From NCBI RefSeq assembly GCF_023706045.1, contig NZ_BQYL01000001.1, positions 2,214,001-2,278,000 of the forward strand: 64,000 nucleotides of DNA, given 5' to 3'. Both the position numbers and the translations under genes were made by a program. Below, one piece after another: positions 1-64,000 of this stretch. The number at the start of each line of letters is the position of its first letter. The first letter of the stretch is position 1. The notes under the pieces were generated by a model that made no database searches, was not told where the DNA came from, and saw only the letters and a list, made by a program, of their open reading frames with translations. The stretch is from Kangiella sp. TOML190. Lineage in GTDB: Bacteria > Pseudomonadota > Gammaproteobacteria > Enterobacterales > Kangiellaceae.

Positions 1-184
1 CGCAACGGGTAACGTCGCCACCGAAGATGTGGTCTATATGCTCAATGGTTTAGGTATAGAAACGGGAATTGATTTAGATAAGTTAGTCGATGCTGGTGTG
101 TTTATTTCTGATGCTTTGGGAAGAAAACCCGTATCCAATGCAGCGAATGCCCTGCTCTCAAAAAGAGCTGTCAGCTTAAAATGA
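1..184 (+). CDS. mvaB: Hydroxymethylglutaryl-CoA lyase, C-terminal fragment (partial)
   Basis: Only the last 60 codons lie in the window; the frame is open at the left edge (first whole codon at base 2) and stops at a TGA at 182-184. The tail contains [18 protein letters not shown] and a later DALGRKP, which match the end of HMG-CoA lyase, the enzyme that splits HMG-CoA into acetoacetate and acetyl-CoA at the end of leucine breakdown. The CoA-transferase pair that activates acetoacetate follows 50 bases later on the same strand, which supports the call. The catalytic N-terminal part is outside the window and cannot be checked. Confidence 0.85.
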
Positions 185-234
185 GCAACAATAAATTAAT
201 TTGAAAATAATTTTGATTTAAACGAGGACTGAAA

Positions 235-933
235 ATGTCAGGTTTTAATAAAGTCGTAACCAGTTACGAAGAAGCCTTAGCGGGCTTTACCGATAATATG
301 ACCGTGATGGTCGGGGGCTTTGGCCTTTGCGGTATTCCAGAGGGTTTGATTGAGCAAGTAAATAAGCTTGGGGCAACTGGTTTAACTGCTATTTCCAACA
401 ATGCTGGTGTCGATGGTTTTGGTTTGGGCAAATGGTTAGAGAAACGCCAAATATCGACCATGATTGGTTCTTATGTTGGCGAGAACGAACTGTTTGAAAA
501 ACTGTTGCTATCTGGTGAGATGGAAGTGATTTTAACGCCGCAAGGCACACTAGCTGAAAAAATTCGTGCTGGTGGCGCTGGCATTCCAGCTTTTTTCACA
601 GCAACTGGTTTTGGAACTCAAGTAGCTGATGGTAAAGAAACCCGTGAAATTGATGGTCGAAATTATGTCTTAGAACCATCCTTAACGGCGGATTTTGCTT
701 TAGTAAAAGCTTGGAAGGCCGATACCATGGGCAACCTGATTTTCCGCAAAACGGCCATGAACTTTAATCCAATGATGGCAACAGCTGGCAAGATTACGGT
801 CGCGGAAGTTGAAGAAATCGTAGAACCAGGCGAGCTTGATCCAAACTATATCCATACCCCTGGTATTTATGTGCAACGCGTGATCAAAGGTGAATTTGAA
901 AAACGCATCGAACAAAGAACCGTTAAATCTTAA
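235..933 (+). CDS. scoA: 3-oxoacid (succinyl-CoA:acetoacetate) CoA-transferase subunit A
   Basis: A 232-residue alpha subunit of a class I CoA-transferase. It works with subunit B to move CoA from succinyl-CoA to acetoacetate, giving acetoacetyl-CoA in the cytoplasm. The N-terminal [10 protein letters not shown] motif (about residues 27-36) is the CoA-transferase alpha signature and the length is normal. An ATG at 235 is preceded by GAGGACT as ribosome binding site. The gene sits between HMG-CoA lyase and subunit B (11-base gap), so the three form the terminal steps of leucine or ketone-body use. An alternative acceptor such as 3-oxoadipate is less likely given the neighbouring lyase. Confidence 0.93.
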
Positions 934-944
934 GGAGAACTCAA

Positions 945-1601
945 ATGGCATTAACACGAGATCAAATCGCCATGCGAGTGGCGCAAGAAATTCAAGACGG
1001 CTATTACGTCAATCTAGGTATCGGCATCCCTACTCTAGTAGCAAACTATATTCCTGAAGACATGGAAGTGATGCTGCAATCGGAAAATGGTTTGTTAGGT
1101 ATGGGTGAATTTCCAACAGAAGAAACTATCGATCCTGATTTAATCAACGCTGGTAAACAAACGGTAACCGCAGTCACCGGCGCGGCCTATTTTTCATCGG
1201 CAGAAAGTTTTGCCATGATCCGTGGCGGTCATGTGGACTTAACCGTATTAGGCGCCTTTGAAGTGGATCAAGCTGGCAACATTGCTTCTTGGATGATTCC
1301 TGGCAAGCTGGTTAAAGGTATGGGCGGTGCTATGGATTTGGTAGCTGGCGCTGAAAACATTATCGTGACCATGACTCACGCCAACAAACACGGCGTTTCA
1401 AAAATTCTTAAAGAGTGTACCCTGCCCTTAACCGGTGCTAACTGCATTAAACGGGTAATCACCGAATTGGCCTTTATGGAGATTAAAGACGGTGCTTTCC
1501 ATTTATTAGAGCGAGCTCCAGGCGTTAGCGTGGAAGAAATTCAAGCTTTAACTGAAGCGGATCTTGTTGTTCCTGACGATGTACCTGAAATGAAGGTTTA
1601 G
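945..1601 (+). CDS. scoB: 3-oxoacid (succinyl-CoA:acetoacetate) CoA-transferase subunit B
   Basis: A 218-residue beta subunit carrying the catalytic glutamate in the SENGLLGMG motif (Glu47), the residue that forms the enzyme-CoA thioester in this family. AAGGAG lies just upstream of the ATG, and the start is 11 bases after the subunit A stop, so the two are translated from one message. A rho-independent terminator follows about 40 bases after the stop, closing the leucine/ketone-body transcript. The length and motif are those of a normal SCOT beta chain. Confidence 0.94.
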   Translation: MALTRDQIAMRVAQEIQDGYYVNLGIGIPTLVANYIPEDMEVMLQSENGLLGMGEFPTEETIDPDLINAGKQTVTAVTGAAYFSSAESFAMIRGGHVDLTVLGAFEVDQAGNIASWMIPGKLVKGMGGAMDLVAGAENIIVTMTHANKHGVSKILKECTLPLTGANCIKRVITELAFMEIKDGAFHLLERAPGVSVEEIQALTEADLVVPDDVPEMKV

Positions 1602-1641
1602 CTGGCTGCGCTTGATGCTACTCAGTTAACAACAATTGTGA

Positions 1642-1665
1642 AGCCAGCCTAACGCTGGCTTTTTT
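1642..1665 (+). terminator. Rho-independent terminator after scoB
   Basis: A 7-bp perfect stem (AGCCAGC / GCTGGCT) with a 5-base loop is followed directly by a run of five T. It ends the mvaB-scoAB transcript; the next gene, an S46 peptidase, starts 116 bases further on. Confidence 0.9.
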
Positions 1666-1780
1666 AGAGCTCTAAAGATTCATATTCGCTTACATCTTTA
1701 CAGGGATAAAGGCTACCAATAAGTTATCAGTAGACTATGATGTATGGCGTCATTTTATAGGAGTAATTTAGGATAAGACT

Positions 1781-3958
1781 ATGAAGAAACTACTATTATC
1801 AGCGGCACTACCTATTACGGCACTAACCATTGCTGCACTACCCTTAACAGCTGACGAAGGTATGTGGCAGCCGCACCAATTGCCGAGCTTAAAAACCGAA
1901 TTAAAAAATGCTGGCCTTAAATTAAATCCTGAAGATTTAACTGATTTAACCGAGTTTCCAATGGGCGCTATTGTGAGTCTTGGTGGTTGTTCGGCGGCAT
2001 TTTTATCGCCACAAGGGCTGGTCGCCACCAATCACCACTGCACTTATGGCAGTATCCAGTTTAACTCTACCGCAGAGAACAACCTGATTGAAAAAGGCTT
2101 CTTAGCTAAATCTTTGCAAGAAGAATTAAAAGCGGCTCCAGGCAGTCGGGTTTATGTTACCGAGCAGGTCACCGACGTAACGGATAAAGTGATTGGTGAT
2201 TTATCAGCAGATCTAAGCGGTATTGATCGCTACAAGGCTATTGAGAACAGTCGCAAAGCTCTAATTGCTGAATGTGAAGCTGAAGATGGATACCGTTGCC
2301 GCGTCAGTGCTTTCCATGGCGGTTTGGAATATTTCTTGATTAAACAAATGGAAATCAAGGATGTACGTTTGGTCTATGCTCCAGCAGGTTCTATCGGTAA
2401 GTACGGTGGCGATATCGATAACTGGATGTGGCCTCGTCATACCGGCGATTTTTCTTTTTACCGCGCATACGTGAGCAAAGATGGCAAGCCCGCTGACTAC
2501 TCAAAAGACAATGTGCCTTATCAGCCAAAGCACTTCTTAAAGGTCAACGCCAATGGAGTTGAAGAAGGTGACTTTGTGATGATTGCAGGTTATCCAGGCA
2601 GCACCAACCGTTATCGCACCAGTGTTGAAGTGAAAAACCAATTCGAATGGTATTACCCTAATTTTCGCAAATTGGTGCATAGCTATATCGACATTATCGA
2701 GAAAAATGCACCGGAAGGCTCCGATGCTCGAGTTAAATACGCTTCAACTCTGGCGGGCTTGAACAATGTGGAAAAAAATTGGGGCAGCATGATTGAAAGC
2801 TACGGCAAAGGTGATTTTTTACAGCGTAAGCTGCAACTTGAATCCAGCTTAACCAATTGGTTAGACACCGATAAGCAGATGAGCAAGAAACACCGCAGTT
2901 CGATTGATGCTTTAAATCAACTGATCTTAGAAGATCAAAAAGAGCAAGAAAAGCAAATGAAATTATGGGCCATGGGGCGCGATGCGTTAAGCTCTACAGC
3001 TTCAAATCTTTATCGTTTGGCACTGGAAAAACAAAAACCCGATGCTGAGCGTGAGCCTGGTTATCAAGAGCGAGATATGACTCGTTTTAAAGAAGGTCTA
3101 AAACGTTTCAATCGTCGCTGGGATGAAAATGTGGCCAAAGAATTGTATAAATTCTTTATCGCTGAATACGCTACCCTAGCTGCTGAACAAAGAGTTAAAA
3201 GTTTCGATACGGCCATGGGGATTGGCAGTACTTTTGATGCAGACAAGTTTGCTAAAAAACTCGATCAGATGTTTGCAAAAACCAAACTGACCGATGAAAA
3301 AACCCGCTTGGATTGGATGAATAAGTCAGTTGAAGATTTTAAAAACTCTGACGATCCTTTTATTCAGTTAGCGGTTGCCACTCACGATGAAAACTTTAAG
3401 CGTGAGTTGAAAGATAAGCAACGCTCAGGTCAATTCCAACAACTGCGCCCTAAATATATGGCAGCCATGATCGACTACTACAATTTCTTAGGCAAGCCGA
3501 TCTACGCCGATGCTAATAGCACCTTGCGTGTTACTTACGGCAACGTCAAAGGTTATTCGCCGCAAGACGGCATTTACGCTACCCCATTTACCAGCCTTGA
3601 AGGCTTACTGGCAAAGCATACTGGTGAAGATCCTTTTAATTCTCCCGAAGCTCAGAATCGCTTAATCAAAGCTAAAAAATACGGCCAGTACCAAGATAAA
3701 AACTTGGACTCTGTTCAGGTCAACTATCTGACTACCGTGGATATTACTGGCGGTAACTCAGGCTCATCGACTCTGAATGATAAAGCTGAATTTATTGGAT
3801 TAGTATTCGATGGCAACTACGAATCGATTATCGGTGATTGGGATTACGATCCGAAACTTAAGCGAGGAATTCACGTTTCCAGTGCTTACATGTTATGGGT
3901 GATGGAATATATCGATAATGCTCATAATTTGATTGAAGAGATGACCATTATTCGGTAG
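1781..3958 (+). CDS. S46 family dipeptidyl-peptidase (DPP7/DPP11 type), exported
   Basis: A 725-residue serine peptidase that removes dipeptides from peptide N-termini, probably in the periplasm. The first ~24 residues form a signal peptide ending before DEGMW, the usual mature start of S46 enzymes. The chymotrypsin-like triad is visible: His in VATNHHC (residues 81-87), Asp in the GGDIDNWMW region (about 210), and Ser in TGGNSGSS (about 655-662). After the serine it reads FDGNYES. DPP11 enzymes carry Arg after FD here and DPP7 enzymes Gly, so a preference for hydrophobic rather than acidic residues is inferred. It is a single gene between two terminators. Confidence 0.93.
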   Translation: MKKLLLSAALPITALTIAALPLTADEGMWQPHQLPSLKTELKNAGLKLNPEDLTDLTEFPMGAIVSLGGCSAAFLSPQGLVATNHHCTYGSIQFNSTAENNLIEKGFLAKSLQEELKAAPGSRVYVTEQVTDVTDKVIGDLSADLSGIDRYKAIENSRKALIAECEAEDGYRCRVSAFHGGLEYFLIKQMEIKDVRLVYAPAGSIGKYGGDIDNWMWPRHTGDFSFYRAYVSKDGKPADYSKDNVPYQPKHFLKVNANGVEEGDFVMIAGYPGSTNRYRTSVEVKNQFEWYYPNFRKLVHSYIDIIEKNAPEGSDARVKYASTLAGLNNVEKNWGSMIESYGKGDFLQRKLQLESSLTNWLDTDKQMSKKHRSSIDALNQLILEDQKEQEKQMKLWAMGRDALSSTASNLYRLALEKQKPDAEREPGYQERDMTRFKEGLKRFNRRWDENVAKELYKFFIAEYATLAAEQRVKSFDTAMGIGSTFDADKFAKKLDQMFAKTKLTDEKTRLDWMNKSVEDFKNSDDPFIQLAVATHDENFKRELKDKQRSGQFQQLRPKYMAAMIDYYNFLGKPIYADANSTLRVTYGNVKGYSPQDGIYATPFTSLEGLLAKHTGEDPFNSPEAQNRLIKAKKYGQYQDKNLDSVQVNYLTTVDITGGNSGSSTLNDKAEFIGLVFDGNYESIIGDWDYDPKLKRGIHVSSAYMLWVMEYIDNAHNLIEEMTIIR

Positions 3959-3976
3959 TATTTAGCCAACTCAAGG

Positions 3977-4002
3977 AAGGGGCTTTTTTAGCCCCTTTTT
4001 TT
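3977..4002 (+). terminator. Rho-independent terminator after the S46 peptidase
   Basis: An AAGGGGCT / AGCCCCTT stem with a T-rich loop is followed by a T run. It lies 18 bases after the peptidase stop and just before the start of the next gene. Confidence 0.9.
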
Positions 4003-4019
4003 ATTCTTATAAAAAAATA

Positions 4020-6080
4020 ATGATTGAAAATTTTTCACTTAATGCAAAAACAATAAATACTCATTTCAACAACTTCATTAAAGGTCTAATTATTTGTTTA
4101 CTCTTGTTATATAGCAGTAACATTTATAGCAAGACCATAATCCAAGAAGCCCACAACCATAACTCACAAACCAAAACGACTGGTCTGCTCGAAGCCCTCG
4201 GACCAAAACTGCTCACAACTTTCAACACTTCAGTAACACCCAATTTAGTTAGCAAAAGCTGGACCGATTGGCGTTATAATAAGCTACCGCTATGGTTAGT
4301 GTTGACGGCTATTGCTATTGGCTGTTTATTTATTGTTACGCTATTTCTAACCTTTATTCTTCGCCAGCAAGTAAAGCGTAAAACCGCTCATTTAGAAACT
4401 CAAACCAAGCAAATTAGACAGATCATTGATTTGATCCCACACTTCATCTACGCCACAAATGATAAAGATGAAATTTATTTGATGAACCAGTATGCGGCTG
4501 ATTTTTGTGGCATTAATAAAGATGATTATGAGTTATTACCAAAGAATAAACTAATAGCAAAGTATGGCACTTCACAATCATTGTTTGCAGGCGATCAGTT
4601 GTTAATGGAGCAAGGATATAGCAATATCCAAAATGAATTAAAAATTCTAAATGCTAAGGGTGAGATGGTTTATTTAAATTTAACCAAAGTGCCCTTTGTA
4701 AGTAATATCACGGCTAAACCTTCTTTAGTTGCGGTAGGCGTAGATATCACAGAGGCAAAAAAACATGCTCAGCAAATTGAGCATATGTCTCACCACGACC
4801 CTATGACTCAGCTGCCTAATCGAATTTTGCTCAATGATCGGCTTAAGCAATCTCTTGCTCTGTCTGTGCGCCAAGGCTATAGCGGCGCTATCTTACTGAT
4901 CGATTTAGATGATTTTAAAACTGTTAACCACACCCATGGTCAACAGTTTGCGGATAAGTTACTAATAAATCTAGCTCACCGGATCCAAAATTTACTGAAG
5001 GTCGGCGACACTTTAGCGCGACTCAGTGGTGACACCTTTGTGGTTCAGCTTAACGAGCTATCACTTAAAGCCGACCATGCACATAAGACGGCAATGACCG
5101 CTGCGACAGAAGTTCAAGAACAAATTAACAGAGTTTTCGAAATTGATGGTATTAGCCTTTTTATCACGGCCAGTATCGGGGTAGTTGTTTATCCTTTCGA
5201 TGGAAAAAACCAAGTCAACATTCTTCCGCGAGCTGAATCCGCTATGCGCCAAGCCAAACTGGAAGGGAAAAACCAAATTGTGCGCTTTAGCCAAGCTATG
5301 GAAAAAGCGGTTTTTCAGCGTCACCTGATTAATAATGAACTAAAATCGGCCATTCACAATCAAGAATTTGAACTTCTCTATCAACCTCAATTTCATGAAA
5401 GCGACTCTCTTCCCATTGGCTTTGAGGCTTTAATTCGTTGGAACCATAAAAAACATGGCACTATTTATCCGGCGGAATTTATTACAGCGGCCGAAGCTAA
5501 TAACCTGATACTACCAATTGGCTATTGGGTTATTGAAGAGGCTTGCAGACAACTGCACGTTTGGAGTAGCAGCCCTATTGCTAAAAGATTCGTTAGCGTC
5601 AACTTATCGGTCGTACAAATTAGTGATCCGGAGCTGATCCCTTTTCTAAAACGAATGTTAGAACAATATTCAATAGAACCTCATTTGCTGGAATTTGAGA
5701 TTACAGAAACGGTATTATTCCAAAGCGTCAGTAAATCATTAATCACCTTAAACGAACTTAAAAAGTTAGGGATCAAGCTCTCCATTGATGACTTTGGAAC
5801 GGGCTATTCATCCTTAAGTTATATCAACCGATTACCGTTGGATAAACTAAAAATTGATCATTCCTTTATTCGCGATATTGAAAGCGACAAAGGTAGCCAA
5901 GCAATTGTTAAAACCATTATAAATATGGGCAAAGATTTAGGCCTGAAGGTGTTAGCCGAAGGGGTAGAAACTCAAGGTCACTTAGATTTTCTACGTTCTA
6001 TCGATTGTAATTATTATCAAGGCTATTACTTTAGCCATGCTTGTAAAGCGGATAGTGTAGTAAACTTTTTCTCAAAATAA
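4020..6080 (+). CDS. Membrane PAS-GGDEF(degenerate)-EAL protein, probable c-di-GMP phosphodiesterase
   Basis: A 686-residue signalling protein. There is a hydrophobic stretch at about 20-36 (signal anchor or signal peptide), a second membrane segment at 91-114, a PAS domain from about 133, a GGDEF domain at about 255-420 and an EAL domain at about 430-686. The GGDEF signature reads SGDTF (about 336-340), so cyclase activity is probably lost. The EAL domain keeps EALIRW (469-474), DDFGTGYSS and AEGVE, the residues expected of an active c-di-GMP hydrolase. The degenerate GGDEF may act as a GTP sensor, as in known hybrid proteins. No strong ribosome binding site precedes the ATG, so the start is less certain than the frame. 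Confidence 0.92.
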   Translation: MIENFSLNAKTINTHFNNFIKGLIICLLLLYSSNIYSKTIIQEAHNHNSQTKTTGLLEALGPKLLTTFNTSVTPNLVSKSWTDWRYNKLPLWLVLTAIAIGCLFIVTLFLTFILRQQVKRKTAHLETQTKQIRQIIDLIPHFIYATNDKDEIYLMNQYAADFCGINKDDYELLPKNKLIAKYGTSQSLFAGDQLLMEQGYSNIQNELKILNAKGEMVYLNLTKVPFVSNITAKPSLVAVGVDITEAKKHAQQIEHMSHHDPMTQLPNRILLNDRLKQSLALSVRQGYSGAILLIDLDDFKTVNHTHGQQFADKLLINLAHRIQNLLKVGDTLARLSGDTFVVQLNELSLKADHAHKTAMTAATEVQEQINRVFEIDGISLFITASIGVVVYPFDGKNQVNILPRAESAMRQAKLEGKNQIVRFSQAMEKAVFQRHLINNELKSAIHNQEFELLYQPQFHESDSLPIGFEALIRWNHKKHGTIYPAEFITAAEANNLILPIGYWVIEEACRQLHVWSSSPIAKRFVSVNLSVVQISDPELIPFLKRMLEQYSIEPHLLEFEITETVLFQSVSKSLITLNELKKLGIKLSIDDFGTGYSSLSYINRLPLDKLKIDHSFIRDIESDKGSQAIVKTIINMGKDLGLKVLAEGVETQGHLDFLRSIDCNYYQGYYFSHACKADSVVNFFSK

Positions 6081-6081
6081 A

Positions 6082-6112
6082 GCAGCTGAATAAACACACA
6101 AGATTCAGCTGC
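6082..6112. terminator. Hairpin between convergent genes
   Basis: A perfect 10-bp stem, GCAGCTGAAT / ATTCAGCTGC, with an 11-base loop sits between the convergent EAL-protein and MAPEG genes. The flanking T tract is weak on both strands (TTTATTTT on minus), so terminator activity is likely but not certain. Confidence 0.6.
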
Positions 6113-6119
6113 AGCTATA

Positions 6120-6518
6120 TTAGATAAGCGCCATGAAACTGGTTACTAACAAATAAATGGCAAGCGATAGAATGACTAGCCAAGTTAAAATAGTACCATA
6201 AAATCGGCCAAAACTGACCCCAATGCTGCGGCCTAAACCGTAAGCATGGATAAGACGCCCAACAACAAAGGCAATGCCCCAGCTATTTATCAGATAAGCC
6301 GAAGCGCCATTGAGTTCAGCTAGTGCCAACAAAATTAAGGTAATAGGCACATATTCAGTGGCGTTGCCGTGAACTCGAATGACCTTTAGCATTGCGCCGT
6401 CGCCTTTATCGCCAACCCCAATTCGTAGTTTACGACGGGTCAACACAACTTTTGTTGCCAAGACTAACATTAAAATGGCTAAAATGGCCGCGTAAATTGG
6501 TGTATAAATCAAACTCAT
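6120..6518 (-). CDS. MAPEG family membrane protein
   Basis: A 132-residue integral membrane protein with about four hydrophobic segments. The RVHGNATEYVPI motif is typical of the YecN-like branch of the MAPEG superfamily (glutathione S-transferase and peroxidase-type membrane proteins). The substrate is unknown. It lies downstream of acnB on the same strand, but a strong terminator separates the two, so it probably has its own promoter in the ~115-base gap. Confidence 0.85.
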   Translation of the reverse strand: MSLIYTPIYAAILAILMLVLATKVVLTRRKLRIGVGDKGDGAMLKVIRVHGNATEYVPITLILLALAELNGASAYLINSWGIAFVVGRLIHAYGLGRSIGVSFGRFYGTILTWLVILSLAIYLLVTSFMALI

Positions 6519-6565
6519 GTAATCCCCTTTAAAGCTTCAACTATTCTCAAAAATTATTAGCCATA

Positions 6566-6598
6566 AAAAAGCCCGCTACTTAAAATAAGTGCGGGCTT
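6566..6598 (-). terminator. Rho-independent terminator after acnB
   Basis: On the minus strand a GCCCGCACTT / AAGTAGCGGGC stem (one bulge) is followed by TTTTTT. It lies about 40 bases after the acnB stop and separates acnB from the MAPEG gene. Confidence 0.88.
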
Positions 6599-6635
6599 AA
6601 TCTAGCCTATCAATGATAACCTAAACAAATAACCA

Positions 6636-9251
6636 TTAAGCACTAACGGTTACTTTGTTTTCGACAGGAATCGTAACCTGATTGGCTTTTTCTTTGTACT
6701 CTTCCATTTGATGGAAGTTCATGTAAACGTAGATATCATCCGCCATCGAATCAATCTTACTGGCCACAGACAAATACTCTTCAACGGTTGGTAACTTACC
6801 CATAATTGCCGCAATTGCTGCTAATTCAGCCGAAGCCAAATACACATTAGCACCTTGCCCTAAACGGTTTGGGAAGTTACGGGTCGAAGTGGAAACCACG
6901 GTTGATTTTGGTGCAACTCGCGCTTGGTTACCCATACACAAAGAACAACCTGGCATTTCCAGGCGAGCACCAGCACGACCGAAAATATTATAGTGCCCTT
7001 CTTCCATCAATTGATGCTCATCCATTTTAGTCGGCGGCGCAATCCAAAGACGGGTAGTTAAAGTTCCCGGCTCTACGGTTTCTAATAATTTTGAAGCCGC
7101 GCGGAAATGACCAATATTGGTCATACAAGAACCAATAAAGACTTCATTAATGGTGTCGCCAGCGACTTCGCTTAACAAACGAGCATCATCCGGATCGTTT
7201 GGCGCGCACAAGACGGGCTCTTTTAGCTCATCCATATTGATCTCGATAACCGCTTTGTATTCAGCGTCGGCATCTGCCTTCATCAAACTTGGGTTTGCTA
7301 GCCACTCTTCCATCTTGCTAATACGGCGGCCGATAGTACGCTCATCACCATAGCCGTTAGCGATCATCCACTTCAACAGCACGATATTCGATTGCAGATA
7401 TTCGCTTACCGATTCTTCACTTAAATTAATAGTACAACCAGCAGCAGAGCGCTCAGCCGAAGCATCGGATAACTCAAAGGCCTGCTCAGCGGTTAAATGC
7501 TCAAGCCCTTCAATTTCTAAAATACGGCCAGAGAAAATATTTTTCTTATTCGACTTTTCGACCGTCAAATGACCATCTTTAATCGCTTGATACGGGATCG
7601 CATGAACCAAATCACGCAAGGTAATACCTGGCTGCATTTTACCGGTAAACTTGACCAAAACTGACTCAGGCATATCTAAAGGCATAACACCCGTTGCAGC
7701 AGCAAAAGCAACCAAACCAGAACCTGCTGGGAAGGAAATACCCATGGGGAAACGAGTATGCGAATCACCACCGGTACCAACCGTATCTGGTAATAACATA
7801 CGGTTTAACCAAGAGTGGATAATGCCGTCACCTGGTTGCAATGAAACACCGCCACGATTACGAATGAAATCTGGCAACTTGTGCTGAGTGTCGATATCTA
7901 CCGGCTTAGGATAAGCTGCTGTATGACAAAAGGACTGCATGACCAAATCGGCCGAGAAACCTAAACAAGCTAAATCTTTTAGCTCATCACGAGTCATAGG
8001 GCCGGTAGTATCTTGCGAGCCCACCGTAGTCATTTTCGGCTCACAATACTGACCAGGACGAACCCCGTCTAGACCACAAGCTTTACCAACCATTTTTTGT
8101 GCCAAGGTAAAGCCTTTATTCGACGCTGCAACCTCTTCCGGTTGACGGAAAAAGTCTGCTGCCGGCAAACCTAGAAATTCGCGCGCACGTGCAGTTAAAC
8201 CGCGACCAATGATCAAAGGAATACGACCGCCGGCTTGAACTTCGTCTAAAATCACGTCGGTTTTTAATTCAAACTCTGAAATCATCTCGCCTTTATCGTT
8301 CTCTACTTTACCTTCATAGGGATAAACGTGGATCAAATCGCCCATGTCCATTTTTGAAACGTCCATTTCCACGGGTAAAGCACCGGCATCTTCCATGGTG
8401 TTAAAGAAAATTGGGGCAATTTTGCCGCCAAAACAGAAACCGCCATCACGCTTGTTTGGAACATAAGGTATATCATCGCCCATGTGCCACAAGACTGAGT
8501 TGGTCGCCGATTTACGCGATGAACCAGTACCGACAACATCACCAACATACGCTAATGGATAACCGCGCGCTTCTAGCTCGTTAATTAAATTGATAGGACC
8601 AATTTCGCCTTCTTTATCGGCATCGATACCTTCACGCGAATTTTTCAACATGGCCAAAGCATGTAGCGGAATATCAGGACGAGACCAAGCATCTTGCGCT
8701 GGCGATAAATCATCAGTATTGGTTTCGCCTGGCACTTTAAATACGGTTAAGGTAATTTTGTCAGCGAGTGCATCTTTAGATTTGAACCACTCGGCATCTG
8801 CCCAAGATTGGATCACTGCTTTAGCCACTTCATTACCAGCTTCAGATTTTTCAGCTACGTCATGGAAAGCATCAAACATGAGCAAAGTATGCTTTAATTT
8901 CTCACCAGCTAACTCTGCCAACTCGGCATCGTCCAGCAACTCGACCAAAGTCGCAATGTTATAACCGCCCAGCATAGTACCCAACAGCTTCACCGCATGC
9001 GCTTTATCGATCAAACTAGAGCTTGCTTCACCTTTGGCGATCGCTGATAAAAAACCAGCTTTAACGTAAGCTGCCTCATCCACCCCAGGCGGTACTCTAT
9101 TGGTAATCAAATCGACTAAAAACTCTTCTTCACCAGCAGGTGGATTTTTTAATAATTCAACTAACTCATTAACTTGCTCTGCACTTAGCGGCAAAGCAGG
9201 GATCCCCTGCTCTGCTCTTTCGGCAACATGCTTACGATATGCTTCTAACAC
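6636..9251 (-). CDS. acnB: Bifunctional aconitate hydratase 2 / 2-methylisocitrate dehydratase
   Basis: An 871-residue TCA-cycle enzyme interconverting citrate and isocitrate. The N-terminal HEAT-like domain begins [13 protein letters not shown], matching AcnB starts, which fixes initiation at a GTG codon (9249-9251) preceded by GAGGG. The 4Fe-4S ligands are in [10 protein letters not shown] and in GCSLCMGNQ near the C-terminus; the swivel domain comes first, the order of AcnB rather than AcnA. It is monocistronic, with a long leader containing a hairpin and a terminator downstream. Confidence 0.97.
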
Positions 9252-10967
<1,716 letters not shown>

Positions 10968-10988
10968 CAAGCTAAAACTACTTGATTG

Positions 10989-12128
10989 ATGGCGACTATT
11001 TTTAACTCAAACATTTCAGCTGATACTTTTTTTAAAGACTATTGGCAACGAAAGCCCCTCCTGATCCGAGGGGCTTTTGCTAATGATTTTATGCATAACT
11101 TAATTACAGCAGAAGAATTAGCAGGCTTCTCCTTAGAAGCAGAGATCGAGTCGCGTCTGATCACTAACTTGGATAATAACTGGCAACTCGAACATGGTCC
11201 TTTGACTGAGAACCTGTTTCAAGAATTGCCTGAGCACCACTGGATTTTACTAGTGCAGTCCTTAGATTATTTTCACTCACCGCTGCAGAATTTGATTAAA
11301 GCTTGCGACTTTATGCCACGCTGGCGTCTGGACGATGTAATGGTATCTTTTGCCACTAATCATGGCGGCGTAGGGGCACATCTTGATCAATATGACGTTT
11401 TCTTGATCCAAGGACAAGGCCAACGCCGCTGGCGGGTTGGGCATAAAGACCAACTGGTAACTCATCAACAATCTCATCCTGAAATTGCCCAAATAGAAGC
11501 TTTTACAGCCGATTTAGATGTGCAGGTGGAAGCTGGCGATCTACTCTATATTCCGCCCAATACGCCCCACTGGGGGGAGTCGATTGGTGACTCAATGTGT
11601 TATTCGGTAGGATTTAGAGCGCCAAACTTAGAAGCCATCGCTCAACAGCTATTCGATGATTCGAGTCAAGAGCTGAATCAGCTTTGGCAAGATCAAGGAA
11701 TATTAAAGCTTGATAATGCCTCAGGAGAGCTACCGAATAACTTGAGTGGTTGGGCGCAGCAGCAAATTATCAAGATAACCCTCGAGCAAAAACTACCAAT
11801 TGCGATTGGTAAAGAGCTGACCCGCTTAAAATACCCTGAACTGCTCGAAGCGATAAGTCCATGCGAAGCACAAGAATTGTCAGAGCTGGCCATGCTCAAA
11901 GCTTTTCGATTGAATCCTATCAGCCGCTTAGCCTTTGTTAAGGCCGATGCAAAGCTGTTGACTTTTGTCAATGGCGATGATTTCGCTGCAGATCAGCAAC
12001 TATTGCCGATACTAGAAGCGCTTAATAAAGGTCAACTGATCAATAGCCGCGACTTAACCATCAACAAAGATATTATGCGCGACTTACTCAGTTGGCTCAT
12101 CAGCAATGATGCCTTAGTCATTGAATAA
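10989..12128 (+). CDS. roxA: Ribosomal protein L16 arginine 3-hydroxylase, JmjC/cupin oxygenase
   Basis: A 379-residue Fe(II)/2-oxoglutarate dioxygenase of the RoxA (YcfD) family, which hydroxylates an arginine of ribosomal protein L16. The iron triad is visible as His131-x-Asp133 in GAHLDQYDVF and His194 in PPNTPHWGES. The C-terminal winged-helix part is present and the length agrees with RoxA. A TTG directly precedes the ATG at 10989; the ATG is the better start. The short gap after purB suggests co-transcription. Confidence 0.92.
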   Translation: MATIFNSNISADTFFKDYWQRKPLLIRGAFANDFMHNLITAEELAGFSLEAEIESRLITNLDNNWQLEHGPLTENLFQELPEHHWILLVQSLDYFHSPLQNLIKACDFMPRWRLDDVMVSFATNHGGVGAHLDQYDVFLIQGQGQRRWRVGHKDQLVTHQQSHPEIAQIEAFTADLDVQVEAGDLLYIPPNTPHWGESIGDSMCYSVGFRAPNLEAIAQQLFDDSSQELNQLWQDQGILKLDNASGELPNNLSGWAQQQIIKITLEQKLPIAIGKELTRLKYPELLEAISPCEAQELSELAMLKAFRLNPISRLAFVKADAKLLTFVNGDDFAADQQLLPILEALNKGQLINSRDLTINKDIMRDLLSWLISNDALVIE

Positions 12129-12162
12129 ACCGTTTAGATAAACCATTAAGTGATATTACTGT

Positions 12163-13542
12163 ATGACTAGGTATCAATCCCATCAAGTGAAACGCGAAAC
12201 TAGCGAGCTGGTGAAAATCGCTATTCCCGCAATCCTAGCGCAGTTAGCGCAAATGGCGCTTGGGGTCAGCGATACCATTATGGCGGGTAATTTCTCCGCT
12301 AATGCGTTAGCGGCCGTGGGTACTGGATTTAATTTGTTTATGATCATTTTTTCGCTCTTTATGGGCATGATGATTGCGATCAATCCGATGGTTGCTCAAC
12401 TCAATGGGCAAAAGGCTGAAAAACGTATTGGTAAGGTTTTTCAACTTGGTTTTGTTATGGCGGTGCTGTTCGGTATCATCAGTTTTGTGGCGCTAAACTT
12501 GTCGCACCATTTACTCAGCTTAGCAGGGATCCCTGAAAACATTGTCAGTACTACCAGCGATTACCTGTCCGCATTAAGCTGGGGTACTATCTCAATCTAT
12601 TTATTTTTAGCGCTGCGCTCGGGTAATGAAGGATTGTTTTCTACCAAGGCGGTGATGGTCTGTTCATTTTTAGCGATCCCTTTTAACATTCTCCTGAATT
12701 ACTGGTTTATTTTTGGCGGTTGGGGGATCGAGCCGATGGGCGCGGTGGGCGCGGGTTATGCTACCAGCATTGTTTGGAGCATTTTATTTTTATCCTTAGG
12801 TATTTTCACTTTTTACCATAAGCCTTACGCCAAGTTTGAGATTTTTAAGCATTTTTCATGGCCCAAATTTGAACTGACCAAAGAGTATTTTCAAATTGGC
12901 CTACCGATAGCTTTAGGTATGGTCATGGAAATCGCCATGTTTGGTGGTGTTGGTATTGCCATTGCTCGTTATGGCGAACAACTGGCTGGCGCCCACCAAA
13001 TCGCCATGAACATTGCCGCGGTGGCCTTTATGATACCGCTGGGGCTATCCGTCGCGGTGACCGCTCGAGTGGGCTATTGGATGGGACAGGAACGCTATGG
13101 ACAAATGCGCCTAGCTGGCTACTGCGGGATTGGTTTAAGCCTATTTTTTCAGATTATTTCTGTAACGATTATGCTTTTCCTGCGCTATCAAATCGTCGGG
13201 ATCTATACCGACGAAGCGGCCATTATTGAAATAGCCGCCAGTTTGATTTTCTTGGCCGCCATTTTCCAATTCTCCGACGGCTTACAAGTTAACGCGGCCG
13301 GTGCTCTTAGGGGCATGAAAGACACTAGCATCCCTATGATTTATATGGGAATTTCCTATTGGTTTGTAGGTTTTCCGCTAGGCTATTATCTGGCAGAAAG
13401 CCATAATATGCAGGCACAAGGTTTTTGGATTGGAATCATCGCAGGACTAACCGTAGCGGCTATTTTACTGCTTGGGCGCTTTATCCGCCGCACTAAAATA
13501 TTACCCGAAGACCGAGCTACAGACTTGCCAGCCGCTGGCTAG
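12163..13542 (+). CDS. MATE family multidrug efflux transporter (NorM-like)
   Basis: A 459-residue membrane protein with about twelve hydrophobic segments in two similar halves. The N-terminal half contains AQMALGVSDTIMAG, the pattern of MATE sodium- or proton-coupled drug exporters, and the second half contains LQVNAAGALRGMKDTSIPM, typical of the NorM branch. The actual substrate cannot be read from sequence. It follows roxA by 34 bases on the same strand. Confidence 0.93.
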   Translation: MTRYQSHQVKRETSELVKIAIPAILAQLAQMALGVSDTIMAGNFSANALAAVGTGFNLFMIIFSLFMGMMIAINPMVAQLNGQKAEKRIGKVFQLGFVMAVLFGIISFVALNLSHHLLSLAGIPENIVSTTSDYLSALSWGTISIYLFLALRSGNEGLFSTKAVMVCSFLAIPFNILLNYWFIFGGWGIEPMGAVGAGYATSIVWSILFLSLGIFTFYHKPYAKFEIFKHFSWPKFELTKEYFQIGLPIALGMVMEIAMFGGVGIAIARYGEQLAGAHQIAMNIAAVAFMIPLGLSVAVTARVGYWMGQERYGQMRLAGYCGIGLSLFFQIISVTIMLFLRYQIVGIYTDEAAIIEIAASLIFLAAIFQFSDGLQVNAAGALRGMKDTSIPMIYMGISYWFVGFPLGYYLAESHNMQAQGFWIGIIAGLTVAAILLLGRFIRRTKILPEDRATDLPAAG

Positions 13543-13588
13543 GTCAGTAAGATCGCTGTGTTTTTAGCCATTAACGTCAATAGTCCCT

Positions 13589-14269
13589 ATGAATCCTTAT
13601 TCCATTGATAATTATGAGCGCCCTATTCTGGAAACGCCCAACGGCGAAGATAAGGTGTTGATGCATTCTTGTTGCGCTCCCTGTGCAGCGGAAGTTATGG
13701 AAGCAGTTCATCATTCAGGGATCGAGCAAACCATTTTTTTCTACAACCCCAATATTCACCCGATCGAAGAATACGAAATCCGTAAAGATGAAAATAAGCG
13801 CTTTTGCGATAAGTTGGGCATAGAATTTATTGATGCCGATTACGATAAAGACAATTGGTTTGAGCGAGTTAAAGGCCAAGAAAACGAACCGGAGCGTGGC
13901 GCCCGCTGCACCACTTGTTTCGATATGCGTTTTGAGCGTACCGCTTTGTTCGCTGAAGAAAACGGTTTTAATCTAATTTCTAGCACTCTAGGCATCTCGC
14001 GCTGGAAAGATATGGATCAGATCAATGGTTGCGGTTTGCGCGCAGCCGCGCCATACGATGAGGTAGATTATTGGACCTTCAATTGGCGTAAAAAAGGTGG
14101 CGCTCAGCGCATGATCGAAATATCAAAGCGCGAGCAATTTTATCAACAAGAATATTGTGGTTGTGTTTACTCGCTACGCGATACCAATCGCTGGCGTAAG
14201 GCCAACGACCGCCCGCGGATCAAGCGCAACGTAAAATTTTATGGTTTAGAAGATCCTAGAAAGGACTGA
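13589..14269 (+). CDS. queH: Epoxyqueuosine reductase QueH
   Basis: A 226-residue member of the QueH (DUF208) family, the non-B12 enzyme that performs the last step of queuosine tRNA modification. Paired cysteines are visible at MHSCCAPC (Cys28, Cys29, Cys32), RCTTCFDMR and EYCGCVYS, the set that binds the metal sites in QueH. Length is typical. It is the last gene of the purB-roxA-MATE-queH run and is followed by a region of hairpins and repeats. Confidence 0.93.
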
Positions 14270-14349
14270 GGGTTTATTTTTCGAACACCCTGCTGATAAC
14301 AAAAAAAGCCTCTAAATAGACAAGGCACTAACCCAAACTGGACTTTTCT

Positions 14350-14428
14350 GTCATTCCCGCGAAAGCGGGAATCCACTTGAAACTATCATACAAGCATTGG
14401 AATAGATTCCCGCTTTCGCGGGAATGAC
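14350..14428. repeat. REP-type palindromic doublet (REPIN-like)
   Basis: Two identical 24-base copies, each itself a palindrome (ATTCCCGC-GAAA-GCGGGAAT core), lie in opposite orientation at 14350-14373 and 14405-14428 with a 31-base spacer. This architecture is that of a REP doublet. A degenerate relative is found at 55192-55295, also outside genes, so it is a dispersed family in this genome. No RAYT transposase gene is in the window. Confidence 0.8.
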
Positions 14429-14479
14429 GTACTGAGTAAGTAAATATTCATTTAGAATGTTGCTGATTGAAAATTAAAA

Positions 14480-14512
14480 AAGCCCTTAAAATTAAGGGCT
14501 TTTGTTTTTCTA
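14480..14512. terminator. Bidirectional hairpin terminator
   Basis: AGCCCTTA / TAAGGGCT stem with a 4-base loop, flanked by AAAAAA on the left and TTTTGTTTTT on the right, so it can end transcripts from both convergent genes. Confidence 0.8.
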
Positions 14513-14540
14513 TAAGTTCAAGAAGTCCAGAACTGGTGAA

Positions 14541-14573
14541 CCTCTTGCTAAATAGAGGCTTTTTTGTTTTTAC
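14541..14573 (+). terminator. Second plus-strand terminator downstream of queH
   Basis: A CCTCT / AGAGG stem with an 8-base loop is followed by CTTTTTTGTTTTT. It lies 12 bases before the end of the slp gene, on the strand that reads toward it. Confidence 0.65.
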
Positions 14574-14584
14574 TCATCCATAAA

Positions 14585-15466
14585 CTAGTTTTCTACTCGC
14601 ATTGGTCCGCGAATGGGTGCCTTGGGTTTGGGCAGCATTTCTTGATGAATTTTTGGATGTATTCGACGCGGCGTTTTAGGTACTCGCGGTTTATAAACCT
14701 TAGGCTTACGCGCCTCTACCGACTTACGCTTAGTTGATGATTTTTCCTCAACCCGACCATCTCGCAAGGTTACCCGCTCCACTTCATCAAGATTAACTTT
14801 TTGTTGAGAAATTGGCTGCACCCTATGAGTTGGCGATGGCGCTACTGGCAAATGATCTTCGCTACTGTCTTCACGATAAATCACGTGACGACGCGGCCAA
14901 TAAGGATAGTGGTAATAGGGATAGTGCCAGCGGTAGTAGCCACCATAGAACCAATAAGGATCCCAAGTGCTGTAAACATCAATATACTGTCGAGATTTAC
15001 GCTTAGCCCACAAATGGTGGCTAGCGGTATCAACTACCGGAAACACCACTGCGTGCTTACCAATTTTTCCAGGCAATGGCTCGCTCAAGACCCCTACTAC
15101 GGTAATTTCCTTGCCTTGCTTATAGATCAGAGGATCGGCAAAGCCTTGTATTCGAGCAATAAAACGACCGCCGGTGTTGTGCTCTGCTAAAGGTCGCGCA
15201 CTGGAGTCAAGCGGCAAATTGACAATTTCGACCAAGGTATCTCGCTCAAGATTTTCAACTCTTGCTACGATACCGCCCCAACGAACATGGTCACCAGCAT
15301 AAGAATTTGGTGCCTGGGAAACTTGGTTAAAATCCACATTAGGAGGATCAAAGCGAACCGTCTCTGGAGTAGTATTACACCCAGCTAATAATCCAATACC
15401 CACAGCGAGCGACAAAAACTTGCCACTAGAGCTGCTAAACCATTGTTTTATATCAGATATTTTCAT
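14585..15466 (-). CDS. Slp/YeaY family outer-membrane lipoprotein
   Basis: A 293-residue lipoprotein: basic N-terminus, hydrophobic segment and lipobox LLAGC at about residues 26-30. The Slp domain follows (about 35-165; VRWGGIVARVEN, VGVLSEPLPGKIG). The remainder is unusual: an aromatic Tyr/Trp/His-rich patch at about 175-200 and then a long Arg/Lys/Pro-rich tail, making it clearly longer than E. coli Slp or YeaY (~190). Its place after yoaA-tsaB matches the E. coli yoaA-tsaB-yeaY order. Function of the family is not settled; it is linked to stationary-phase envelope stress. Confidence 0.85.
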   Translation of the reverse strand: MKISDIKQWFSSSSGKFLSLAVGIGLLAGCNTTPETVRFDPPNVDFNQVSQAPNSYAGDHVRWGGIVARVENLERDTLVEIVNLPLDSSARPLAEHNTGGRFIARIQGFADPLIYKQGKEITVVGVLSEPLPGKIGKHAVVFPVVDTASHHLWAKRKSRQYIDVYSTWDPYWFYGGYYRWHYPYYHYPYWPRRHVIYREDSSEDHLPVAPSPTHRVQPISQQKVNLDEVERVTLRDGRVEEKSSTKRKSVEARKPKVYKPRVPKTPRRIHPKIHQEMLPKPKAPIRGPMRVEN

Positions 15467-15621
15467 ATTTAAACCTTTACAACTAAGAACAGTTTGTCAG
15501 CGCTAAACGACTTATTAACTCGAAAAACGCCTATTATACCTTATGTTATACCATAAAAGCCTGAATTAAAGCTGAATGGCTCTCTTATAAATCAAGCATT
15601 TAGCTAATTTTACTTTCTTCA

Positions 15622-16326
15622 CTAAGCCTCTTTTTTCTGTTCACCTTTCTTTTTTGCCACATTGTTGCGCAAATAAACGGGCTGTGCTTGCTCGGCAGGC
15701 ATCACTAAGCCTTTTGTTAGCTGACTTTTGACCCAAGGCAACATCGCACTGGCTCGCGGATAGCTCACTTGGGTTTCTATTTCCCTATTTTGACCAATAG
15801 CCTTGGTCAATTCAGCAGAATAAGTCTGCCAGCCAGAACCAACGGCATAGTAGTTTGACTTTTCAGAGGCCCTTATAGTGACGTTTTCTGGCTGTGTTAC
15901 CACTTCTGTATTAACCAAGCGCATCAATCCGTCTTGTACTTGATAATGCCCCCAATAAACTTCGCCCATGCGCGCATCAATCGCACTTAATACTTGCTTG
16001 TGCTCAGTGTTATCATAAGCCTGTTGCGCCATAGCTTGCAGACTCGAACAAGCGACCACTGGTACATTCGCACCAAAGGCCAAACCTTGTACGATCGACA
16101 CGCAAATACGCAAGCCCGTAAATGCGCCCGGTCCTTGTCCATAGCCAATACAATCTAAATCAGCAAGCTTTATCTTAGCTTGCTGTAAAAGCCTATCCAC
16201 CATTGGCAATACCAGCTCACCATGTTGGCGTGGCGCAACTTGATACTCTTCAAACAACTGACCATTGCACTCTAGTGCAACCGAACAGGCCTCGGTGGAA
16301 GTATCAATAATTAGGATTTTTGTCAT
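15622..16326 (-). CDS. tsaB: tRNA N6-threonylcarbamoyladenosine biosynthesis protein TsaB
   Basis: A 234-residue ASKHA-fold protein. TsaB is the non-catalytic partner that binds TsaD and TsaE to make t6A37 in ANN-decoding tRNAs. The N-terminus ILIIDTSTEACSVAL and the motif GQGPGAFTGLR are diagnostic. It starts 5 bases after the yoaA stop, so translation is coupled. The C-terminus ends in a lysine-rich stretch. Confidence 0.95.
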   Translation of the reverse strand: MTKILIIDTSTEACSVALECNGQLFEEYQVAPRQHGELVLPMVDRLLQQAKIKLADLDCIGYGQGPGAFTGLRICVSIVQGLAFGANVPVVACSSLQAMAQQAYDNTEHKQVLSAIDARMGEVYWGHYQVQDGLMRLVNTEVVTQPENVTIRASEKSNYYAVGSGWQTYSAELTKAIGQNREIETQVSYPRASAMLPWVKSQLTKGLVMPAEQAQPVYLRNNVAKKKGEQKKEA

Positions 16327-16331
16327 GAAAA

Positions 16332-18272
16332 TTAAGGCTCCAAATTCTGCAAAAATTTTACCACAGTCTTTTGGTCGCGGGTGCGCGGCAAGTCAGGCAA
16401 GCTAGTTAAGAAGGCTTTACCATAATGATTTGCAACCAAGCGCGGATCACACAAGACTAAAACACCTCTATCCTCTTGATCACGGATCAAGCGGCCAGCG
16501 CCTTGTTTTAGGGCAGTAATGGCTTCGGGGATCTGCAAATCATAAAACGGGTTCTTACCTTTTTTACGCATCGATTGGACTTTAGCTTCGATTAAGGGCT
16601 CGTCAGGTGCTGCAAAGGGTAGCTTGTCGATCACCACCAAACTCAGTGCCATGCCCTTAACGTCCACCCCTTCCCAAAAACTGGAAGTTGCCAATAAGAC
16701 CGCATTACCCTGCTCGCGAAAAGCTTCGATTAATTCATTTTTGGGGCGCTCACCTTGCACCAGCAATTGGCTCTTTTCGATCTTATCTTCAATCAAATCA
16801 CGCACTTTGTTTAGGGCATAATAGCTGGTGAACAACAAAAAAGTACCGCCTGCGTTGGCTTCAATCAACGGCCAGACAGCCTCAAACCAAGACTCGATAT
16901 ACTTTGGATTTCGCGGATCGGGCAAGCCTCGTGGCACATATAACAAAGATTGTTGTTGATAATCGAAAGGGCTATCGAGCATTAACTCTTGAGCCTGATG
17001 CAAGCCCAATTGCGACTTAAAGTGATCAAATTTACGGGCTTGGCTCAAGGTGGCAGAAGTAAATACCCAGGTTTGAGCCCCATGCTCTAAACGTGACTGC
17101 TCAAAAGCTTGAGAGACATCCAAAGGGGTTTCAACAACCGCAAAGCCGGTGCGGTAGGTTTCGAGCCAACGTACTGATTCGGTGTTGAGTTCTTTATCCT
17201 CAAACAGAACCAAGCTTTGTAGAATTTCCACCGAACGGCGATGACACGAATCCAAGCCTTTACTGCGAGTAGCGTTTAGATCGAGGCGCTTGGAAAGGGT
17301 TTTCATCTCCCTTAACAGCTCGCTGAATAAGCTATCTCTAACTTTAACATTAAGCTGTAACCAATTGATTTTTTTACCTGAATCGCCCAGTTTTAGCCGA
17401 ATTTCATTTAATGCCCCTTCCACCCGACGCACCGCAACCGATAGCTGGCGATCGTCTTTAGCGGTAGTCATCGCCTCGATTTCGCTATCACGACAGAGCT
17501 CGCTAACTTGGCGACTGGTTAGGCGATGGCCATAAAAGCCATGAGCAATCGCTGCTACTTGATGTGCCTCATCGGCGATAACCATATCCGCTTCTGGCAA
17601 CAACTCGCCAAAACCGTCTTCTTTTAGCACCATATCAGCAAGCAGCAAGTGATGATTAACCACCACCAGATCCGCCTCGATGGCTTTTTGTCGCGCCTTA
17701 ACCAAGTAACAGTCGGCATAATCAGGACAATCCGCGCCCAGACAATTCTCGTTGCTGGAAGTGACATACCCCCACAGCGGATCATTGTCCTTTAAATCAG
17801 GGCATTGGGTCAGATCACCAGAAACGGTTTTATTCGACCATTGATTCACTTTAACCAGAGTATCGGCCATCGAGCGGCTTTGAAAACGGCCTGAGTCAAG
17901 GTTTTGATTTAGCCGATAAATACACAAGTAATTATTACGCCCTTTGAGCAGCGCGCGTTCTTTATGCAGAGAAAGCGCATCACAAATGCTCGGTAAGTCC
18001 CTGAAATAAAGCTGATCTTGCAGGTTTTTGGTGCCAGTAGAGATAATCACTTTTTTGTCGTGATCATTTGCCGCCAGCAGCGCAGGCACTAAATAGGCAA
18101 AGGTTTTACCGGTTCCAGTGCCCGCTTCGATGCAGATACTGGTTTCTGATTCAATCGCCTCGGCTATCGCCTGCGCCATATCGACTTGCGCTTGGCGCTC
18201 GATAAAGCCCTCAAAAGCCTGCGCTAACAGTCCTTCACTGGAAAATAGATTGGCAATCGAATAATCAGACAA
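16332..18272 (-). CDS. yoaA: DinG-family ATP-dependent DNA helicase YoaA
   Basis: An XPD/DinG-type 5'-3' helicase of about 646 residues, close to E. coli YoaA. Visible features are Walker A EAGTGTGKT, four cysteines around CLGADCPDYADC and NNYLCIY for the Fe-S cluster, and the DEAH box IADEAH. The open frame continues upstream into hemH, but that part reads hemH in another frame. The homologous region begins at SDYSIANLF, so I place the start at a TTG (18270-18272), 14 bases after the hemH stop. No in-frame ATG exists before the conserved region. YoaA is associated with replication-fork repair. Confidence 0.88.
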   Translation of the reverse strand: MSDYSIANLFSSEGLLAQAFEGFIERQAQVDMAQAIAEAIESETSICIEAGTGTGKTFAYLVPALLAANDHDKKVIISTGTKNLQDQLYFRDLPSICDALSLHKERALLKGRNNYLCIYRLNQNLDSGRFQSRSMADTLVKVNQWSNKTVSGDLTQCPDLKDNDPLWGYVTSSNENCLGADCPDYADCYLVKARQKAIEADLVVVNHHLLLADMVLKEDGFGELLPEADMVIADEAHQVAAIAHGFYGHRLTSRQVSELCRDSEIEAMTTAKDDRQLSVAVRRVEGALNEIRLKLGDSGKKINWLQLNVKVRDSLFSELLREMKTLSKRLDLNATRSKGLDSCHRRSVEILQSLVLFEDKELNTESVRWLETYRTGFAVVETPLDVSQAFEQSRLEHGAQTWVFTSATLSQARKFDHFKSQLGLHQAQELMLDSPFDYQQQSLLYVPRGLPDPRNPKYIESWFEAVWPLIEANAGGTFLLFTSYYALNKVRDLIEDKIEKSQLLVQGERPKNELIEAFREQGNAVLLATSSFWEGVDVKGMALSLVVIDKLPFAAPDEPLIEAKVQSMRKKGKNPFYDLQIPEAITALKQGAGRLIRDQEDRGVLVLCDPRLVANHYGKAFLTSLPDLPRTRDQKTVVKFLQNLEP

Positions 18273-18286
18273 GAGTAACTGGCGGC

Positions 18287-19267
18287 TTAATGAAGCTGTG
18301 TTTGCAGTAAATCGTAGAGCAAATCGATATGGATTGGCGAATCGTTTAGCGCCGGAATATAAGAATAGTCGCCACCGCCAGTTTCCACAAACACCTCTTT
18401 GTTTTGGATCGCAAGCTCTTCTAGCGTCTCCAAGCAATCCGAGGCAAAAGCTGGGCTGATGATCTGCACCGACTCTAAACCAGCCTTACCCCAGTCTTGC
18501 AAAGTTGCCTCGGTGTAGGGTTTGACCCACTCTTCGCGACCAAAACGCGACTGGAAGGCGATTTGATATTGATCTTGCTCTAGTCCTAATTGTTCAACCA
18601 CTAAACGAGTGGTTTCATGGCATTGGGCTTCATAAGGGTCGCCTTTTTTACTAAACCGCTCAGGCACCCCATGGTAGGAAAAAAGCAGCTTTTTTGCTTG
18701 CCCATGCTCTTGCCAATAAGCTTTAACTGAATCTACTAAGCCTTTGATATACAAAGGATGATTATGGTAGCCATTAACATAAGAGAGTTCAGGAACAAAA
18801 AATCGTTTTTTATAAAATTTGCTCACCTGATCGAAAATCGCCGCATTGGTCGCCGAGGAATATTGCGGATACAAAGGCAAGACGATGATTCGCTCGCAAC
18901 CCTGAGCCTCTAGTGATTCCAGTGCTTTAGGGATCGAGGGATTGCCATAACACATGGCCAGTTCAATCGGAGTATGACTTTCGCTAGCGAGCGCATCCAA
19001 ACGGATTTGTAGCTCACGTCTTTGCGCTTGACTATGCACCATCAGCGGTGAGCCATTATCAGTCCAAATCGATTGATAGAGTTTAGCCACTTTTTGCGGC
19101 CGAGTTCTTAGGATAATCCCGTGCAGGATTGGGCACCAGATGATACGTGGGATCGAGACTACCCGCTTGTCGTGTAAAAACTGCCCGAGATATTTGCGGA
19201 CAGCCTCAGCGCTGGGCACATCAGGCGTTCCCAAATTGCATAACAGAACGCCCTGCTTTTTTGACAT
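18287..19267 (-). CDS. hemH: Ferrochelatase
   Basis: A 326-residue enzyme that inserts ferrous iron into protoporphyrin IX, the last step of heme synthesis. The N-terminal GVLLCNLGTPD, the metal-binding histidine in FSYHGVPERF and the acidic CLETLEE helix are present. It begins 16 bases after adk and is followed at 14 bases by yoaA. The adk-hemH pairing is the same as in E. coli. Heme supply is relevant to the catalase-related protein encoded upstream on the same strand, though adjacency alone does not prove a link. Confidence 0.96.
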   Translation of the reverse strand: MSKKQGVLLCNLGTPDVPSAEAVRKYLGQFLHDKRVVSIPRIIWCPILHGIILRTRPQKVAKLYQSIWTDNGSPLMVHSQAQRRELQIRLDALASESHTPIELAMCYGNPSIPKALESLEAQGCERIIVLPLYPQYSSATNAAIFDQVSKFYKKRFFVPELSYVNGYHNHPLYIKGLVDSVKAYWQEHGQAKKLLFSYHGVPERFSKKGDPYEAQCHETTRLVVEQLGLEQDQYQIAFQSRFGREEWVKPYTEATLQDWGKAGLESVQIISPAFASDCLETLEELAIQNKEVFVETGGGDYSYIPALNDSPIHIDLLYDLLQTQLH

Positions 19268-19283
19268 AAAGGATTTTAGAGCC

Positions 19284-19961
<678 letters not shown>

Positions 19962-20040
19962 CTAAACGAACAAAAAATAAAATGGTTTATTAGGCGCTAA
20001 AGATACTTGGATTAGCGCCCTATCTCAAGTAAAAAATTGG

Positions 20041-20397
20041 CTATTTTGGCCGCCACCAACGCTGAATCAAGAGTGCCAGCGAAACTCCCGCGACCACCCC
20101 AAGACTATTAGCCAGCAGATCCAGCCACTCAAAACCGCGATTGGGGATAAACTGTTGTAAAAACTCAATCAATAACGAGAAAATGATACAGCCAATAACC
20201 AATTGCCAACTCGGGTGCTTTTTCGAGCCCAACCGCGCCAAAAAGGCTAAACCCGCGTAACCGACAAAATGCACTGCTTTATCCCAAGGCAAACCGCTGG
20301 GCAGTTGCTTTCCAGGGATTAGCGACAGGATAAAAATTACCACTGTCGCAATAACAAAGAGGATTTTGAATAGTTTGGAGTTAAAAAAAGCAACCAT
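20041..20397 (-). CDS. VanZ-like family membrane protein
   Basis: A 118-residue protein with about four membrane segments and the motifs DKAVHFVGYAGL and IEFLQQFIPNRGFEWLDLLAN typical of VanZ-like proteins, whose role is generally unknown outside teicoplanin resistance. The start is set at the ATG at 20397. Upstream in frame there is only a TTG inside a terminator hairpin whose T run touches the ATG, leaving GGCGG in the hairpin as the only Shine-Dalgarno candidate. Confidence 0.8.
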   Translation of the reverse strand: MVAFFNSKLFKILFVIATVVIFILSLIPGKQLPSGLPWDKAVHFVGYAGLAFLARLGSKKHPSWQLVIGCIIFSLLIEFLQQFIPNRGFEWLDLLANSLGVVAGVSLALLIQRWWRPK

Positions 20398-20418
20398 AAA
20401 AAAACCGCCCAAGGCGGT
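20398..20418 (-). terminator. Terminator-like hairpin directly abutting the VanZ-like start codon
   Basis: On the minus strand ACCGCC-TTG-GGCGGT is followed by TTTTTTT and then immediately by the ATG of the VanZ-like gene. It would end the upstream DUF1059 transcript. It also puts the only SD-like sequence of the next gene in a stem. Confidence 0.75.
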
Positions 20419-20490
20419 GGAACGTAGAATAATTAACGGGATTTTAGCAATTTGTAACCAGCGAGGCTAGCAGCTAGTTTGTGTTTAGGA

Positions 20491-20739
20491 TTAATCTTCA
20501 GCAAGCGCCTCAAAAGCTTGTTTACGCCCTTCTTTCCACTTTTCCATTGCTCCCGGCTCTTGCATTAACTGTTGGATTTTATGCATTGCCGCCAAATGAG
20601 CTTCATCATTTTGTTGAAACATCTGCATTCCATGCTGTTTACTCAACTCAACCATCTGCTCAAAAGTCTCAGCCCGAAAATCCAAATCACAGGCACCGCC
20701 TAATTGTTTACAGGTCATGGCTTTCATCTTTGCACCCAT
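20491..20739 (-). CDS. DUF1059 family small protein
   Basis: An 82-residue soluble protein. MTCKQLGGACDLDFRAE with paired cysteines and the following helix-rich QHGMQMF segment match DUF1059 proteins, which have no known function. A duplicated-looking start (Met1, Met5, Met8) leaves the exact initiation codon uncertain. It lies downstream of the lipoxygenase gene on the same strand with a gap of about 225 bases, so it could be independent of that unit. Confidence 0.75.
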   Translation of the reverse strand: MGAKMKAMTCKQLGGACDLDFRAETFEQMVELSKQHGMQMFQQNDEAHLAAMHKIQQLMQEPGAMEKWKEGRKQAFEALAED

Positions 20740-20965
20740 TTTTTATTACTGAAATATCTAGTTTACAATCTTATCAATTACCAGCAATTAAATTAAACTA
20801 AATTAACTCTAATAGCTTAATATCTCACCTTTATACTAACATTGGTGCTCCTTGAGTATTGATATTATTTTAACCCTCTTTTCAACAAAGTTGCCGACCA
20901 ATTACCGCTATTCGAATATGATAATCGGTCGGTTTTAAAGCAAAGTTCTAAAAAATAGCCTCCGG

Positions 20966-22498
20966 TTAAGTGCTCACGCTACTAGTTAAAACTTCAGGAT
21001 TAAAAGTTTCAAGTGGCAAAGAGCGCTGAGTATTTAAAGCCTTAATATCCTCTGAAAGTGCTTTTAATCGACCTCTGTAGGTTTTAAATACGTTTATAGC
21101 AGAGTCAGTTTTATCTTTGGATAAAATATGATCAAAATTTTCCATCAAATGAGGCTGACCAAGACCCGTTGTGATAGTTAATGTCACCATTTGAGCGTGA
21201 GATTGAAGATCGCTAATTTCTTGCTCTTCAAGATCGCCTCTCAACTTTGTCCCGATAAATGTCGGATCGAGGGTATACTGAGCAATATTTCCTACTTGAC
21301 CATGATAACCCGTTACAACGAACATAAAGTGCGAGAGAAGTCTGAGAAAACAATCTCGGGTTTCAAGCTTACCAATTTCGAGATTTGGTGCTTGTCTATT
21401 AATTGCACTCCACCATGCCTTGATGTGGGGATCATTCACAAGATCATCACCGTCGTAATATACGCTCATGTACTCATCTGCAAGTTGTTCCATGATTTTA
21501 ACTAACTTTAATCCATCTTCACCATAGGGATAATCTTCTCCAAGTCCATCAACCCCCCTACGAACCATAGATTCTTCAAATGTTTCCAAGGTCGCAGCTT
21601 CTACACCTTTCAAAACGCATCTCAAAACACCCTCATGCTCCATAGCAAAACATCGATGAGCAATACCTCCTTTATTGGATAAGGTAAAGTAAGCTTCTCG
21701 GTTAATATCAGCCGCTCCAAAAATAAAGGGGGTCAACAAATATCTGAGCGGGTGATCTGTGGAAAGCTGCTCTATGGTTACAGTAGTAAGTGTATTGGAC
21801 ACTAAATAGTGGGTGTAACCTAAGTGATCGGTCAATGTAACCGCAGTAAACAACGAGCTTCTGAAACGCCACTTAGCTCCTTCCCAACCCTTATCACCTG
21901 GACGAATCATTTTATCTTGCTTTGGCTCAAAAATACCCACTGGTTTTCTGTCTGCTCCGAAATAAGCGATCGAGCCGTATTTTTCATACTTTTCCCGAAC
22001 CGGATAAGCTTGCATCCAACTGAGGTCAACCATAAACTCAGCATCTTTATTAGAGCTTTTGGCTCGCTCTAATCTATGAGCACCAATCCCCTGAAAAACT
22101 AAATGAGTAAAAGCCTCATCTGACGTTGGATTTTTCCAATCAACAATAATTTTCGGAACTTTATCTTTATACAACTCATAAGCAGACTCAATCGCTTCTT
22201 CACGACTAGGCCAATCATTAATAACATCTTCTACCGGAAGGTTTTCCATACCGTGAGCGAGAGCTTCGGATGCAAATTTCTCTGTCCAGTCTTTATCATG
22301 ATTCTCATCATTTTCTGGAATAAGGATAAATGGTGGCGCAACAGCCAGTTTAGCTTGAGGTTTTGGCTCAAAGTGGGGTCTTTTAGCATCTTCCGCGTTT
22401 CTCTTTACGTGAGTTTCAGCAAGCGCAATAGTCGACTCAGAAAATAACTTTGTATAAAGGTCGAGGCTTGACTCTTTAAGATCGTCTTGAATTGACAT
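20966..22498 (-). CDS. Lipoxygenase-family iron dioxygenase (short bacterial form)
   Basis: A 510-residue protein with lipoxygenase landmarks in order: HxxxxH at His225/His230, HPLRYLL (His249), a GAADINREA segment equivalent to the family's NINxxAR, DYPYGEDGL, YYDGDD and the later GYHGQVGNIAQY with His399 and Asn404. These correspond to the iron ligands of characterised enzymes that add O2 to polyunsaturated fatty acids. The chain lacks an N-terminal PLAT domain and ends in SVST, with Thr where the family has an iron-binding Ile. AAGGAG precedes the ATG at 22498; no signal peptide is visible. It starts 72 bases after a catalase-related gene on the same strand. Fatty-acid substrate and regiospecificity cannot be inferred. 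Confidence 0.88.
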   Translation of the reverse strand: MSIQDDLKESSLDLYTKLFSESTIALAETHVKRNAEDAKRPHFEPKPQAKLAVAPPFILIPENDENHDKDWTEKFASEALAHGMENLPVEDVINDWPSREEAIESAYELYKDKVPKIIVDWKNPTSDEAFTHLVFQGIGAHRLERAKSSNKDAEFMVDLSWMQAYPVREKYEKYGSIAYFGADRKPVGIFEPKQDKMIRPGDKGWEGAKWRFRSSLFTAVTLTDHLGYTHYLVSNTLTTVTIEQLSTDHPLRYLLTPFIFGAADINREAYFTLSNKGGIAHRCFAMEHEGVLRCVLKGVEAATLETFEESMVRRGVDGLGEDYPYGEDGLKLVKIMEQLADEYMSVYYDGDDLVNDPHIKAWWSAINRQAPNLEIGKLETRDCFLRLLSHFMFVVTGYHGQVGNIAQYTLDPTFIGTKLRGDLEEQEISDLQSHAQMVTLTITTGLGQPHLMENFDHILSKDKTDSAINVFKTYRGRLKALSEDIKALNTQRSLPLETFNPEVLTSSVST

Positions 22499-22570
22499 TG
22501 TTTTAATCTCCTTTTTCTTCACTATCAAAATTTTTCAGGGAATTACGAAAATACCTTTTCGGCACTTATA

Positions 22571-23692
22571 TCAAAGTGTATCTGGCTCGAACCGAGTATT
22601 ACCGTTTCTTGCGTGGCGAACTTTAGCACCGCCTTCGTAAACAGATTTACGCGCTCGATTCATAGAACCCAACGGACGATGTGCTGGCAAGGAATTCCAT
22701 GCTGCAAATGTTAACTTCTCTGCGTAGTCAACATCTTTATTTGAAGATAAGTCTTGTACTGGGATTTCAATAATTGCTACACGCTTCGGCGGCGCTTCAG
22801 ACTCTTTCCATTCAACTGTTGGGTCTTCGATAGGTTGTTTTTTTGCATCGTTTTGAACTTGCACCACAAACTCAAAACGAAATGGCTCATCTTTAATGGT
22901 GTTAACTAGAGCATTGCGCAAAAACCTATCGCCGAGCTCCCCTTCGGGCTTTTTATTTTCAGAACTGGTCAGAGGCCTAGCTGAAAATTTAATCGCTTGA
23001 GAGCCAAGCATGTACGGAGTCTGACTCCAATACTGCACTTCAAGCGGATTCCAGAAAGGCATGGCTATCATTTTTTCCAATATGGCAAGAATTTCTGGCT
23101 GTTTCTTGGCAAAAGCAGCCGCTTCTTTCTCCTTATCGACGCCATCATCATCCTTTACGGTTAGGGCTGAACCAAATCGAGTGAAATCTATGTAACTTGC
23201 AAGGTCTTTGACAAAAAAAGTGGGAAAATTGATCATGACAAAATCTTGCGTTGTTGTTGGCCGAATTAGTTTCTCGCCTTCGACACCAAGCACTTTGATC
23301 GCCATACCCTGAGGCTGCGCAACTGTGTCTGCCTGAGCGATTTGGCTTGAAGCAGAAAATCGGATCAACGCATCATAAACCTTAGTTTCAGAAAATATAC
23401 CCTGCCGCAATTCTTTCGGCAGATCATCGACAACTTTGAGCTTTGCTCGGACTAGCCCGTGAGTTTTCGCATGAGCATCTCGCTGTACGACCTCTCCCTT
23501 ACCGTAACTTCGGCGCATCCTTTCTTCCGTGATTAATCGAATAGACTCGATAAGCGCATCTTCATTCGGTTCCTTAACTTCCATTCCTAACTCCAGTTTA
23601 GTTTGAGAATTACCATTTGATAAGCTGCTGTAAGTAACAAGCGTTAAACTTATCGAAAACATCAGCATTCCATATATATGCGTTTTTAACAT
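22571..23692 (-). CDS. Catalase-related hemoprotein (allene oxide synthase / y4iL-like clade)
   Basis: A 373-residue heme protein of the catalase superfamily, far shorter than true catalases. Visible are the distal His74 in RDAHAKTHG, the segment LIRFSASSQ, distal Asn155 in MINFPTFF, and the proximal R348-x-x-x-Y352 in NRARKSVY. Members of this minimal clade act on fatty-acid hydroperoxides (coral allene oxide synthase, hydroperoxide lyase) or are uncharacterised. I start at ATG 23692, which has AAAGG 8 bases upstream and gives a hydrophobic N-terminus that looks like a signal peptide; a further 47 upstream codons are open but read through the promoter. The lipoxygenase gene follows, so fatty-acid hydroperoxide is the inferred substrate. 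Confidence 0.85.
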   Translation of the reverse strand: MLKTHIYGMLMFSISLTLVTYSSLSNGNSQTKLELGMEVKEPNEDALIESIRLITEERMRRSYGKGEVVQRDAHAKTHGLVRAKLKVVDDLPKELRQGIFSETKVYDALIRFSASSQIAQADTVAQPQGMAIKVLGVEGEKLIRPTTTQDFVMINFPTFFVKDLASYIDFTRFGSALTVKDDDGVDKEKEAAAFAKKQPEILAILEKMIAMPFWNPLEVQYWSQTPYMLGSQAIKFSARPLTSSENKKPEGELGDRFLRNALVNTIKDEPFRFEFVVQVQNDAKKQPIEDPTVEWKESEAPPKRVAIIEIPVQDLSSNKDVDYAEKLTFAAWNSLPAHRPLGSMNRARKSVYEGGAKVRHARNGNTRFEPDTL

Positions 23693-23730
23693 ATTAGATT
23701 TACCTTTAAGAGATGTTACTACCATGTACC

Positions 23731-23740
23731 GAAACGTTTC
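23731..23740. promoter_or_regulatory. Palindromic operator candidate over the cat-LOX transcription start
   Basis: A perfect 10-bp palindrome, GAAACGTTTC, lies at about +1 to +10 of the predicted transcript. With one more flanking base it matches 11 of 12 positions of TGAAACGTTTCA, the ideal symmetrical site for Cra/FruR-like LacI-family regulators. No LacI-family gene is in the window. Confidence 0.5.
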
Positions 23741-23747
23741 AATCAAA

Positions 23748-23776
23748 AGACTAGAGAAACTTAGACAGGATGTCAA
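23748..23776 (-). promoter_or_regulatory. Sigma-70 promoter of the catalase-related/lipoxygenase unit
   Basis: On the minus strand TTGACA (-35, 23771-23776), a 17-base spacer and TAGTCT (-10, 23748-23753) lie about 55 bases upstream of the catalase-related start. The -35 is a perfect consensus and the spacing is ideal, while the -10 is weak. Confidence 0.6.
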
Positions 23777-23891
23777 TAGAGGGTAAATTAGGCTTTGTAT
23801 TACTTGCTTAAAGCTGAGTTGACCGTGAACCAATAAGCGTAATTATCTTTGCTTAGCGAGCTTGGGCTGGCGAGCTACTAACGATATTTGT

Positions 23892-23930
23892 AAAAAGCGG
23901 TGTCAGCTTTAAAAAATTAAAGTGACACCG
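23892..23930 (-). terminator. Rho-independent terminator after htpG
   Basis: On the minus strand CGGTGTCA / TGACACCG plus CTTTAA / TTAAAG make a long imperfect hairpin followed by CTTTTTA. It ends htpG and isolates the catalase-related/lipoxygenase unit from it. Confidence 0.8.
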
Positions 23931-23967
23931 GATTAACTTTTAAAAATAGTCAGTAATGATAATTGGA

Positions 23968-25872
23968 TCAACTAGCCAACTTCAGCAATAACTTATTCAG
24001 TTTATTAGCAAAGCTTGCTGGATCTTCAAGCTGTCCCGACTCAGCCAATTGGGCTTGGTTGAATAACACCTCTACCCATTCAGCAAACTGAGCTTCATCT
24101 TGTTCATGATCCACCAGCTGAATCAAGGCATGCTCTGGATTAATTTCAAAAATCGGCTTGGTTTCTGGCACCGGCTGCCCTGCTGCCTGCATCATTTTGA
24201 TCATTTGCAGCGGCATATCACCTTCGCCAGCTACGATACAAGCCGGAGTATCGGTTAAGCGCATGGTGATTTTCACGTCACTAACTTGCTCGCCAAGTAC
24301 CGTCTTGACCCGCTCAACCAAACCCTTATTGTCTTCCGAGGCTTTTTCTTGCGCTTTTTTATCTTCGGCGTTTTCAAGATTACCTAAATCCAAATCACCT
24401 TGAGTTACCGACACAAATTGCTTGCCTGCATATTCTTGCAAGTGCGACATGGTCCACTCATCAATACGATCAGACATCAATAATACTTCGATGCCTTTCT
24501 TTCGGAATACTTCCAGATGAGGGCTGTTTTTAGCCGCTAAGAAGCTTTCTGTGGCAATATAATAGATTTTCTCTTGCTCCGGCTTCATACGCTCGATATA
24601 GGCATCTAGCGACACATTTTGCTCAGCTGAATCGGTGTGAGTTGAGCTAAAGCGGAATAACTTAGCGATTTTTTCTTTATTGGCAAAATCTTCGCCGGGA
24701 CCTTCTTTAAGAACTTGACCAAATTCGTTCCAGAATGCCTGGTATTTTTCTGCGTCTTTTTTCGCTAACTGCTCCAACATTTTCAAAACACGGCTAACCA
24801 TGGCACTGCGCAAAGATTGAGTGGTTGCTGAGTCTTGCAAAATTTCACGCGACACGTTTAGCGGCAAATCGTTGGAGTCGAGCAAACCGCGTACAAAACG
24901 CATATAAATCGGTAAGAACTGCTCGGCATCATCCATGATGAAAACTCTTTGTACATAGAGTTTAACGCCGCGTTGGCGATCGCGATTCCACAGATCATAT
25001 GGTGCTTTGGAAGGAATATACAATAAGCTGGTGTACTCTTGTTTGCCTTCAACTTGGTTGTGTGACCAAGTCAGTGCATCTTGAAAGTCATGCGAAACGT
25101 GCTTGTAAAACTCTTGATATTCTTCGTCTGAAATATCCGACTTAGAACGAGTCCATAAAGCGGTCGCTTTATTCACGGCCTCAAAATCTGCCTCTTGTGG
25201 CTTTTCTTCTTCCTCACCGAGATGTTGCTTCTCCATCTCTACCGGTAATGAGATGTGATCGGAATATTTACCGATAATATTTCTTAGACGAAAATCTTCT
25301 AAAAACTCTTCTTCACCTGCTTTTAGATGCAAAATAATGTCAGTACCGCGAGAGTCTTTATTGGTGGTTTCAATGGTAAATTCACCATCACCCATAGACT
25401 CCCAAATCACCGCTTGATCCACTGCATCACCTGCTTTGCGGCTAATTACGGTGACTTTGTCGGCAACGATAAAAGCCGAATAAAAGCCCACCCCAAACTG
25501 ACCGATAAGGTGCGAATCTTTCTTTTGATCGCCGGTAAGTTTGCTCAAGAAATCAGCCGTACCCGATTTGGCAATAGTGCCCAAATGTTCAATCACCTCA
25601 GCTTGATTCATACCAATCCCATTATCAGAAATGGTTAGGGTTTTAGCCTCTTTATCAGTGGTAATACGGATTTTTAACTCGCTATCCCCTTGGTATAACT
25701 CGGCATCATTGAGTGCTTTAAAGCGTAGCTTATCGGCCGCATCAGCAGCATTGGAGATAAGCTCGCGCAGAAAGATCTCTTTATTCGAATACAAAGAGTG
25801 CACCATCAAGTGCAGTAATTGTTTAACTTCGGTTTGGAAAGAATGTGTTTGCTTTTCGACGGTTACAGACAT
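23968..25872 (-). CDS. htpG: Chaperone HtpG (Hsp90)
   Basis: A 634-residue Hsp90. The GHKL ATPase motifs [25 protein letters not shown] and [11 protein letters not shown] are complete, followed by middle and C-terminal dimerisation domains of normal length; it lacks the eukaryotic charged linker and MEEVD tail. A near-perfect sigma-32 promoter precedes the gene, so heat-shock control is expected. In E. coli it sits between recR and adk; here an S41 peptidase gene and the catalase/lipoxygenase block intervene on the two sides. Confidence 0.97.
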
Positions 25873-25924
25873 AATTAAAGCCCCAGATATGTAACGATTT
25901 CAGTTAATGACTATTTGCTGTTTT

Positions 25925-25952
25925 ATTTGGGGATTAGGGGCCGAGTTTCAAG
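25925..25952 (-). promoter_or_regulatory. Sigma-32 (RpoH) heat-shock promoter of htpG
   Basis: CTTGAAA (-35, 25946-25952), a 13-base spacer and CCCCAAAT (-10, 25925-25932) on the minus strand match the RpoH consensus CTTGAAA-N13-14-CCCCATNT at nearly every position. It lies about 52 bases upstream of the htpG ATG. Confidence 0.85.
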
Positions 25953-25973
25953 GCGAAACTTTAAATAAACCAA

Positions 25974-26001
25974 TAAAAAAAGGAGCCAAGGCTCCTTTTT
26001 A
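25974..26001 (-). terminator. Rho-independent terminator after the S41 peptidase
   Basis: AAGGAGCC / GGCTCCTT with a 2-base loop (TT on the minus strand), followed on that strand by a run of T. It is 20 bases after the peptidase stop, and separates it from htpG. Confidence 0.9.
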
Positions 26002-26021
26002 TTTTTAAGTGTCTGTAGTAA

Positions 26022-27629
26022 TTATTTCAGATTTAAATCGATTCGATTTTGTTGATAGAACATCTGTTTTTGGTAATACGCTGAATTACGAAGGTCCAGT
26101 GGATTTTGACTCCAATCATAACGACGTGGCTCAGCTTGCGATTTGACCACTGGGCAAGCACCGCTGGTGCGATAATCAAGCGCGGCAGCCAACATAGCTT
26201 CATTCGGATCACCTAACTGGTGAGAAAAATCATCCGCCACGCTACAACCTATTACATTACCAAAACCATCGTCAGTAGCAGACGGTACAAAGCCATCGGC
26301 ATAATCACCCCAACCTTTGTTATTTTCACCACGGAATTGAATGGTGAAATAGGTAGTGCCGCAGTTGTCGGTTGGATAAAAACCATAAGGTTTACCACAA
26401 GTAGTACCACCAATTAAGATTACCTCGACATCAATACCTCGTAAGCCATTGATTAAGGCTTCACTGGCAGAGCAAGTAGAGCTAGTAGAAAGAATAAAAA
26501 CGCGGTTTAGGTTAACATCAGGCAAAATACCGCCAGGTGCAGTGGCTTGATCGCTGGGCTGATTATAGAAAGGAGTCGGCGATAAGGTTTCACCCGTCAC
26601 TGGATTAGTAGTAGGATTTTTATCGTTAAACACCGTCGTTTCAAAAATACGATTGTTTGTTTGCGCCGAACCAGCAACCATATAAGCTAATTGACTCGAA
26701 ATAAATAAGAAACCGCCACCGTTGTAGCGCAAATCAATCACTAAATCTTGAATACCCTGATTTGAGAAATCCACAAAAGCATCAATCAACTCCTGCTCAG
26801 CAATACGAGTACCAAAGGTATTGAACTGCATATAGCCCACATCGCCCGTTGGAGTGTTAATAATGGCTTCTTTTTGAACGGGATCGGATGTTACATTCTC
26901 CGCAGTTAAGGTCACGGTTCGAGTAGTACTTGAACCTAAGTCAAGGATTTCAAAAGTGTGAGACTCACCAACTGCTGACGGAAATAAACCAGCATTTAAA
27001 GTATTTACATCAGATCCATTGGCAACATCGACTCCATCAATGGTAACAATTTCAGCACCGCGATCAATATTAGCATTACTCGCCGGTGAGTTCGGTTCGT
27101 TATAAGCCACTACAATTTGTCTTGGTGGCGCTGACTGCAATATTCTAAACCGCATGCCATAACCCACTGATGAGCCAGTGCTTGCTTGCTGTTGGTAAGC
27201 ATCCGTATCATCGGTAAAGTGGAATTGATCTTGTGGGTTACCAGAGGCGGTTACAGCGTTGGTTTTTAAGGTATCAAAATAAGTAATCGGATTACTAAAA
27301 TTAGCTGGATTTTGATCTGGAATCTCACTATACCAAAGGTAGGTTTCATCACTCCATGAGCGTAACCAATGATTTTCCTCGAGCGTGGATCCTTGCACAT
27401 CGGGCCAAGGCCTACCATTAATATCATTACCCGAGCGCGGATTTTGACAACGCGCCTCAAAATCGCTAGAAGGAGCAAACACACCTGCGGTCCAAGTCGG
27501 GCCGCTACTGCTAGGTGGCGGTGTTGGTGACGAGCTAGAGCTGGAGCCTCCGCCGCCACAAGCCACCAAAAAGCCTGTAAAAAGGGCGGGGACTATCAAT
27601 TTACGGATATTTTTATAACTGTTTTTCAT
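26022..27629 (-). CDS. S41 family (C-terminal-processing type) peptidase, lipoprotein
   Basis: A 535-residue protein with a type II signal peptide (lipobox FLVAC, Cys24), then Gly/Ser and Pro-rich linkers. Next come an N-terminal helical domain, a PDZ-like region at about 170-240 and the S41 catalytic domain. The catalytic dyad is readable as Ser in TCSASEALIN and Lys in TTCGKPYGF. Members cleave proteins in the periplasm; the target is not predictable. It interrupts the recR-htpG adjacency seen in E. coli and is closed by its own terminator. Confidence 0.9.
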   Translation of the reverse strand: MKNSYKNIRKLIVPALFTGFLVACGGGGSSSSSSPTPPPSSSGPTWTAGVFAPSSDFEARCQNPRSGNDINGRPWPDVQGSTLEENHWLRSWSDETYLWYSEIPDQNPANFSNPITYFDTLKTNAVTASGNPQDQFHFTDDTDAYQQQASTGSSVGYGMRFRILQSAPPRQIVVAYNEPNSPASNANIDRGAEIVTIDGVDVANGSDVNTLNAGLFPSAVGESHTFEILDLGSSTTRTVTLTAENVTSDPVQKEAIINTPTGDVGYMQFNTFGTRIAEQELIDAFVDFSNQGIQDLVIDLRYNGGGFLFISSQLAYMVAGSAQTNNRIFETTVFNDKNPTTNPVTGETLSPTPFYNQPSDQATAPGGILPDVNLNRVFILSTSSTCSASEALINGLRGIDVEVILIGGTTCGKPYGFYPTDNCGTTYFTIQFRGENNKGWGDYADGFVPSATDDGFGNVIGCSVADDFSHQLGDPNEAMLAAALDYRTSGACPVVKSQAEPRRYDWSQNPLDLRNSAYYQKQMFYQQNRIDLNLK

Positions 27630-27757
27630 GAAATGACTACCTGAAGATAAATTTTTCTATCAATTTACGCAGTCATATATTACTAAACCTAAGACAACTA
27701 ATCCATAAAAAGTGTCCAGATTTTATACAATCTTAATAGTTTAACCTTACCGAATAA

Positions 27758-28357
27758 CTAAATTTGATAGGGACGGCGCTCAGATAGGGACTGGCTAAGA
27801 GTACCGCCATCAATATATTCGAGCTCTCCTCCTAAAGGTACGCCTGAAGCAAGCCTTGAGATCTCTAGCTGCTCAGAGCGCAGCATTTCGGCAATAAAGT
27901 GCGCCGTAGCCTCGCCTTCTACTGTTGCATTAGTAGCGAGAATAACTTCACTGGGCGCCTCAACTTCAACTAAAGCTTTCAACTCTTTTAGCCCAATATC
28001 ATCAGGACCGATACCATCCAAAGGAGATAAATGCCCCATCAACACAAAATAGGTGCCTTTAAAGCCACCGGTTGCTTCTATCGCATACACATCCGCTGGA
28101 CTTTCCACCACACACAGCAGGCTTTTATCGCGGGCTTCAGACAAACACAAGTAGCAAGTTTTTGCTTCTGTAAAATCACGACAGCGCGAGCAATGATTTA
28201 CTTTTTCCATTGATTCAGCAAGCGCTTGCGAAAGCTGCACGCCCGCCTCACGATTACGCTCCAACAAATGATAGGCCATACGCTGAGCAGACTTAGGCCC
28301 CACTCCTGGCAAGCAACAAAAGGCATCAATTAGTTTCTTTATTAACGGTGACTGCAT
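27758..28357 (-). CDS. recR: Recombination protein RecR
   Basis: A 199-residue RecFOR component that loads RecA at gaps. The N-terminal helix-hairpin-helix ([17 protein letters not shown]), the C4 zinc finger ([16 protein letters not shown]) and the Toprim domain with [11 protein letters not shown] are all present. It lies in the dnaX-ybaB-recR cluster, but about 190 bases separate it from ybaB, in which no gene is seen. Confidence 0.97.
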
Positions 28358-28548
28358 AATAGGCTAAACAACTGACTGAGAAACAAAATTTATTATCGCT
28401 GTAAATATTTTTGCTATTCGAATAATCATGTTAAGGCAGGATTTTTAAGGCTAGAGGCGGCAGTTTCGAATTGAAAAAACTGAGTGTATATACGATACAC
28501 GATGTTTTTGAAAAAGAAACTAACAAACTATAGCCCTAAAAAGACAAT

Positions 28549-28878
28549 TTAAAACGGTAAATTCATACCGGGGGGAAGATTCATCCCCTTAGTCACTTCC
28601 GCCATCCGCTCTTGCGAAGTCTGCTCGACCTTACGTACCGCGGCATTTACCGCAGCTGCAATTAAATCTTCCAGCAAGTCTTTATCATCTTCCATTAAGC
28701 TAGGATCGATTGAAATGCGTTTGACATCATGGCGGCCGGTCATAACCACCTTTACCATACCCGCACCTGCATCAGCCTCAACTTCCATATTGGCAATTTC
28801 TTCTTGCGCCTTTTGCATTCTATCTTGCATCTGCTGGGCTTGCTTCATCATTCCGCCCAAACCACCTTTACCAAACAT
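28549..28878 (-). CDS. ybaB: YbaB/EbfC nucleoid-associated protein
   Basis: A 109-residue protein of the YbaB/EbfC DNA-binding family. The [18 protein letters not shown] start, the basic-acidic helix and the [10 protein letters not shown] segment match the family. It starts 23 bases after dnaX and its place between dnaX and recR is strongly conserved. Confidence 0.95.
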
Positions 28879-28901
28879 ACTTTTACCTCAAAATTCTGAT
28901 G

Positions 28902-31190
28902 CTAATCTAAATATTTTATCGTTTCTGGATCTAATTTGGCAGCAAAGTTTTGCGCCAACCGCTGACTAAATGGGTGCCGAGTTAACAAATCACAAGCATT
29001 TTGCTGCTTTTCTTCGGCCTTGCGAGCAAAAATCATGGCCGGTGTTTCCCGATCAGGCTCGGCAAAAGACCATTGAAAACGAATTCTTCTATCAAAAAAC
29101 TCAATAATGGCCTTTTCAATACCAGCTTTAGCACTATCCGTACACAAAATATCCTGATTCGGCGCGACTCGCAGCGCCATTAGATCTTCTTGTTGCCAGT
29201 CCATTAAACTTGATTGAGCAATTTGATGGTAGGAACCCGGCAGTCCAAGTTTAATAACCAGCTGAGTCCATTCGTCGGTTACATCTGCTAAGTCTTTAGC
29301 AAGCATATCATCAGTGCTCGACACCGAACTTTCGTTAGCAGAATTACTGGCAGTATTAACTGTCTGTTGGGCTAAGTCGCTGGTTTGAGTTTGCGAATAA
29401 ATGTGTTCCGCTAGACTCTGCTCATCAAGGCTTTCATCATAAAAATTTTCTTGATCAAAAGCGGCTTGTTCGGGTAACTCGATATCCTTGATCGCCGCCA
29501 AATCGAGTGGATTTTTAGTGGTTTCTTCCAGCTCATCTTCCACCGCTTTGTTGCTTAGCGCCAAACCGCGGCTTTTGTTACCACTATTCGCATTTGAAGA
29601 ACTGGTGGCTTGGCTTGATGATTGTTTTTCGACCGATGAAATACCCAAAGCTGCATGCAAGCTGGCAAGTGGATCATATTGTTTTTCTTCAGTTTTTTTT
29701 ACCTTTTTGCTGATCGCTAACGGCTCGGCCGCTTGCTGACTAGTTGTTGATACTTGCTCATCTTGAATTTCGGGCTTATGTGAATCAGTGTCTTTAGCGG
29801 TTTCTAGGGGATAAGTTTCGGCTTGCTCGCCTTCTGATTCGTCCCCCCAAACATAATCATCATAATTTGGCTGCGGCTCATCGGACGATACACTCTCTTG
29901 AGGTGCTGACTGTTTAGCCACTTTTACTTTAGCGGCTTCAGATTCGGTAGTTTTTATTTCTACTTGTTTATTAGATTCTTTGCCAAGCTCTTTCTGAGGT
30001 ACTTTCTCAGGTGTTTGCTCAGCTTCTTTTACAACTTTGGCATCAACTAAGGACGCTTTTTTTTTTACTGCTTCAGAAGCAGTGTTAGTAGCGTTTGAAC
30101 CGTCCGTTATGGGCGCTATATTAAACGCCAACATCCGTAGCAGCGCCATTTCTAAACCCTGCTTAGGAGTGGCCGCCCAAGTTAAGTCGCGGCGAGCATG
30201 CAGCCCTAATTGATAATACAGCTGTAAATCTTCTGCGCTAATCTGTTGTGCAAATTTTTCTACATAAGTCGCTGAATTATCAAGTAAAACACCGGTAGCT
30301 TGGAAAATAGCCACTTGATGCAAGCGGCTTAATAATTCTTTGAGTGCATCGGCAAAATCTACTGGGAAGTTGCTCATTTGTGCTATCGACTCAATCGCTT
30401 GCTTGGCATCTTTATCCGCTAAAGCTTGTAGCAAACGCTCCATAAACTGGTGATCAATAGTACCGAGCATGCTACGGATATCAGCTTCATTAACTTGCCC
30501 CTGTCCAAAAGCAATCGCCTGATCAAGTAGGCTCAAAGCATCACGCATACTCCCCTCAGCTGATTGGGCAATTAAACTTAGCGCAGTTTGCTCAAACTCT
30601 AATTGCTCTTGCTGCAAGATAAAAGCAAGATGATTGGCAATGGTGGCCTCGTCCATATGCTTAAGATGAAACTGCAGGCAGCGTGAAAGTACCGTAACTG
30701 GAAGTTTTTGCGGATCAGTAGTCGCCAATAAAAAGATGACATGTTCCGGCGGCTCTTCCAGCGTTTTTAATAGCGCGTTAAAGGAGCTATTGGAAAGCAT
30801 ATGCACTTCATCAATCAAATAAACTTTATAACGCCCTCGAGTGGGACGATATTGTACATTGTCCAATAACTCTCGAGTATCATCGACCTTAGTTCTTGAA
30901 GCTGCATCCACTTCAATCAAATCGACAAAACGCCCTTCGTCAATTTCGACACAAGCTCCGCATTCGCCACAAGGCTTGGCCGTTAATCCATGAGTTTCAC
31001 AATTCAGACATTTAGAAAGGATTCGAGCAATGGTGGTTTTACCCACGCCACGAGTACCGGTAAACAAATAAGCATGATGCAATCGCTCTTGCTCAATAGC
31101 GTTAATCAAAGCACGACTAACGTGTTCTTGGCCTTGCAATTCATCAAAATTCTTGGGACGCCACTTGCGGGCGAGCACCTGATAGCTCAT
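28902..31190 (-). CDS. dnaX: DNA polymerase III subunits gamma/tau
   Basis: A 762-residue clamp-loader ATPase, longer than E. coli tau (643). Domains I-III (about 1-370) contain Walker A GTRGVGKTT, a cysteine zinc site from CLNC through CGECGAC, IDEVHMLS and the LSRCLQFHL sensor region. The long middle region (about 375-620) is low-complexity and acidic, and the C-terminal end (about 630-762) is the alpha-binding part. An A10 run at codons 375-378 ends domain III. Slippage there puts stops in both other frames within 2-4 codons, which would give a gamma-length product of 380-382 residues. Confidence 0.96.
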   Translation of the reverse strand: MSYQVLARKWRPKNFDELQGQEHVSRALINAIEQERLHHAYLFTGTRGVGKTTIARILSKCLNCETHGLTAKPCGECGACVEIDEGRFVDLIEVDAASRTKVDDTRELLDNVQYRPTRGRYKVYLIDEVHMLSNSSFNALLKTLEEPPEHVIFLLATTDPQKLPVTVLSRCLQFHLKHMDEATIANHLAFILQQEQLEFEQTALSLIAQSAEGSMRDALSLLDQAIAFGQGQVNEADIRSMLGTIDHQFMERLLQALADKDAKQAIESIAQMSNFPVDFADALKELLSRLHQVAIFQATGVLLDNSATYVEKFAQQISAEDLQLYYQLGLHARRDLTWAATPKQGLEMALLRMLAFNIAPITDGSNATNTASEAVKKKASLVDAKVVKEAEQTPEKVPQKELGKESNKQVEIKTTESEAAKVKVAKQSAPQESVSSDEPQPNYDDYVWGDESEGEQAETYPLETAKDTDSHKPEIQDEQVSTTSQQAAEPLAISKKVKKTEEKQYDPLASLHAALGISSVEKQSSSQATSSSNANSGNKSRGLALSNKAVEDELEETTKNPLDLAAIKDIELPEQAAFDQENFYDESLDEQSLAEHIYSQTQTSDLAQQTVNTASNSANESSVSSTDDMLAKDLADVTDEWTQLVIKLGLPGSYHQIAQSSLMDWQQEDLMALRVAPNQDILCTDSAKAGIEKAIIEFFDRRIRFQWSFAEPDRETPAMIFARKAEEKQQNACDLLTRHPFSQRLAQNFAAKLDPETIKYLD
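30057..30066 (-). promoter_or_regulatory. A10 slippage tract in dnaX (candidate gamma-producing site)
   Basis: Ten consecutive A on the coding strand span the last base of codon 375 and codons 376-378. Loss of one A leads to Arg-Pro and a TAG after Lys378; gain of one A leads to four codons and a TGA. Both positions coincide with the end of the conserved ATPase domains, as expected for gamma. Confidence 0.65.
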
Positions 31191-31431
31191 ATTTTGTTCG
31201 AATGATTAGTGATATTTCAGAAGATGACAAACTGTACCACAGTTCCAAGAATAGATAAAAGAGAAGTCATAAAACTTACTCGCGGCCTTGCAAAATGAGC
31301 TTATGATCTAAAGACTCTATTCGATTGATGGCCATTGAATAGCCATGGATAACGGGTTAGGAGCTATAGAATGCGAGGTAGAACCAACTCAAGCTCAAAC
31401 CAAGACAGGGGAAATCATCAAAATTAAAAGA

Positions 31432-31531
<100 letters not shown>

Positions 31532-31540
31532 CCGAGGCGC

Positions 31541-31546
31541 ATTATC
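31541..31546 (-). promoter_or_regulatory. -10 box of the 4.5S RNA promoter
   Basis: GATAAT (minus strand) is followed by a GC-rich discriminator, GCGCCTCGG, ending near the RNA 5' end at 31531. This is typical of strong, growth-rate-controlled stable-RNA promoters. The -35 at 17 bases (TTTATT) is poor. Confidence 0.5.
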
Positions 31547-31577
31547 CATCAAACTGACTCAAGAATAAAGCCTAAAA

Positions 31578-33152
31578 CTAGCTTTCGACTTTATTTTTTA
31601 CCGTCAATTCAATCTGCACTAGCTCAGCCTCATGGCAAAGCATTCGTTTTTTGCAGTGTACAACCTGTTTTGTATCCTTTAGCTGCAAACCAACAACCTT
31701 CTTATTTTTTAGCACTTCAGGCGAGGTCAGCAGAAAAACCCGCTCATCTTTTGGCTGGCGTATCATTAAAGCGTGCTTTTTATCGGTTTGCATCAACTCT
31801 ACGAGCTCGATATCACCATGAATAAAGTTAACCCCAATTCGGTTGGTCTTATTTTCGAACTTATACCAACGGGTCAGTGCAAGCGTCCAGTTATCCGCAA
31901 CCACCCCATTTTGATATTTCTTGAGCACCACAGGCATCGACTCAGCAATATCCAAAGACTCTTGGCTAGATTGCTCTACACACAAACCGCCTCGGCTCTC
32001 GTTAACCGTCTGCCAAGTTAGGGCTTGTGGATGGTTTTCTTGTAGCAAGTCTTCCAGCGCTTCGTTCAAATAAGCACTAGAATCTACCATCTCTTGACGC
32101 TGCATCAGCTGAATGAGGTTTGAAAAACCAAAGACTAGCGTAGCCTCTACTTGAATCGGATAACGATGCGATGCGCGCATTTTGTACTGCGTACAATACT
32201 CAACCAGTTTATTAAAAAGCTTTTTGGCAGACTGAGGCTCAATACCATTAATAAAGGAGTTTTTGGGCAAATCACCACTAGTCAACAGATCCGTTTGTTG
32301 CTGCTGGACTCGTTCGACAAACGCTTGAACTTCGATAAAACGGTTACCCTCACTGATATTAACACCAGCTTCATCAACCAAAGTGGGTTTATCAGAGCTC
32401 GCTAAATCAACAACAAAACATTTCGCTATTCTGTCAAAATCATGATGTTTTTCTATTTGAATAATTTCAACATAAGTCTGCAAATTATAAAATAAATTCC
32501 AGTGCTCTTGTCGACTTAGCTCATACGGTGAAATCGCGGAAACAATGGTCGCACGAGCGTACGCCTGCTGAACATTGGGACTTGGATGAAAAAGTCCATC
32601 AGCCTTAAACTTGACCTTTTGCGTTAATAGCTTTCTTTTTTCAGCTAACCAATAGAGTTGATTCAATTCGCGCCAAATATAACTCGGCAAAAGTTCATTC
32701 AAACAATAAGTTTCAACTTTTAACAAACTCAGATAATAGATGGCTCCATTAACCGCAAACGCAGCTTTTTTCTGGAAGTTGATAATCCATTGAGTATTTT
32801 CATCCAGCTGCTTAACATAGCGCTTAAATAAATAACTCATTTCCAAGGTCAAACCGTGTAGTAGCTGATCAACTTTTTTTGACACCCTAAGATCAGGGAT
32901 CGAATAATCGCGAGCGAAGCTACTAATGGTTGAATACCTAAGATGTAACGTTTTAAGATTCGACTCTATTTCTGAAAGGCTTTGCGGGCAGCGATTAAGC
33001 TCATAAATAACTGAGGTTAAACGGCTGACTTCCTCTTCAACGTCGTTTAACCCGTCATTAAAAACCCGCGACTTAACTTGCTTGGGGTCGACTTCCGTTA
33101 AGAATTCTTGCCCATCCAATATTTCGGGGTAGCTTAAAATAAGTTCATTCAT
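31578..33152 (-). CDS. Large protein with PilZ-like C-terminal domain (paralog A)
   Basis: A 524-residue soluble protein of unknown function with a paralog of identical length at 50950-52524. Shared landmarks are an N-terminal ELNRCPQS/TLNRCPHK motif (about 55-60), a helical central region, FINGIEPQSAKKL, and a C-terminal domain from about 370. That C-terminal domain has VNESRGGLC, the N-x-S-x-x-G pattern of PilZ domains, then LALTRW and GVNFIHG. The N-terminal RxxxR of canonical c-di-GMP-binding PilZ domains is not evident. It sits between nadA and ffs. A role as a c-di-GMP effector is inferred, not shown. Confidence 0.7.
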   Translation of the reverse strand: MNELILSYPEILDGQEFLTEVDPKQVKSRVFNDGLNDVEEEVSRLTSVIYELNRCPQSLSEIESNLKTLHLRYSTISSFARDYSIPDLRVSKKVDQLLHGLTLEMSYLFKRYVKQLDENTQWIINFQKKAAFAVNGAIYYLSLLKVETYCLNELLPSYIWRELNQLYWLAEKRKLLTQKVKFKADGLFHPSPNVQQAYARATIVSAISPYELSRQEHWNLFYNLQTYVEIIQIEKHHDFDRIAKCFVVDLASSDKPTLVDEAGVNISEGNRFIEVQAFVERVQQQQTDLLTSGDLPKNSFINGIEPQSAKKLFNKLVEYCTQYKMRASHRYPIQVEATLVFGFSNLIQLMQRQEMVDSSAYLNEALEDLLQENHPQALTWQTVNESRGGLCVEQSSQESLDIAESMPVVLKKYQNGVVADNWTLALTRWYKFENKTNRIGVNFIHGDIELVELMQTDKKHALMIRQPKDERVFLLTSPEVLKNKKVVGLQLKDTKQVVHCKKRMLCHEAELVQIELTVKNKVES

Positions 33153-33248
33153 AGAGTTTGCTATAGGTGTAACTTTTAATATTGATTGTTTTCTATTTTG
33201 TTATCAAATTCAGAGTAACATCAATTGCCCGCAGGCTTCAATAAGGTT

Positions 33249-34283
33249 TTAAGTGCCTTGAGTAAAGTTGACCATTCGGGTTAAAGGCTTTAAAGCTTTC
33301 GTCGCTAAACCTGAATCCACAAAGACTTCATTATCATTTTGCTCAAAAACGTTTGATAAGGCTTGTAAAGCATTCATCTTCATCCAAGGGCAATGAGCAC
33401 AACTACGACAAGTTGCTCCCTCGCCTGCGGTTGGCGCAATGATCAAATCTTTGTTTGGCGCTGCCTGCTGCATTTTATAAAAAATGCCTTTATCAGTCGC
33501 AACAATCAATTGTTGTTGCGGTAGTTCTTTAGCAGCTTTGATCAGCTGCGAAGTCGAACCAACCACATCCGCCAGCGCTACTACTTTTTTGGGCGATTCG
33601 GGATGAACCAGAACGGCAGCCTCTGGATATAAAGCCTTAGCTTTTTCCAAGCCTTGAAACTTAAACTCATCGTGAACAATACAAGCACCCTGCCATAACA
33701 ACATATCGGCGCCCGTTTGCTTTTGAATGTAGGCTCCTAGATGCTTATCCGGACCCCAAATGATTTTCTCACCTTTATCGAGCAAATGTTCAATCACATC
33801 CACCGCAATACTTGAAGTTACAACCCAATCAGCGCGCGCTTTTACCGCCGCTGAAGTATTGGCATAGACCACTACGGTGCGCTCAGGATATTGATCACAA
33901 AAAGCACTAAAAGGTTCTATCGGACAGCCCAGATCAAGTGAGCAGGTAGCTTCCAAAGTGGGCATCAAAACCCGTTTATCGGGACCTAAAATTTTTGCAG
34001 TTTCCCCCATGAATTTTACACCTGCAATAATTAAAGTCTCGGCTGGATGTTTAGCCCCAAACTTAGCCATTTCTAGCGAATCACCCACAAAGCCGCCGCT
34101 TTCTTCAGCCAAAGCTTGGATCTCGGGATCGGTGTAATAATGAGCAATCAAAACCGCATTATGTTGCTGTAAAAGTTGCTTGATTTTGGATTTGTGGTGA
34201 TGTTGCTCTTGCTCAGATAAAATAATCGGTGGTTTTGGAAAAGGAATATCTATCTCAATAGCTTGAGGCTCTAATCTAGTCAT
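33249..34283 (-). CDS. nadA: Quinolinate synthase
   Basis: A 344-residue 4Fe-4S enzyme that condenses iminoaspartate with dihydroxyacetone phosphate in NAD synthesis. [24 protein letters not shown], and the cluster cysteines in [10 protein letters not shown] and CRSCAHCPW are present. The frame is open for another 50 codons upstream, but [16 protein letters not shown] is the natural start by comparison with E. coli NadA (347 residues); the longer version would overlap the leader of the divergent S9 gene. Confidence 0.95.
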
Positions 34284-34420
34284 CTGCAAAAGCAAGTCTC
34301 GTACATAAGGTCCATACAGTATAACCGATATATGGCTTGTAGCTCTAGAGATCGAGGATCTTTTTGCAATGCCGAAAAGGACTGATACAATCGAGTAAAA
34401 TTGACTCTTTTGACTCTTGC

Positions 34421-36538
34421 ATGCCACTAGCAAAAAACCTGATTATATTAATAGCCATTAGCCTGCTGGTTTTCGCTTGCAACGATGACAAGGTTGAACA
34501 AAGCGCTGCCCCGCTCGAAAATCCTGTCAATAAGACTCAAGATCATCAGTACCAATTTCAAGGTATTGAAATCAACGATCCTTATCATTGGTTATCACAA
34601 GTCGAATCTGAAGACGTTACCCTGTGGCGGCAACAACAAATCGAATTATCTAACAGCTTTTTTTCAGGTAATACTTTTGATGACTTTAAAGCACAGCTTC
34701 AAGCACAGCCAATCGCCAATTACCTTTATCCGCAAGTGTATCGAGACCACTATTATTTTATACGCCAACAAATAACGTCGACAGCCACGTCAAATACTGA
34801 TGCTGACTCGCAAGAACCCTTATGGCAACTGTTTATCTACAACAACCTATCAAAGCACTACCAAACCATTGACCTAGCCACTCCAAATTCGAGTCAAATT
34901 CAGCAATTACGGCTTTCGCCCACAGCCCGATATGCGGCCTATCAGCTTTCCCATGCTGCTGGCACCTATCAGTGGAAGATTTATGATATTAGTGCCCAAA
35001 CCCTGTTAGACAACCATTTACCCATCACCCGAAACCCATCGAGCTTAGCATGGTTTTCCCCCACAAAATTTATTTACAGCGATGGCCTTAAGATTCATTG
35101 GGCCAACCTCTTCCAACCACACTTAACAGATCGGGAGGTTTTTAACCTTACTCAAGAACTGCCTGAAAAAGAGCTGCAAAAAGCCGAACAATTCGCTTAC
35201 TTAGAACCTCGTTTCAGCGATGACCATCGTTATATAGTAATTGAGCAAAACAGTATTGAGTCGGATAACTCCCAAATTTGGTTGCAGCCGCTAGATTCTG
35301 AGCAAAAACCCATAAAGTTAGTTGCCAATATCAAGGCATCCTTTCAGTACTTAGCGAATAAACAGGATGAGTTTTATTTTCTAACTAATTTATCCGCTGG
35401 CAGAAACCGCATCATCAGTATCAACTTAAGCAAGCCTTCGCGCCGTTTTTGGCGCGAAGTGGTGGCACAAGATAAAGGGCTATTAGTCAATGCACTGTTG
35501 ATGGATAATAAATGGCTACTGGCCTATAAAAACAATGCTAAACTCGAATTAGCGTTAAGTAATTTAAACGGAGGCGGTAAGAAAAGCCTTGCTAGTAACG
35601 GCTATGGTGAATTAATTTTTTATCCGCAAAACCTTTTTAGTAAAACGTCATTAATCTTTAACTATCAGTCTCTGATTAACCCTTCACAGGCTTACTACTT
35701 CGACTCTGCCAGTAGCGCTTTGAAGCCTATCCTAGAATTAGAAGTTACTCAGGAGAAAAACTCTAGCTTAGGTTTAAGCCAGCAAGAAATCGTACAGCAG
35801 CTACACTTTTACCGAAGCCAAGACGGCAGCCGTATTCCGCTAGAAATTATCAAACCTGCCCGCTTGGCCGCGAAAAAGAATTTGCCGACCCTGTTATTAA
35901 CCCATAATGGCTTTGGGCAAACCTTTTCTTATCAATACAACTTCCTAGCCAGTAACTTTATTCGCCCTGGAGGTCAGGTCGCCATTGCGCATATTCGTGG
36001 TGGTGGTCTTTATGGTCAAAGTTGGTATCGTGCTGGAAGCGGCGATAACAAACATAAAGCTTTAGCCGATCTAATCGCTGCCCAAGAATGGCTACTCGAT
36101 AAAAACTTTAGCAGCCGCGATCAGTCTGCGCTCTATGCTTATCAGGAAAACGCTTACCTTTTTGCCGGCCTACTCAACCATGATCCCAGCCTGTTTTCCG
36201 TTGCTATTTTAGAGGGGGAAACTTTAGATCTGACTAATCAAGATTTGTTGGAAGATACGCTTTGGCGTCAAGAACTTGGGTTTGAACACAATAATAAAAC
36301 GGCGAAAAAGCTGTTGGCTTTGAGTCCCTATCAAAACATTAGCACCAAGTCTTTTCCTGCAACTTTGTTGTTTTTTGAAGAAACTAATCTTGACGCTTGG
36401 AAGTATTTAGCAAGAATGCAAAACCATCAAAATCAGCCAAAGCCTATTATTATGGTTTCTAAAAGTGCTGACAAATTTGAAAATACAGCCAAAGCCCTAT
36501 ATTTTCTACAACAAAATTTAGGGCTAGGCATTCAATAA
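34421..36538 (+). CDS. Prolyl-oligopeptidase (S9A)-like lipoprotein lacking the catalytic triad
   Basis: A 705-residue protein starting MPLAKN with a lipobox (LLVFAC). After a ~400-residue beta-propeller region comes an alpha/beta-hydrolase domain. That domain keeps the family scaffold: [14 protein letters not shown], then [16 protein letters not shown] (about 525), and LSPYQNI. The nucleophile motif GGSNGG is replaced by AYQENA (about 572-577). The Asp-containing loop (ADHDDRV in POP) reads FFEETNLD, and the His loop (AGHG) reads SADKF. All three catalytic residues therefore appear lost, which suggests a binding or scaffold role. It is divergent from nadA. The frame itself is intact, so it is not a decayed pseudogene. 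Confidence 0.85.
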
Positions 36539-36546
36539 CTGGATTT

Positions 36547-37884
36547 TTAAGAATAGAGTTCAGCTAAAAACTCTTGTTTGGACATTTCTGAAGAACTGAT
36601 ACGTTTTTCAACACACTCAATGCCTTCAGCAGCAAGTGCTTTTAGTGTGGGCTGATAAATATCTGCAAAAACCGGCCTCAAAACACCTTGTCGTTCTACT
36701 TTGTTATCCAAAATTAACTGGCTGGCAATCGCTGCAGGATAACCCACCGTTTTTGACATCGCGGAATAGCCATCGGGATCGCCAACCGCTATTAAAGTGG
36801 AGCTCAAAAAATACTCACCGCCAGCACTGTCTTCAACCACGAACTTATGCTGCAGCGCAATCATATCCGACTCACCTTCAAGGTATTGCAACTTGTCTAT
36901 CAACAAAGCGCAAAAAACATCTATCGGGCTATTTTTTGCAGCAACCTGTAGCTCGCTAAAACAGCCCAACCAAGTTAGAGCATCTTTTGCTTTAGGAGTT
37001 AAAACCTTGAGTAACTGCTCAAGATTATCTGCTTGATTCAATGAGACGATATAGTCTTTCCAACTACCAGTTGCGCTAACATCAGAAACTTTAGTCGACA
37101 ATAAATTTAACTGGTAAGCACCCTTAATGATTTCACTAAAGCCCTGATAGCGCAAAGTTCCTCTCAATAAACTTTCCGCACTATCAATGCCATAAACTTC
37201 TTTATAACTTATGGACTCTCGATTTGGATAGCCCTCAAGTTGCAAACCCTCAATCAGCAAAGGCTTTGCCCAATCCATTAGCTGATCGGAACTAACCGTT
37301 ACCGCTTGATTCTGGTGCAAATACTGAGCTTTATTTAGCAAGGCCATCAAAACACCCTTAGGCGCCCAGGAAAACTTGTAGCCTATAGGGTTATTGTTCG
37401 ACTCAGGGGCAGGAACGCCACCACACCAAGAAACAAAAGCGGTAATCTTTTCACCCTTTTGCTGCACTTGGTCAATCACTTCCATAGCACTTAAATGATC
37501 GATGCCTGGATCAAGGCCTATTTCATTCAAGATAATAACCCCGGCTTCTTCAGCCTCTGTTGCTAAGTCGCGCATCTCATCGGACTCGTAACTGGCGGTA
37601 ACCATGGCAACCTTTTGCGCTATAGCAGCCTTAGCCACAGTTGGGTGAAAAGGAGCTGGTACTAAACTTACCACTAAATCGTAATCTACTAATAAGCATT
37701 CCAGCGCTTCTTGATCACTGACATCTACTTGCAGAGCATCGATTTTAGGAAACTTGTCCGCTAGGGCTTGCGCTTCATTGATTACATAACTGGCGACACT
37801 AATTCGATTATCGTCACGACGGTTCAAATATTCAACCAACGGCTCAGCCACAAAGCCAGCACCCAAAACTAAAATGTTACTCAT
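36547..37884 (-). CDS. Saccharopine dehydrogenase family protein (saccharopine reductase-like)
   Basis: A 445-residue NAD(P)-binding protein beginning with a Rossmann motif GAGFVAEPL. It carries the family segments LVPAPFHP, NEIGLDPGIDHL and SWCGGVPAPESNNNP, matching the glutamate-forming saccharopine dehydrogenases (LYS9-like). It is most likely used in lysine-saccharopine metabolism, but bacterial members also include enzymes of other pathways. It starts 9 bases after the M14 peptidase gene, so the two are co-transcribed. Confidence 0.87.
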   Translation of the reverse strand: MSNILVLGAGFVAEPLVEYLNRRDDNRISVASYVINEAQALADKFPKIDALQVDVSDQEALECLLVDYDLVVSLVPAPFHPTVAKAAIAQKVAMVTASYESDEMRDLATEAEEAGVIILNEIGLDPGIDHLSAMEVIDQVQQKGEKITAFVSWCGGVPAPESNNNPIGYKFSWAPKGVLMALLNKAQYLHQNQAVTVSSDQLMDWAKPLLIEGLQLEGYPNRESISYKEVYGIDSAESLLRGTLRYQGFSEIIKGAYQLNLLSTKVSDVSATGSWKDYIVSLNQADNLEQLLKVLTPKAKDALTWLGCFSELQVAAKNSPIDVFCALLIDKLQYLEGESDMIALQHKFVVEDSAGGEYFLSSTLIAVGDPDGYSAMSKTVGYPAAIASQLILDNKVERQGVLRPVFADIYQPTLKALAAEGIECVEKRISSSEMSKQEFLAELYS

Positions 37885-37893
37885 AATTTCAGC

Positions 37894-39003
37894 CTACTTT
37901 AACGTCATCGAAAGTGCAGTTAATAAACTCTGCCCTAAATGATAACTTCTTTCTGGCGACCAGCCTGTGATCGCATTCGGTAAGTTAGCATTATCCTTAA
38001 AAGGCATTTCTAAAGTCAGCGCTAAACAACCAAAATTTTCACCAACCCAATTATTAGCGATCCGTAAATCGGCTTTACCCGCTTCATCTTTGTCGTAACC
38101 GAATTTTGTTTGGAAGTCAGGATTGATCGCCATTAAGTGCTTCGAAAAAGCAGATTCCAGTTGCTGCTGTTTGTCCGAATAACTGGGATTGCCTTCGACC
38201 GCCGCCACAAAAACATAAGGCAAGCCTTCGTCACCATGCAGATCCAAATAGCCTTCTACGCCAGTTTGCTGCATTTTTTCTCGCACCCAATAGACTTCAG
38301 GGCTTGTCTCTTTACTTGGTTTCAACCATTCTCGATTCAGATTGGCACCTGCAGCATTAGAGCGTAAATTACCTTTTATGGCACCATCTGGGTTCATATT
38401 TGGTACCACGAAAAAACAAAAATCTTGCAATAAACTCCTGCTGATCGAGCTATCTGGATCCAGCAAAGCTTCGATCAAACCTTCAGCACACCACTGCGCC
38501 ATAGTTTCACCCGGATGCTGGCGTGCGGTGATCCATATTGGTTTCTTGGTTTGCTCGCCAATTACCAACAAATCCATATTGCGGCCTTCCACCGTTAAGC
38601 CTAAAACCTGATGTAAACAATTTTCTGCGAGCTGCGCATTAGCAATAAGCTGTTGATGCCTTTGGTATGAATAAGGTGCAAAGTAAGCAAAAAATACTGA
38701 GCTATATTCAAACTGATGATCAAAACTTAGCTTTTTATTGTCGTAGCGGCTTGCCACACGAAACCAATCTTCGCCATCATAAGAAGCAACCACATGATAA
38801 TCTTCCCAACCAGCTTCATAGGAGCAGTCAGCGGCATTGACAATGGAAAAGCTGTACTTTTTACCAACAGCGCCATTGACTTGAAAGTGAAACCACTGCT
38901 TAAACTCTGAGTTGGAGTCGGTACGAATCGTTAAATCGGCGTGCCGCTCGTTAGTCGATACCACTTCGATATTGCCACTATCAAAGTTTTGATTGATATG
39001 CAT
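37894..39003 (-). CDS. M14 family metallocarboxypeptidase, cytosolic carboxypeptidase (CCP/M14B)-like
   Basis: A 369-residue enzyme with an N-terminal beta-sandwich-like domain (residues 1-120) followed by an M14 catalytic domain. Zinc ligands are in RQHPGETMAQW (His163, Glu166) and DLHGDE. PNMNPDGAIKGNLRSN forms the substrate pocket and the catalytic Glu lies in LTLEMPF. The N-domain plus M14 architecture is that of eukaryotic cytosolic carboxypeptidases and their bacterial relatives. No signal peptide is seen, so it acts in the cytoplasm. The adjacent saccharopine dehydrogenase hints at amino-acid side-chain metabolism. Confidence 0.88.
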   Translation of the reverse strand: MHINQNFDSGNIEVVSTNERHADLTIRTDSNSEFKQWFHFQVNGAVGKKYSFSIVNAADCSYEAGWEDYHVVASYDGEDWFRVASRYDNKKLSFDHQFEYSSVFFAYFAPYSYQRHQQLIANAQLAENCLHQVLGLTVEGRNMDLLVIGEQTKKPIWITARQHPGETMAQWCAEGLIEALLDPDSSISRSLLQDFCFFVVPNMNPDGAIKGNLRSNAAGANLNREWLKPSKETSPEVYWVREKMQQTGVEGYLDLHGDEGLPYVFVAAVEGNPSYSDKQQQLESAFSKHLMAINPDFQTKFGYDKDEAGKADLRIANNWVGENFGCLALTLEMPFKDNANLPNAITGWSPERSYHLGQSLLTALSMTLK

Positions 39004-39030
39004 GATGTGTATTAACCTCAGTTCAAAATG

Positions 39031-39050
39031 AAGGGGCCTAATGGCCCCTT
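39031..39050 (-). terminator. Hairpin between the TonB-like and M14 genes
   Basis: A perfect 8-bp stem, AAGGGGCC / GGCCCCTT, with a 4-base loop. On the minus strand it is followed by CATTTTG, so it has only a weak U tract and may leak into the M14 gene. Confidence 0.6.
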
Positions 39051-39078
39051 GGTATGATTGGGATTATATCCGAAAATT

Positions 39079-40323
39079 CTAGCTCTTGGGAGCAGGAATA
39101 CTAATGGATAGTGTTGTGCTGAAAGTTTCGTCTTCTAACTCATTTGGCATGGCGGGATAGGGAACAGCATCGAATAAAGCTTTTAACACTGCATCATCCA
39201 AGATTTTTTCACCAGAACTTCCGGCTAAACCACCACTGACAATATCACCGTCTCGGTCAAGTTCAACATTAACCTTAACCAAGCCGTGAGTTTTTCCTTT
39301 TTTGGGTCTATTGAAAATTGAAGCCCCATGCCTTTTAATAATCTCTCTTACTGGGTACTCGAAATGAGGACTATAATGACGCTGTAAGGTTCTAACATAA
39401 CCACTTTTAATTTTAGCTATTTCTTCTGCTGTAGGCCCCTCAGGAACCTCAACAATCGGTGGTTTCTGCGCAGCCTCTTCAGCCTGACGGGCTAACTCTA
39501 GCTTACGCTGCTCTTCGAGTTGCTTAGCTTCAGCTTCTTTGGCCAAACGCGCTTGACGCTCATCTTCAAGCCGCTGCTGCTCTGCTAACACCGACAATCT
39601 TTGCTGCTCTGCAAGTGCTTTAGCTTCAGCAATTTTAAGCTCTTCCGCTAACTTTTGCTCTTCTTCAGCTTGCTTTTGGGCTGCGATCTGCTGCTGTAAC
39701 TTTTTATCGAAATAAGCCACTCTAGCCTCGCTTGGCTGAATAGACTGATAACGGCTTAATAAGGTGTCGAAGTTAGTATTACCTAAAATCGCATCTTTAA
39801 ATTCTTGTGATGGCGGTCTTTCCCCAACCCAACTTTTTACAATCAAGTTATACAAATCTGGAGAGAAGTCTCCTTGGACCGAACCATTAATGCTAACTCT
39901 TGTTGCTTCACCAGGAATAAAATCAATGCTGATAACGTCGTTGGCTTCCAGATTCTGCCCCATCATATTAGCAAATCCTCGAACCGCTTTGGCCATACCT
40001 AACACATCCTCAGGCTCATTATTGATACGGATACGCTCAACCCAAAAACGTTTCAGACGACGACCAGATAATTTATCCGCCAACACCTTAATTTCCATGC
40101 GCTTAGGGTTAATATCGGACAAGATAGCATTGGGGTCATTGGTTTTATTGACTAAATACAGTGCATTAATAAACCAGTCACTACGCAGTTCACTTTGGAT
40201 GGCAATACCATTAAGTTGTAAGCTGCTACTCGCTACATTGATGTTAGCGGCGGAGTTCAGCGTCAGAGGAAAACACAAAATTGCTACTAATACCGTCAAG
40301 GTAAAAGAGTAAAGTTTATTCAT
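39079..40323 (-). CDS. Chalcone isomerase-like domain fused to a coiled coil and a TonB/TolA C-terminal domain
   Basis: A 414-residue periplasmic or envelope protein. After a signal peptide (about 1-24) comes a chalcone isomerase-like domain (about 30-195, with SELRSDWFINALYL and SIDFIPGEATRV). An Ala/Glu/Gln-rich coiled coil (about 205-290) follows, resembling the TolA stalk. The C-terminal domain (about 310-414) has VKVNVELDRDGDIV, DDAVLKAL and VPYPAMPN, the TonB C-terminal pattern. The gene lies divergent from the two-component system. Pfam-level assignment of the N-domain is by eye. A transmembrane anchor is absent beyond the signal peptide, so it is unlikely to be a normal TonB. Confidence 0.75.
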   Translation of the reverse strand: MNKLYSFTLTVLVAILCFPLTLNSAANINVASSSLQLNGIAIQSELRSDWFINALYLVNKTNDPNAILSDINPKRMEIKVLADKLSGRRLKRFWVERIRINNEPEDVLGMAKAVRGFANMMGQNLEANDVISIDFIPGEATRVSINGSVQGDFSPDLYNLIVKSWVGERPPSQEFKDAILGNTNFDTLLSRYQSIQPSEARVAYFDKKLQQQIAAQKQAEEEQKLAEELKIAEAKALAEQQRLSVLAEQQRLEDERQARLAKEAEAKQLEEQRKLELARQAEEAAQKPPIVEVPEGPTAEEIAKIKSGYVRTLQRHYSPHFEYPVREIIKRHGASIFNRPKKGKTHGLVKVNVELDRDGDIVSGGLAGSSGEKILDDAVLKALFDAVPYPAMPNELEDETFSTTLSISIPAPKS

Positions 40324-40480
40324 TGTTATAAAAAACCGATAAGTAGTTCACTTAGTGAGTGTTAAATTATTCAACGGTTACCATTTTAAGGTCAAAAGCT
40401 TTAAATGCAAGCCTTATGTGATAGACTAGGCTCCGCTTAATACTTTAGTTCTAGAAACCGCGTTAACCTGTTTAAATATA

Positions 40481-41173
40481 ATGAAAAATACCATTCTACT
40501 CGTTGAAGACGATGTTAAGCTTTCTGCCTTAACAGCAGACTTTTTACGGATCAACGACTTTGAAGTGACCATCATCGAAAATGGCCTTGAAGCCATAGAA
40601 TTTGTTAAAAAACAGACTCCTATGGCGGTGATTTTGGATATTATGTTGCCGGGTGTTGACGGTTTGACCGTTTGTCGCTCACTCCGAGAGACCTACAATG
40701 GTCCTATCTTGATGCTAACCGCGCTCGATGATGATATAGATGAGGTCGTTGGCCTAGAAACTGGTGCCGATGATTACTTGACTAAACCTATAAAGCCAAG
40801 AGTGTTATTAGCACACCTACGTGCCCTGTTAAGGCGCATCGAAGCCATAGAGCAACCATCGCAGCCAAAAACCCCAAAGCTACTGGGCAAGAACCTAGCC
40901 ATCGATCCGAAAAGCCGCACCGTTACAGTGGCTAACGAAATGGTTCACCTTACGACTGCCGAATACAATTTACTGTGGCTGCTGGCAGAAAAGTCTGGCG
41001 AAGTATTAAGTCGTGAAGAACTGCACCGCAAAACCTTTCGAATAGAATATGATGGGCTGGATCGCAGTATTGATTTGAGGATTTCCCGTTTGCGTAAAAA
41101 ACTAGGCGACGATCCCAGAGTCCCCTTTATCATCAAAACCATTCGCGGTGAAGGTTACTTACTGGCGCAATGA
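40481..41173 (+). CDS. OmpR/PhoB-family response regulator (RstA-like)
   Basis: A 230-residue two-domain regulator. The receiver domain has VEDD at 7-10, the phospho-acceptor Asp in VILDIMLPG (about residue 53), and the switch Thr and Lys in MLTALDDD and TKPIKP. The C-terminal winged helix (about 140-230) has LTTAEYNLLWLL and the wing LGDDPRVPFIIKTIRGEGYLL. Its stop overlaps the start of the kinase gene by 4 bases (ATGA), so they are translated together. RstA is the closest named family by eye; the target genes are unknown. Confidence 0.92.
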   Translation: MKNTILLVEDDVKLSALTADFLRINDFEVTIIENGLEAIEFVKKQTPMAVILDIMLPGVDGLTVCRSLRETYNGPILMLTALDDDIDEVVGLETGADDYLTKPIKPRVLLAHLRALLRRIEAIEQPSQPKTPKLLGKNLAIDPKSRTVTVANEMVHLTTAEYNLLWLLAEKSGEVLSREELHRKTFRIEYDGLDRSIDLRISRLRKKLGDDPRVPFIIKTIRGEGYLLAQ

Positions 41174-42513
41174 AAAAACTTAGCCTCAAACTTACCTTAC
41201 TGCTGGTTTTAACTAATATTATTGCCTTTGTACTGCTGTATTATGTGTACTTTCCCTGGACTACCACCCTCGGTTTTGAACAAACTGAAAAAACGATTAT
41301 TCAGGATGCCCGAAAACTTAACCTACAGTTGGCCGAAAACGATTATCAATATTCAGAACTAGATCTGGATAGAGCCAGCCTCGATTTTAGTACTGAAATA
41401 CGCAAGCTGAGCAAAGATCAGTTGGATATCAGCAAAGACTCGCTCGAAGAGCTTGATAAAGAACGCTATATCCCCTACATGGAAGCTAATGAAGGTCCGG
41501 TAGCCTACATAAAAACAAAAAATCAAGAATATCTCCAGCTGGGGCCCTATCCGGATGATTATAATGTGATCACAGTTTTGGATTGGCTGGTTTATGCCCT
41601 TATTTTGTCCCTACTGAATTACGCTTGCGTTTTCTCAGCTGAATCATATTTAAAGAGGCGTTTACATGATGCCAATCAGGCGGTAAACAAATTGGCTAAC
41701 AAGGCTGTGCTTACTCCTGTTGCCGATCAACTGGATAATGTTGCCGATAATACTCCCTTATTAAGTCACTATATCTTTACATTACAAGATAGCCACCATA
41801 AAAATATTCAAAACCAACGCGATCTAATGCACGCTGTCGCTCATGAGTTTCGCGGTCCAATGGCTCGGATTAATTTTGCTATCGACCTATTAACCAACAC
41901 CGATCCTAAAAAACCCGACAGTCTAAAGCCGGAAAACTTAAAAAAGGACATTGAAGAAGCGCTAGAAGAGCTCGATTCCTTGGTCAAAGAAGTGCTGGAT
42001 TATTCTCGACTTAAAGATGGATTACAAAAACTCACCTTAGCAGAATTTAATATCAGTGATTTAATCGGTGCAAGCATCAGCAAAGTCGAGCCTTTTTATA
42101 GCGATAAAATCATCCAAGCCAAGTATCTGCCAGCAGAAGGTTTCCAGTGTTTGCTTGATCAAAAACTAGTAGAAAGAGCAGTGTTAAACTTGATTCGTAA
42201 TGCCGCAAAATTCAGCCGCTCGGAAGTAACTATTGTAGCTAAAGTTGTCGACCAAAACCGTTTTACGATTATCGTAGAAGACGATGGAACTGGCGTTCCG
42301 CCAGGTAAACGCGAGCGGATTTTTGAGCCCTTCACCCGTCTAGATTTTAGTCGCAACCGCGACTCGGGAGGCGCCGGTTTGGGCCTGGCGATTGTAAATA
42401 GCGTAGCCATTCGTCATCAAGGCTCTATTGCTGTTGAACATAGCGAAGCTTTAGGCGGCGCCAAGTTTACCTTAAGTCTGCCATTAACAATAACCGCCGG
42501 TAAACTTAACTAA
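41170..42513 (+). CDS. Sensor histidine kinase (RstB-like)
   Basis: A 447-residue kinase with two membrane segments (about 7-27 and 135-155), a ~105-residue periplasmic loop, and a HisKA domain with HAVAHEFRGPMARI (usual form HELRTP). The HATPase domain has NLIRNAAKFS, DDGTGVPPGKR, and GAGLGLAIV. The H-box carries Phe and Arg-Gly instead of Leu-Arg-Thr, a modest departure. It overlaps the response regulator by 4 bases and the convergent MBL gene by 8 bases. Confidence 0.92.
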   Translation: MKKLSLKLTLLLVLTNIIAFVLLYYVYFPWTTTLGFEQTEKTIIQDARKLNLQLAENDYQYSELDLDRASLDFSTEIRKLSKDQLDISKDSLEELDKERYIPYMEANEGPVAYIKTKNQEYLQLGPYPDDYNVITVLDWLVYALILSLLNYACVFSAESYLKRRLHDANQAVNKLANKAVLTPVADQLDNVADNTPLLSHYIFTLQDSHHKNIQNQRDLMHAVAHEFRGPMARINFAIDLLTNTDPKKPDSLKPENLKKDIEEALEELDSLVKEVLDYSRLKDGLQKLTLAEFNISDLIGASISKVEPFYSDKIIQAKYLPAEGFQCLLDQKLVERAVLNLIRNAAKFSRSEVTIVAKVVDQNRFTIIVEDDGTGVPPGKRERIFEPFTRLDFSRNRDSGGAGLGLAIVNSVAIRHQGSIAVEHSEALGGAKFTLSLPLTITAGKLN

Positions 42514-43315
42514 AATCCAGCCAATAGAGTCCTTCGGTTTGATCAGCCACGTGATATTCAACAGCGCTGTCCGCAAACACATCATTAAGTTGTCGCTTGA
42601 CCAAATTGGGACAGTTGTTCTGTTCGCTCAGATGAGTGGCAACAACCAAGGATAACTGACTTAGATCTAGCTGTGCTAATAAATCCAAAGATTGCTGGTT
42701 ATTCAAATGCCCTAAACTTCCACCAACCCTTTGCTTAAGTTGATAAGGATAAGGACCATTCATCAACATTTCGTAATCATGATTCATTTCCAGCAAAATC
42801 CCCTGACAAGTCGCTAACAGCTCTACAATGGGCTCAGTGATTTTTCCCAGATCGCTTAAAATAGCCAACCTTCTATCAGCAACTTGAATAACAAATTGGC
42901 AGGGTTCGCGAGCATCATGAGGAACATTAAAAGGGATAATGGTTAAATCCCCAAGCTCAAAATCTTGATAGGGTTTAATTTTAAAATATTCGTAAGGCTG
43001 GCCAAATTTGCCGCTTAGAAAAGTACCCTGACTGCTGTATATAGGAACTTGATATTTACGACTTAAAGGGCCGCTTCCTTTGATATGATCTTGATGTTCG
43101 TGGGTAACCAAAATGGCGCTCAAACTGGCTAAATCAAAACCTAACTTTTGGCAGCGCAGCTCGGTTTCTTTTAGCGTGAAGCCGCAGTCCACCATAATAC
43201 AGGCTTGTTCGCTTTGAATTAAGGTTGCGTTACCCTTGGAGCCAGAACCCAAGGAAGCTATCTTTAAGCCTGAAATGGATTTCGGCTCTGGCACTTGCGA
43301 TTTTTCCACAATCAA
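42506..43315 (-). CDS. MBL-fold metallo-hydrolase (YycJ-like)
   Basis: A 269-residue metallo-beta-lactamase fold protein. THEHQDHIKG gives the HxHxDH zinc motif, with a further His in FNVPHDA and an Asp in AILSDLGK. The overall layout is like YycJ/WalJ, a presumed DNase-type MBL protein. The C-terminus overlaps the kinase gene end by 8 bases, convergently. It begins 24 bases after bamC and is probably in the dapA-bamC transcript. Confidence 0.85.
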   Translation of the reverse strand: MIVEKSQVPEPKSISGLKIASLGSGSKGNATLIQSEQACIMVDCGFTLKETELRCQKLGFDLASLSAILVTHEHQDHIKGSGPLSRKYQVPIYSSQGTFLSGKFGQPYEYFKIKPYQDFELGDLTIIPFNVPHDAREPCQFVIQVADRRLAILSDLGKITEPIVELLATCQGILLEMNHDYEMLMNGPYPYQLKQRVGGSLGHLNNQQSLDLLAQLDLSQLSLVVATHLSEQNNCPNLVKRQLNDVFADSAVEYHVADQTEGLYWLDFS

Positions 43316-43339
43316 TTTGTCAGGTGCAAAAGCAAAAAA

Positions 43340-44416
43340 CTACTTAATACCCCGACTTCGATAGGCCGCAGAAAACTCAGGGTATAATTTACCTACTAGA
43401 CTTGGATCGAGCAAATCACCTTGTTCGGTTTTAAAAGTAATGCTGGTTCCGCTGCCTTTCGGCTCAAGCTCCATCAGATAGCTCCCCGTAGCCAAGTCGA
43501 CTTTAGCTTCTTCTTCACTACCAAATAAACCACTGAAAAAGCCTTCTTCTTCCGGCACTTGGAAATAAAACGTATTTATAGATTTATCACGATCGGTCAA
43601 GTTAAGATTTAAAAACTCTAATACCGCTGGAGTTCTACCCCACACCGCATCCAGATCACGCCCGGAAACGATAGCGATATGCCCCGCTGGATTAGTACCC
43701 AAACGAGTATCAATATTACCCTCAGCCAAAATGCGGGCACGAGCTTCTTTATCACGAATTCCATCATAATAACCAATAAACTGATTCAAAAACTGCTTCG
43801 CTACTCGCTTGGAAGTTTCTACCGGCACCCATTGCCCATCAAGGTACTGCTCGCTAGCCACATGCCGCGATTGCACACCAAATTCATTGGCACTTTCGGC
43901 CACTAACGACAAGTCAAACTTATGGCGTTGACCATCAATATTGTAAGCACCTAAACCTTCAGCAAGTCCTTCGTCTTCATCGCTAAGCCAGTCGGTTTCA
44001 AGGCGTTGACTGCCTGTTGCCACCGTTTTGATTTGGTTAGCCGTAGCAAAGCCTTGAAAAAACTCCGCCAGTCTGGACGAGTTTCCACGTAACCAGACGG
44101 TGGGGTTTGGTGCATCGGGATCTTCGCGCACACCATCACCGCTAGTTAACAGCAATTGCGGCGGTTCAATGGTTAAAGCTTGCCCTTTAGGATCACGATT
44201 AACGATCACTGCCCCTTCGGGGATCTTATAGTGATCGTCAAGCTGAATTTCCGAAACATCTGCTGGAATTTGTAATGCTTGTTCTTGACGACTGTTAAGG
44301 TAGGCCTCGTCGATGTCTTCCCGTCCGTCATTCGCGGAAAACCAACTACAACCAGAAAGGCTGAGCAGACTTAAAAAAGATAAATTAACTAATAATTTTT
44401 TATTGTGTTTTAACAT
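43340..44416 (-). CDS. bamC: Outer-membrane protein assembly factor BamC
   Basis: A 358-residue lipoprotein (lipobox LSLSGC) of the BAM complex. The unstructured N-terminal stretch after the lipid Cys contains the LQIPADVSEI and IPEGAVIV type motif that binds BamD, followed by two helix-grip domains. The start overlaps the dapA stop by 17 bases, a coupled dapA-bamC arrangement common in gammaproteobacteria. Confidence 0.88.
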   Translation of the reverse strand: MLKHNKKLLVNLSFLSLLSLSGCSWFSANDGREDIDEAYLNSRQEQALQIPADVSEIQLDDHYKIPEGAVIVNRDPKGQALTIEPPQLLLTSGDGVREDPDAPNPTVWLRGNSSRLAEFFQGFATANQIKTVATGSQRLETDWLSDEDEGLAEGLGAYNIDGQRHKFDLSLVAESANEFGVQSRHVASEQYLDGQWVPVETSKRVAKQFLNQFIGYYDGIRDKEARARILAEGNIDTRLGTNPAGHIAIVSGRDLDAVWGRTPAVLEFLNLNLTDRDKSINTFYFQVPEEEGFFSGLFGSEEEAKVDLATGSYLMELEPKGSGTSITFKTEQGDLLDPSLVGKLYPEFSAAYRSRGIK

Positions 44417-45362
44417 TCGCTTTTTCCAATGCTTTTAATACCGCAGGTTGAAATTCTTTGTTTAACGAGGTTAAGGGCATCATAATCGCATCCTCAACTT
44501 TACCCATGGCAGCCAACGCCCATTTCACAGGAATTGGGTTAGCCTCTAAAAATAAGTCGCGGTGTAGATCGCTCAATTTTTGGTCGACAATCGCTGCCTG
44601 TTTTTGTTGACCATCCAGCGCTAACTGACACATTTGGCTCATCAAAGCCGGAGCTACATTGGCCGTAACCGAAATCACTCCATGACCTCCTGCTTGGATG
44701 AATTCACGCGCCGTAGCATCGTCGCCGCTCAGTAGTTGAATTGGAGTCTTACAAACTTCAATAAGTTCCTTAACCCGCGAAACATCACCAGTTGCTTCTT
44801 TAATTGCAACGATATTTTCGTACTCGGCCAAGCGCGCAACGGTAGTCGGCAGTAAATCGCAAGCAGTTCGCCCTGGCACATTATATAAAATTAACGGCAC
44901 ACTAGAGTTATCTGCCACCGCCTTAAAATGCAAATAGAGCCCTTCTTGACTGGGTTTGCAATAATAAGGCGTAACAACCAAAGCTGCATCAGCCCCAAGC
45001 GCCGCCGCTTTTGTCGTTAAATCCATGGTTTTAGTGGTGGAAATAGCACCCGTTCCGGCGATCACTGGAACTCGTTTGGCAACTGTTTTGACCACCACTT
45101 CAATCGCTTTTAAATAATCCACTTCGGACACACTGGCAGACTCGCCGGTAGTGCCCATCACCACTATGCCGTTAGTGCCTTCAGCCAGATGCCATTGGCA
45201 CAACTGCTTTAAGCGCGCTAAATCAATACTCGGCATAGAGCCTTGGTTTGAAGGCTGCATTGGCGTAACAATCGCCACTATACTGCCACATAAGCCAGCT
45301 TTTAAGCTTTCTTTTAAGCTGTCCGACACTGGATTGTTGGGAGACGAGTTGTTTGAAGCCAT
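44400..45362 (-). CDS. dapA: 4-hydroxy-tetrahydrodipicolinate synthase
   Basis: A 320-residue aldolase-fold enzyme of lysine/diaminopimelate synthesis, joining pyruvate and aspartate semialdehyde. VMGTTGESAS, the tyrosine region LILYNVPGRT and the Schiff-base lysine in AIKEATGD are present. It carries an extra ~25-residue hydrophilic N-terminus before the conserved GSIVAIVTPM; no other start codon in that stretch fits. bamC overlaps its 3' end. Confidence 0.94.
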   Translation of the reverse strand: MASNNSSPNNPVSDSLKESLKAGLCGSIVAIVTPMQPSNQGSMPSIDLARLKQLCQWHLAEGTNGIVVMGTTGESASVSEVDYLKAIEVVVKTVAKRVPVIAGTGAISTTKTMDLTTKAAALGADAALVVTPYYCKPSQEGLYLHFKAVADNSSVPLILYNVPGRTACDLLPTTVARLAEYENIVAIKEATGDVSRVKELIEVCKTPIQLLSGDDATAREFIQAGGHGVISVTANVAPALMSQMCQLALDGQQKQAAIVDQKLSDLHRDLFLEANPIPVKWALAAMGKVEDAIMMPLTSLNKEFQPAVLKALEKANVKTQ

Positions 45363-45612
45363 GGGTTACGAGATTAAGCTCTTGATTTTGAAAAACGATT
45401 AAGATAGCCCGCTATGGTAGCCATGCCAGTGGCTAAAAACAAGCAAAAAGAAGCACTTATTTAGCAGTTTTACGATAGTCAATTTATTGCTTGCGATCTA
45501 TTTTTTTCTAACGTACAGTTAAATCAAATGCATTCAGTAGAAATGCTTAAATAATGAACAATGATAGACTTTTATAGCGTCTATCTAACGACACGATAAG
45601 CCAGATAAAAAC

Positions 45613-46083
45613 GTGACTTCAAAAATTCAGCTCAATAAAAAAGCTCCAAACTTCTCCCTAGCAGCCACTGGCGATCAAACTCTTAGCCTCAAAGATTTTA
45701 AAGGCAAGAAACTGGTGATCTACTTTTATCCCAAAGACAACACCCCGGGCTGTACCACTGAAGGACAAAATTTCCGCGATTTATATCCGCAATTTCAAAA
45801 GCTTAACACTGAAATCTTAGGTGTTTCTCGAGATACAGTTCGGGTACACGAAAACTTTAAGAACAAGCATGAGTTTCCTTTTGAGCTGTTATCCGATGGC
45901 GATGAAGCTATGTGTAATGCCTATGAAGTAATAAAGCTTAAAAAGCTCTATGGCCGTGAATACATGGGAATTGAACGCAGCACTTTCCTAATCGATGAAA
46001 GTGGTAAATTGCGTCAAGAGTGGCGCAAAGTAAAGGTTAAAGAACACGCACAAGAGGTACTGGAAGCTGTCAAATCGCTTTAA
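45613..46083 (+). CDS. bcp: Peroxiredoxin of the Bcp/PrxQ family
   Basis: A 156-residue thiol peroxidase. The peroxidatic Cys is in DNTPGCTTEGQNFRD. The usual resolving Cys five residues later is replaced by Gln, but a Cys at AMCNAY, in the alpha-3 helix position used by other PrxQ proteins, could resolve it. Translation starts at a GTG (45613), with no strong ribosome binding site. It is divergent from dapA, as in E. coli where bcp is near dapA. Confidence 0.92.
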   Translation: MTSKIQLNKKAPNFSLAATGDQTLSLKDFKGKKLVIYFYPKDNTPGCTTEGQNFRDLYPQFQKLNTEILGVSRDTVRVHENFKNKHEFPFELLSDGDEAMCNAYEVIKLKKLYGREYMGIERSTFLIDESGKLRQEWRKVKVKEHAQEVLEAVKSL

Positions 46084-46126
46084 AAGCCTTCAAACACAAC
46101 TGGTTAACTATTCGAGAGGATGAAGA

Positions 46127-47551
46127 ATGGTAAGAAAAAAAATCGATGGTAAACGATTATTTGTACTCGACACCAACGTTTTAATGCATGACCCCACTGC
46201 CCTTTTCCGTTTTGAAGAACACGACATTCTTATCCCCATGGTAGTCCTTGAAGAGCTTGATGCTGGAAAAAAAGGCCTATCCGAAACCGCCCGTAACGTG
46301 CGCCAAGTGAGCCGCTATATTGATGACCTGATGTCCTCCTCTGAAGAAGGCGAAGACCCCATGATTCAAGGGATCCATATTGGTGCTCTGCCACAAATCG
46401 GCGACATTAAAAAACACGGCAAAATTTATTTCCAAATTCGCGAACATACCGATCGCTTGCCAGACTCGCTACCCAGCTCGAAAGCCGACAACACTATTTT
46501 AAACGTCGCTTTAGCACTGCAAGAAAATGAGCCGGATAAGATCATCACGCTAGTATCCAAAGATATAAACCTGCGAATTAAAGCCAATATCGTCGGAGTT
46601 CATGCCGAAGATTACTTTAACGACAAAGTGTTAGACGATGTGGAGCAGCTACATACCGGTTATTTCGAACTGCCAGAAGATTTTTGGGACACTCACAGCC
46701 GAGACATGGATTCTTGGCAAGAAGATGGTCATACCTACTATAGAATCAAAGGGCCTTTGGTTGAAGAATGGTTTACCAACCAATGCTTATTCCATGACGC
46801 CGATCATTTTGAAGCCATTGTTCGCTCGATTGAGAATGATGAGGATGGTAAGCCCACCGCTTTAATCGAGCTTTTAACTGACTATCGCACTGACAGCCAC
46901 AATATTTGGGGGATTACCGCCCGCAACCGTGAACAAAGCTATGCTTTGAACCTCTTGATGGATCCGGAAATCGACTTCGTAACTCTACAAGGGCCTGCAG
47001 GCACCGGTAAAACTTTACTGGCCCTAGCCGCGGCGCTTGAACAGGCGATTGAAATGAAGCGCTACAAAGAAATTATTGTGACCCGCGTTACTGTCTCAGT
47101 CGGTGAAGATATTGGCTTTTTGCCCGGAACTGAAGAAGAAAAAATGACTCCTTGGATGGGCGCCTTGATGGACAATTTAGAAGTATTAGCGCCGTCGGAT
47201 AATGATGAATGGGGCGCAGCCGCCACTCACGACTTATTGCGTAAATGGATCAAAGTACGCTCGCTTAACTTTATGCGCGGGCGAACCTTCCTGAATAAAT
47301 TAATCATTATTGATGAAGCGCAAAACCTAACTTCTAAGCAAATGAAAACTCTAATCACGCGCGCCGGCCCTGGCACTAAAGTGGTTTGTATGGGTAACGT
47401 GGCGCAAATCGATACGCCTTATTTAACCGAAACCACTTCGGGTATTACCTATGTGGTGGACCGCTTTAAAAACTGGAGTCATGCGGGTCATATCACCCTA
47501 AAACGTGGCGAACGCTCACGACTCGCGGATTATGCTTCGGATATCCTTTAG
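46127..47551 (+). CDS. PIN-domain/PhoH-family ATPase (PhoH2)
   Basis: A 474-residue protein with an N-terminal PIN ribonuclease domain (FVLDTNVLMHD, DNTILNVAL; about 10-150). A C-terminal PhoH ATPase follows, with Walker A GPAGTGKTLLALA at about 290 and Walker B LIIIDEAQNLT. This fusion is thought to be an RNA-processing helicase-nuclease, and in other bacteria it is often in toxin-antitoxin-like loci, but no antitoxin gene is adjacent here. A GAGAGGATGAAG ribosome binding site precedes the ATG. Confidence 0.92.
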   Translation: MVRKKIDGKRLFVLDTNVLMHDPTALFRFEEHDILIPMVVLEELDAGKKGLSETARNVRQVSRYIDDLMSSSEEGEDPMIQGIHIGALPQIGDIKKHGKIYFQIREHTDRLPDSLPSSKADNTILNVALALQENEPDKIITLVSKDINLRIKANIVGVHAEDYFNDKVLDDVEQLHTGYFELPEDFWDTHSRDMDSWQEDGHTYYRIKGPLVEEWFTNQCLFHDADHFEAIVRSIENDEDGKPTALIELLTDYRTDSHNIWGITARNREQSYALNLLMDPEIDFVTLQGPAGTGKTLLALAAALEQAIEMKRYKEIIVTRVTVSVGEDIGFLPGTEEEKMTPWMGALMDNLEVLAPSDNDEWGAAATHDLLRKWIKVRSLNFMRGRTFLNKLIIIDEAQNLTSKQMKTLITRAGPGTKVVCMGNVAQIDTPYLTETTSGITYVVDRFKNWSHAGHITLKRGERSRLADYASDIL

Positions 47552-47574
47552 CGGTTGACTAAAATCTGACTAAC

Positions 47575-47595
47575 ACTCCTGCGTTATGCAGGAGT
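47575..47595. terminator. Bidirectional terminator between phoH2 and perM
   Basis: ACTCCTGC / GCAGGAGT stem with a 5-base loop and short T tract on plus. It overlaps the stop codon of the convergent AI-2E transporter gene. Confidence 0.7.
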
Positions 47596-48666
47596 TTCTT
47601 CAATAGGCTCCTGTCCTTCTCGATGCTCTTTTATCGCTGCTAATACCGCATTTACCAATATGGCTAGCGGTATGGCGAAGAAAACGCCCCAGAAACCCCA
47701 AAGACCGCCGAACAGTAAAATGGCGCCAATAATGGCGACGGGATGCAAACTAACTGCTTCGGAAAATAACAGTGGCACAAGAACGTTACCGTCCAAGATC
47801 TGAATGATCATATAAACCACAAATAAGATATAAAACGGTTGACTGAAACCCCATTGGAAAAAGCCAATAAGCAAAACTGGAATCGTTACTAAAGCCGCAC
47901 CAATGTAGGGAATTAACACCGAAAAACCGACCAAAACACCCAGTAACAAGGCATAGTTCAGCCCCATTAAGGCAAAGGCAATGTAGGAAACCAAGCCGAC
48001 AATAATAATTTCCATGACCTTGCCGCGAATATAGTTACCGATCTGATGGTTCACCTCGCCCCAAACCGACTGCGCTAATTGGCGCTCTTGCGGCAACCAT
48101 TGGCTGAGCCAGCCCAAAATCACATTACGATCTTTTAGAAAAAAGAACACCAATAACGGCACTAAAACGATATAAATCAATAAGCTAGCAACACCTACCA
48201 AGGAGCTAAAAGAAGCAGTTAGTAAGCTCTGCCCTGCCGAGCCTAACTCCGTTCCTATCTTGGTTAAGATATCATTAACCTGCTCAGTGGAGACAAAGTT
48301 TGGATATTTCTGCGGCAGCTCCAAAATCGCCTGCTTGGCTTTAAGTCCAATACTGGGCAACTCGGCTAACAATAAGGTTCCCTGCTTCCAAATCAGAGGC
48401 ACTAGCCCCAAAATAATTAGCAACGACAGGGTGATAAAGCCAATAAAGACGATCAAAACTGACCAAAAACGGCTAACACCCTGTTTTTGCAAGGCACTAA
48501 CCAGCCACTCAAGCAAATAAGCAATTACCAAAGCCCATAGGATTGGCGCTAAAATATCGCCAAGGGTTAGAATAAAAACAAACCCCAGTACTAACAGCAT
48601 AGTCAGGACTATGGTTGCCGGGCTGGAAAAATTACGCTTAAACCATCGGGTAAAAATCGAAGTCAT
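47584..48666 (-). CDS. perM: AI-2E/PerM family transporter
   Basis: A 360-residue membrane protein with about seven or eight hydrophobic segments and the SVLIPYIGAALVTIPV motif of the AI-2E transporter superfamily (Pfam AI-2E_transport; YfgO/PerM). Substrate is unknown; the family also includes Na/H antiporters and TqsA. In E. coli the homologous gene yfgO is next to yfgC (bepA), and the same adjacency, though divergent, occurs here. Confidence 0.87.
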   Translation of the reverse strand: MTSIFTRWFKRNFSSPATIVLTMLLVLGFVFILTLGDILAPILWALVIAYLLEWLVSALQKQGVSRFWSVLIVFIGFITLSLLIILGLVPLIWKQGTLLLAELPSIGLKAKQAILELPQKYPNFVSTEQVNDILTKIGTELGSAGQSLLTASFSSLVGVASLLIYIVLVPLLVFFFLKDRNVILGWLSQWLPQERQLAQSVWGEVNHQIGNYIRGKVMEIIIVGLVSYIAFALMGLNYALLLGVLVGFSVLIPYIGAALVTIPVLLIGFFQWGFSQPFYILFVVYMIIQILDGNVLVPLLFSEAVSLHPVAIIGAILLFGGLWGFWGVFFAIPLAILVNAVLAAIKEHREGQEPIEETPA

Positions 48667-48863
48667 ATTGAATATAAGTTATTGCTTCCACAAAGATTAT
48701 AGTGAATTAATCGACTAGATTGATAGCAAAAAATTGAATTGAGCTGAAGTTTTCACTTTACAGCCGGCATTTACACCATTTATACAAAAGACTATTTGAA
48801 CTTTTAGCCTCGGAACACCATCATATAGGGTAACCATTAATTTTATACCTAATCAAATACTTA

Positions 48864-50309
48864 ATGCGCAGCGCTTTATCACGATTAACCTTTTACTCAA
48901 TAGTGTTTTTTAGTCTGAGTTTTACAGCCCATGCAGCCAATGAACTGCCAAAGTTGGGCGAAGCCGCTGGTGCCACCCTATCGGTTGCCAAAGAGCAAGC
49001 AATTGGTGATCAGATTATGGCTCAAATCTTGCGCAGTCGTTTTTTGATGCAGGATCCGCTGGTTAACGACTATATTCAACAGGTTGGTTACCAGCTAGTC
49101 GCAGCCAATCCCGACGCTTTAGGTCGTCATTTTAAGTTTTTTGTGATTGAAGAACCCAGTATTAACGCCTTTGCCCTTCCTGGCGGCTATATTGGTATTC
49201 ATTCGGGGTTAATTACCGCCTCTGAAACCGAAAGTGAACTCGCGTCAGTGATGGGGCATGAGGTGGCGCACGTCACCCAGCGCCACCTAGCTCGGAGGCT
49301 GGAAAAGCAACAACAACTTACACTGCCATCAATATTAGCAACCATTGGCGCGATTTTGATAGCCACTCAAGATGGCGAGGCTGGTATGGGGGCGATAGCA
49401 GCAACCCAAGGAGCTGTCCAGCAATCGATCATTTCACACACTCGGGACAACGAAAAAGAAGCCGATCGAATTGGTATTGCCATGCTTTCTGGTGCCGGTT
49501 TTGATGTGCGCGGTGCTGCCGGCTTCTTTGAAACACTAGAGCAGCAAAGCCGCTTTGTTCGCAAACCGCCGGAAATTTTACTGACTCACCCTCTATCAAA
49601 AAATCGTATTACCGATGCACGTAATCGCGCCAAGCTCTATCCTCTGGTAGAACACAAAAGCTCGCTTGATTATCAGTTAGTAAAAGCTCGTATTAATAGC
49701 ATTGAGAAACGCAATAATGAAAAGTATTTCTCAAATCTAAAGAAGCAAAATTTAACAACAGTAGCCAAGCAGTACGAATATGCAGAGCTATTAAAAGCGC
49801 AAGGTTATCACCGTCAGGCTCTTGCCATTTATCAAGATTTGTACCAACAATATCCCAATAATCACATTATTTTGTACAGTTTATCGGAAGCACATCTTGC
49901 GAATAATTCCAGTGAGAAAGCTTTGCCGCTACTACAAAAACAACTGAGCCGCAATCCAAGCTCGACCAAATTAATCCTCGCGGCTGCTAGCGCCTACATG
50001 GCTTTAGGGCAAGCGGCTGAGGCTGAGCGAATTTTACTGCGCTATGCGGATTTAAATAAAAGTAACCCTAATTACTTGTTTGCGCTTGCGAAGGCGCAAC
50101 AGCAATCCAATCATATTCCGGAAATGCACGAAACCACTGGCCAATATATGGAATTAGTGGGCGATTATCGTACTGCAAAAAAGCATTTTGAAATGGCCTT
50201 GCGGCATTTTTCACAAGATCCTTATGCCCAAACGCGTATTCAAGCAAGGCTTGATCGCGTTAGGCAAAAGATCCGTGAATTAGTCGAAGGCGGTAAAAAG
50301 CGCGGTTAA
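48864..50309 (+). CDS. bepA: Periplasmic M48 metalloprotease/chaperone BepA
   Basis: A 481-residue exported protein with a signal peptide (about 1-24). The M48 zinc site GHEVAHVTQRHL has its third ligand in NEKEADRIG, and the C-terminal half (about 305-470) is made of TPR helices. BepA degrades and assists assembly of LptD and BAM substrates in the periplasm. It is divergent from perM, with about 197 bases between the starts. Confidence 0.93.
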   Translation: MRSALSRLTFYSIVFFSLSFTAHAANELPKLGEAAGATLSVAKEQAIGDQIMAQILRSRFLMQDPLVNDYIQQVGYQLVAANPDALGRHFKFFVIEEPSINAFALPGGYIGIHSGLITASETESELASVMGHEVAHVTQRHLARRLEKQQQLTLPSILATIGAILIATQDGEAGMGAIAATQGAVQQSIISHTRDNEKEADRIGIAMLSGAGFDVRGAAGFFETLEQQSRFVRKPPEILLTHPLSKNRITDARNRAKLYPLVEHKSSLDYQLVKARINSIEKRNNEKYFSNLKKQNLTTVAKQYEYAELLKAQGYHRQALAIYQDLYQQYPNNHIILYSLSEAHLANNSSEKALPLLQKQLSRNPSSTKLILAAASAYMALGQAAEAERILLRYADLNKSNPNYLFALAKAQQQSNHIPEMHETTGQYMELVGDYRTAKKHFEMALRHFSQDPYAQTRIQARLDRVRQKIRELVEGGKKRG

Positions 50310-50318
50310 CTTGGTTGC

Positions 50319-50792
50319 TTAATTGGCTTGGCTGGATTCTATTTTTTCGATTAACGCCAAAATTGAAGTTTGATCTTGCTTGCCAAGTAAAGGCCCAATC
50401 ATCTGCCCTTTTGGAGTAAACAAATAATTCGCCGGCAAGCCTGTTGGCCGTTCCATCGGTAAATAAGGCATCGGCTCAGTCGCCATGATTTGGTATTCAA
50501 TTTGATATTTTTGCTTTTGTGCTAGCAATTCTTGGTTGCTCAACTTGTCATAACTAACTGCAATTACTTTAATCCCTTGTGCTTCTAGTGCATTCAATTC
50601 TGGAATTTCTTTGAGGCAAGGTGGGCACCATTCAGCCCAAAAATTAATCAACAACCAGTCGCCTTGATAATCCGAGATAGATTTTTGCTCGCCATTTAAC
50701 AATTGAAACTGGCTCGATTGCTGGCAAGAAGCCAATAACAGAGCAAACCAAGATAGAATCAAAATCTTTTTAAGAGTGTGAACTAGAACCAT
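50319..50792 (-). CDS. TlpA/ResA-like thioredoxin-fold lipoprotein
   Basis: A 157-residue protein with lipobox LLASC, then a thioredoxin fold whose active site is WAEWCPPCLKE, a redox-active CPPC. It is likely an envelope thiol reductase; the partner is unknown. The stop lies 9 bases from the convergent bepA stop. Confidence 0.88.
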   Translation of the reverse strand: MVLVHTLKKILILSWFALLLASCQQSSQFQLLNGEQKSISDYQGDWLLINFWAEWCPPCLKEIPELNALEAQGIKVIAVSYDKLSNQELLAQKQKYQIEYQIMATEPMPYLPMERPTGLPANYLFTPKGQMIGPLLGKQDQTSILALIEKIESSQAN

Positions 50793-50949
50793 AGGAAAAT
50801 CAGAGGTTTATAAGATTATTCTAAGCCAAATAGTGGAAATGTATGGCGCTTTAGGGCATTATTATAGCAAGCAAGGATAAAGCAAAGAAGAAGATTTGAG
50901 CGTAATCACCAAAATTATTGCTGCAGAATAATTTTATTAAGGCAACCTA

Positions 50950-52524
50950 ATGGAATCATTAAAGTTAACTTTTCCGTCCATCCAAACTGGGCGAGAATTT
51001 ATTATTGATACGGATCCTAATTCAGTTGAATCTTGGCTAAACAACCTAGCTTTTGTAGAGACGGATCAAACCATTCATGAGCTTACTCGAGTTGCTCATA
51101 CTTTAAATCGCTGCCCCCACAAATTGGTCGCCCGCGAAAAAAACTTTTATCTGCTCAGCCAAGGCTATTTAACTCTTAGCCGCCATATGCGCGAACAACA
51201 CGATCGACATAAAGCCTTTGTCGACAAACAGCAATATAAATCATTACACCTCTTGTCATCTGAAATGGCTTTTGGTTTTAAACGCATTATCGATGAACTT
51301 ACCAGCCAAAAGATGTTCTTTAAGCGAGGTCGTTTGGCTAATGCCATTAACCATGCGCAACACTATTTGGGACTCATGCTAATCGAGCAATACCAGCTTT
51401 ATTCGCCTATCCCAAGCTTTATTTGGCGCGAGCTTCATTTACTCTACGAGTTTGCAGAAAAACAACGATTGGTTGATAGAAAACTTTATAAAGAAACGCC
51501 TAATCCGTTGGAACCTTGTATTAGCATCAAGCAAAGTTACATACGAAACTGTTTAATGTCGGTGGTCAATCCTTACCATATTGAAGACAACCAGCACTGG
51601 CATCTGTTTAAATACTTAGCCCATTGGTCGCAAGTGGTGGAAATTACCGCTGACCTTGAACGCTACAGCCAGCAGCGATGTTTCGTGTTAGATTTATCCG
51701 AATCCAACAAGCCTCACATAGCAACTGATGACAGCGACTACCAAAGCGAATCGCACATTCGATTGATTAAAACCGATACCCTTATTGCCACCATTGAAAA
51801 GCAGCTTCAAGCCTTTAAAGACAGCCAAAAGCTGCCCGATCCTGGATTTTATGATGGCATTGAGCCTAGCAACGCCTACAAATTGCTCGAACGTATCAAC
51901 GATTTCTGCGACACCTTTGTAGCCAGAGACTCGACCCGTTATCCCTTATTAACCGATGTCGATACCGTTTGGGGTTTGACCAATATAAAAAAAGTGATCT
52001 TAAACGAAAAGGAAATGGGCCGCGAACTAGAGTTGGATGCAGAGTTACCAAAAACGTTAGGAAACAGCTACAAAACCAATTTTCGCTGGAGAGCCGTTAA
52101 CCATAGCGAAGGCGGTATTTGCCTGCAAAATGCCATTCAGGAGGTTGATGACTTACGGATCGGAAACCTAGTTATCCTCAAAAGATACGTCAATAACAAA
52201 CCGCAAAAACAGTGGCAATTGGCAATTGTTCGGTGGCTGACAGGCGATAAAAAAAGTGGTTCTGTAGTTGGGCTTGAATACATCCACGGTGAAATGTGCT
52301 TTATTGATTACCTAACGACCAACAAGCTTAAACAAACCGTAGAGCATCCCGTGCTCTTAATAAAGCCTTTTGACTCGTCCAACCCAATCCTTATTGCTGC
52401 CAAAAACCTGCTAGGCAGCCAAAAGATTATCCAGATAAAAGTTGATGATGAAGAACGCGAAGCCCGTTTATCGCACTTAATCGAAACCAACTCTAAAGTC
52501 AGTATTTTTGGTCTAGTCTATTAA
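50950..52524 (+). CDS. Large protein with PilZ-like C-terminal domain (paralog B)
   Basis: A 524-residue paralog of the protein at 31578-33152. It shares exact length, TLNRCPHK near the N-terminus, FYDGIEPSNAYKL in the middle, and a C-terminal region with VNHSEGGICL (N-x-S-x-x-G), LAIVRW and GLEYIHGE. The RxxxR segment of c-di-GMP-binding PilZ domains is not evident. No membrane segment or signal peptide is seen. Its role is unknown; a c-di-GMP-related effector is inferred from the motif only. It lies between the TlpA-like gene (divergent) and yihY (convergent). Confidence 0.7.
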   Translation: MESLKLTFPSIQTGREFIIDTDPNSVESWLNNLAFVETDQTIHELTRVAHTLNRCPHKLVAREKNFYLLSQGYLTLSRHMREQHDRHKAFVDKQQYKSLHLLSSEMAFGFKRIIDELTSQKMFFKRGRLANAINHAQHYLGLMLIEQYQLYSPIPSFIWRELHLLYEFAEKQRLVDRKLYKETPNPLEPCISIKQSYIRNCLMSVVNPYHIEDNQHWHLFKYLAHWSQVVEITADLERYSQQRCFVLDLSESNKPHIATDDSDYQSESHIRLIKTDTLIATIEKQLQAFKDSQKLPDPGFYDGIEPSNAYKLLERINDFCDTFVARDSTRYPLLTDVDTVWGLTNIKKVILNEKEMGRELELDAELPKTLGNSYKTNFRWRAVNHSEGGICLQNAIQEVDDLRIGNLVILKRYVNNKPQKQWQLAIVRWLTGDKKSGSVVGLEYIHGEMCFIDYLTTNKLKQTVEHPVLLIKPFDSSNPILIAAKNLLGSQKIIQIKVDDEEREARLSHLIETNSKVSIFGLVY

Positions 52525-52534
52525 AACTTGAGTG

Positions 52535-53719
52535 CTAATCTTGTGGCTTTAAGATGGGAATCATCAGCTCCCGATCCAGATGTAAGTTAGCCTGTTCAAT
52601 TTTTTGCACCAAAAAATCCTGCTCTTCAACCGTATCTTGGCTATTCGGCAAGCGCCAACTACCCTTACGATACAAATCCGCAATGGTCAACTCTTTGCCA
52701 TTCACGGCCAAACAGTAAGCTTCATTTTCCAGCTTTGCCAAAAAACCCAACTCAACTAATTCATCGACTTGATTCAATAAAATCTGTTCATGGATATCGG
52801 AAAACTGTTGCTTAAGCTGTCGTATAGTTACTGTCGACTCGGCACTTTGCGCCACAGCGAAAAACTGTGCTATTTTCAGTGCTGAAATAAATGGGTTTTT
52901 CTTCTTCTTGTGACTCGGATCAAAACGGTGTAGCGCATAACAAATCACTGCGCCAAACAGTAAAATCAGCCAAGACAAAAACACCCAGAGGAAAAAAAGT
53001 GGGATCGCGGTGATGGCACCATAAATCACTTCGTAGGTTGAAAACTTGGTGATGAAAATTGCAAAGCCATACTTAGCAACTTCAAATAATAAAGCGGTGA
53101 AGACCGCTGCTATCAAGGCTTTTTTAAACTCCACTCGACTGTTTGGGGTAATCATGTAAAGCGCAGTAAAAGCAAAAACGATTAAGGCAAAAGGCAAACC
53201 AAGGCTTAAAATACCGCTTATTTTATCGAACACTGGCAAAGCTGCGAAACTAGAGGTGGCTAATAGGCTAGCCGCCACTAAAATCGGCGCCATGGTCAGC
53301 ATCGCCCAATAAGCTAACCATTTATAAATTCCTTGGCGTCGATTGTTGCTTTCCCAAATGGCGTTGATAGAACTGTCGATAGAACGGATCAGCATTAGCG
53401 CAGTGATAAACAAAAAGATAAAACCAATGGCTGATAAATTTTTTGATTTCGACACATAATCGTTGAGGTATTCTTGTACCACTAAGCCTTTCTCAGGCAG
53501 GAGGTTTTTGAATATCAATTCTTGAATTTGCGTATTGGTTGACTCAAACGCTGGAAATATCGCCAACAAACTCACCGCTACCGTCATCAGCGGCACCAAA
53601 GCTAGCATGTTATTTAAGGTTAGCTCAGAAGCCAAAGCACTGACATTTTTCTTAGCAAACTGAGAAAAAACAAACTTTGTGAAGGCTTTTAGCCAATTCC
53701 ACCTTTTTTCCATTGTCAT
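52535..53719 (-). CDS. YihY family inner-membrane protein
   Basis: A 394-residue membrane protein with about six transmembrane segments and the YihY/BrkB signature region (SSINAIWE, LFEVAKYGFAIF, WVFLSWLILLFGA). An extended cytoplasmic C-terminal part (about 275-394) is present, as in YihY. The once-claimed ribonuclease BN activity belongs to another protein, so function is unknown. It is convergent with paralog B (10-base gap). Confidence 0.9.
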   Translation of the reverse strand: MTMEKRWNWLKAFTKFVFSQFAKKNVSALASELTLNNMLALVPLMTVAVSLLAIFPAFESTNTQIQELIFKNLLPEKGLVVQEYLNDYVSKSKNLSAIGFIFLFITALMLIRSIDSSINAIWESNNRRQGIYKWLAYWAMLTMAPILVAASLLATSSFAALPVFDKISGILSLGLPFALIVFAFTALYMITPNSRVEFKKALIAAVFTALLFEVAKYGFAIFITKFSTYEVIYGAITAIPLFFLWVFLSWLILLFGAVICYALHRFDPSHKKKKNPFISALKIAQFFAVAQSAESTVTIRQLKQQFSDIHEQILLNQVDELVELGFLAKLENEAYCLAVNGKELTIADLYRKGSWRLPNSQDTVEEQDFLVQKIEQANLHLDRELMIPILKPQD

Positions 53720-53779
53720 TTACGCCTAAAATAACTTCTTCTAATTTCAATATTAAAGCATAGGACTCAATACAAAGTC

Positions 53780-54759
<980 letters not shown>

Positions 54760-54785
54760 AAGGCCGCTTAAACTAAAATAACACT

Positions 54786-55187
54786 ATGAACCTACATCTT
54801 AAAAAAGCCCTCAGAGCGCGTTTAATCGCTGTTGCCAGTTATCTAGCCATCGTTATTATTTTACCAGTTTTTATTTGGCTAAATCATCAATACCCGCCAA
54901 TGCGCTGGACTTCCTTAGCAATTTGGTGGCTGCCGCTACTGTTTGCACTACCAGGAATGTTTAAAGGCAAAACCTACACCTACGGTTGGACGGGCTTTAT
55001 TATTCTGCTGCCCTTTCTCTACGCGTTTTACTATATCGTCGATCCCGATAAATTAATTTGGGCCTCGGTAATAGTAGCGCTATCCGTGGTTTATTTTCTA
55101 ACCTCGGTGAGCTATGTAAAACAGTATGCTTTATCACAAGGGATTAAGACTAATGCCGAGGCTAAGCAAGCCAAGGGAATAAAATAA
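54786..55187 (+). CDS. DUF2069 family membrane protein
   Basis: A 133-residue protein with about four membrane segments and WWLPLLFALPGMFKGKTYTY near the middle, matching DUF2069 proteins of gammaproteobacteria. The gene usually follows wrbA, as here. No function is known. Confidence 0.82.
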   Translation: MNLHLKKALRARLIAVASYLAIVIILPVFIWLNHQYPPMRWTSLAIWWLPLLFALPGMFKGKTYTYGWTGFIILLPFLYAFYYIVDPDKLIWASVIVALSVVYFLTSVSYVKQYALSQGIKTNAEAKQAKGIK

Positions 55188-55191
55188 CTTA

Positions 55192-55295
55192 TCATTCCCG
55201 TGACAATGGGAACCTCTTAGACTTTGGCATTTCGCCCTACAACGAGATGCTAGCTAATTTAGCTTAACTGGATTCCGCATCGAGGACGGAATGAC
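55192..55295. repeat. Degenerate REP-type doublet
   Basis: A left palindrome (TTCCCGTGACAATGGGAA) and a right palindrome (GATTCCGCATCGAGGACGGA) in opposite orientation, spaced by ~58 bases, form the same architecture as the doublet at 14350-14428, with diverged arms. It lies in the gap between DUF2069 and aroC. Confidence 0.65.
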
Positions 55296-55307
55296 TAGAA
55301 CCAAAGA

Positions 55308-56405
55308 CTAGTTTATATCAAACAATCCCTTATAAGCTCTAAACCTTAAAAAGTGGTCACATAAGACTAAAGCGGCCATGGCCTCGACAATAGGAACCGC
55401 TCTTGGTAAGACACAAGGATCATGCCGTCCCCTTCCATGAAAAACAGTTTCGTCGCCTGCTAAATTAACCGTAGCTTGTTCTTTGATAATGGTTGGAGTT
55501 GGTTTAAAAGCCACTCTAAAAACAATTGGCATGCCATTGGATATTCCACCCAAAGTGCCGCCTGAACTATTAGTTTTAGTTTTAACCTTTCCGTCTTGGT
55601 TGATAAAAATGTCATTATGACTGGTACCCGTTTCTAAAGTGCCTGCAAAACCAGAACCAATTTCAAAGCCTTTGCTGGCGTTAATTGCTAACATAGCTTT
55701 AGCTAAATCCGCTTCGAGCTTATCAAATACTGGCTCGCCCAATCCTATAGGTACAGAGTTAATACGACATTCCACTACTCCACCAAGCGAGTCGCCATTT
55801 TTTCGCGCCGCTTCGATCCGCTTTATCATCTTCTCAGCTAAGGCTAAATCAGGACAGCGTACAGCAGTTTGCTCAATTAGACTGACGTCAACTTGTTCGG
55901 AAGGCATCGCAAGCACTAGGTCATTTACGCTTTTAACATAACCAACAATATCAGTGCCTAGCGCTTTTGCTAATATTTTTTGCGCAATAGCGCCAGCGGC
56001 TACATGACCAGCAGTTATCCTGGCAGAGCTACGCCCTCCGCCAGCTACATCACGAATACCGTATTTTTTTTGGTAGGTAAAGTCAGCATGACTAGGACGA
56101 AAAATTTTGGCCATTTCCGAATAGTCTTTAGATTTTTGATCTTGATTTTCGATCATCAAGCTAATTGGAGTCCCAGTGGTGATACCGTCAACCGTACCTG
56201 AAAGGATCTTTACCTGATCTTTTTCATCGCGGCGCGTGGTAATAGCACTTTGACCGGGACGGCGCTTATCCAAAAAAGGTTGAATATCTGTTTCTGATAG
56301 CTCTAATCCCGCCGGACAACCTTCAACCACTACGCCAATAGCTTTGCCGTGGGATTCACCCCAATTGTTTACTTTGAATAGTTTTCCGAAGCTGTCACCT
56401 GACAT
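55308..56405 (-). CDS. aroC: Chorismate synthase
   Basis: A 365-residue FMN-dependent enzyme converting EPSP to chorismate. The signatures [18 protein letters not shown] and GGISNGMPI are present, with [14 protein letters not shown] and the C-terminal [14 protein letters not shown]. It is the last gene of the trp-aro run on this strand, 57 bases after aroA. Confidence 0.97.
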
Positions 56406-56462
56406 TTTTCTTCACCTAGTTTCGCTGAGGGTTCAATAGCTTTTTACGCTAAGAGCTCTGGC

Positions 56463-57758
56463 CTACTGAATTTCTTCCGTCACAATACCAATCTGCTCTA
56501 AGTATTGCCAATATTGTGGAAACGACTTTTCCACTGCCTGAGAATCTTCTATAACAATTCCGGGAATTTGGACCCCGACTAGCGCTAAAGACATGGCTAA
56601 TCGATGATCATGACAACTCGAAACATCGGCAGCTGTAAGTTTAGCGCCACCATAAATCCTAATCGAGTCCTTATCATACTGACAATTAACTCCAAGCTTT
56701 TTTAGCTGCTCGCACAAATCCACAATCCGATTCGATTCTTTAAAAGCCAAGTGAGCAATATTGCTGATCCGCGTTTCACCCTGCGCAAAAGCCGCGATCA
56801 CGGTTAGCGTTGGAACCGCGTCCGGCATATTCCCCATATCCACATCAATGCCATGCAAGTCGTCTTGATAACTAATTACAAGCTCCTCATCAAGTCGTTC
56901 TACTTTAGCCCCCATTTTTTCTAGGACAGTTGGAAACTGGGCTTCGCCCTGTGGCGAGTCAAAATCATAAGCCTCGATCCTTATTGAAGTTTTAGCAATT
57001 AAAGCCGCCGCCATAAAGTAGCTGCAACTTACCACATCGCTGGCAACCTCAATGCAAGGAGCAGTCAAATCTTGATGCTTGGGAATAAAGTATTCTGTAG
57101 CATTTGGCTGTTGGATTTGACCTGAAAATTTTTGTATTGCCGCTAATGTCAGCTCCACATAGCTTTGAGATACTAAATCGCCGGTAACTTGTATTCGAGA
57201 ATCTTCTTCTGACTTTAAGCAAGCAATCAACAAAGCGCTTAAGAATTGGCTGGAACGCGAAGCATCGAGCTGACAAATCCCGCCTTTAATTGGCCCTTGC
57301 ACCTGTAGCGGTAAATAACCTTCATTAGATTCCAGCTTAACTTGCAAGCTTGTTAGCGAATCAATAATTTCTTGCATTGGTCGTTGGCGCATTTGCTGGC
57401 TAGCATCGATGGTCACTGGCGAAGCTAAAGTAGCGGCTAGCGCGGTAACAAAACGACTTAAAGTGCCACTATCGCGACAATTAATTAGGATATTTTTTTC
57501 TGGCTGATAATTTTTTATACCTGTGATGCCAATAATATCAGGAGTGACTTTTACTTCGGCTCCCAAGGCCTCGATCGCTACTAAGGAAGCCTTAATATCG
57601 TCATTCATCGGAACATTGGTAAGCTGAGTTTCACCATCACATAAAGCCGCTATGACTAAATAGCGATTCGCTAAATATTTACTACCCGGAACTTTAACCC
57701 GCAGTGGTTGGTCAGGGGAAAAACCGAGGTTATTTTTGATGATTTTGCGTTTAGCCAA
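56463..57758 (-). CDS. aroA: 3-phosphoshikimate 1-carboxyvinyltransferase (EPSP synthase), divergent
   Basis: A 431-residue EPSP synthase joining shikimate-3-phosphate and PEP. It is divergent: PGSKYLANRY replaces the usual PGSKSxSNR, and DSGTLSRFV replaces NAGTAMRPL. Key residues nevertheless remain: Lys in GSK, Arg in RQRPMQE, SSQFLSALL, the Asp in MPDAVPT, Glu and Arg in KESNR (usually KETDR), HDHRLAM and the C-terminal Lys in VEKSFP. So activity is likely. A family relative such as MurA is excluded by the shikimate-type motifs. Its linkage to aroC supports the role. Confidence 0.9.
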   Translation of the reverse strand: MAKRKIIKNNLGFSPDQPLRVKVPGSKYLANRYLVIAALCDGETQLTNVPMNDDIKASLVAIEALGAEVKVTPDIIGITGIKNYQPEKNILINCRDSGTLSRFVTALAATLASPVTIDASQQMRQRPMQEIIDSLTSLQVKLESNEGYLPLQVQGPIKGGICQLDASRSSQFLSALLIACLKSEEDSRIQVTGDLVSQSYVELTLAAIQKFSGQIQQPNATEYFIPKHQDLTAPCIEVASDVVSCSYFMAAALIAKTSIRIEAYDFDSPQGEAQFPTVLEKMGAKVERLDEELVISYQDDLHGIDVDMGNMPDAVPTLTVIAAFAQGETRISNIAHLAFKESNRIVDLCEQLKKLGVNCQYDKDSIRIYGGAKLTAADVSSCHDHRLAMSLALVGVQIPGIVIEDSQAVEKSFPQYWQYLEQIGIVTEEIQ

Positions 57759-57802
57759 TGTTAATACTTCTTTTCTTTGCCTATTAGATAGAATTAGAAT
57801 AT

Positions 57803-58051
57803 TTATTCGGGTTGCAGCTGCTCAAAAATATCCGCCAGCAAATCCACATCGCGGTCGCTCAGGCCATCGGCTTCTACAGCATCTTCAACAAATAGCGCAA
57901 ACTCTGCAAACCATTCTAAGTCGGATAATTCTGCTTGCGGGATCAGATCCACCATCGGGATCAAATAACCAATTAAAAATAATTGTTCTTCTTCAACTTG
58001 CTGCTCCAGCTTGAGCAGTTCCTCTTTTATTGTCTCTGCTATCGACATCAA
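57803..58051 (-). CDS. yfcL: YfcL family protein
   Basis: An 82-residue acidic, helical protein. [17 protein letters not shown] and a C-terminal LSDRDVDLLADIFEQL resemble the YfcL family, whose E. coli member is encoded near aroC. Function is unknown. The start lies 59 bases inside the trpA 3' end, an overlap that implies coupled translation, and aroA follows at 44 bases. Confidence 0.65.
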   Translation of the reverse strand: MMSIAETIKEELLKLEQQVEEEQLFLIGYLIPMVDLIPQAELSDLEWFAEFALFVEDAVEADGLSDRDVDLLADIFEQLQPE

Positions 58052-58895
58052 TTGAGCCCTTATCTTGATTGTTACGATCGTGCGCTTTTAAAGCTTGCCT
58101 AGCCGCACTAGCCATAAGGTTGGCATAATCTGCAATTTTAGCAAGCATTACTTGTGGCTCATTATAATGCTGATTGATCAATTTCACTATGGCCGAACCG
58201 GTTATTATCGCATCAACACCAGCTTGTGCTGCTTGATAGACATGCTCGGGCTCAGAAATGCCAAAACCTTGCACCAAAGGTGGGCTACCTAAGGCTTTCA
58301 ATTGAGCAATAAAGTCCAGATTGGCTTGAGACGCCGCGACTTCAGTACCAGTAATTCCTTTTCGACTTAACACATAGGTATAACCACTGGAGTTTTCAGC
58401 AATCAATTTAAGCGTTTGCTGATCAGCATCTGGCGGCGCAATATAAACCGTATCAATTCCGTGCTCAGAAGCAGACTTGGAAAATAAGGCTCCCTCTTGT
58501 ACCGGGCAATCTGCGATCAAGACTGAATCTAGTCCCGCAGCACTGGCTTGTTGATAAAAACCATCAATTCCTTGCGCAAATACTAAATTGGCATACGTCA
58601 AAAGTCCTAGCGGCAGCTGCGGATACTTATCGCGAACCTGCTTGATTAGCTTAAAACCGTCCTTGATACTGAAGTGATTGGCCAAAGGACGCAGGCTCGC
58701 TGCTTGAATTACAGGCCCATCTGCCACCGGATCGGAAAAAGCAAAGCCCAACTCCAAAGCATCGGCTCCCGATTCGACTAGCCTCTCAATTATTTTTAGC
58801 GATAACTGATAAGTCGGATCTCCTAAAATCACAAAAGGAATGTAAGCTAGCTCAGATTGAGACTGCTTATGATTAAAGAGTTGTTGATACCTCAT
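57993..58895 (-). CDS. trpA: Tryptophan synthase alpha subunit
   Basis: A 300-residue TIM-barrel that cleaves indole-3-glycerol phosphate to indole. The catalytic Glu and Asp are in [16 protein letters not shown], and [10 protein letters not shown] and [10 protein letters not shown] match the phosphate-binding loops. The C-terminus extends about 35 residues past the usual end, into an Arg/Asn/Asp-rich tail that overlaps yfcL. The start overlaps the trpB stop by 4 bases (ATGA). Confidence 0.95.
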
Positions 58896-60130
58896 TGCTC
58901 GGCACTCCGTTGTCTCGAGTTTAAAATATCCATCACATGAGTAAGATCCTTGTCACCACGGCCAGACAGGTTGACGATAATGTTTATGGACTTGTTTGCA
59001 TCTAACGCCATTTTTTTTGCATAGGCCAAAGCGTGAGAGGACTCTAGTGCAGGAATGATACCTTCCGTTCTTGATAGCTCTTGGAACGCTTCTAACGCTT
59101 CTTCATCAGTAATCCCCACATAATGCGCACGCCCCGTCTTCATCAAATGGACATGCTCAGGTCCAATGGCCGGGTAATCCAACCCTGCGGATATAGAATG
59201 CGATTCCACAATTTGTCCTTCGTCAGTTTGTAAGGTTTGAGTGCGCGCGCCATGAATAATACCCTCGCTGCCTTTTAACAAAGTTGCACCGTGAGCATTA
59301 CTATCAAGGCCATGTCCAGCAGGTTCAACACCGATCAATTGTACCGACTCCTCTTTAATAAAATCTGCAAAGATACCAATAGCATTAGAGCCGCCGCCAA
59401 CACAAGCAACTATCGCGTCGGGCAAGGTTCCAATCATTGATAAAATTTGTTGCTTGGCTTCTTCGCCAATAATCTTTTGATAGCTCTTGACCATTCTTGG
59501 GAAAGGATGCGGGCCAGCCGCGGTGCCCAACAGATAATGGGTATCGTCGTAGCTTGCTGCCCAGTCACGCAAAGCTTCGTTAATCGCATCTTTTAGGCTG
59601 GCACTGCCGTTATCCACCGGAATAACTTCAGCGCCCATTAGTTGCATTCGAAATACATTCGGCGCCTGTCGCTCACAATCTTTTTTACCCATGTAAATCG
59701 TTGCTTTCAATCCAAGCAAAGCACAAGCCAAAGCGGTCGCAACTCCATGCTGCCCCGCGCCTGTCTCGGCAATGATTCGGTTCTTACCCATACGTTTTGC
59801 TAGTAGCGCTTGCGCTAATACCTGATTAGTTTTATGAGCACCACCGTGCAACAAATCCTCGCGCTTTAAAAATACTTTAGCGTGCTTGCTTCTACCAAAG
59901 GTCATACACTCGGTTAAGGGTGTTGGTCTGCCGGCATAATCATTTAGCAAAGCGGTTAATTCATTTTGGAACGATTCATCTTCAAGAGAGTCTTCAAATG
60001 CTTGCTCTAACTGTTGTAAAGCGGGCATCAATATTTGCGGCACAAATTGACCACCATATTGGCCAATGTATGCTCCGTTAAAACCGTACTCATGCTCTGA
60101 AAATGTATTGTTTGATAATTGTGAACTCAT
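58892..60130 (-). CDS. trpB: Tryptophan synthase beta subunit
   Basis: A 412-residue PLP enzyme joining indole and serine. The PLP lysine is in [11 protein letters not shown], followed by AETGAGQHG and the phosphate-binding VGGGSNAIG. It overlaps trpCF by one base (TAATG) and trpA by 4. Confidence 0.97.
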
Positions 60131-61506
60131 TAGGCTACTCTTAATTTTTGGTAACTTCTTGCCAAAACTTTGGCATTTTTAAAAATCATCTCAATCTTAT
60201 CTTTAGACTTAATGCCAACTTTCAACTCGCTACCACTGCAAATATCAATTTTTGCATAGCCAAGCTGTTTTAATAGTTGGACATTATCAGCAGCAACGCC
60301 GCCAGCCACCCTGATTTGCGATTGTTGAGATTGGTATTGCGGGCTTTGCAAAAGCTCCCAATCAAATCTTGTTCCAGTACCACCTTGTTGCTTACCAACT
60401 TGGCTATCCAACAACAACTCATCCACACCTTGATAATCAAGCAGAATACTCTTGCGGTTCATATGGATAACCTTTGAAACTTTAATCGCTGGATCTAGCT
60501 GTTGCTTTAACTCGGAAATATAGGCTTGGCTTTCATCACCATGCAACTGAACCTGCTGTAATTGATATTGCTGCACTTTATCTAAGACAAATTCTTGCGA
60601 CTGATTCTGAAATACGCCAACTATAGGAAGCTTTGCTTTAATAACTTCGGTATGGATTTTTCGCTTAGAGCTTTCGGCAAAGATAATCCCCAAAGATGAA
60701 CTGGGATTAGTCGCGACTATATCAGCATCCTCTTGATTGGTCACGCCACAAATTTTTATATCTCCATACACCAATTGCTTAGCCGCTGTTGCCAAATCTT
60801 GCTGCGCCATCAAGCTAGAACCCACCAAACAAGCATCGGCAAACGGAGCTAAACTTAATACATCTTGGTGATTATTTATGCCTGATTCGGTCACAATAAT
60901 TTTATCCTGAGGGACTAAGGCTGACATAAGTTTGGTGATACTCAGCGAGGTTTGTAGGTTTTTTAAATTTCGATTATTAATACCTATAATTTCAGCATCT
61001 AACGCGACTGCACGCTTTAACTCTTGGTTATCGTGTACCTCCGTTAGCACATCCATATTGAGTCGCTTAGCTTCTGCAGCGCAAAGCATATACTCATGAT
61101 CTGATAACACTGACATCATTAACAAAACCGCATCCGCGCCATAATGCCTTGCCTGCCTGACTTGCTTGGGCAACAAAATAAAGTCTTTGCACAAAATCGG
61201 TTTGCTGGTAGCGGCTCTTACTTGCGCCAATTTACTGAAACTGCCTTGAAAGAATCTATCTTCGGTCAGTACCGAAATTGCATCGGCATATTGGTCATAA
61301 ACTTTGCTAATTTCGGTCAGATCAAAATCAGAGCGAATCAAGCCCTTAGAAGGCGAAGCCTTTTTAACTTCCATAATAAAACCGAACTGCGGCTGACTCA
61401 ATGCTGCCTTAAAGCCACCCTGGCTCAGTGATAACTCATCAAAATCCGGTGTATTGCTGATTAGCTGGCGCTTGTAGGCGACTATTGTTTCTAGAATATT
61501 AGGCAT
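60130..61506 (-). CDS. trpCF: Bifunctional indole-3-glycerol phosphate synthase / phosphoribosylanthranilate isomerase
   Basis: A 458-residue fusion, as in E. coli TrpCF. The TrpC part (about 1-250) has [19 protein letters not shown] and GINNRNL with the catalytic Lys and Glu. The TrpF part (about 255-458) begins [15 protein letters not shown] and ends with [11 protein letters not shown], the family's phosphate-binding loop. It overlaps trpD by 8 bases. Confidence 0.95.
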
Positions 61507-62506
61507 TGGACAACTCCCTAATGGTTTCTACGTGCTGATAAACCTTGCCTGATAAAATTTGCTCTTTAGCCATAGCCAGCCCATCCTTTATAGATCCCAC
61601 TCGATCGTTTAGGTAAAGCAAGGCACCACAATTTGCTGCCACCATGTCAAGGTGCGGCTGTGGCGCTTGTCCTTTAAGTAATCGAATCCCTGCTTGTAAA
61701 TTATCGTCAAGACTGGACACTTGAATATCCTCAAGGCTATGTTTGTGAATACCTAAAGTTAAAGGACTAATAGTGAGTTTAGAAATCTTTCCATTATCGA
61801 GTAAGACAGCATCTGTGGTGTCGTGCACCGCAATCTCATCAAGCCCTGAGCCATTAACAATAAGCGCCTTTTTAGCACCAAGAATCTTCAAGATTTGCGC
61901 AAAAGGCAAGCAATACTTTTTATCATAAACTCCTAATAGCTGAATATCGGCATGCGCTGGATTGGCCAAAGGCCCAATTAAATTAAAAATGGTACGAGTC
62001 TTTAGCGATTGGCGAACTGGCATCACATGTTTAACACCTTGATGATAATCCGGCGCAAATAAAAAGCAAAAGTTGGTGGCATCGAGTAAATCTTTGCTCT
62101 GCTGGGGCGTTAAATGGGTATTGATGTTTAGAGCTTGCATTAAGTCAGAAGAACCGCATTTTGAAGAAACTGAACGATTACCATGCTTAACAAGCTTGAT
62201 ACCTAAACTGGATGCGACAAAAGCCACTAAAGTTGACACATTAATGGTGTTAAGACCATCGCCACCAGTTCCGCAGCAATCGCTAACCAAGTAGTCTCTT
62301 TGCGGAAATGCAACCGCCTGACGCCGTAATGCCTTTGCTGCGCCCGCAATTTCATCTACCGATTCTCCTTTGGTCTTAAGGGCTGCTAGCATTGCAGCAA
62401 CTTGGGGCACTTCTAGTTGACCTGTCAATAACTGATCAAAAGAGCTAGTCGCTTGCTGTAGACTAAGATCTTGACCTTGATATAAAGTTTCAAGCAACTG
62501 CAGCAT
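61499..62506 (-). CDS. trpD: Anthranilate phosphoribosyltransferase
   Basis: A 335-residue enzyme adding phosphoribosyl to anthranilate. GTGGDGLNTINVST (PRPP-binding), KHGNRSVSSKCGSSD and RTIFNLIGPLANPA are all present. It is a separate gene rather than fused to trpG, and overlaps trpG by 17 bases. Confidence 0.97.
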   Translation of the reverse strand: MLQLLETLYQGQDLSLQQATSSFDQLLTGQLEVPQVAAMLAALKTKGESVDEIAGAAKALRRQAVAFPQRDYLVSDCCGTGGDGLNTINVSTLVAFVASSLGIKLVKHGNRSVSSKCGSSDLMQALNINTHLTPQQSKDLLDATNFCFLFAPDYHQGVKHVMPVRQSLKTRTIFNLIGPLANPAHADIQLLGVYDKKYCLPFAQILKILGAKKALIVNGSGLDEIAVHDTTDAVLLDNGKISKLTISPLTLGIHKHSLEDIQVSSLDDNLQAGIRLLKGQAPQPHLDMVAANCGALLYLNDRVGSIKDGLAMAKEQILSGKVYQHVETIRELSNA

Positions 62507-63122
62507 GGCTAGCTCCCGATTGATTCTGGTGTTTGTTAGTAGTCATCACCTGATCTACAAAGTTCATTAACAGCTGTTTACCATCGCGGGTCATAATGCT
62601 TTCTGGATGAAACTGCAAACCATAAACAGGATAATTCTTGTGCGAAACAGCCATAACTTCATCATCATCGGCTACCGCATCAACATTCAAAGCAGCAGGC
62701 AGCTTACAAGGCGACTTACCAGCTGAAAGCGAATGATAACGAGCAACAGAGATTGCATTATCGAATCCAGAAAACAATCCTTGAGCTTGGTGATTCAATT
62801 TGGATACTTTGCCATGAACCACTTGCTCAGCATGTTCAATTTTTCCACCGAAGGCTTCGACTATCGCCTGATGACCTAGGCAAATACCCAACATGGGTTT
62901 ATGAGGATAAAACTCTTTAATCAAACGCATGCTATGTCCCGCGTTTGATGGCGCACCAGGGCCAGGGGAGATCACTAGTGCATCTACTTCTTTAATCAAG
63001 GCTACCAATTGCATATATTCAAGATCGTTTCTAACGATAGTTACATGGTGCCCTAATGATTGAAATTCATAAGCTAAGTTATAAAGGAAAGAGTCGTAGT
63101 TATCGATAATTACAAGTTTCAC
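62490..63122 (-). CDS. trpG: Anthranilate synthase glutamine amidotransferase component
   Basis: A 210-residue class I glutaminase. The nucleophile Cys is in LGICLGHQAIVEAFGG and the His/Glu pair in LQFHPESIMT. It starts at a GTG (63120-63122) immediately after AAAGGAGGTCGC, and the GTGA overlaps the trpE stop, so the two subunits are coupled. PabA-like specificity is possible for any such amidotransferase, but the trp context decides. Confidence 0.95.
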   Translation of the reverse strand: MKLVIIDNYDSFLYNLAYEFQSLGHHVTIVRNDLEYMQLVALIKEVDALVISPGPGAPSNAGHSMRLIKEFYPHKPMLGICLGHQAIVEAFGGKIEHAEQVVHGKVSKLNHQAQGLFSGFDNAISVARYHSLSAGKSPCKLPAALNVDAVADDDEVMAVSHKNYPVYGLQFHPESIMTRDGKQLLMNFVDQVMTTNKHQNQSGASHAAVA

Positions 63123-64000
63123 GCGACCTCCTTTTGCTTTGATTCCATTGGAATACAAGCATTAATTACAGGCAAAGCTTTATGGTACGTTTCAGCACAT
63201 TCCTTTTTGGGACACGAATCATAAACAATGCCAGCTCCAGCGCTGATTGTAGCAACATCATTGCAGACATAAGCAGAGCGTATAACAATAGCGCTATCAA
63301 ATTCTTGATTGGCATTAAAGACACAAACTGCACCGCCATAATAACCGCGAGCGGACTGCTCCAATTGGCGGATAATTTCGTTAGCCTTGATCTTAGGCGC
63401 TCCGGTTAAAGTACCCATATTGGCGCAAGCTCGGTAGGCGTCAAACATATCAAAATCTCGGCTAAGCTGCGCTTTAACTTCGGACACTAAGTGCATAACG
63501 TGCGAGTATTTGACTACAGCTTTGAGTTGGGTCACTTTTCTTGTACCACTTTTGGCAATTCGCGCAATATCGTTACGCGCTAAATCCACCAACATCATAT
63601 GCTCGGCAACTTCTTTTTCATCACTAACCAGCTCATACTCGATCCGAGAATCTTCTTCACTATCGATACCCTTAGCAGTAAAAGCTCTTTTACGTGTTCC
63701 CGCGATCGGGTATAGACTTATCTCTTGATTAGCATCCACTTTTAGAGCACTTTCAGGACTTGCGCCTAGTAAGGTCCCTTGCTCAAACTGAATATAAAAC
63801 ATATAGGGACTAGGGTTCGATTGACGTAACTTGCCATAAGCTAGAAAAGGATCTTCGCAAGCCACTTGATAATTTCTCGATAGGACCACTTGAAATGCAT
63901 CGCCATCAATAATTCGTTGTTTGGCTTTTTCTACTTTTTTAGCAAACTCCTGATCGGAAAGCGAGACGGTAACTAGCTCCGAATCTTGATCAGACTTTGC
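63119..64000 (-). CDS. trpE: Anthranilate synthase component I, C-terminal part (partial)
   Basis: The last 293 residues before the TGA are in the window; the frame is open to its right edge. The chorismate-utilising core is visible: KQRIIDGDAFQVVLSRNY, PIAGTRKRA, ELVSDEKEVAEHMMLVDLARND, GTLTGAPKIKA and GYYGGAVCV. The N-terminal part, any tryptophan-feedback LLES motif and the leader are outside. The overlap with trpG fits TrpE rather than PabB. Confidence 0.93.
   Translation of the reverse strand, partial: AKSDQDSELVTVSLSDQEFAKKVEKAKQRIIDGDAFQVVLSRNYQVACEDPFLAYGKLRQSNPSPYMFYIQFEQGTLLGASPESALKVDANQEISLYPIAGTRKRAFTAKGIDSEEDSRIEYELVSDEKEVAEHMMLVDLARNDIARIAKSGTRKVTQLKAVVKYSHVMHLVSEVKAQLSRDFDMFDAYRACANMGTLTGAPKIKANEIIRQLEQSARGYYGGAVCVFNANQEFDSAIVIRSAYVCNDVATISAGAGIVYDSCPKKECAETYHKALPVINACIPMESKQKEVA

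Follow-up and report, generated by a model that had tools for sequence, protein, structure and literature searches.

Within the window, the whole 64,000-nucleotide stretch of DNA analyzed here, the small genome of Kangiella sp. TOML190 carries two adjacent minus-strand genes. One encodes a catalase-related hemoprotein and the other, downstream of it, a lipoxygenase (LOX). The features of the locus are:

22571..23692, minus strand: gene for the catalase-related hemoprotein, RDAH-type, 373 aa (ATG 23692, stop 22571; PF00199, fold model)
23606..23692, minus strand: putative signal peptide of the hemoprotein, residues 1-29 (hydrophobic run after MLKTH; pLDDT low at 1-29)
23471..23482, minus strand: distal heme motif R71-D72-A73-H74 (register with coral allene oxide synthase, AOS; alignment of relatives)
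22637..22651, minus strand: proximal heme motif R348xxxY352 (R in 112/113 and Y in 108/113 relatives)
22499..22570, minus strand: intergenic gap of 72 bp, holding the LOX ribosome-binding site AAGGAG at 22508-22513
20966..22498, minus strand: gene for the divergent LOX, 510 aa (ATG 22498, stop 20966; PF00305; PDB and Foldseek matches)
21809..21826, minus strand: LOX iron ligands His225 and His230 (alignment with 38 LOXs)
21290..21304, minus strand: LOX His399 with Gly403 at +4, the Asn ligand being lost (alignment with 38 LOXs)
20969..20971, minus strand: LOX C-terminal Thr510, where Ile is usual (translation and alignment)
20498-20746, minus strand: small ORF (MGAKMKAMTCKQLGGACDLDF...) between vanZ and the LOX gene (window sequence)
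20413..23967, no strand: segment inserted between htpG and vanZ when compared with sibling species, comprising the hemoprotein gene, the LOX gene and the small ORF (gene order of siblings)

The Pfam matches are far beyond chance (hemoprotein, PF00199, E 9e-11; LOX, PF00305, E 3e-18). Together with the coordinates and ORFs they confirm the two genes, 72 bp apart, that an earlier note on this DNA had described. No terminator-like site was found inside the gap (22499-22570), and promoter-like sites at the locus showed no excess over shuffles; the two genes may be co-transcribed. The small ORF presumably resembles DUF1059. Sequence reading predicts a hydrophobic N-terminus for the hemoprotein and none for the LOX, so the tension over a signal peptide raised in that note stands. 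The same tension appears when the LOX, with no signal peptide seen, is set beside the hemoprotein's nearest relatives, which are part of, or adjoin, di-heme proteins of the c-type, for which export is required.

An AlphaFold model of the hemoprotein, built from 52 relatives, has a pLDDT of 91. True catalases rank below its three best PDB matches, the M. avium protein (3e4y/3e4w) and coral AOS (1u5u). The protein is a minimal catalase relative with a domain of ~340 residues, lacking the additional domains that true catalases carry, and it has the fold, distal His and proximal RxxxY of the superfamily. In a profile search, R71-D-A-H74 aligned with R64-x-T66-H67 of coral AOS, and Asn155 and R348xxxY352 fell in register with coral N137 and Y353. 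The earlier note had called this a minimal catalase-superfamily protein, with which PF00199 and the predicted fold agree, and its reading of His74, Asn155 and R348xxxY352 was correct.

Coral AOS has Thr, and catalases have Val, directly in front of the distal His, and according to what Mashhadi et al. reportedly proposed in 2016 (cited in PMC10813956), Thr-His is the hallmark of catalase-related enzymes acting on fatty-acid hydroperoxides. The window hemoprotein lacks a Thr at this place, having Ala73 instead (motif RDAH), although it retains the distal His, the Asn and the proximal Tyr. At this position 94 of 113 relatives have Ala, six Val and three Thr. We rejected Thr77-His78 as the hallmark, because the catalase/cAOS register makes His74, after Ala73, the distal His.

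In the LOX, the recognizable domain is the C-terminal part; the N-terminal ~125 aa have no known domain and PDB LOX matches extend from residue ~194 onwards. All top Foldseek matches of its model are LOXs, and the model itself is weak (pLDDT 63, below 50 at residues 403-461). Identity to ordinary bacterial LOXs is 20-23%. Identity rises to 30-34% with most of a group found in 6 of 189 genomes of the phylum to which a deltaproteobacterial MAG belongs, and the window LOX and this group make up a clade (support 99; exact place 85) apart from all other LOXs sampled. The fourth side-chain ligand of LOXs is Asn (His or Ser) at H-x3-N, and a C-terminal Ile carboxylate is usual. Alignment with 38 LOXs recovered the three His ligands (His225, His230 and His399) and no Asn ligand at H-x3-N, where Gly403 lies at +4. 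Thus, the three His ligands named in the earlier note hold, and its Asn404 does not, being one residue late and not conserved in relatives. Throughout the subfamily the Asn-ligand position is Gly or Ala; the usual residue at +4 is Gly, and at +5 it is Thr, Val or Ala. Members of this divergent subfamily (L224, L256-L262) share a single inserted residue following the second His ligand. The last residue of the window LOX is Thr510, and among the other LOXs sampled there are also C-termini of Thr, Gly, Val and Met. The window LOX has Ala269 at the position where, as reported by Coffa and Brash, Ala predicts S rather than coral-type R hydroperoxides. No catalase-related neighbor was present at the LOX-subfamily relatives examined, and a single-protein scan of genome contigs with the LOX as query gave no match.

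We surveyed the gene neighbors of the 80 nearest relatives of the hemoprotein. Seven are C-terminal halves of fusions with RoxA-like di-heme proteins, found in Planctomycetes and other genomes, and a RoxA-like gene is adjacent to four more. A cyclooxygenase/animal-haem-peroxidase partner is adjacent in four cases and fused in one (L101). DyP genes neighbor two relatives on the same strand and a further two convergently. Many relatives, mainly from Acinetobacter, have no partner, and a LOX neighbor occurred in none of the 80. In one distant relative, a catalase-like domain that has Phe in place of the distal His is joined to a LodA-type lysine oxidase (L057:1-2923); LodA belongs to an H2O2-producing oxidase family. 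In a tree of the sampled relatives, built without coral, cyanobacterial (Anabaena, Acaryochloris) and NpCat sequences, the window hemoprotein falls in a nine-member clade (SH-aLRT 100) with six RoxA-like fusions and two RoxA-adjacent proteins; its nearest kin in this tree are the RoxA-like fusions and not catalase-LOX fusions.

Among RoxA-like proteins, PA2077 acts as a fatty-acid dioxygenase (PMC4496055). All four RoxA-like proteins tested (L047, L061, L067 and L073) scored far over the cut-off of NF040606. In the reverse search, a catalase-related gene adjoins 15 of the 30 best NF040606 loci among 378 Pseudomonadota genomes; the loci with such a neighbor span five genera, 12 of them coming from two genera of one family. 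One of the two RoxA-adjacent members of the clade is encoded in the TOML190 genome itself. At ~1.41 Mb (L047:6640-9671), a RoxA-like di-heme gene lies beside a paralog 67% identical to the window hemoprotein. This locus is collinear with the natural fusions, but a frameshift around an A9 run splits it into two halves, and the di-heme half has an in-frame TAA within its signal region. The locus could be in decay, slippage could rescue it, or the sequence could contain an error. Genes for an SDR and an ABM-domain protein lie directly upstream of it.

In several sibling species htpG and vanZ are nearly adjacent, and the pair sits between them in TOML190. No relative of the hemoprotein was found in the other genomes of the genus sampled. 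From these two observations on gene content and order, the pair looks acquired. No flanking mobile-element repeats stood out around it, and a RoxA remnant near the window hemoprotein gene was not found. In the same neighborhood of a sibling species, a different, canonical LOX is inserted between vanZ and adk (L066:5950-8118). Because the window hemoprotein nests in an otherwise RoxA-paired clade and a RoxA-like locus exists in the same genome, the LOX looks like the swapped partner. The switch would thus have run from di-heme oxygenase to LOX.

A search for co-occurrence and fusion, proposed in the earlier note, returned the exact unfused pair in this one genome only and, in addition, a catalase-LOX fusion. 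This 980-aa protein (L264:1293-4235), from the phylum of a deltaproteobacterial MAG, has its domains in the order of the window pair, with an R-G-A-H distal motif in the catalase part, while its LOX part keeps the canonical H-x3-N. The hemoprotein part belongs to the same wider family as the window protein and shares 34% identity with it, grouping of the two being disfavored (AU p 0.03, long branch), and its LOX is placed in the canonical set, apart from the window subfamily. As both parts group apart from those of the window, the catalase-LOX pairing probably arose more than once. RoxA-like and LOX genes are also paired (L061, L219/L234), and with catalase-LOX and catalase-RoxA pairs also occurring, each of the three components recurs with each of the other two. 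The Nostoc locus L234:2238-8786 has two RoxA-like genes, a Thr-ending LOX and then an ABM-like protein. At L265:5017-7950, 16 bp separate a LOX gene from a downstream catalase-like gene that is degenerate and matches the hemoprotein family only weakly.

Coral AOS-LOX provides the precedent for a catalase-fold enzyme acting with a LOX (PMC5617202). As in the coral AOS-LOX and HPL-LOX fusions (Plexaura, Capnella), the catalase-fold protein of the window lies upstream of the LOX and has the same His/Asn/Tyr heme residues. In contrast to them, the window genes are unfused, Ala replaces Thr before the distal His, the hemoprotein's nearest kin have other partners and the LOX lacks the Asn ligand. 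The cyanobacterial fusions of Anabaena and Acaryochloris likewise join a bacterial catalase-related protein to a small LOX, whereas the window has two genes (compared by description). Nostoc punctiforme supplies a precedent with separate genes, a 10S-dioxygenase and a catalase-related hydroperoxide lyase (PMC9579011, PMC13049297). That system (Brash, 2014) resembles the window in using separate genes, but its dioxygenase is COX-like and the window partner is a LOX; COX-like neighbors also occur in the RDAH family (L076, L077). RoxA-like/FadCcp di-heme oxygenases (NF040606; RoxA, PA2077/PA2078) partner the closest relatives of the hemoprotein, often as fusions, but not the window protein itself. 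The M. avium 33-kDa catalase-related protein (3e4w/3e4y), with a minimal catalase fold, is the best structural match of the hemoprotein, yet only 18% identical to it in the structural alignment.

On balance we favor a two-step fatty-acid oxidation module, in which the RDAH hemoprotein family serves as companion to varied oxygenases and has here passed from a RoxA-like partner to a LOX. The LOX would add O2 to a polyunsaturated fatty acid, and the hemoprotein would rearrange, cleave or reduce the resulting hydroperoxide, as a lyase, isomerase or peroxygenase type of enzyme. RDAH-type hemoproteins would accompany RoxA-like di-heme, cyclooxygenase-like, DyP-type and LOX proteins, beside or fused to them; the ancestral partner in this lineage would be the RoxA-like oxygenase. 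Homology, pairing, clade membership, partner diversity and insertion site were established directly; we infer the direction of the switch, co-transcription, substrate, product and compartment. The two-gene hydroperoxide pathway of the earlier note is probably right, L264 being a related fusion of the same domain order in another bacterium. Its further proposal, an unfused counterpart of coral AOS-LOX, conflicts with the RoxA-partnered kin, Ala73 and the separation of the LOX from that of the bacterial fusion. Several observations count against the two-step reading: the hemoprotein has Ala73 instead of the Thr associated with activity on fatty-acid hydroperoxides, many members of its family have no partner, and in one distant relative the fusion partner is LodA. 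Further, the LOX lacks its Asn ligand and has a poor fold model, its relatives lack a catalase-related neighbor, the pair with this type of LOX occurs in one genome, and a putative signal peptide is present on the hemoprotein and not on the LOX.

Some of these observations would suit a protective peroxidase or catalase-like scavenger, removing H2O2 or stray hydroperoxides from a neighboring oxygenase with no specific product. Chemically diverse partners (LOX, di-heme, COX-like, DyP, LodA), the many solitary members and Ala in place of Thr point that way. We nevertheless consider a scavenger unlikely, given a minimal ~340-residue domain like those of the M. avium protein and coral AOS rather than a full catalase, and the strong fixation of the family with RoxA-type oxygenases, fusions included. 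It is less probable still that the LOX is catalytically altered or dead and the neighborhood an incidental co-insertion. Gly at the Asn position, the C-terminal Thr, the single genome and the LOX relatives without catalase-related neighbors fit this explanation, but the three His ligands are kept across the subfamily, most of whose C-termini are still Ile, Val or Thr, and the ORF is intact, on the same strand, 72 bp away and with its own ribosome site. A true coral-type AOS with its LOX shares both folds and has 1u5u among the top three structural matches, but is very improbable with Thr-His absent, the hemoprotein grouped with RoxA partners and an Ala269 that, as reported by Coffa and Brash, predicts S where the coral type is R.

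Extending the two-step module, we tentatively propose that the RDAH family may be a general, exchangeable hydroperoxide-processing companion of four or more kinds of oxygenase that are unrelated to one another (RoxA-like di-heme, COX-like, LOX and possibly DyP), the window recording one switch to an Asn-ligand-free LOX. This would make it a widespread and undescribed bacterial oxylipin system, as judged against the open-licence literature, and a description may exist elsewhere. Catalase-like enzymes that act on peroxides of fatty acids have been described in corals and in a few fungi and cyanobacteria. The window pair connects such enzymes to a broad family of bacterial proteins whose active site, Ala-His, is unusual and which shows natural fusions to RoxA-like di-heme proteins and, inside one genome, two different partners. 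It offers a functional hypothesis for many genes annotated "catalase family protein" or "di-heme cytochrome C peroxidase," and the window hemoprotein is a direct test case for the need of the Thr-His signature.

Other RoxA-like loci have different neighbors. The P450 superfamily includes hydroperoxide-metabolizing enzymes, and a P450 gene neighbors two of the 30 best NF040606 loci. At four loci (L160, L161, L165 and L189) a P450 gene replaces the catalase-related gene next to or near the RoxA-like di-heme gene, and an oleate hydratase gene is also near the P450 and RoxA-like genes of L161. On the symbiotic plasmid pNGR234a of S. fredii (L159:281-7792), a partial RoxA-like gene is followed by genes for a catalase-related protein, a hypothetical protein, a RoxA-like protein and a patatin-like phospholipase; this cluster suggests an order of lipid release, then oxidation.
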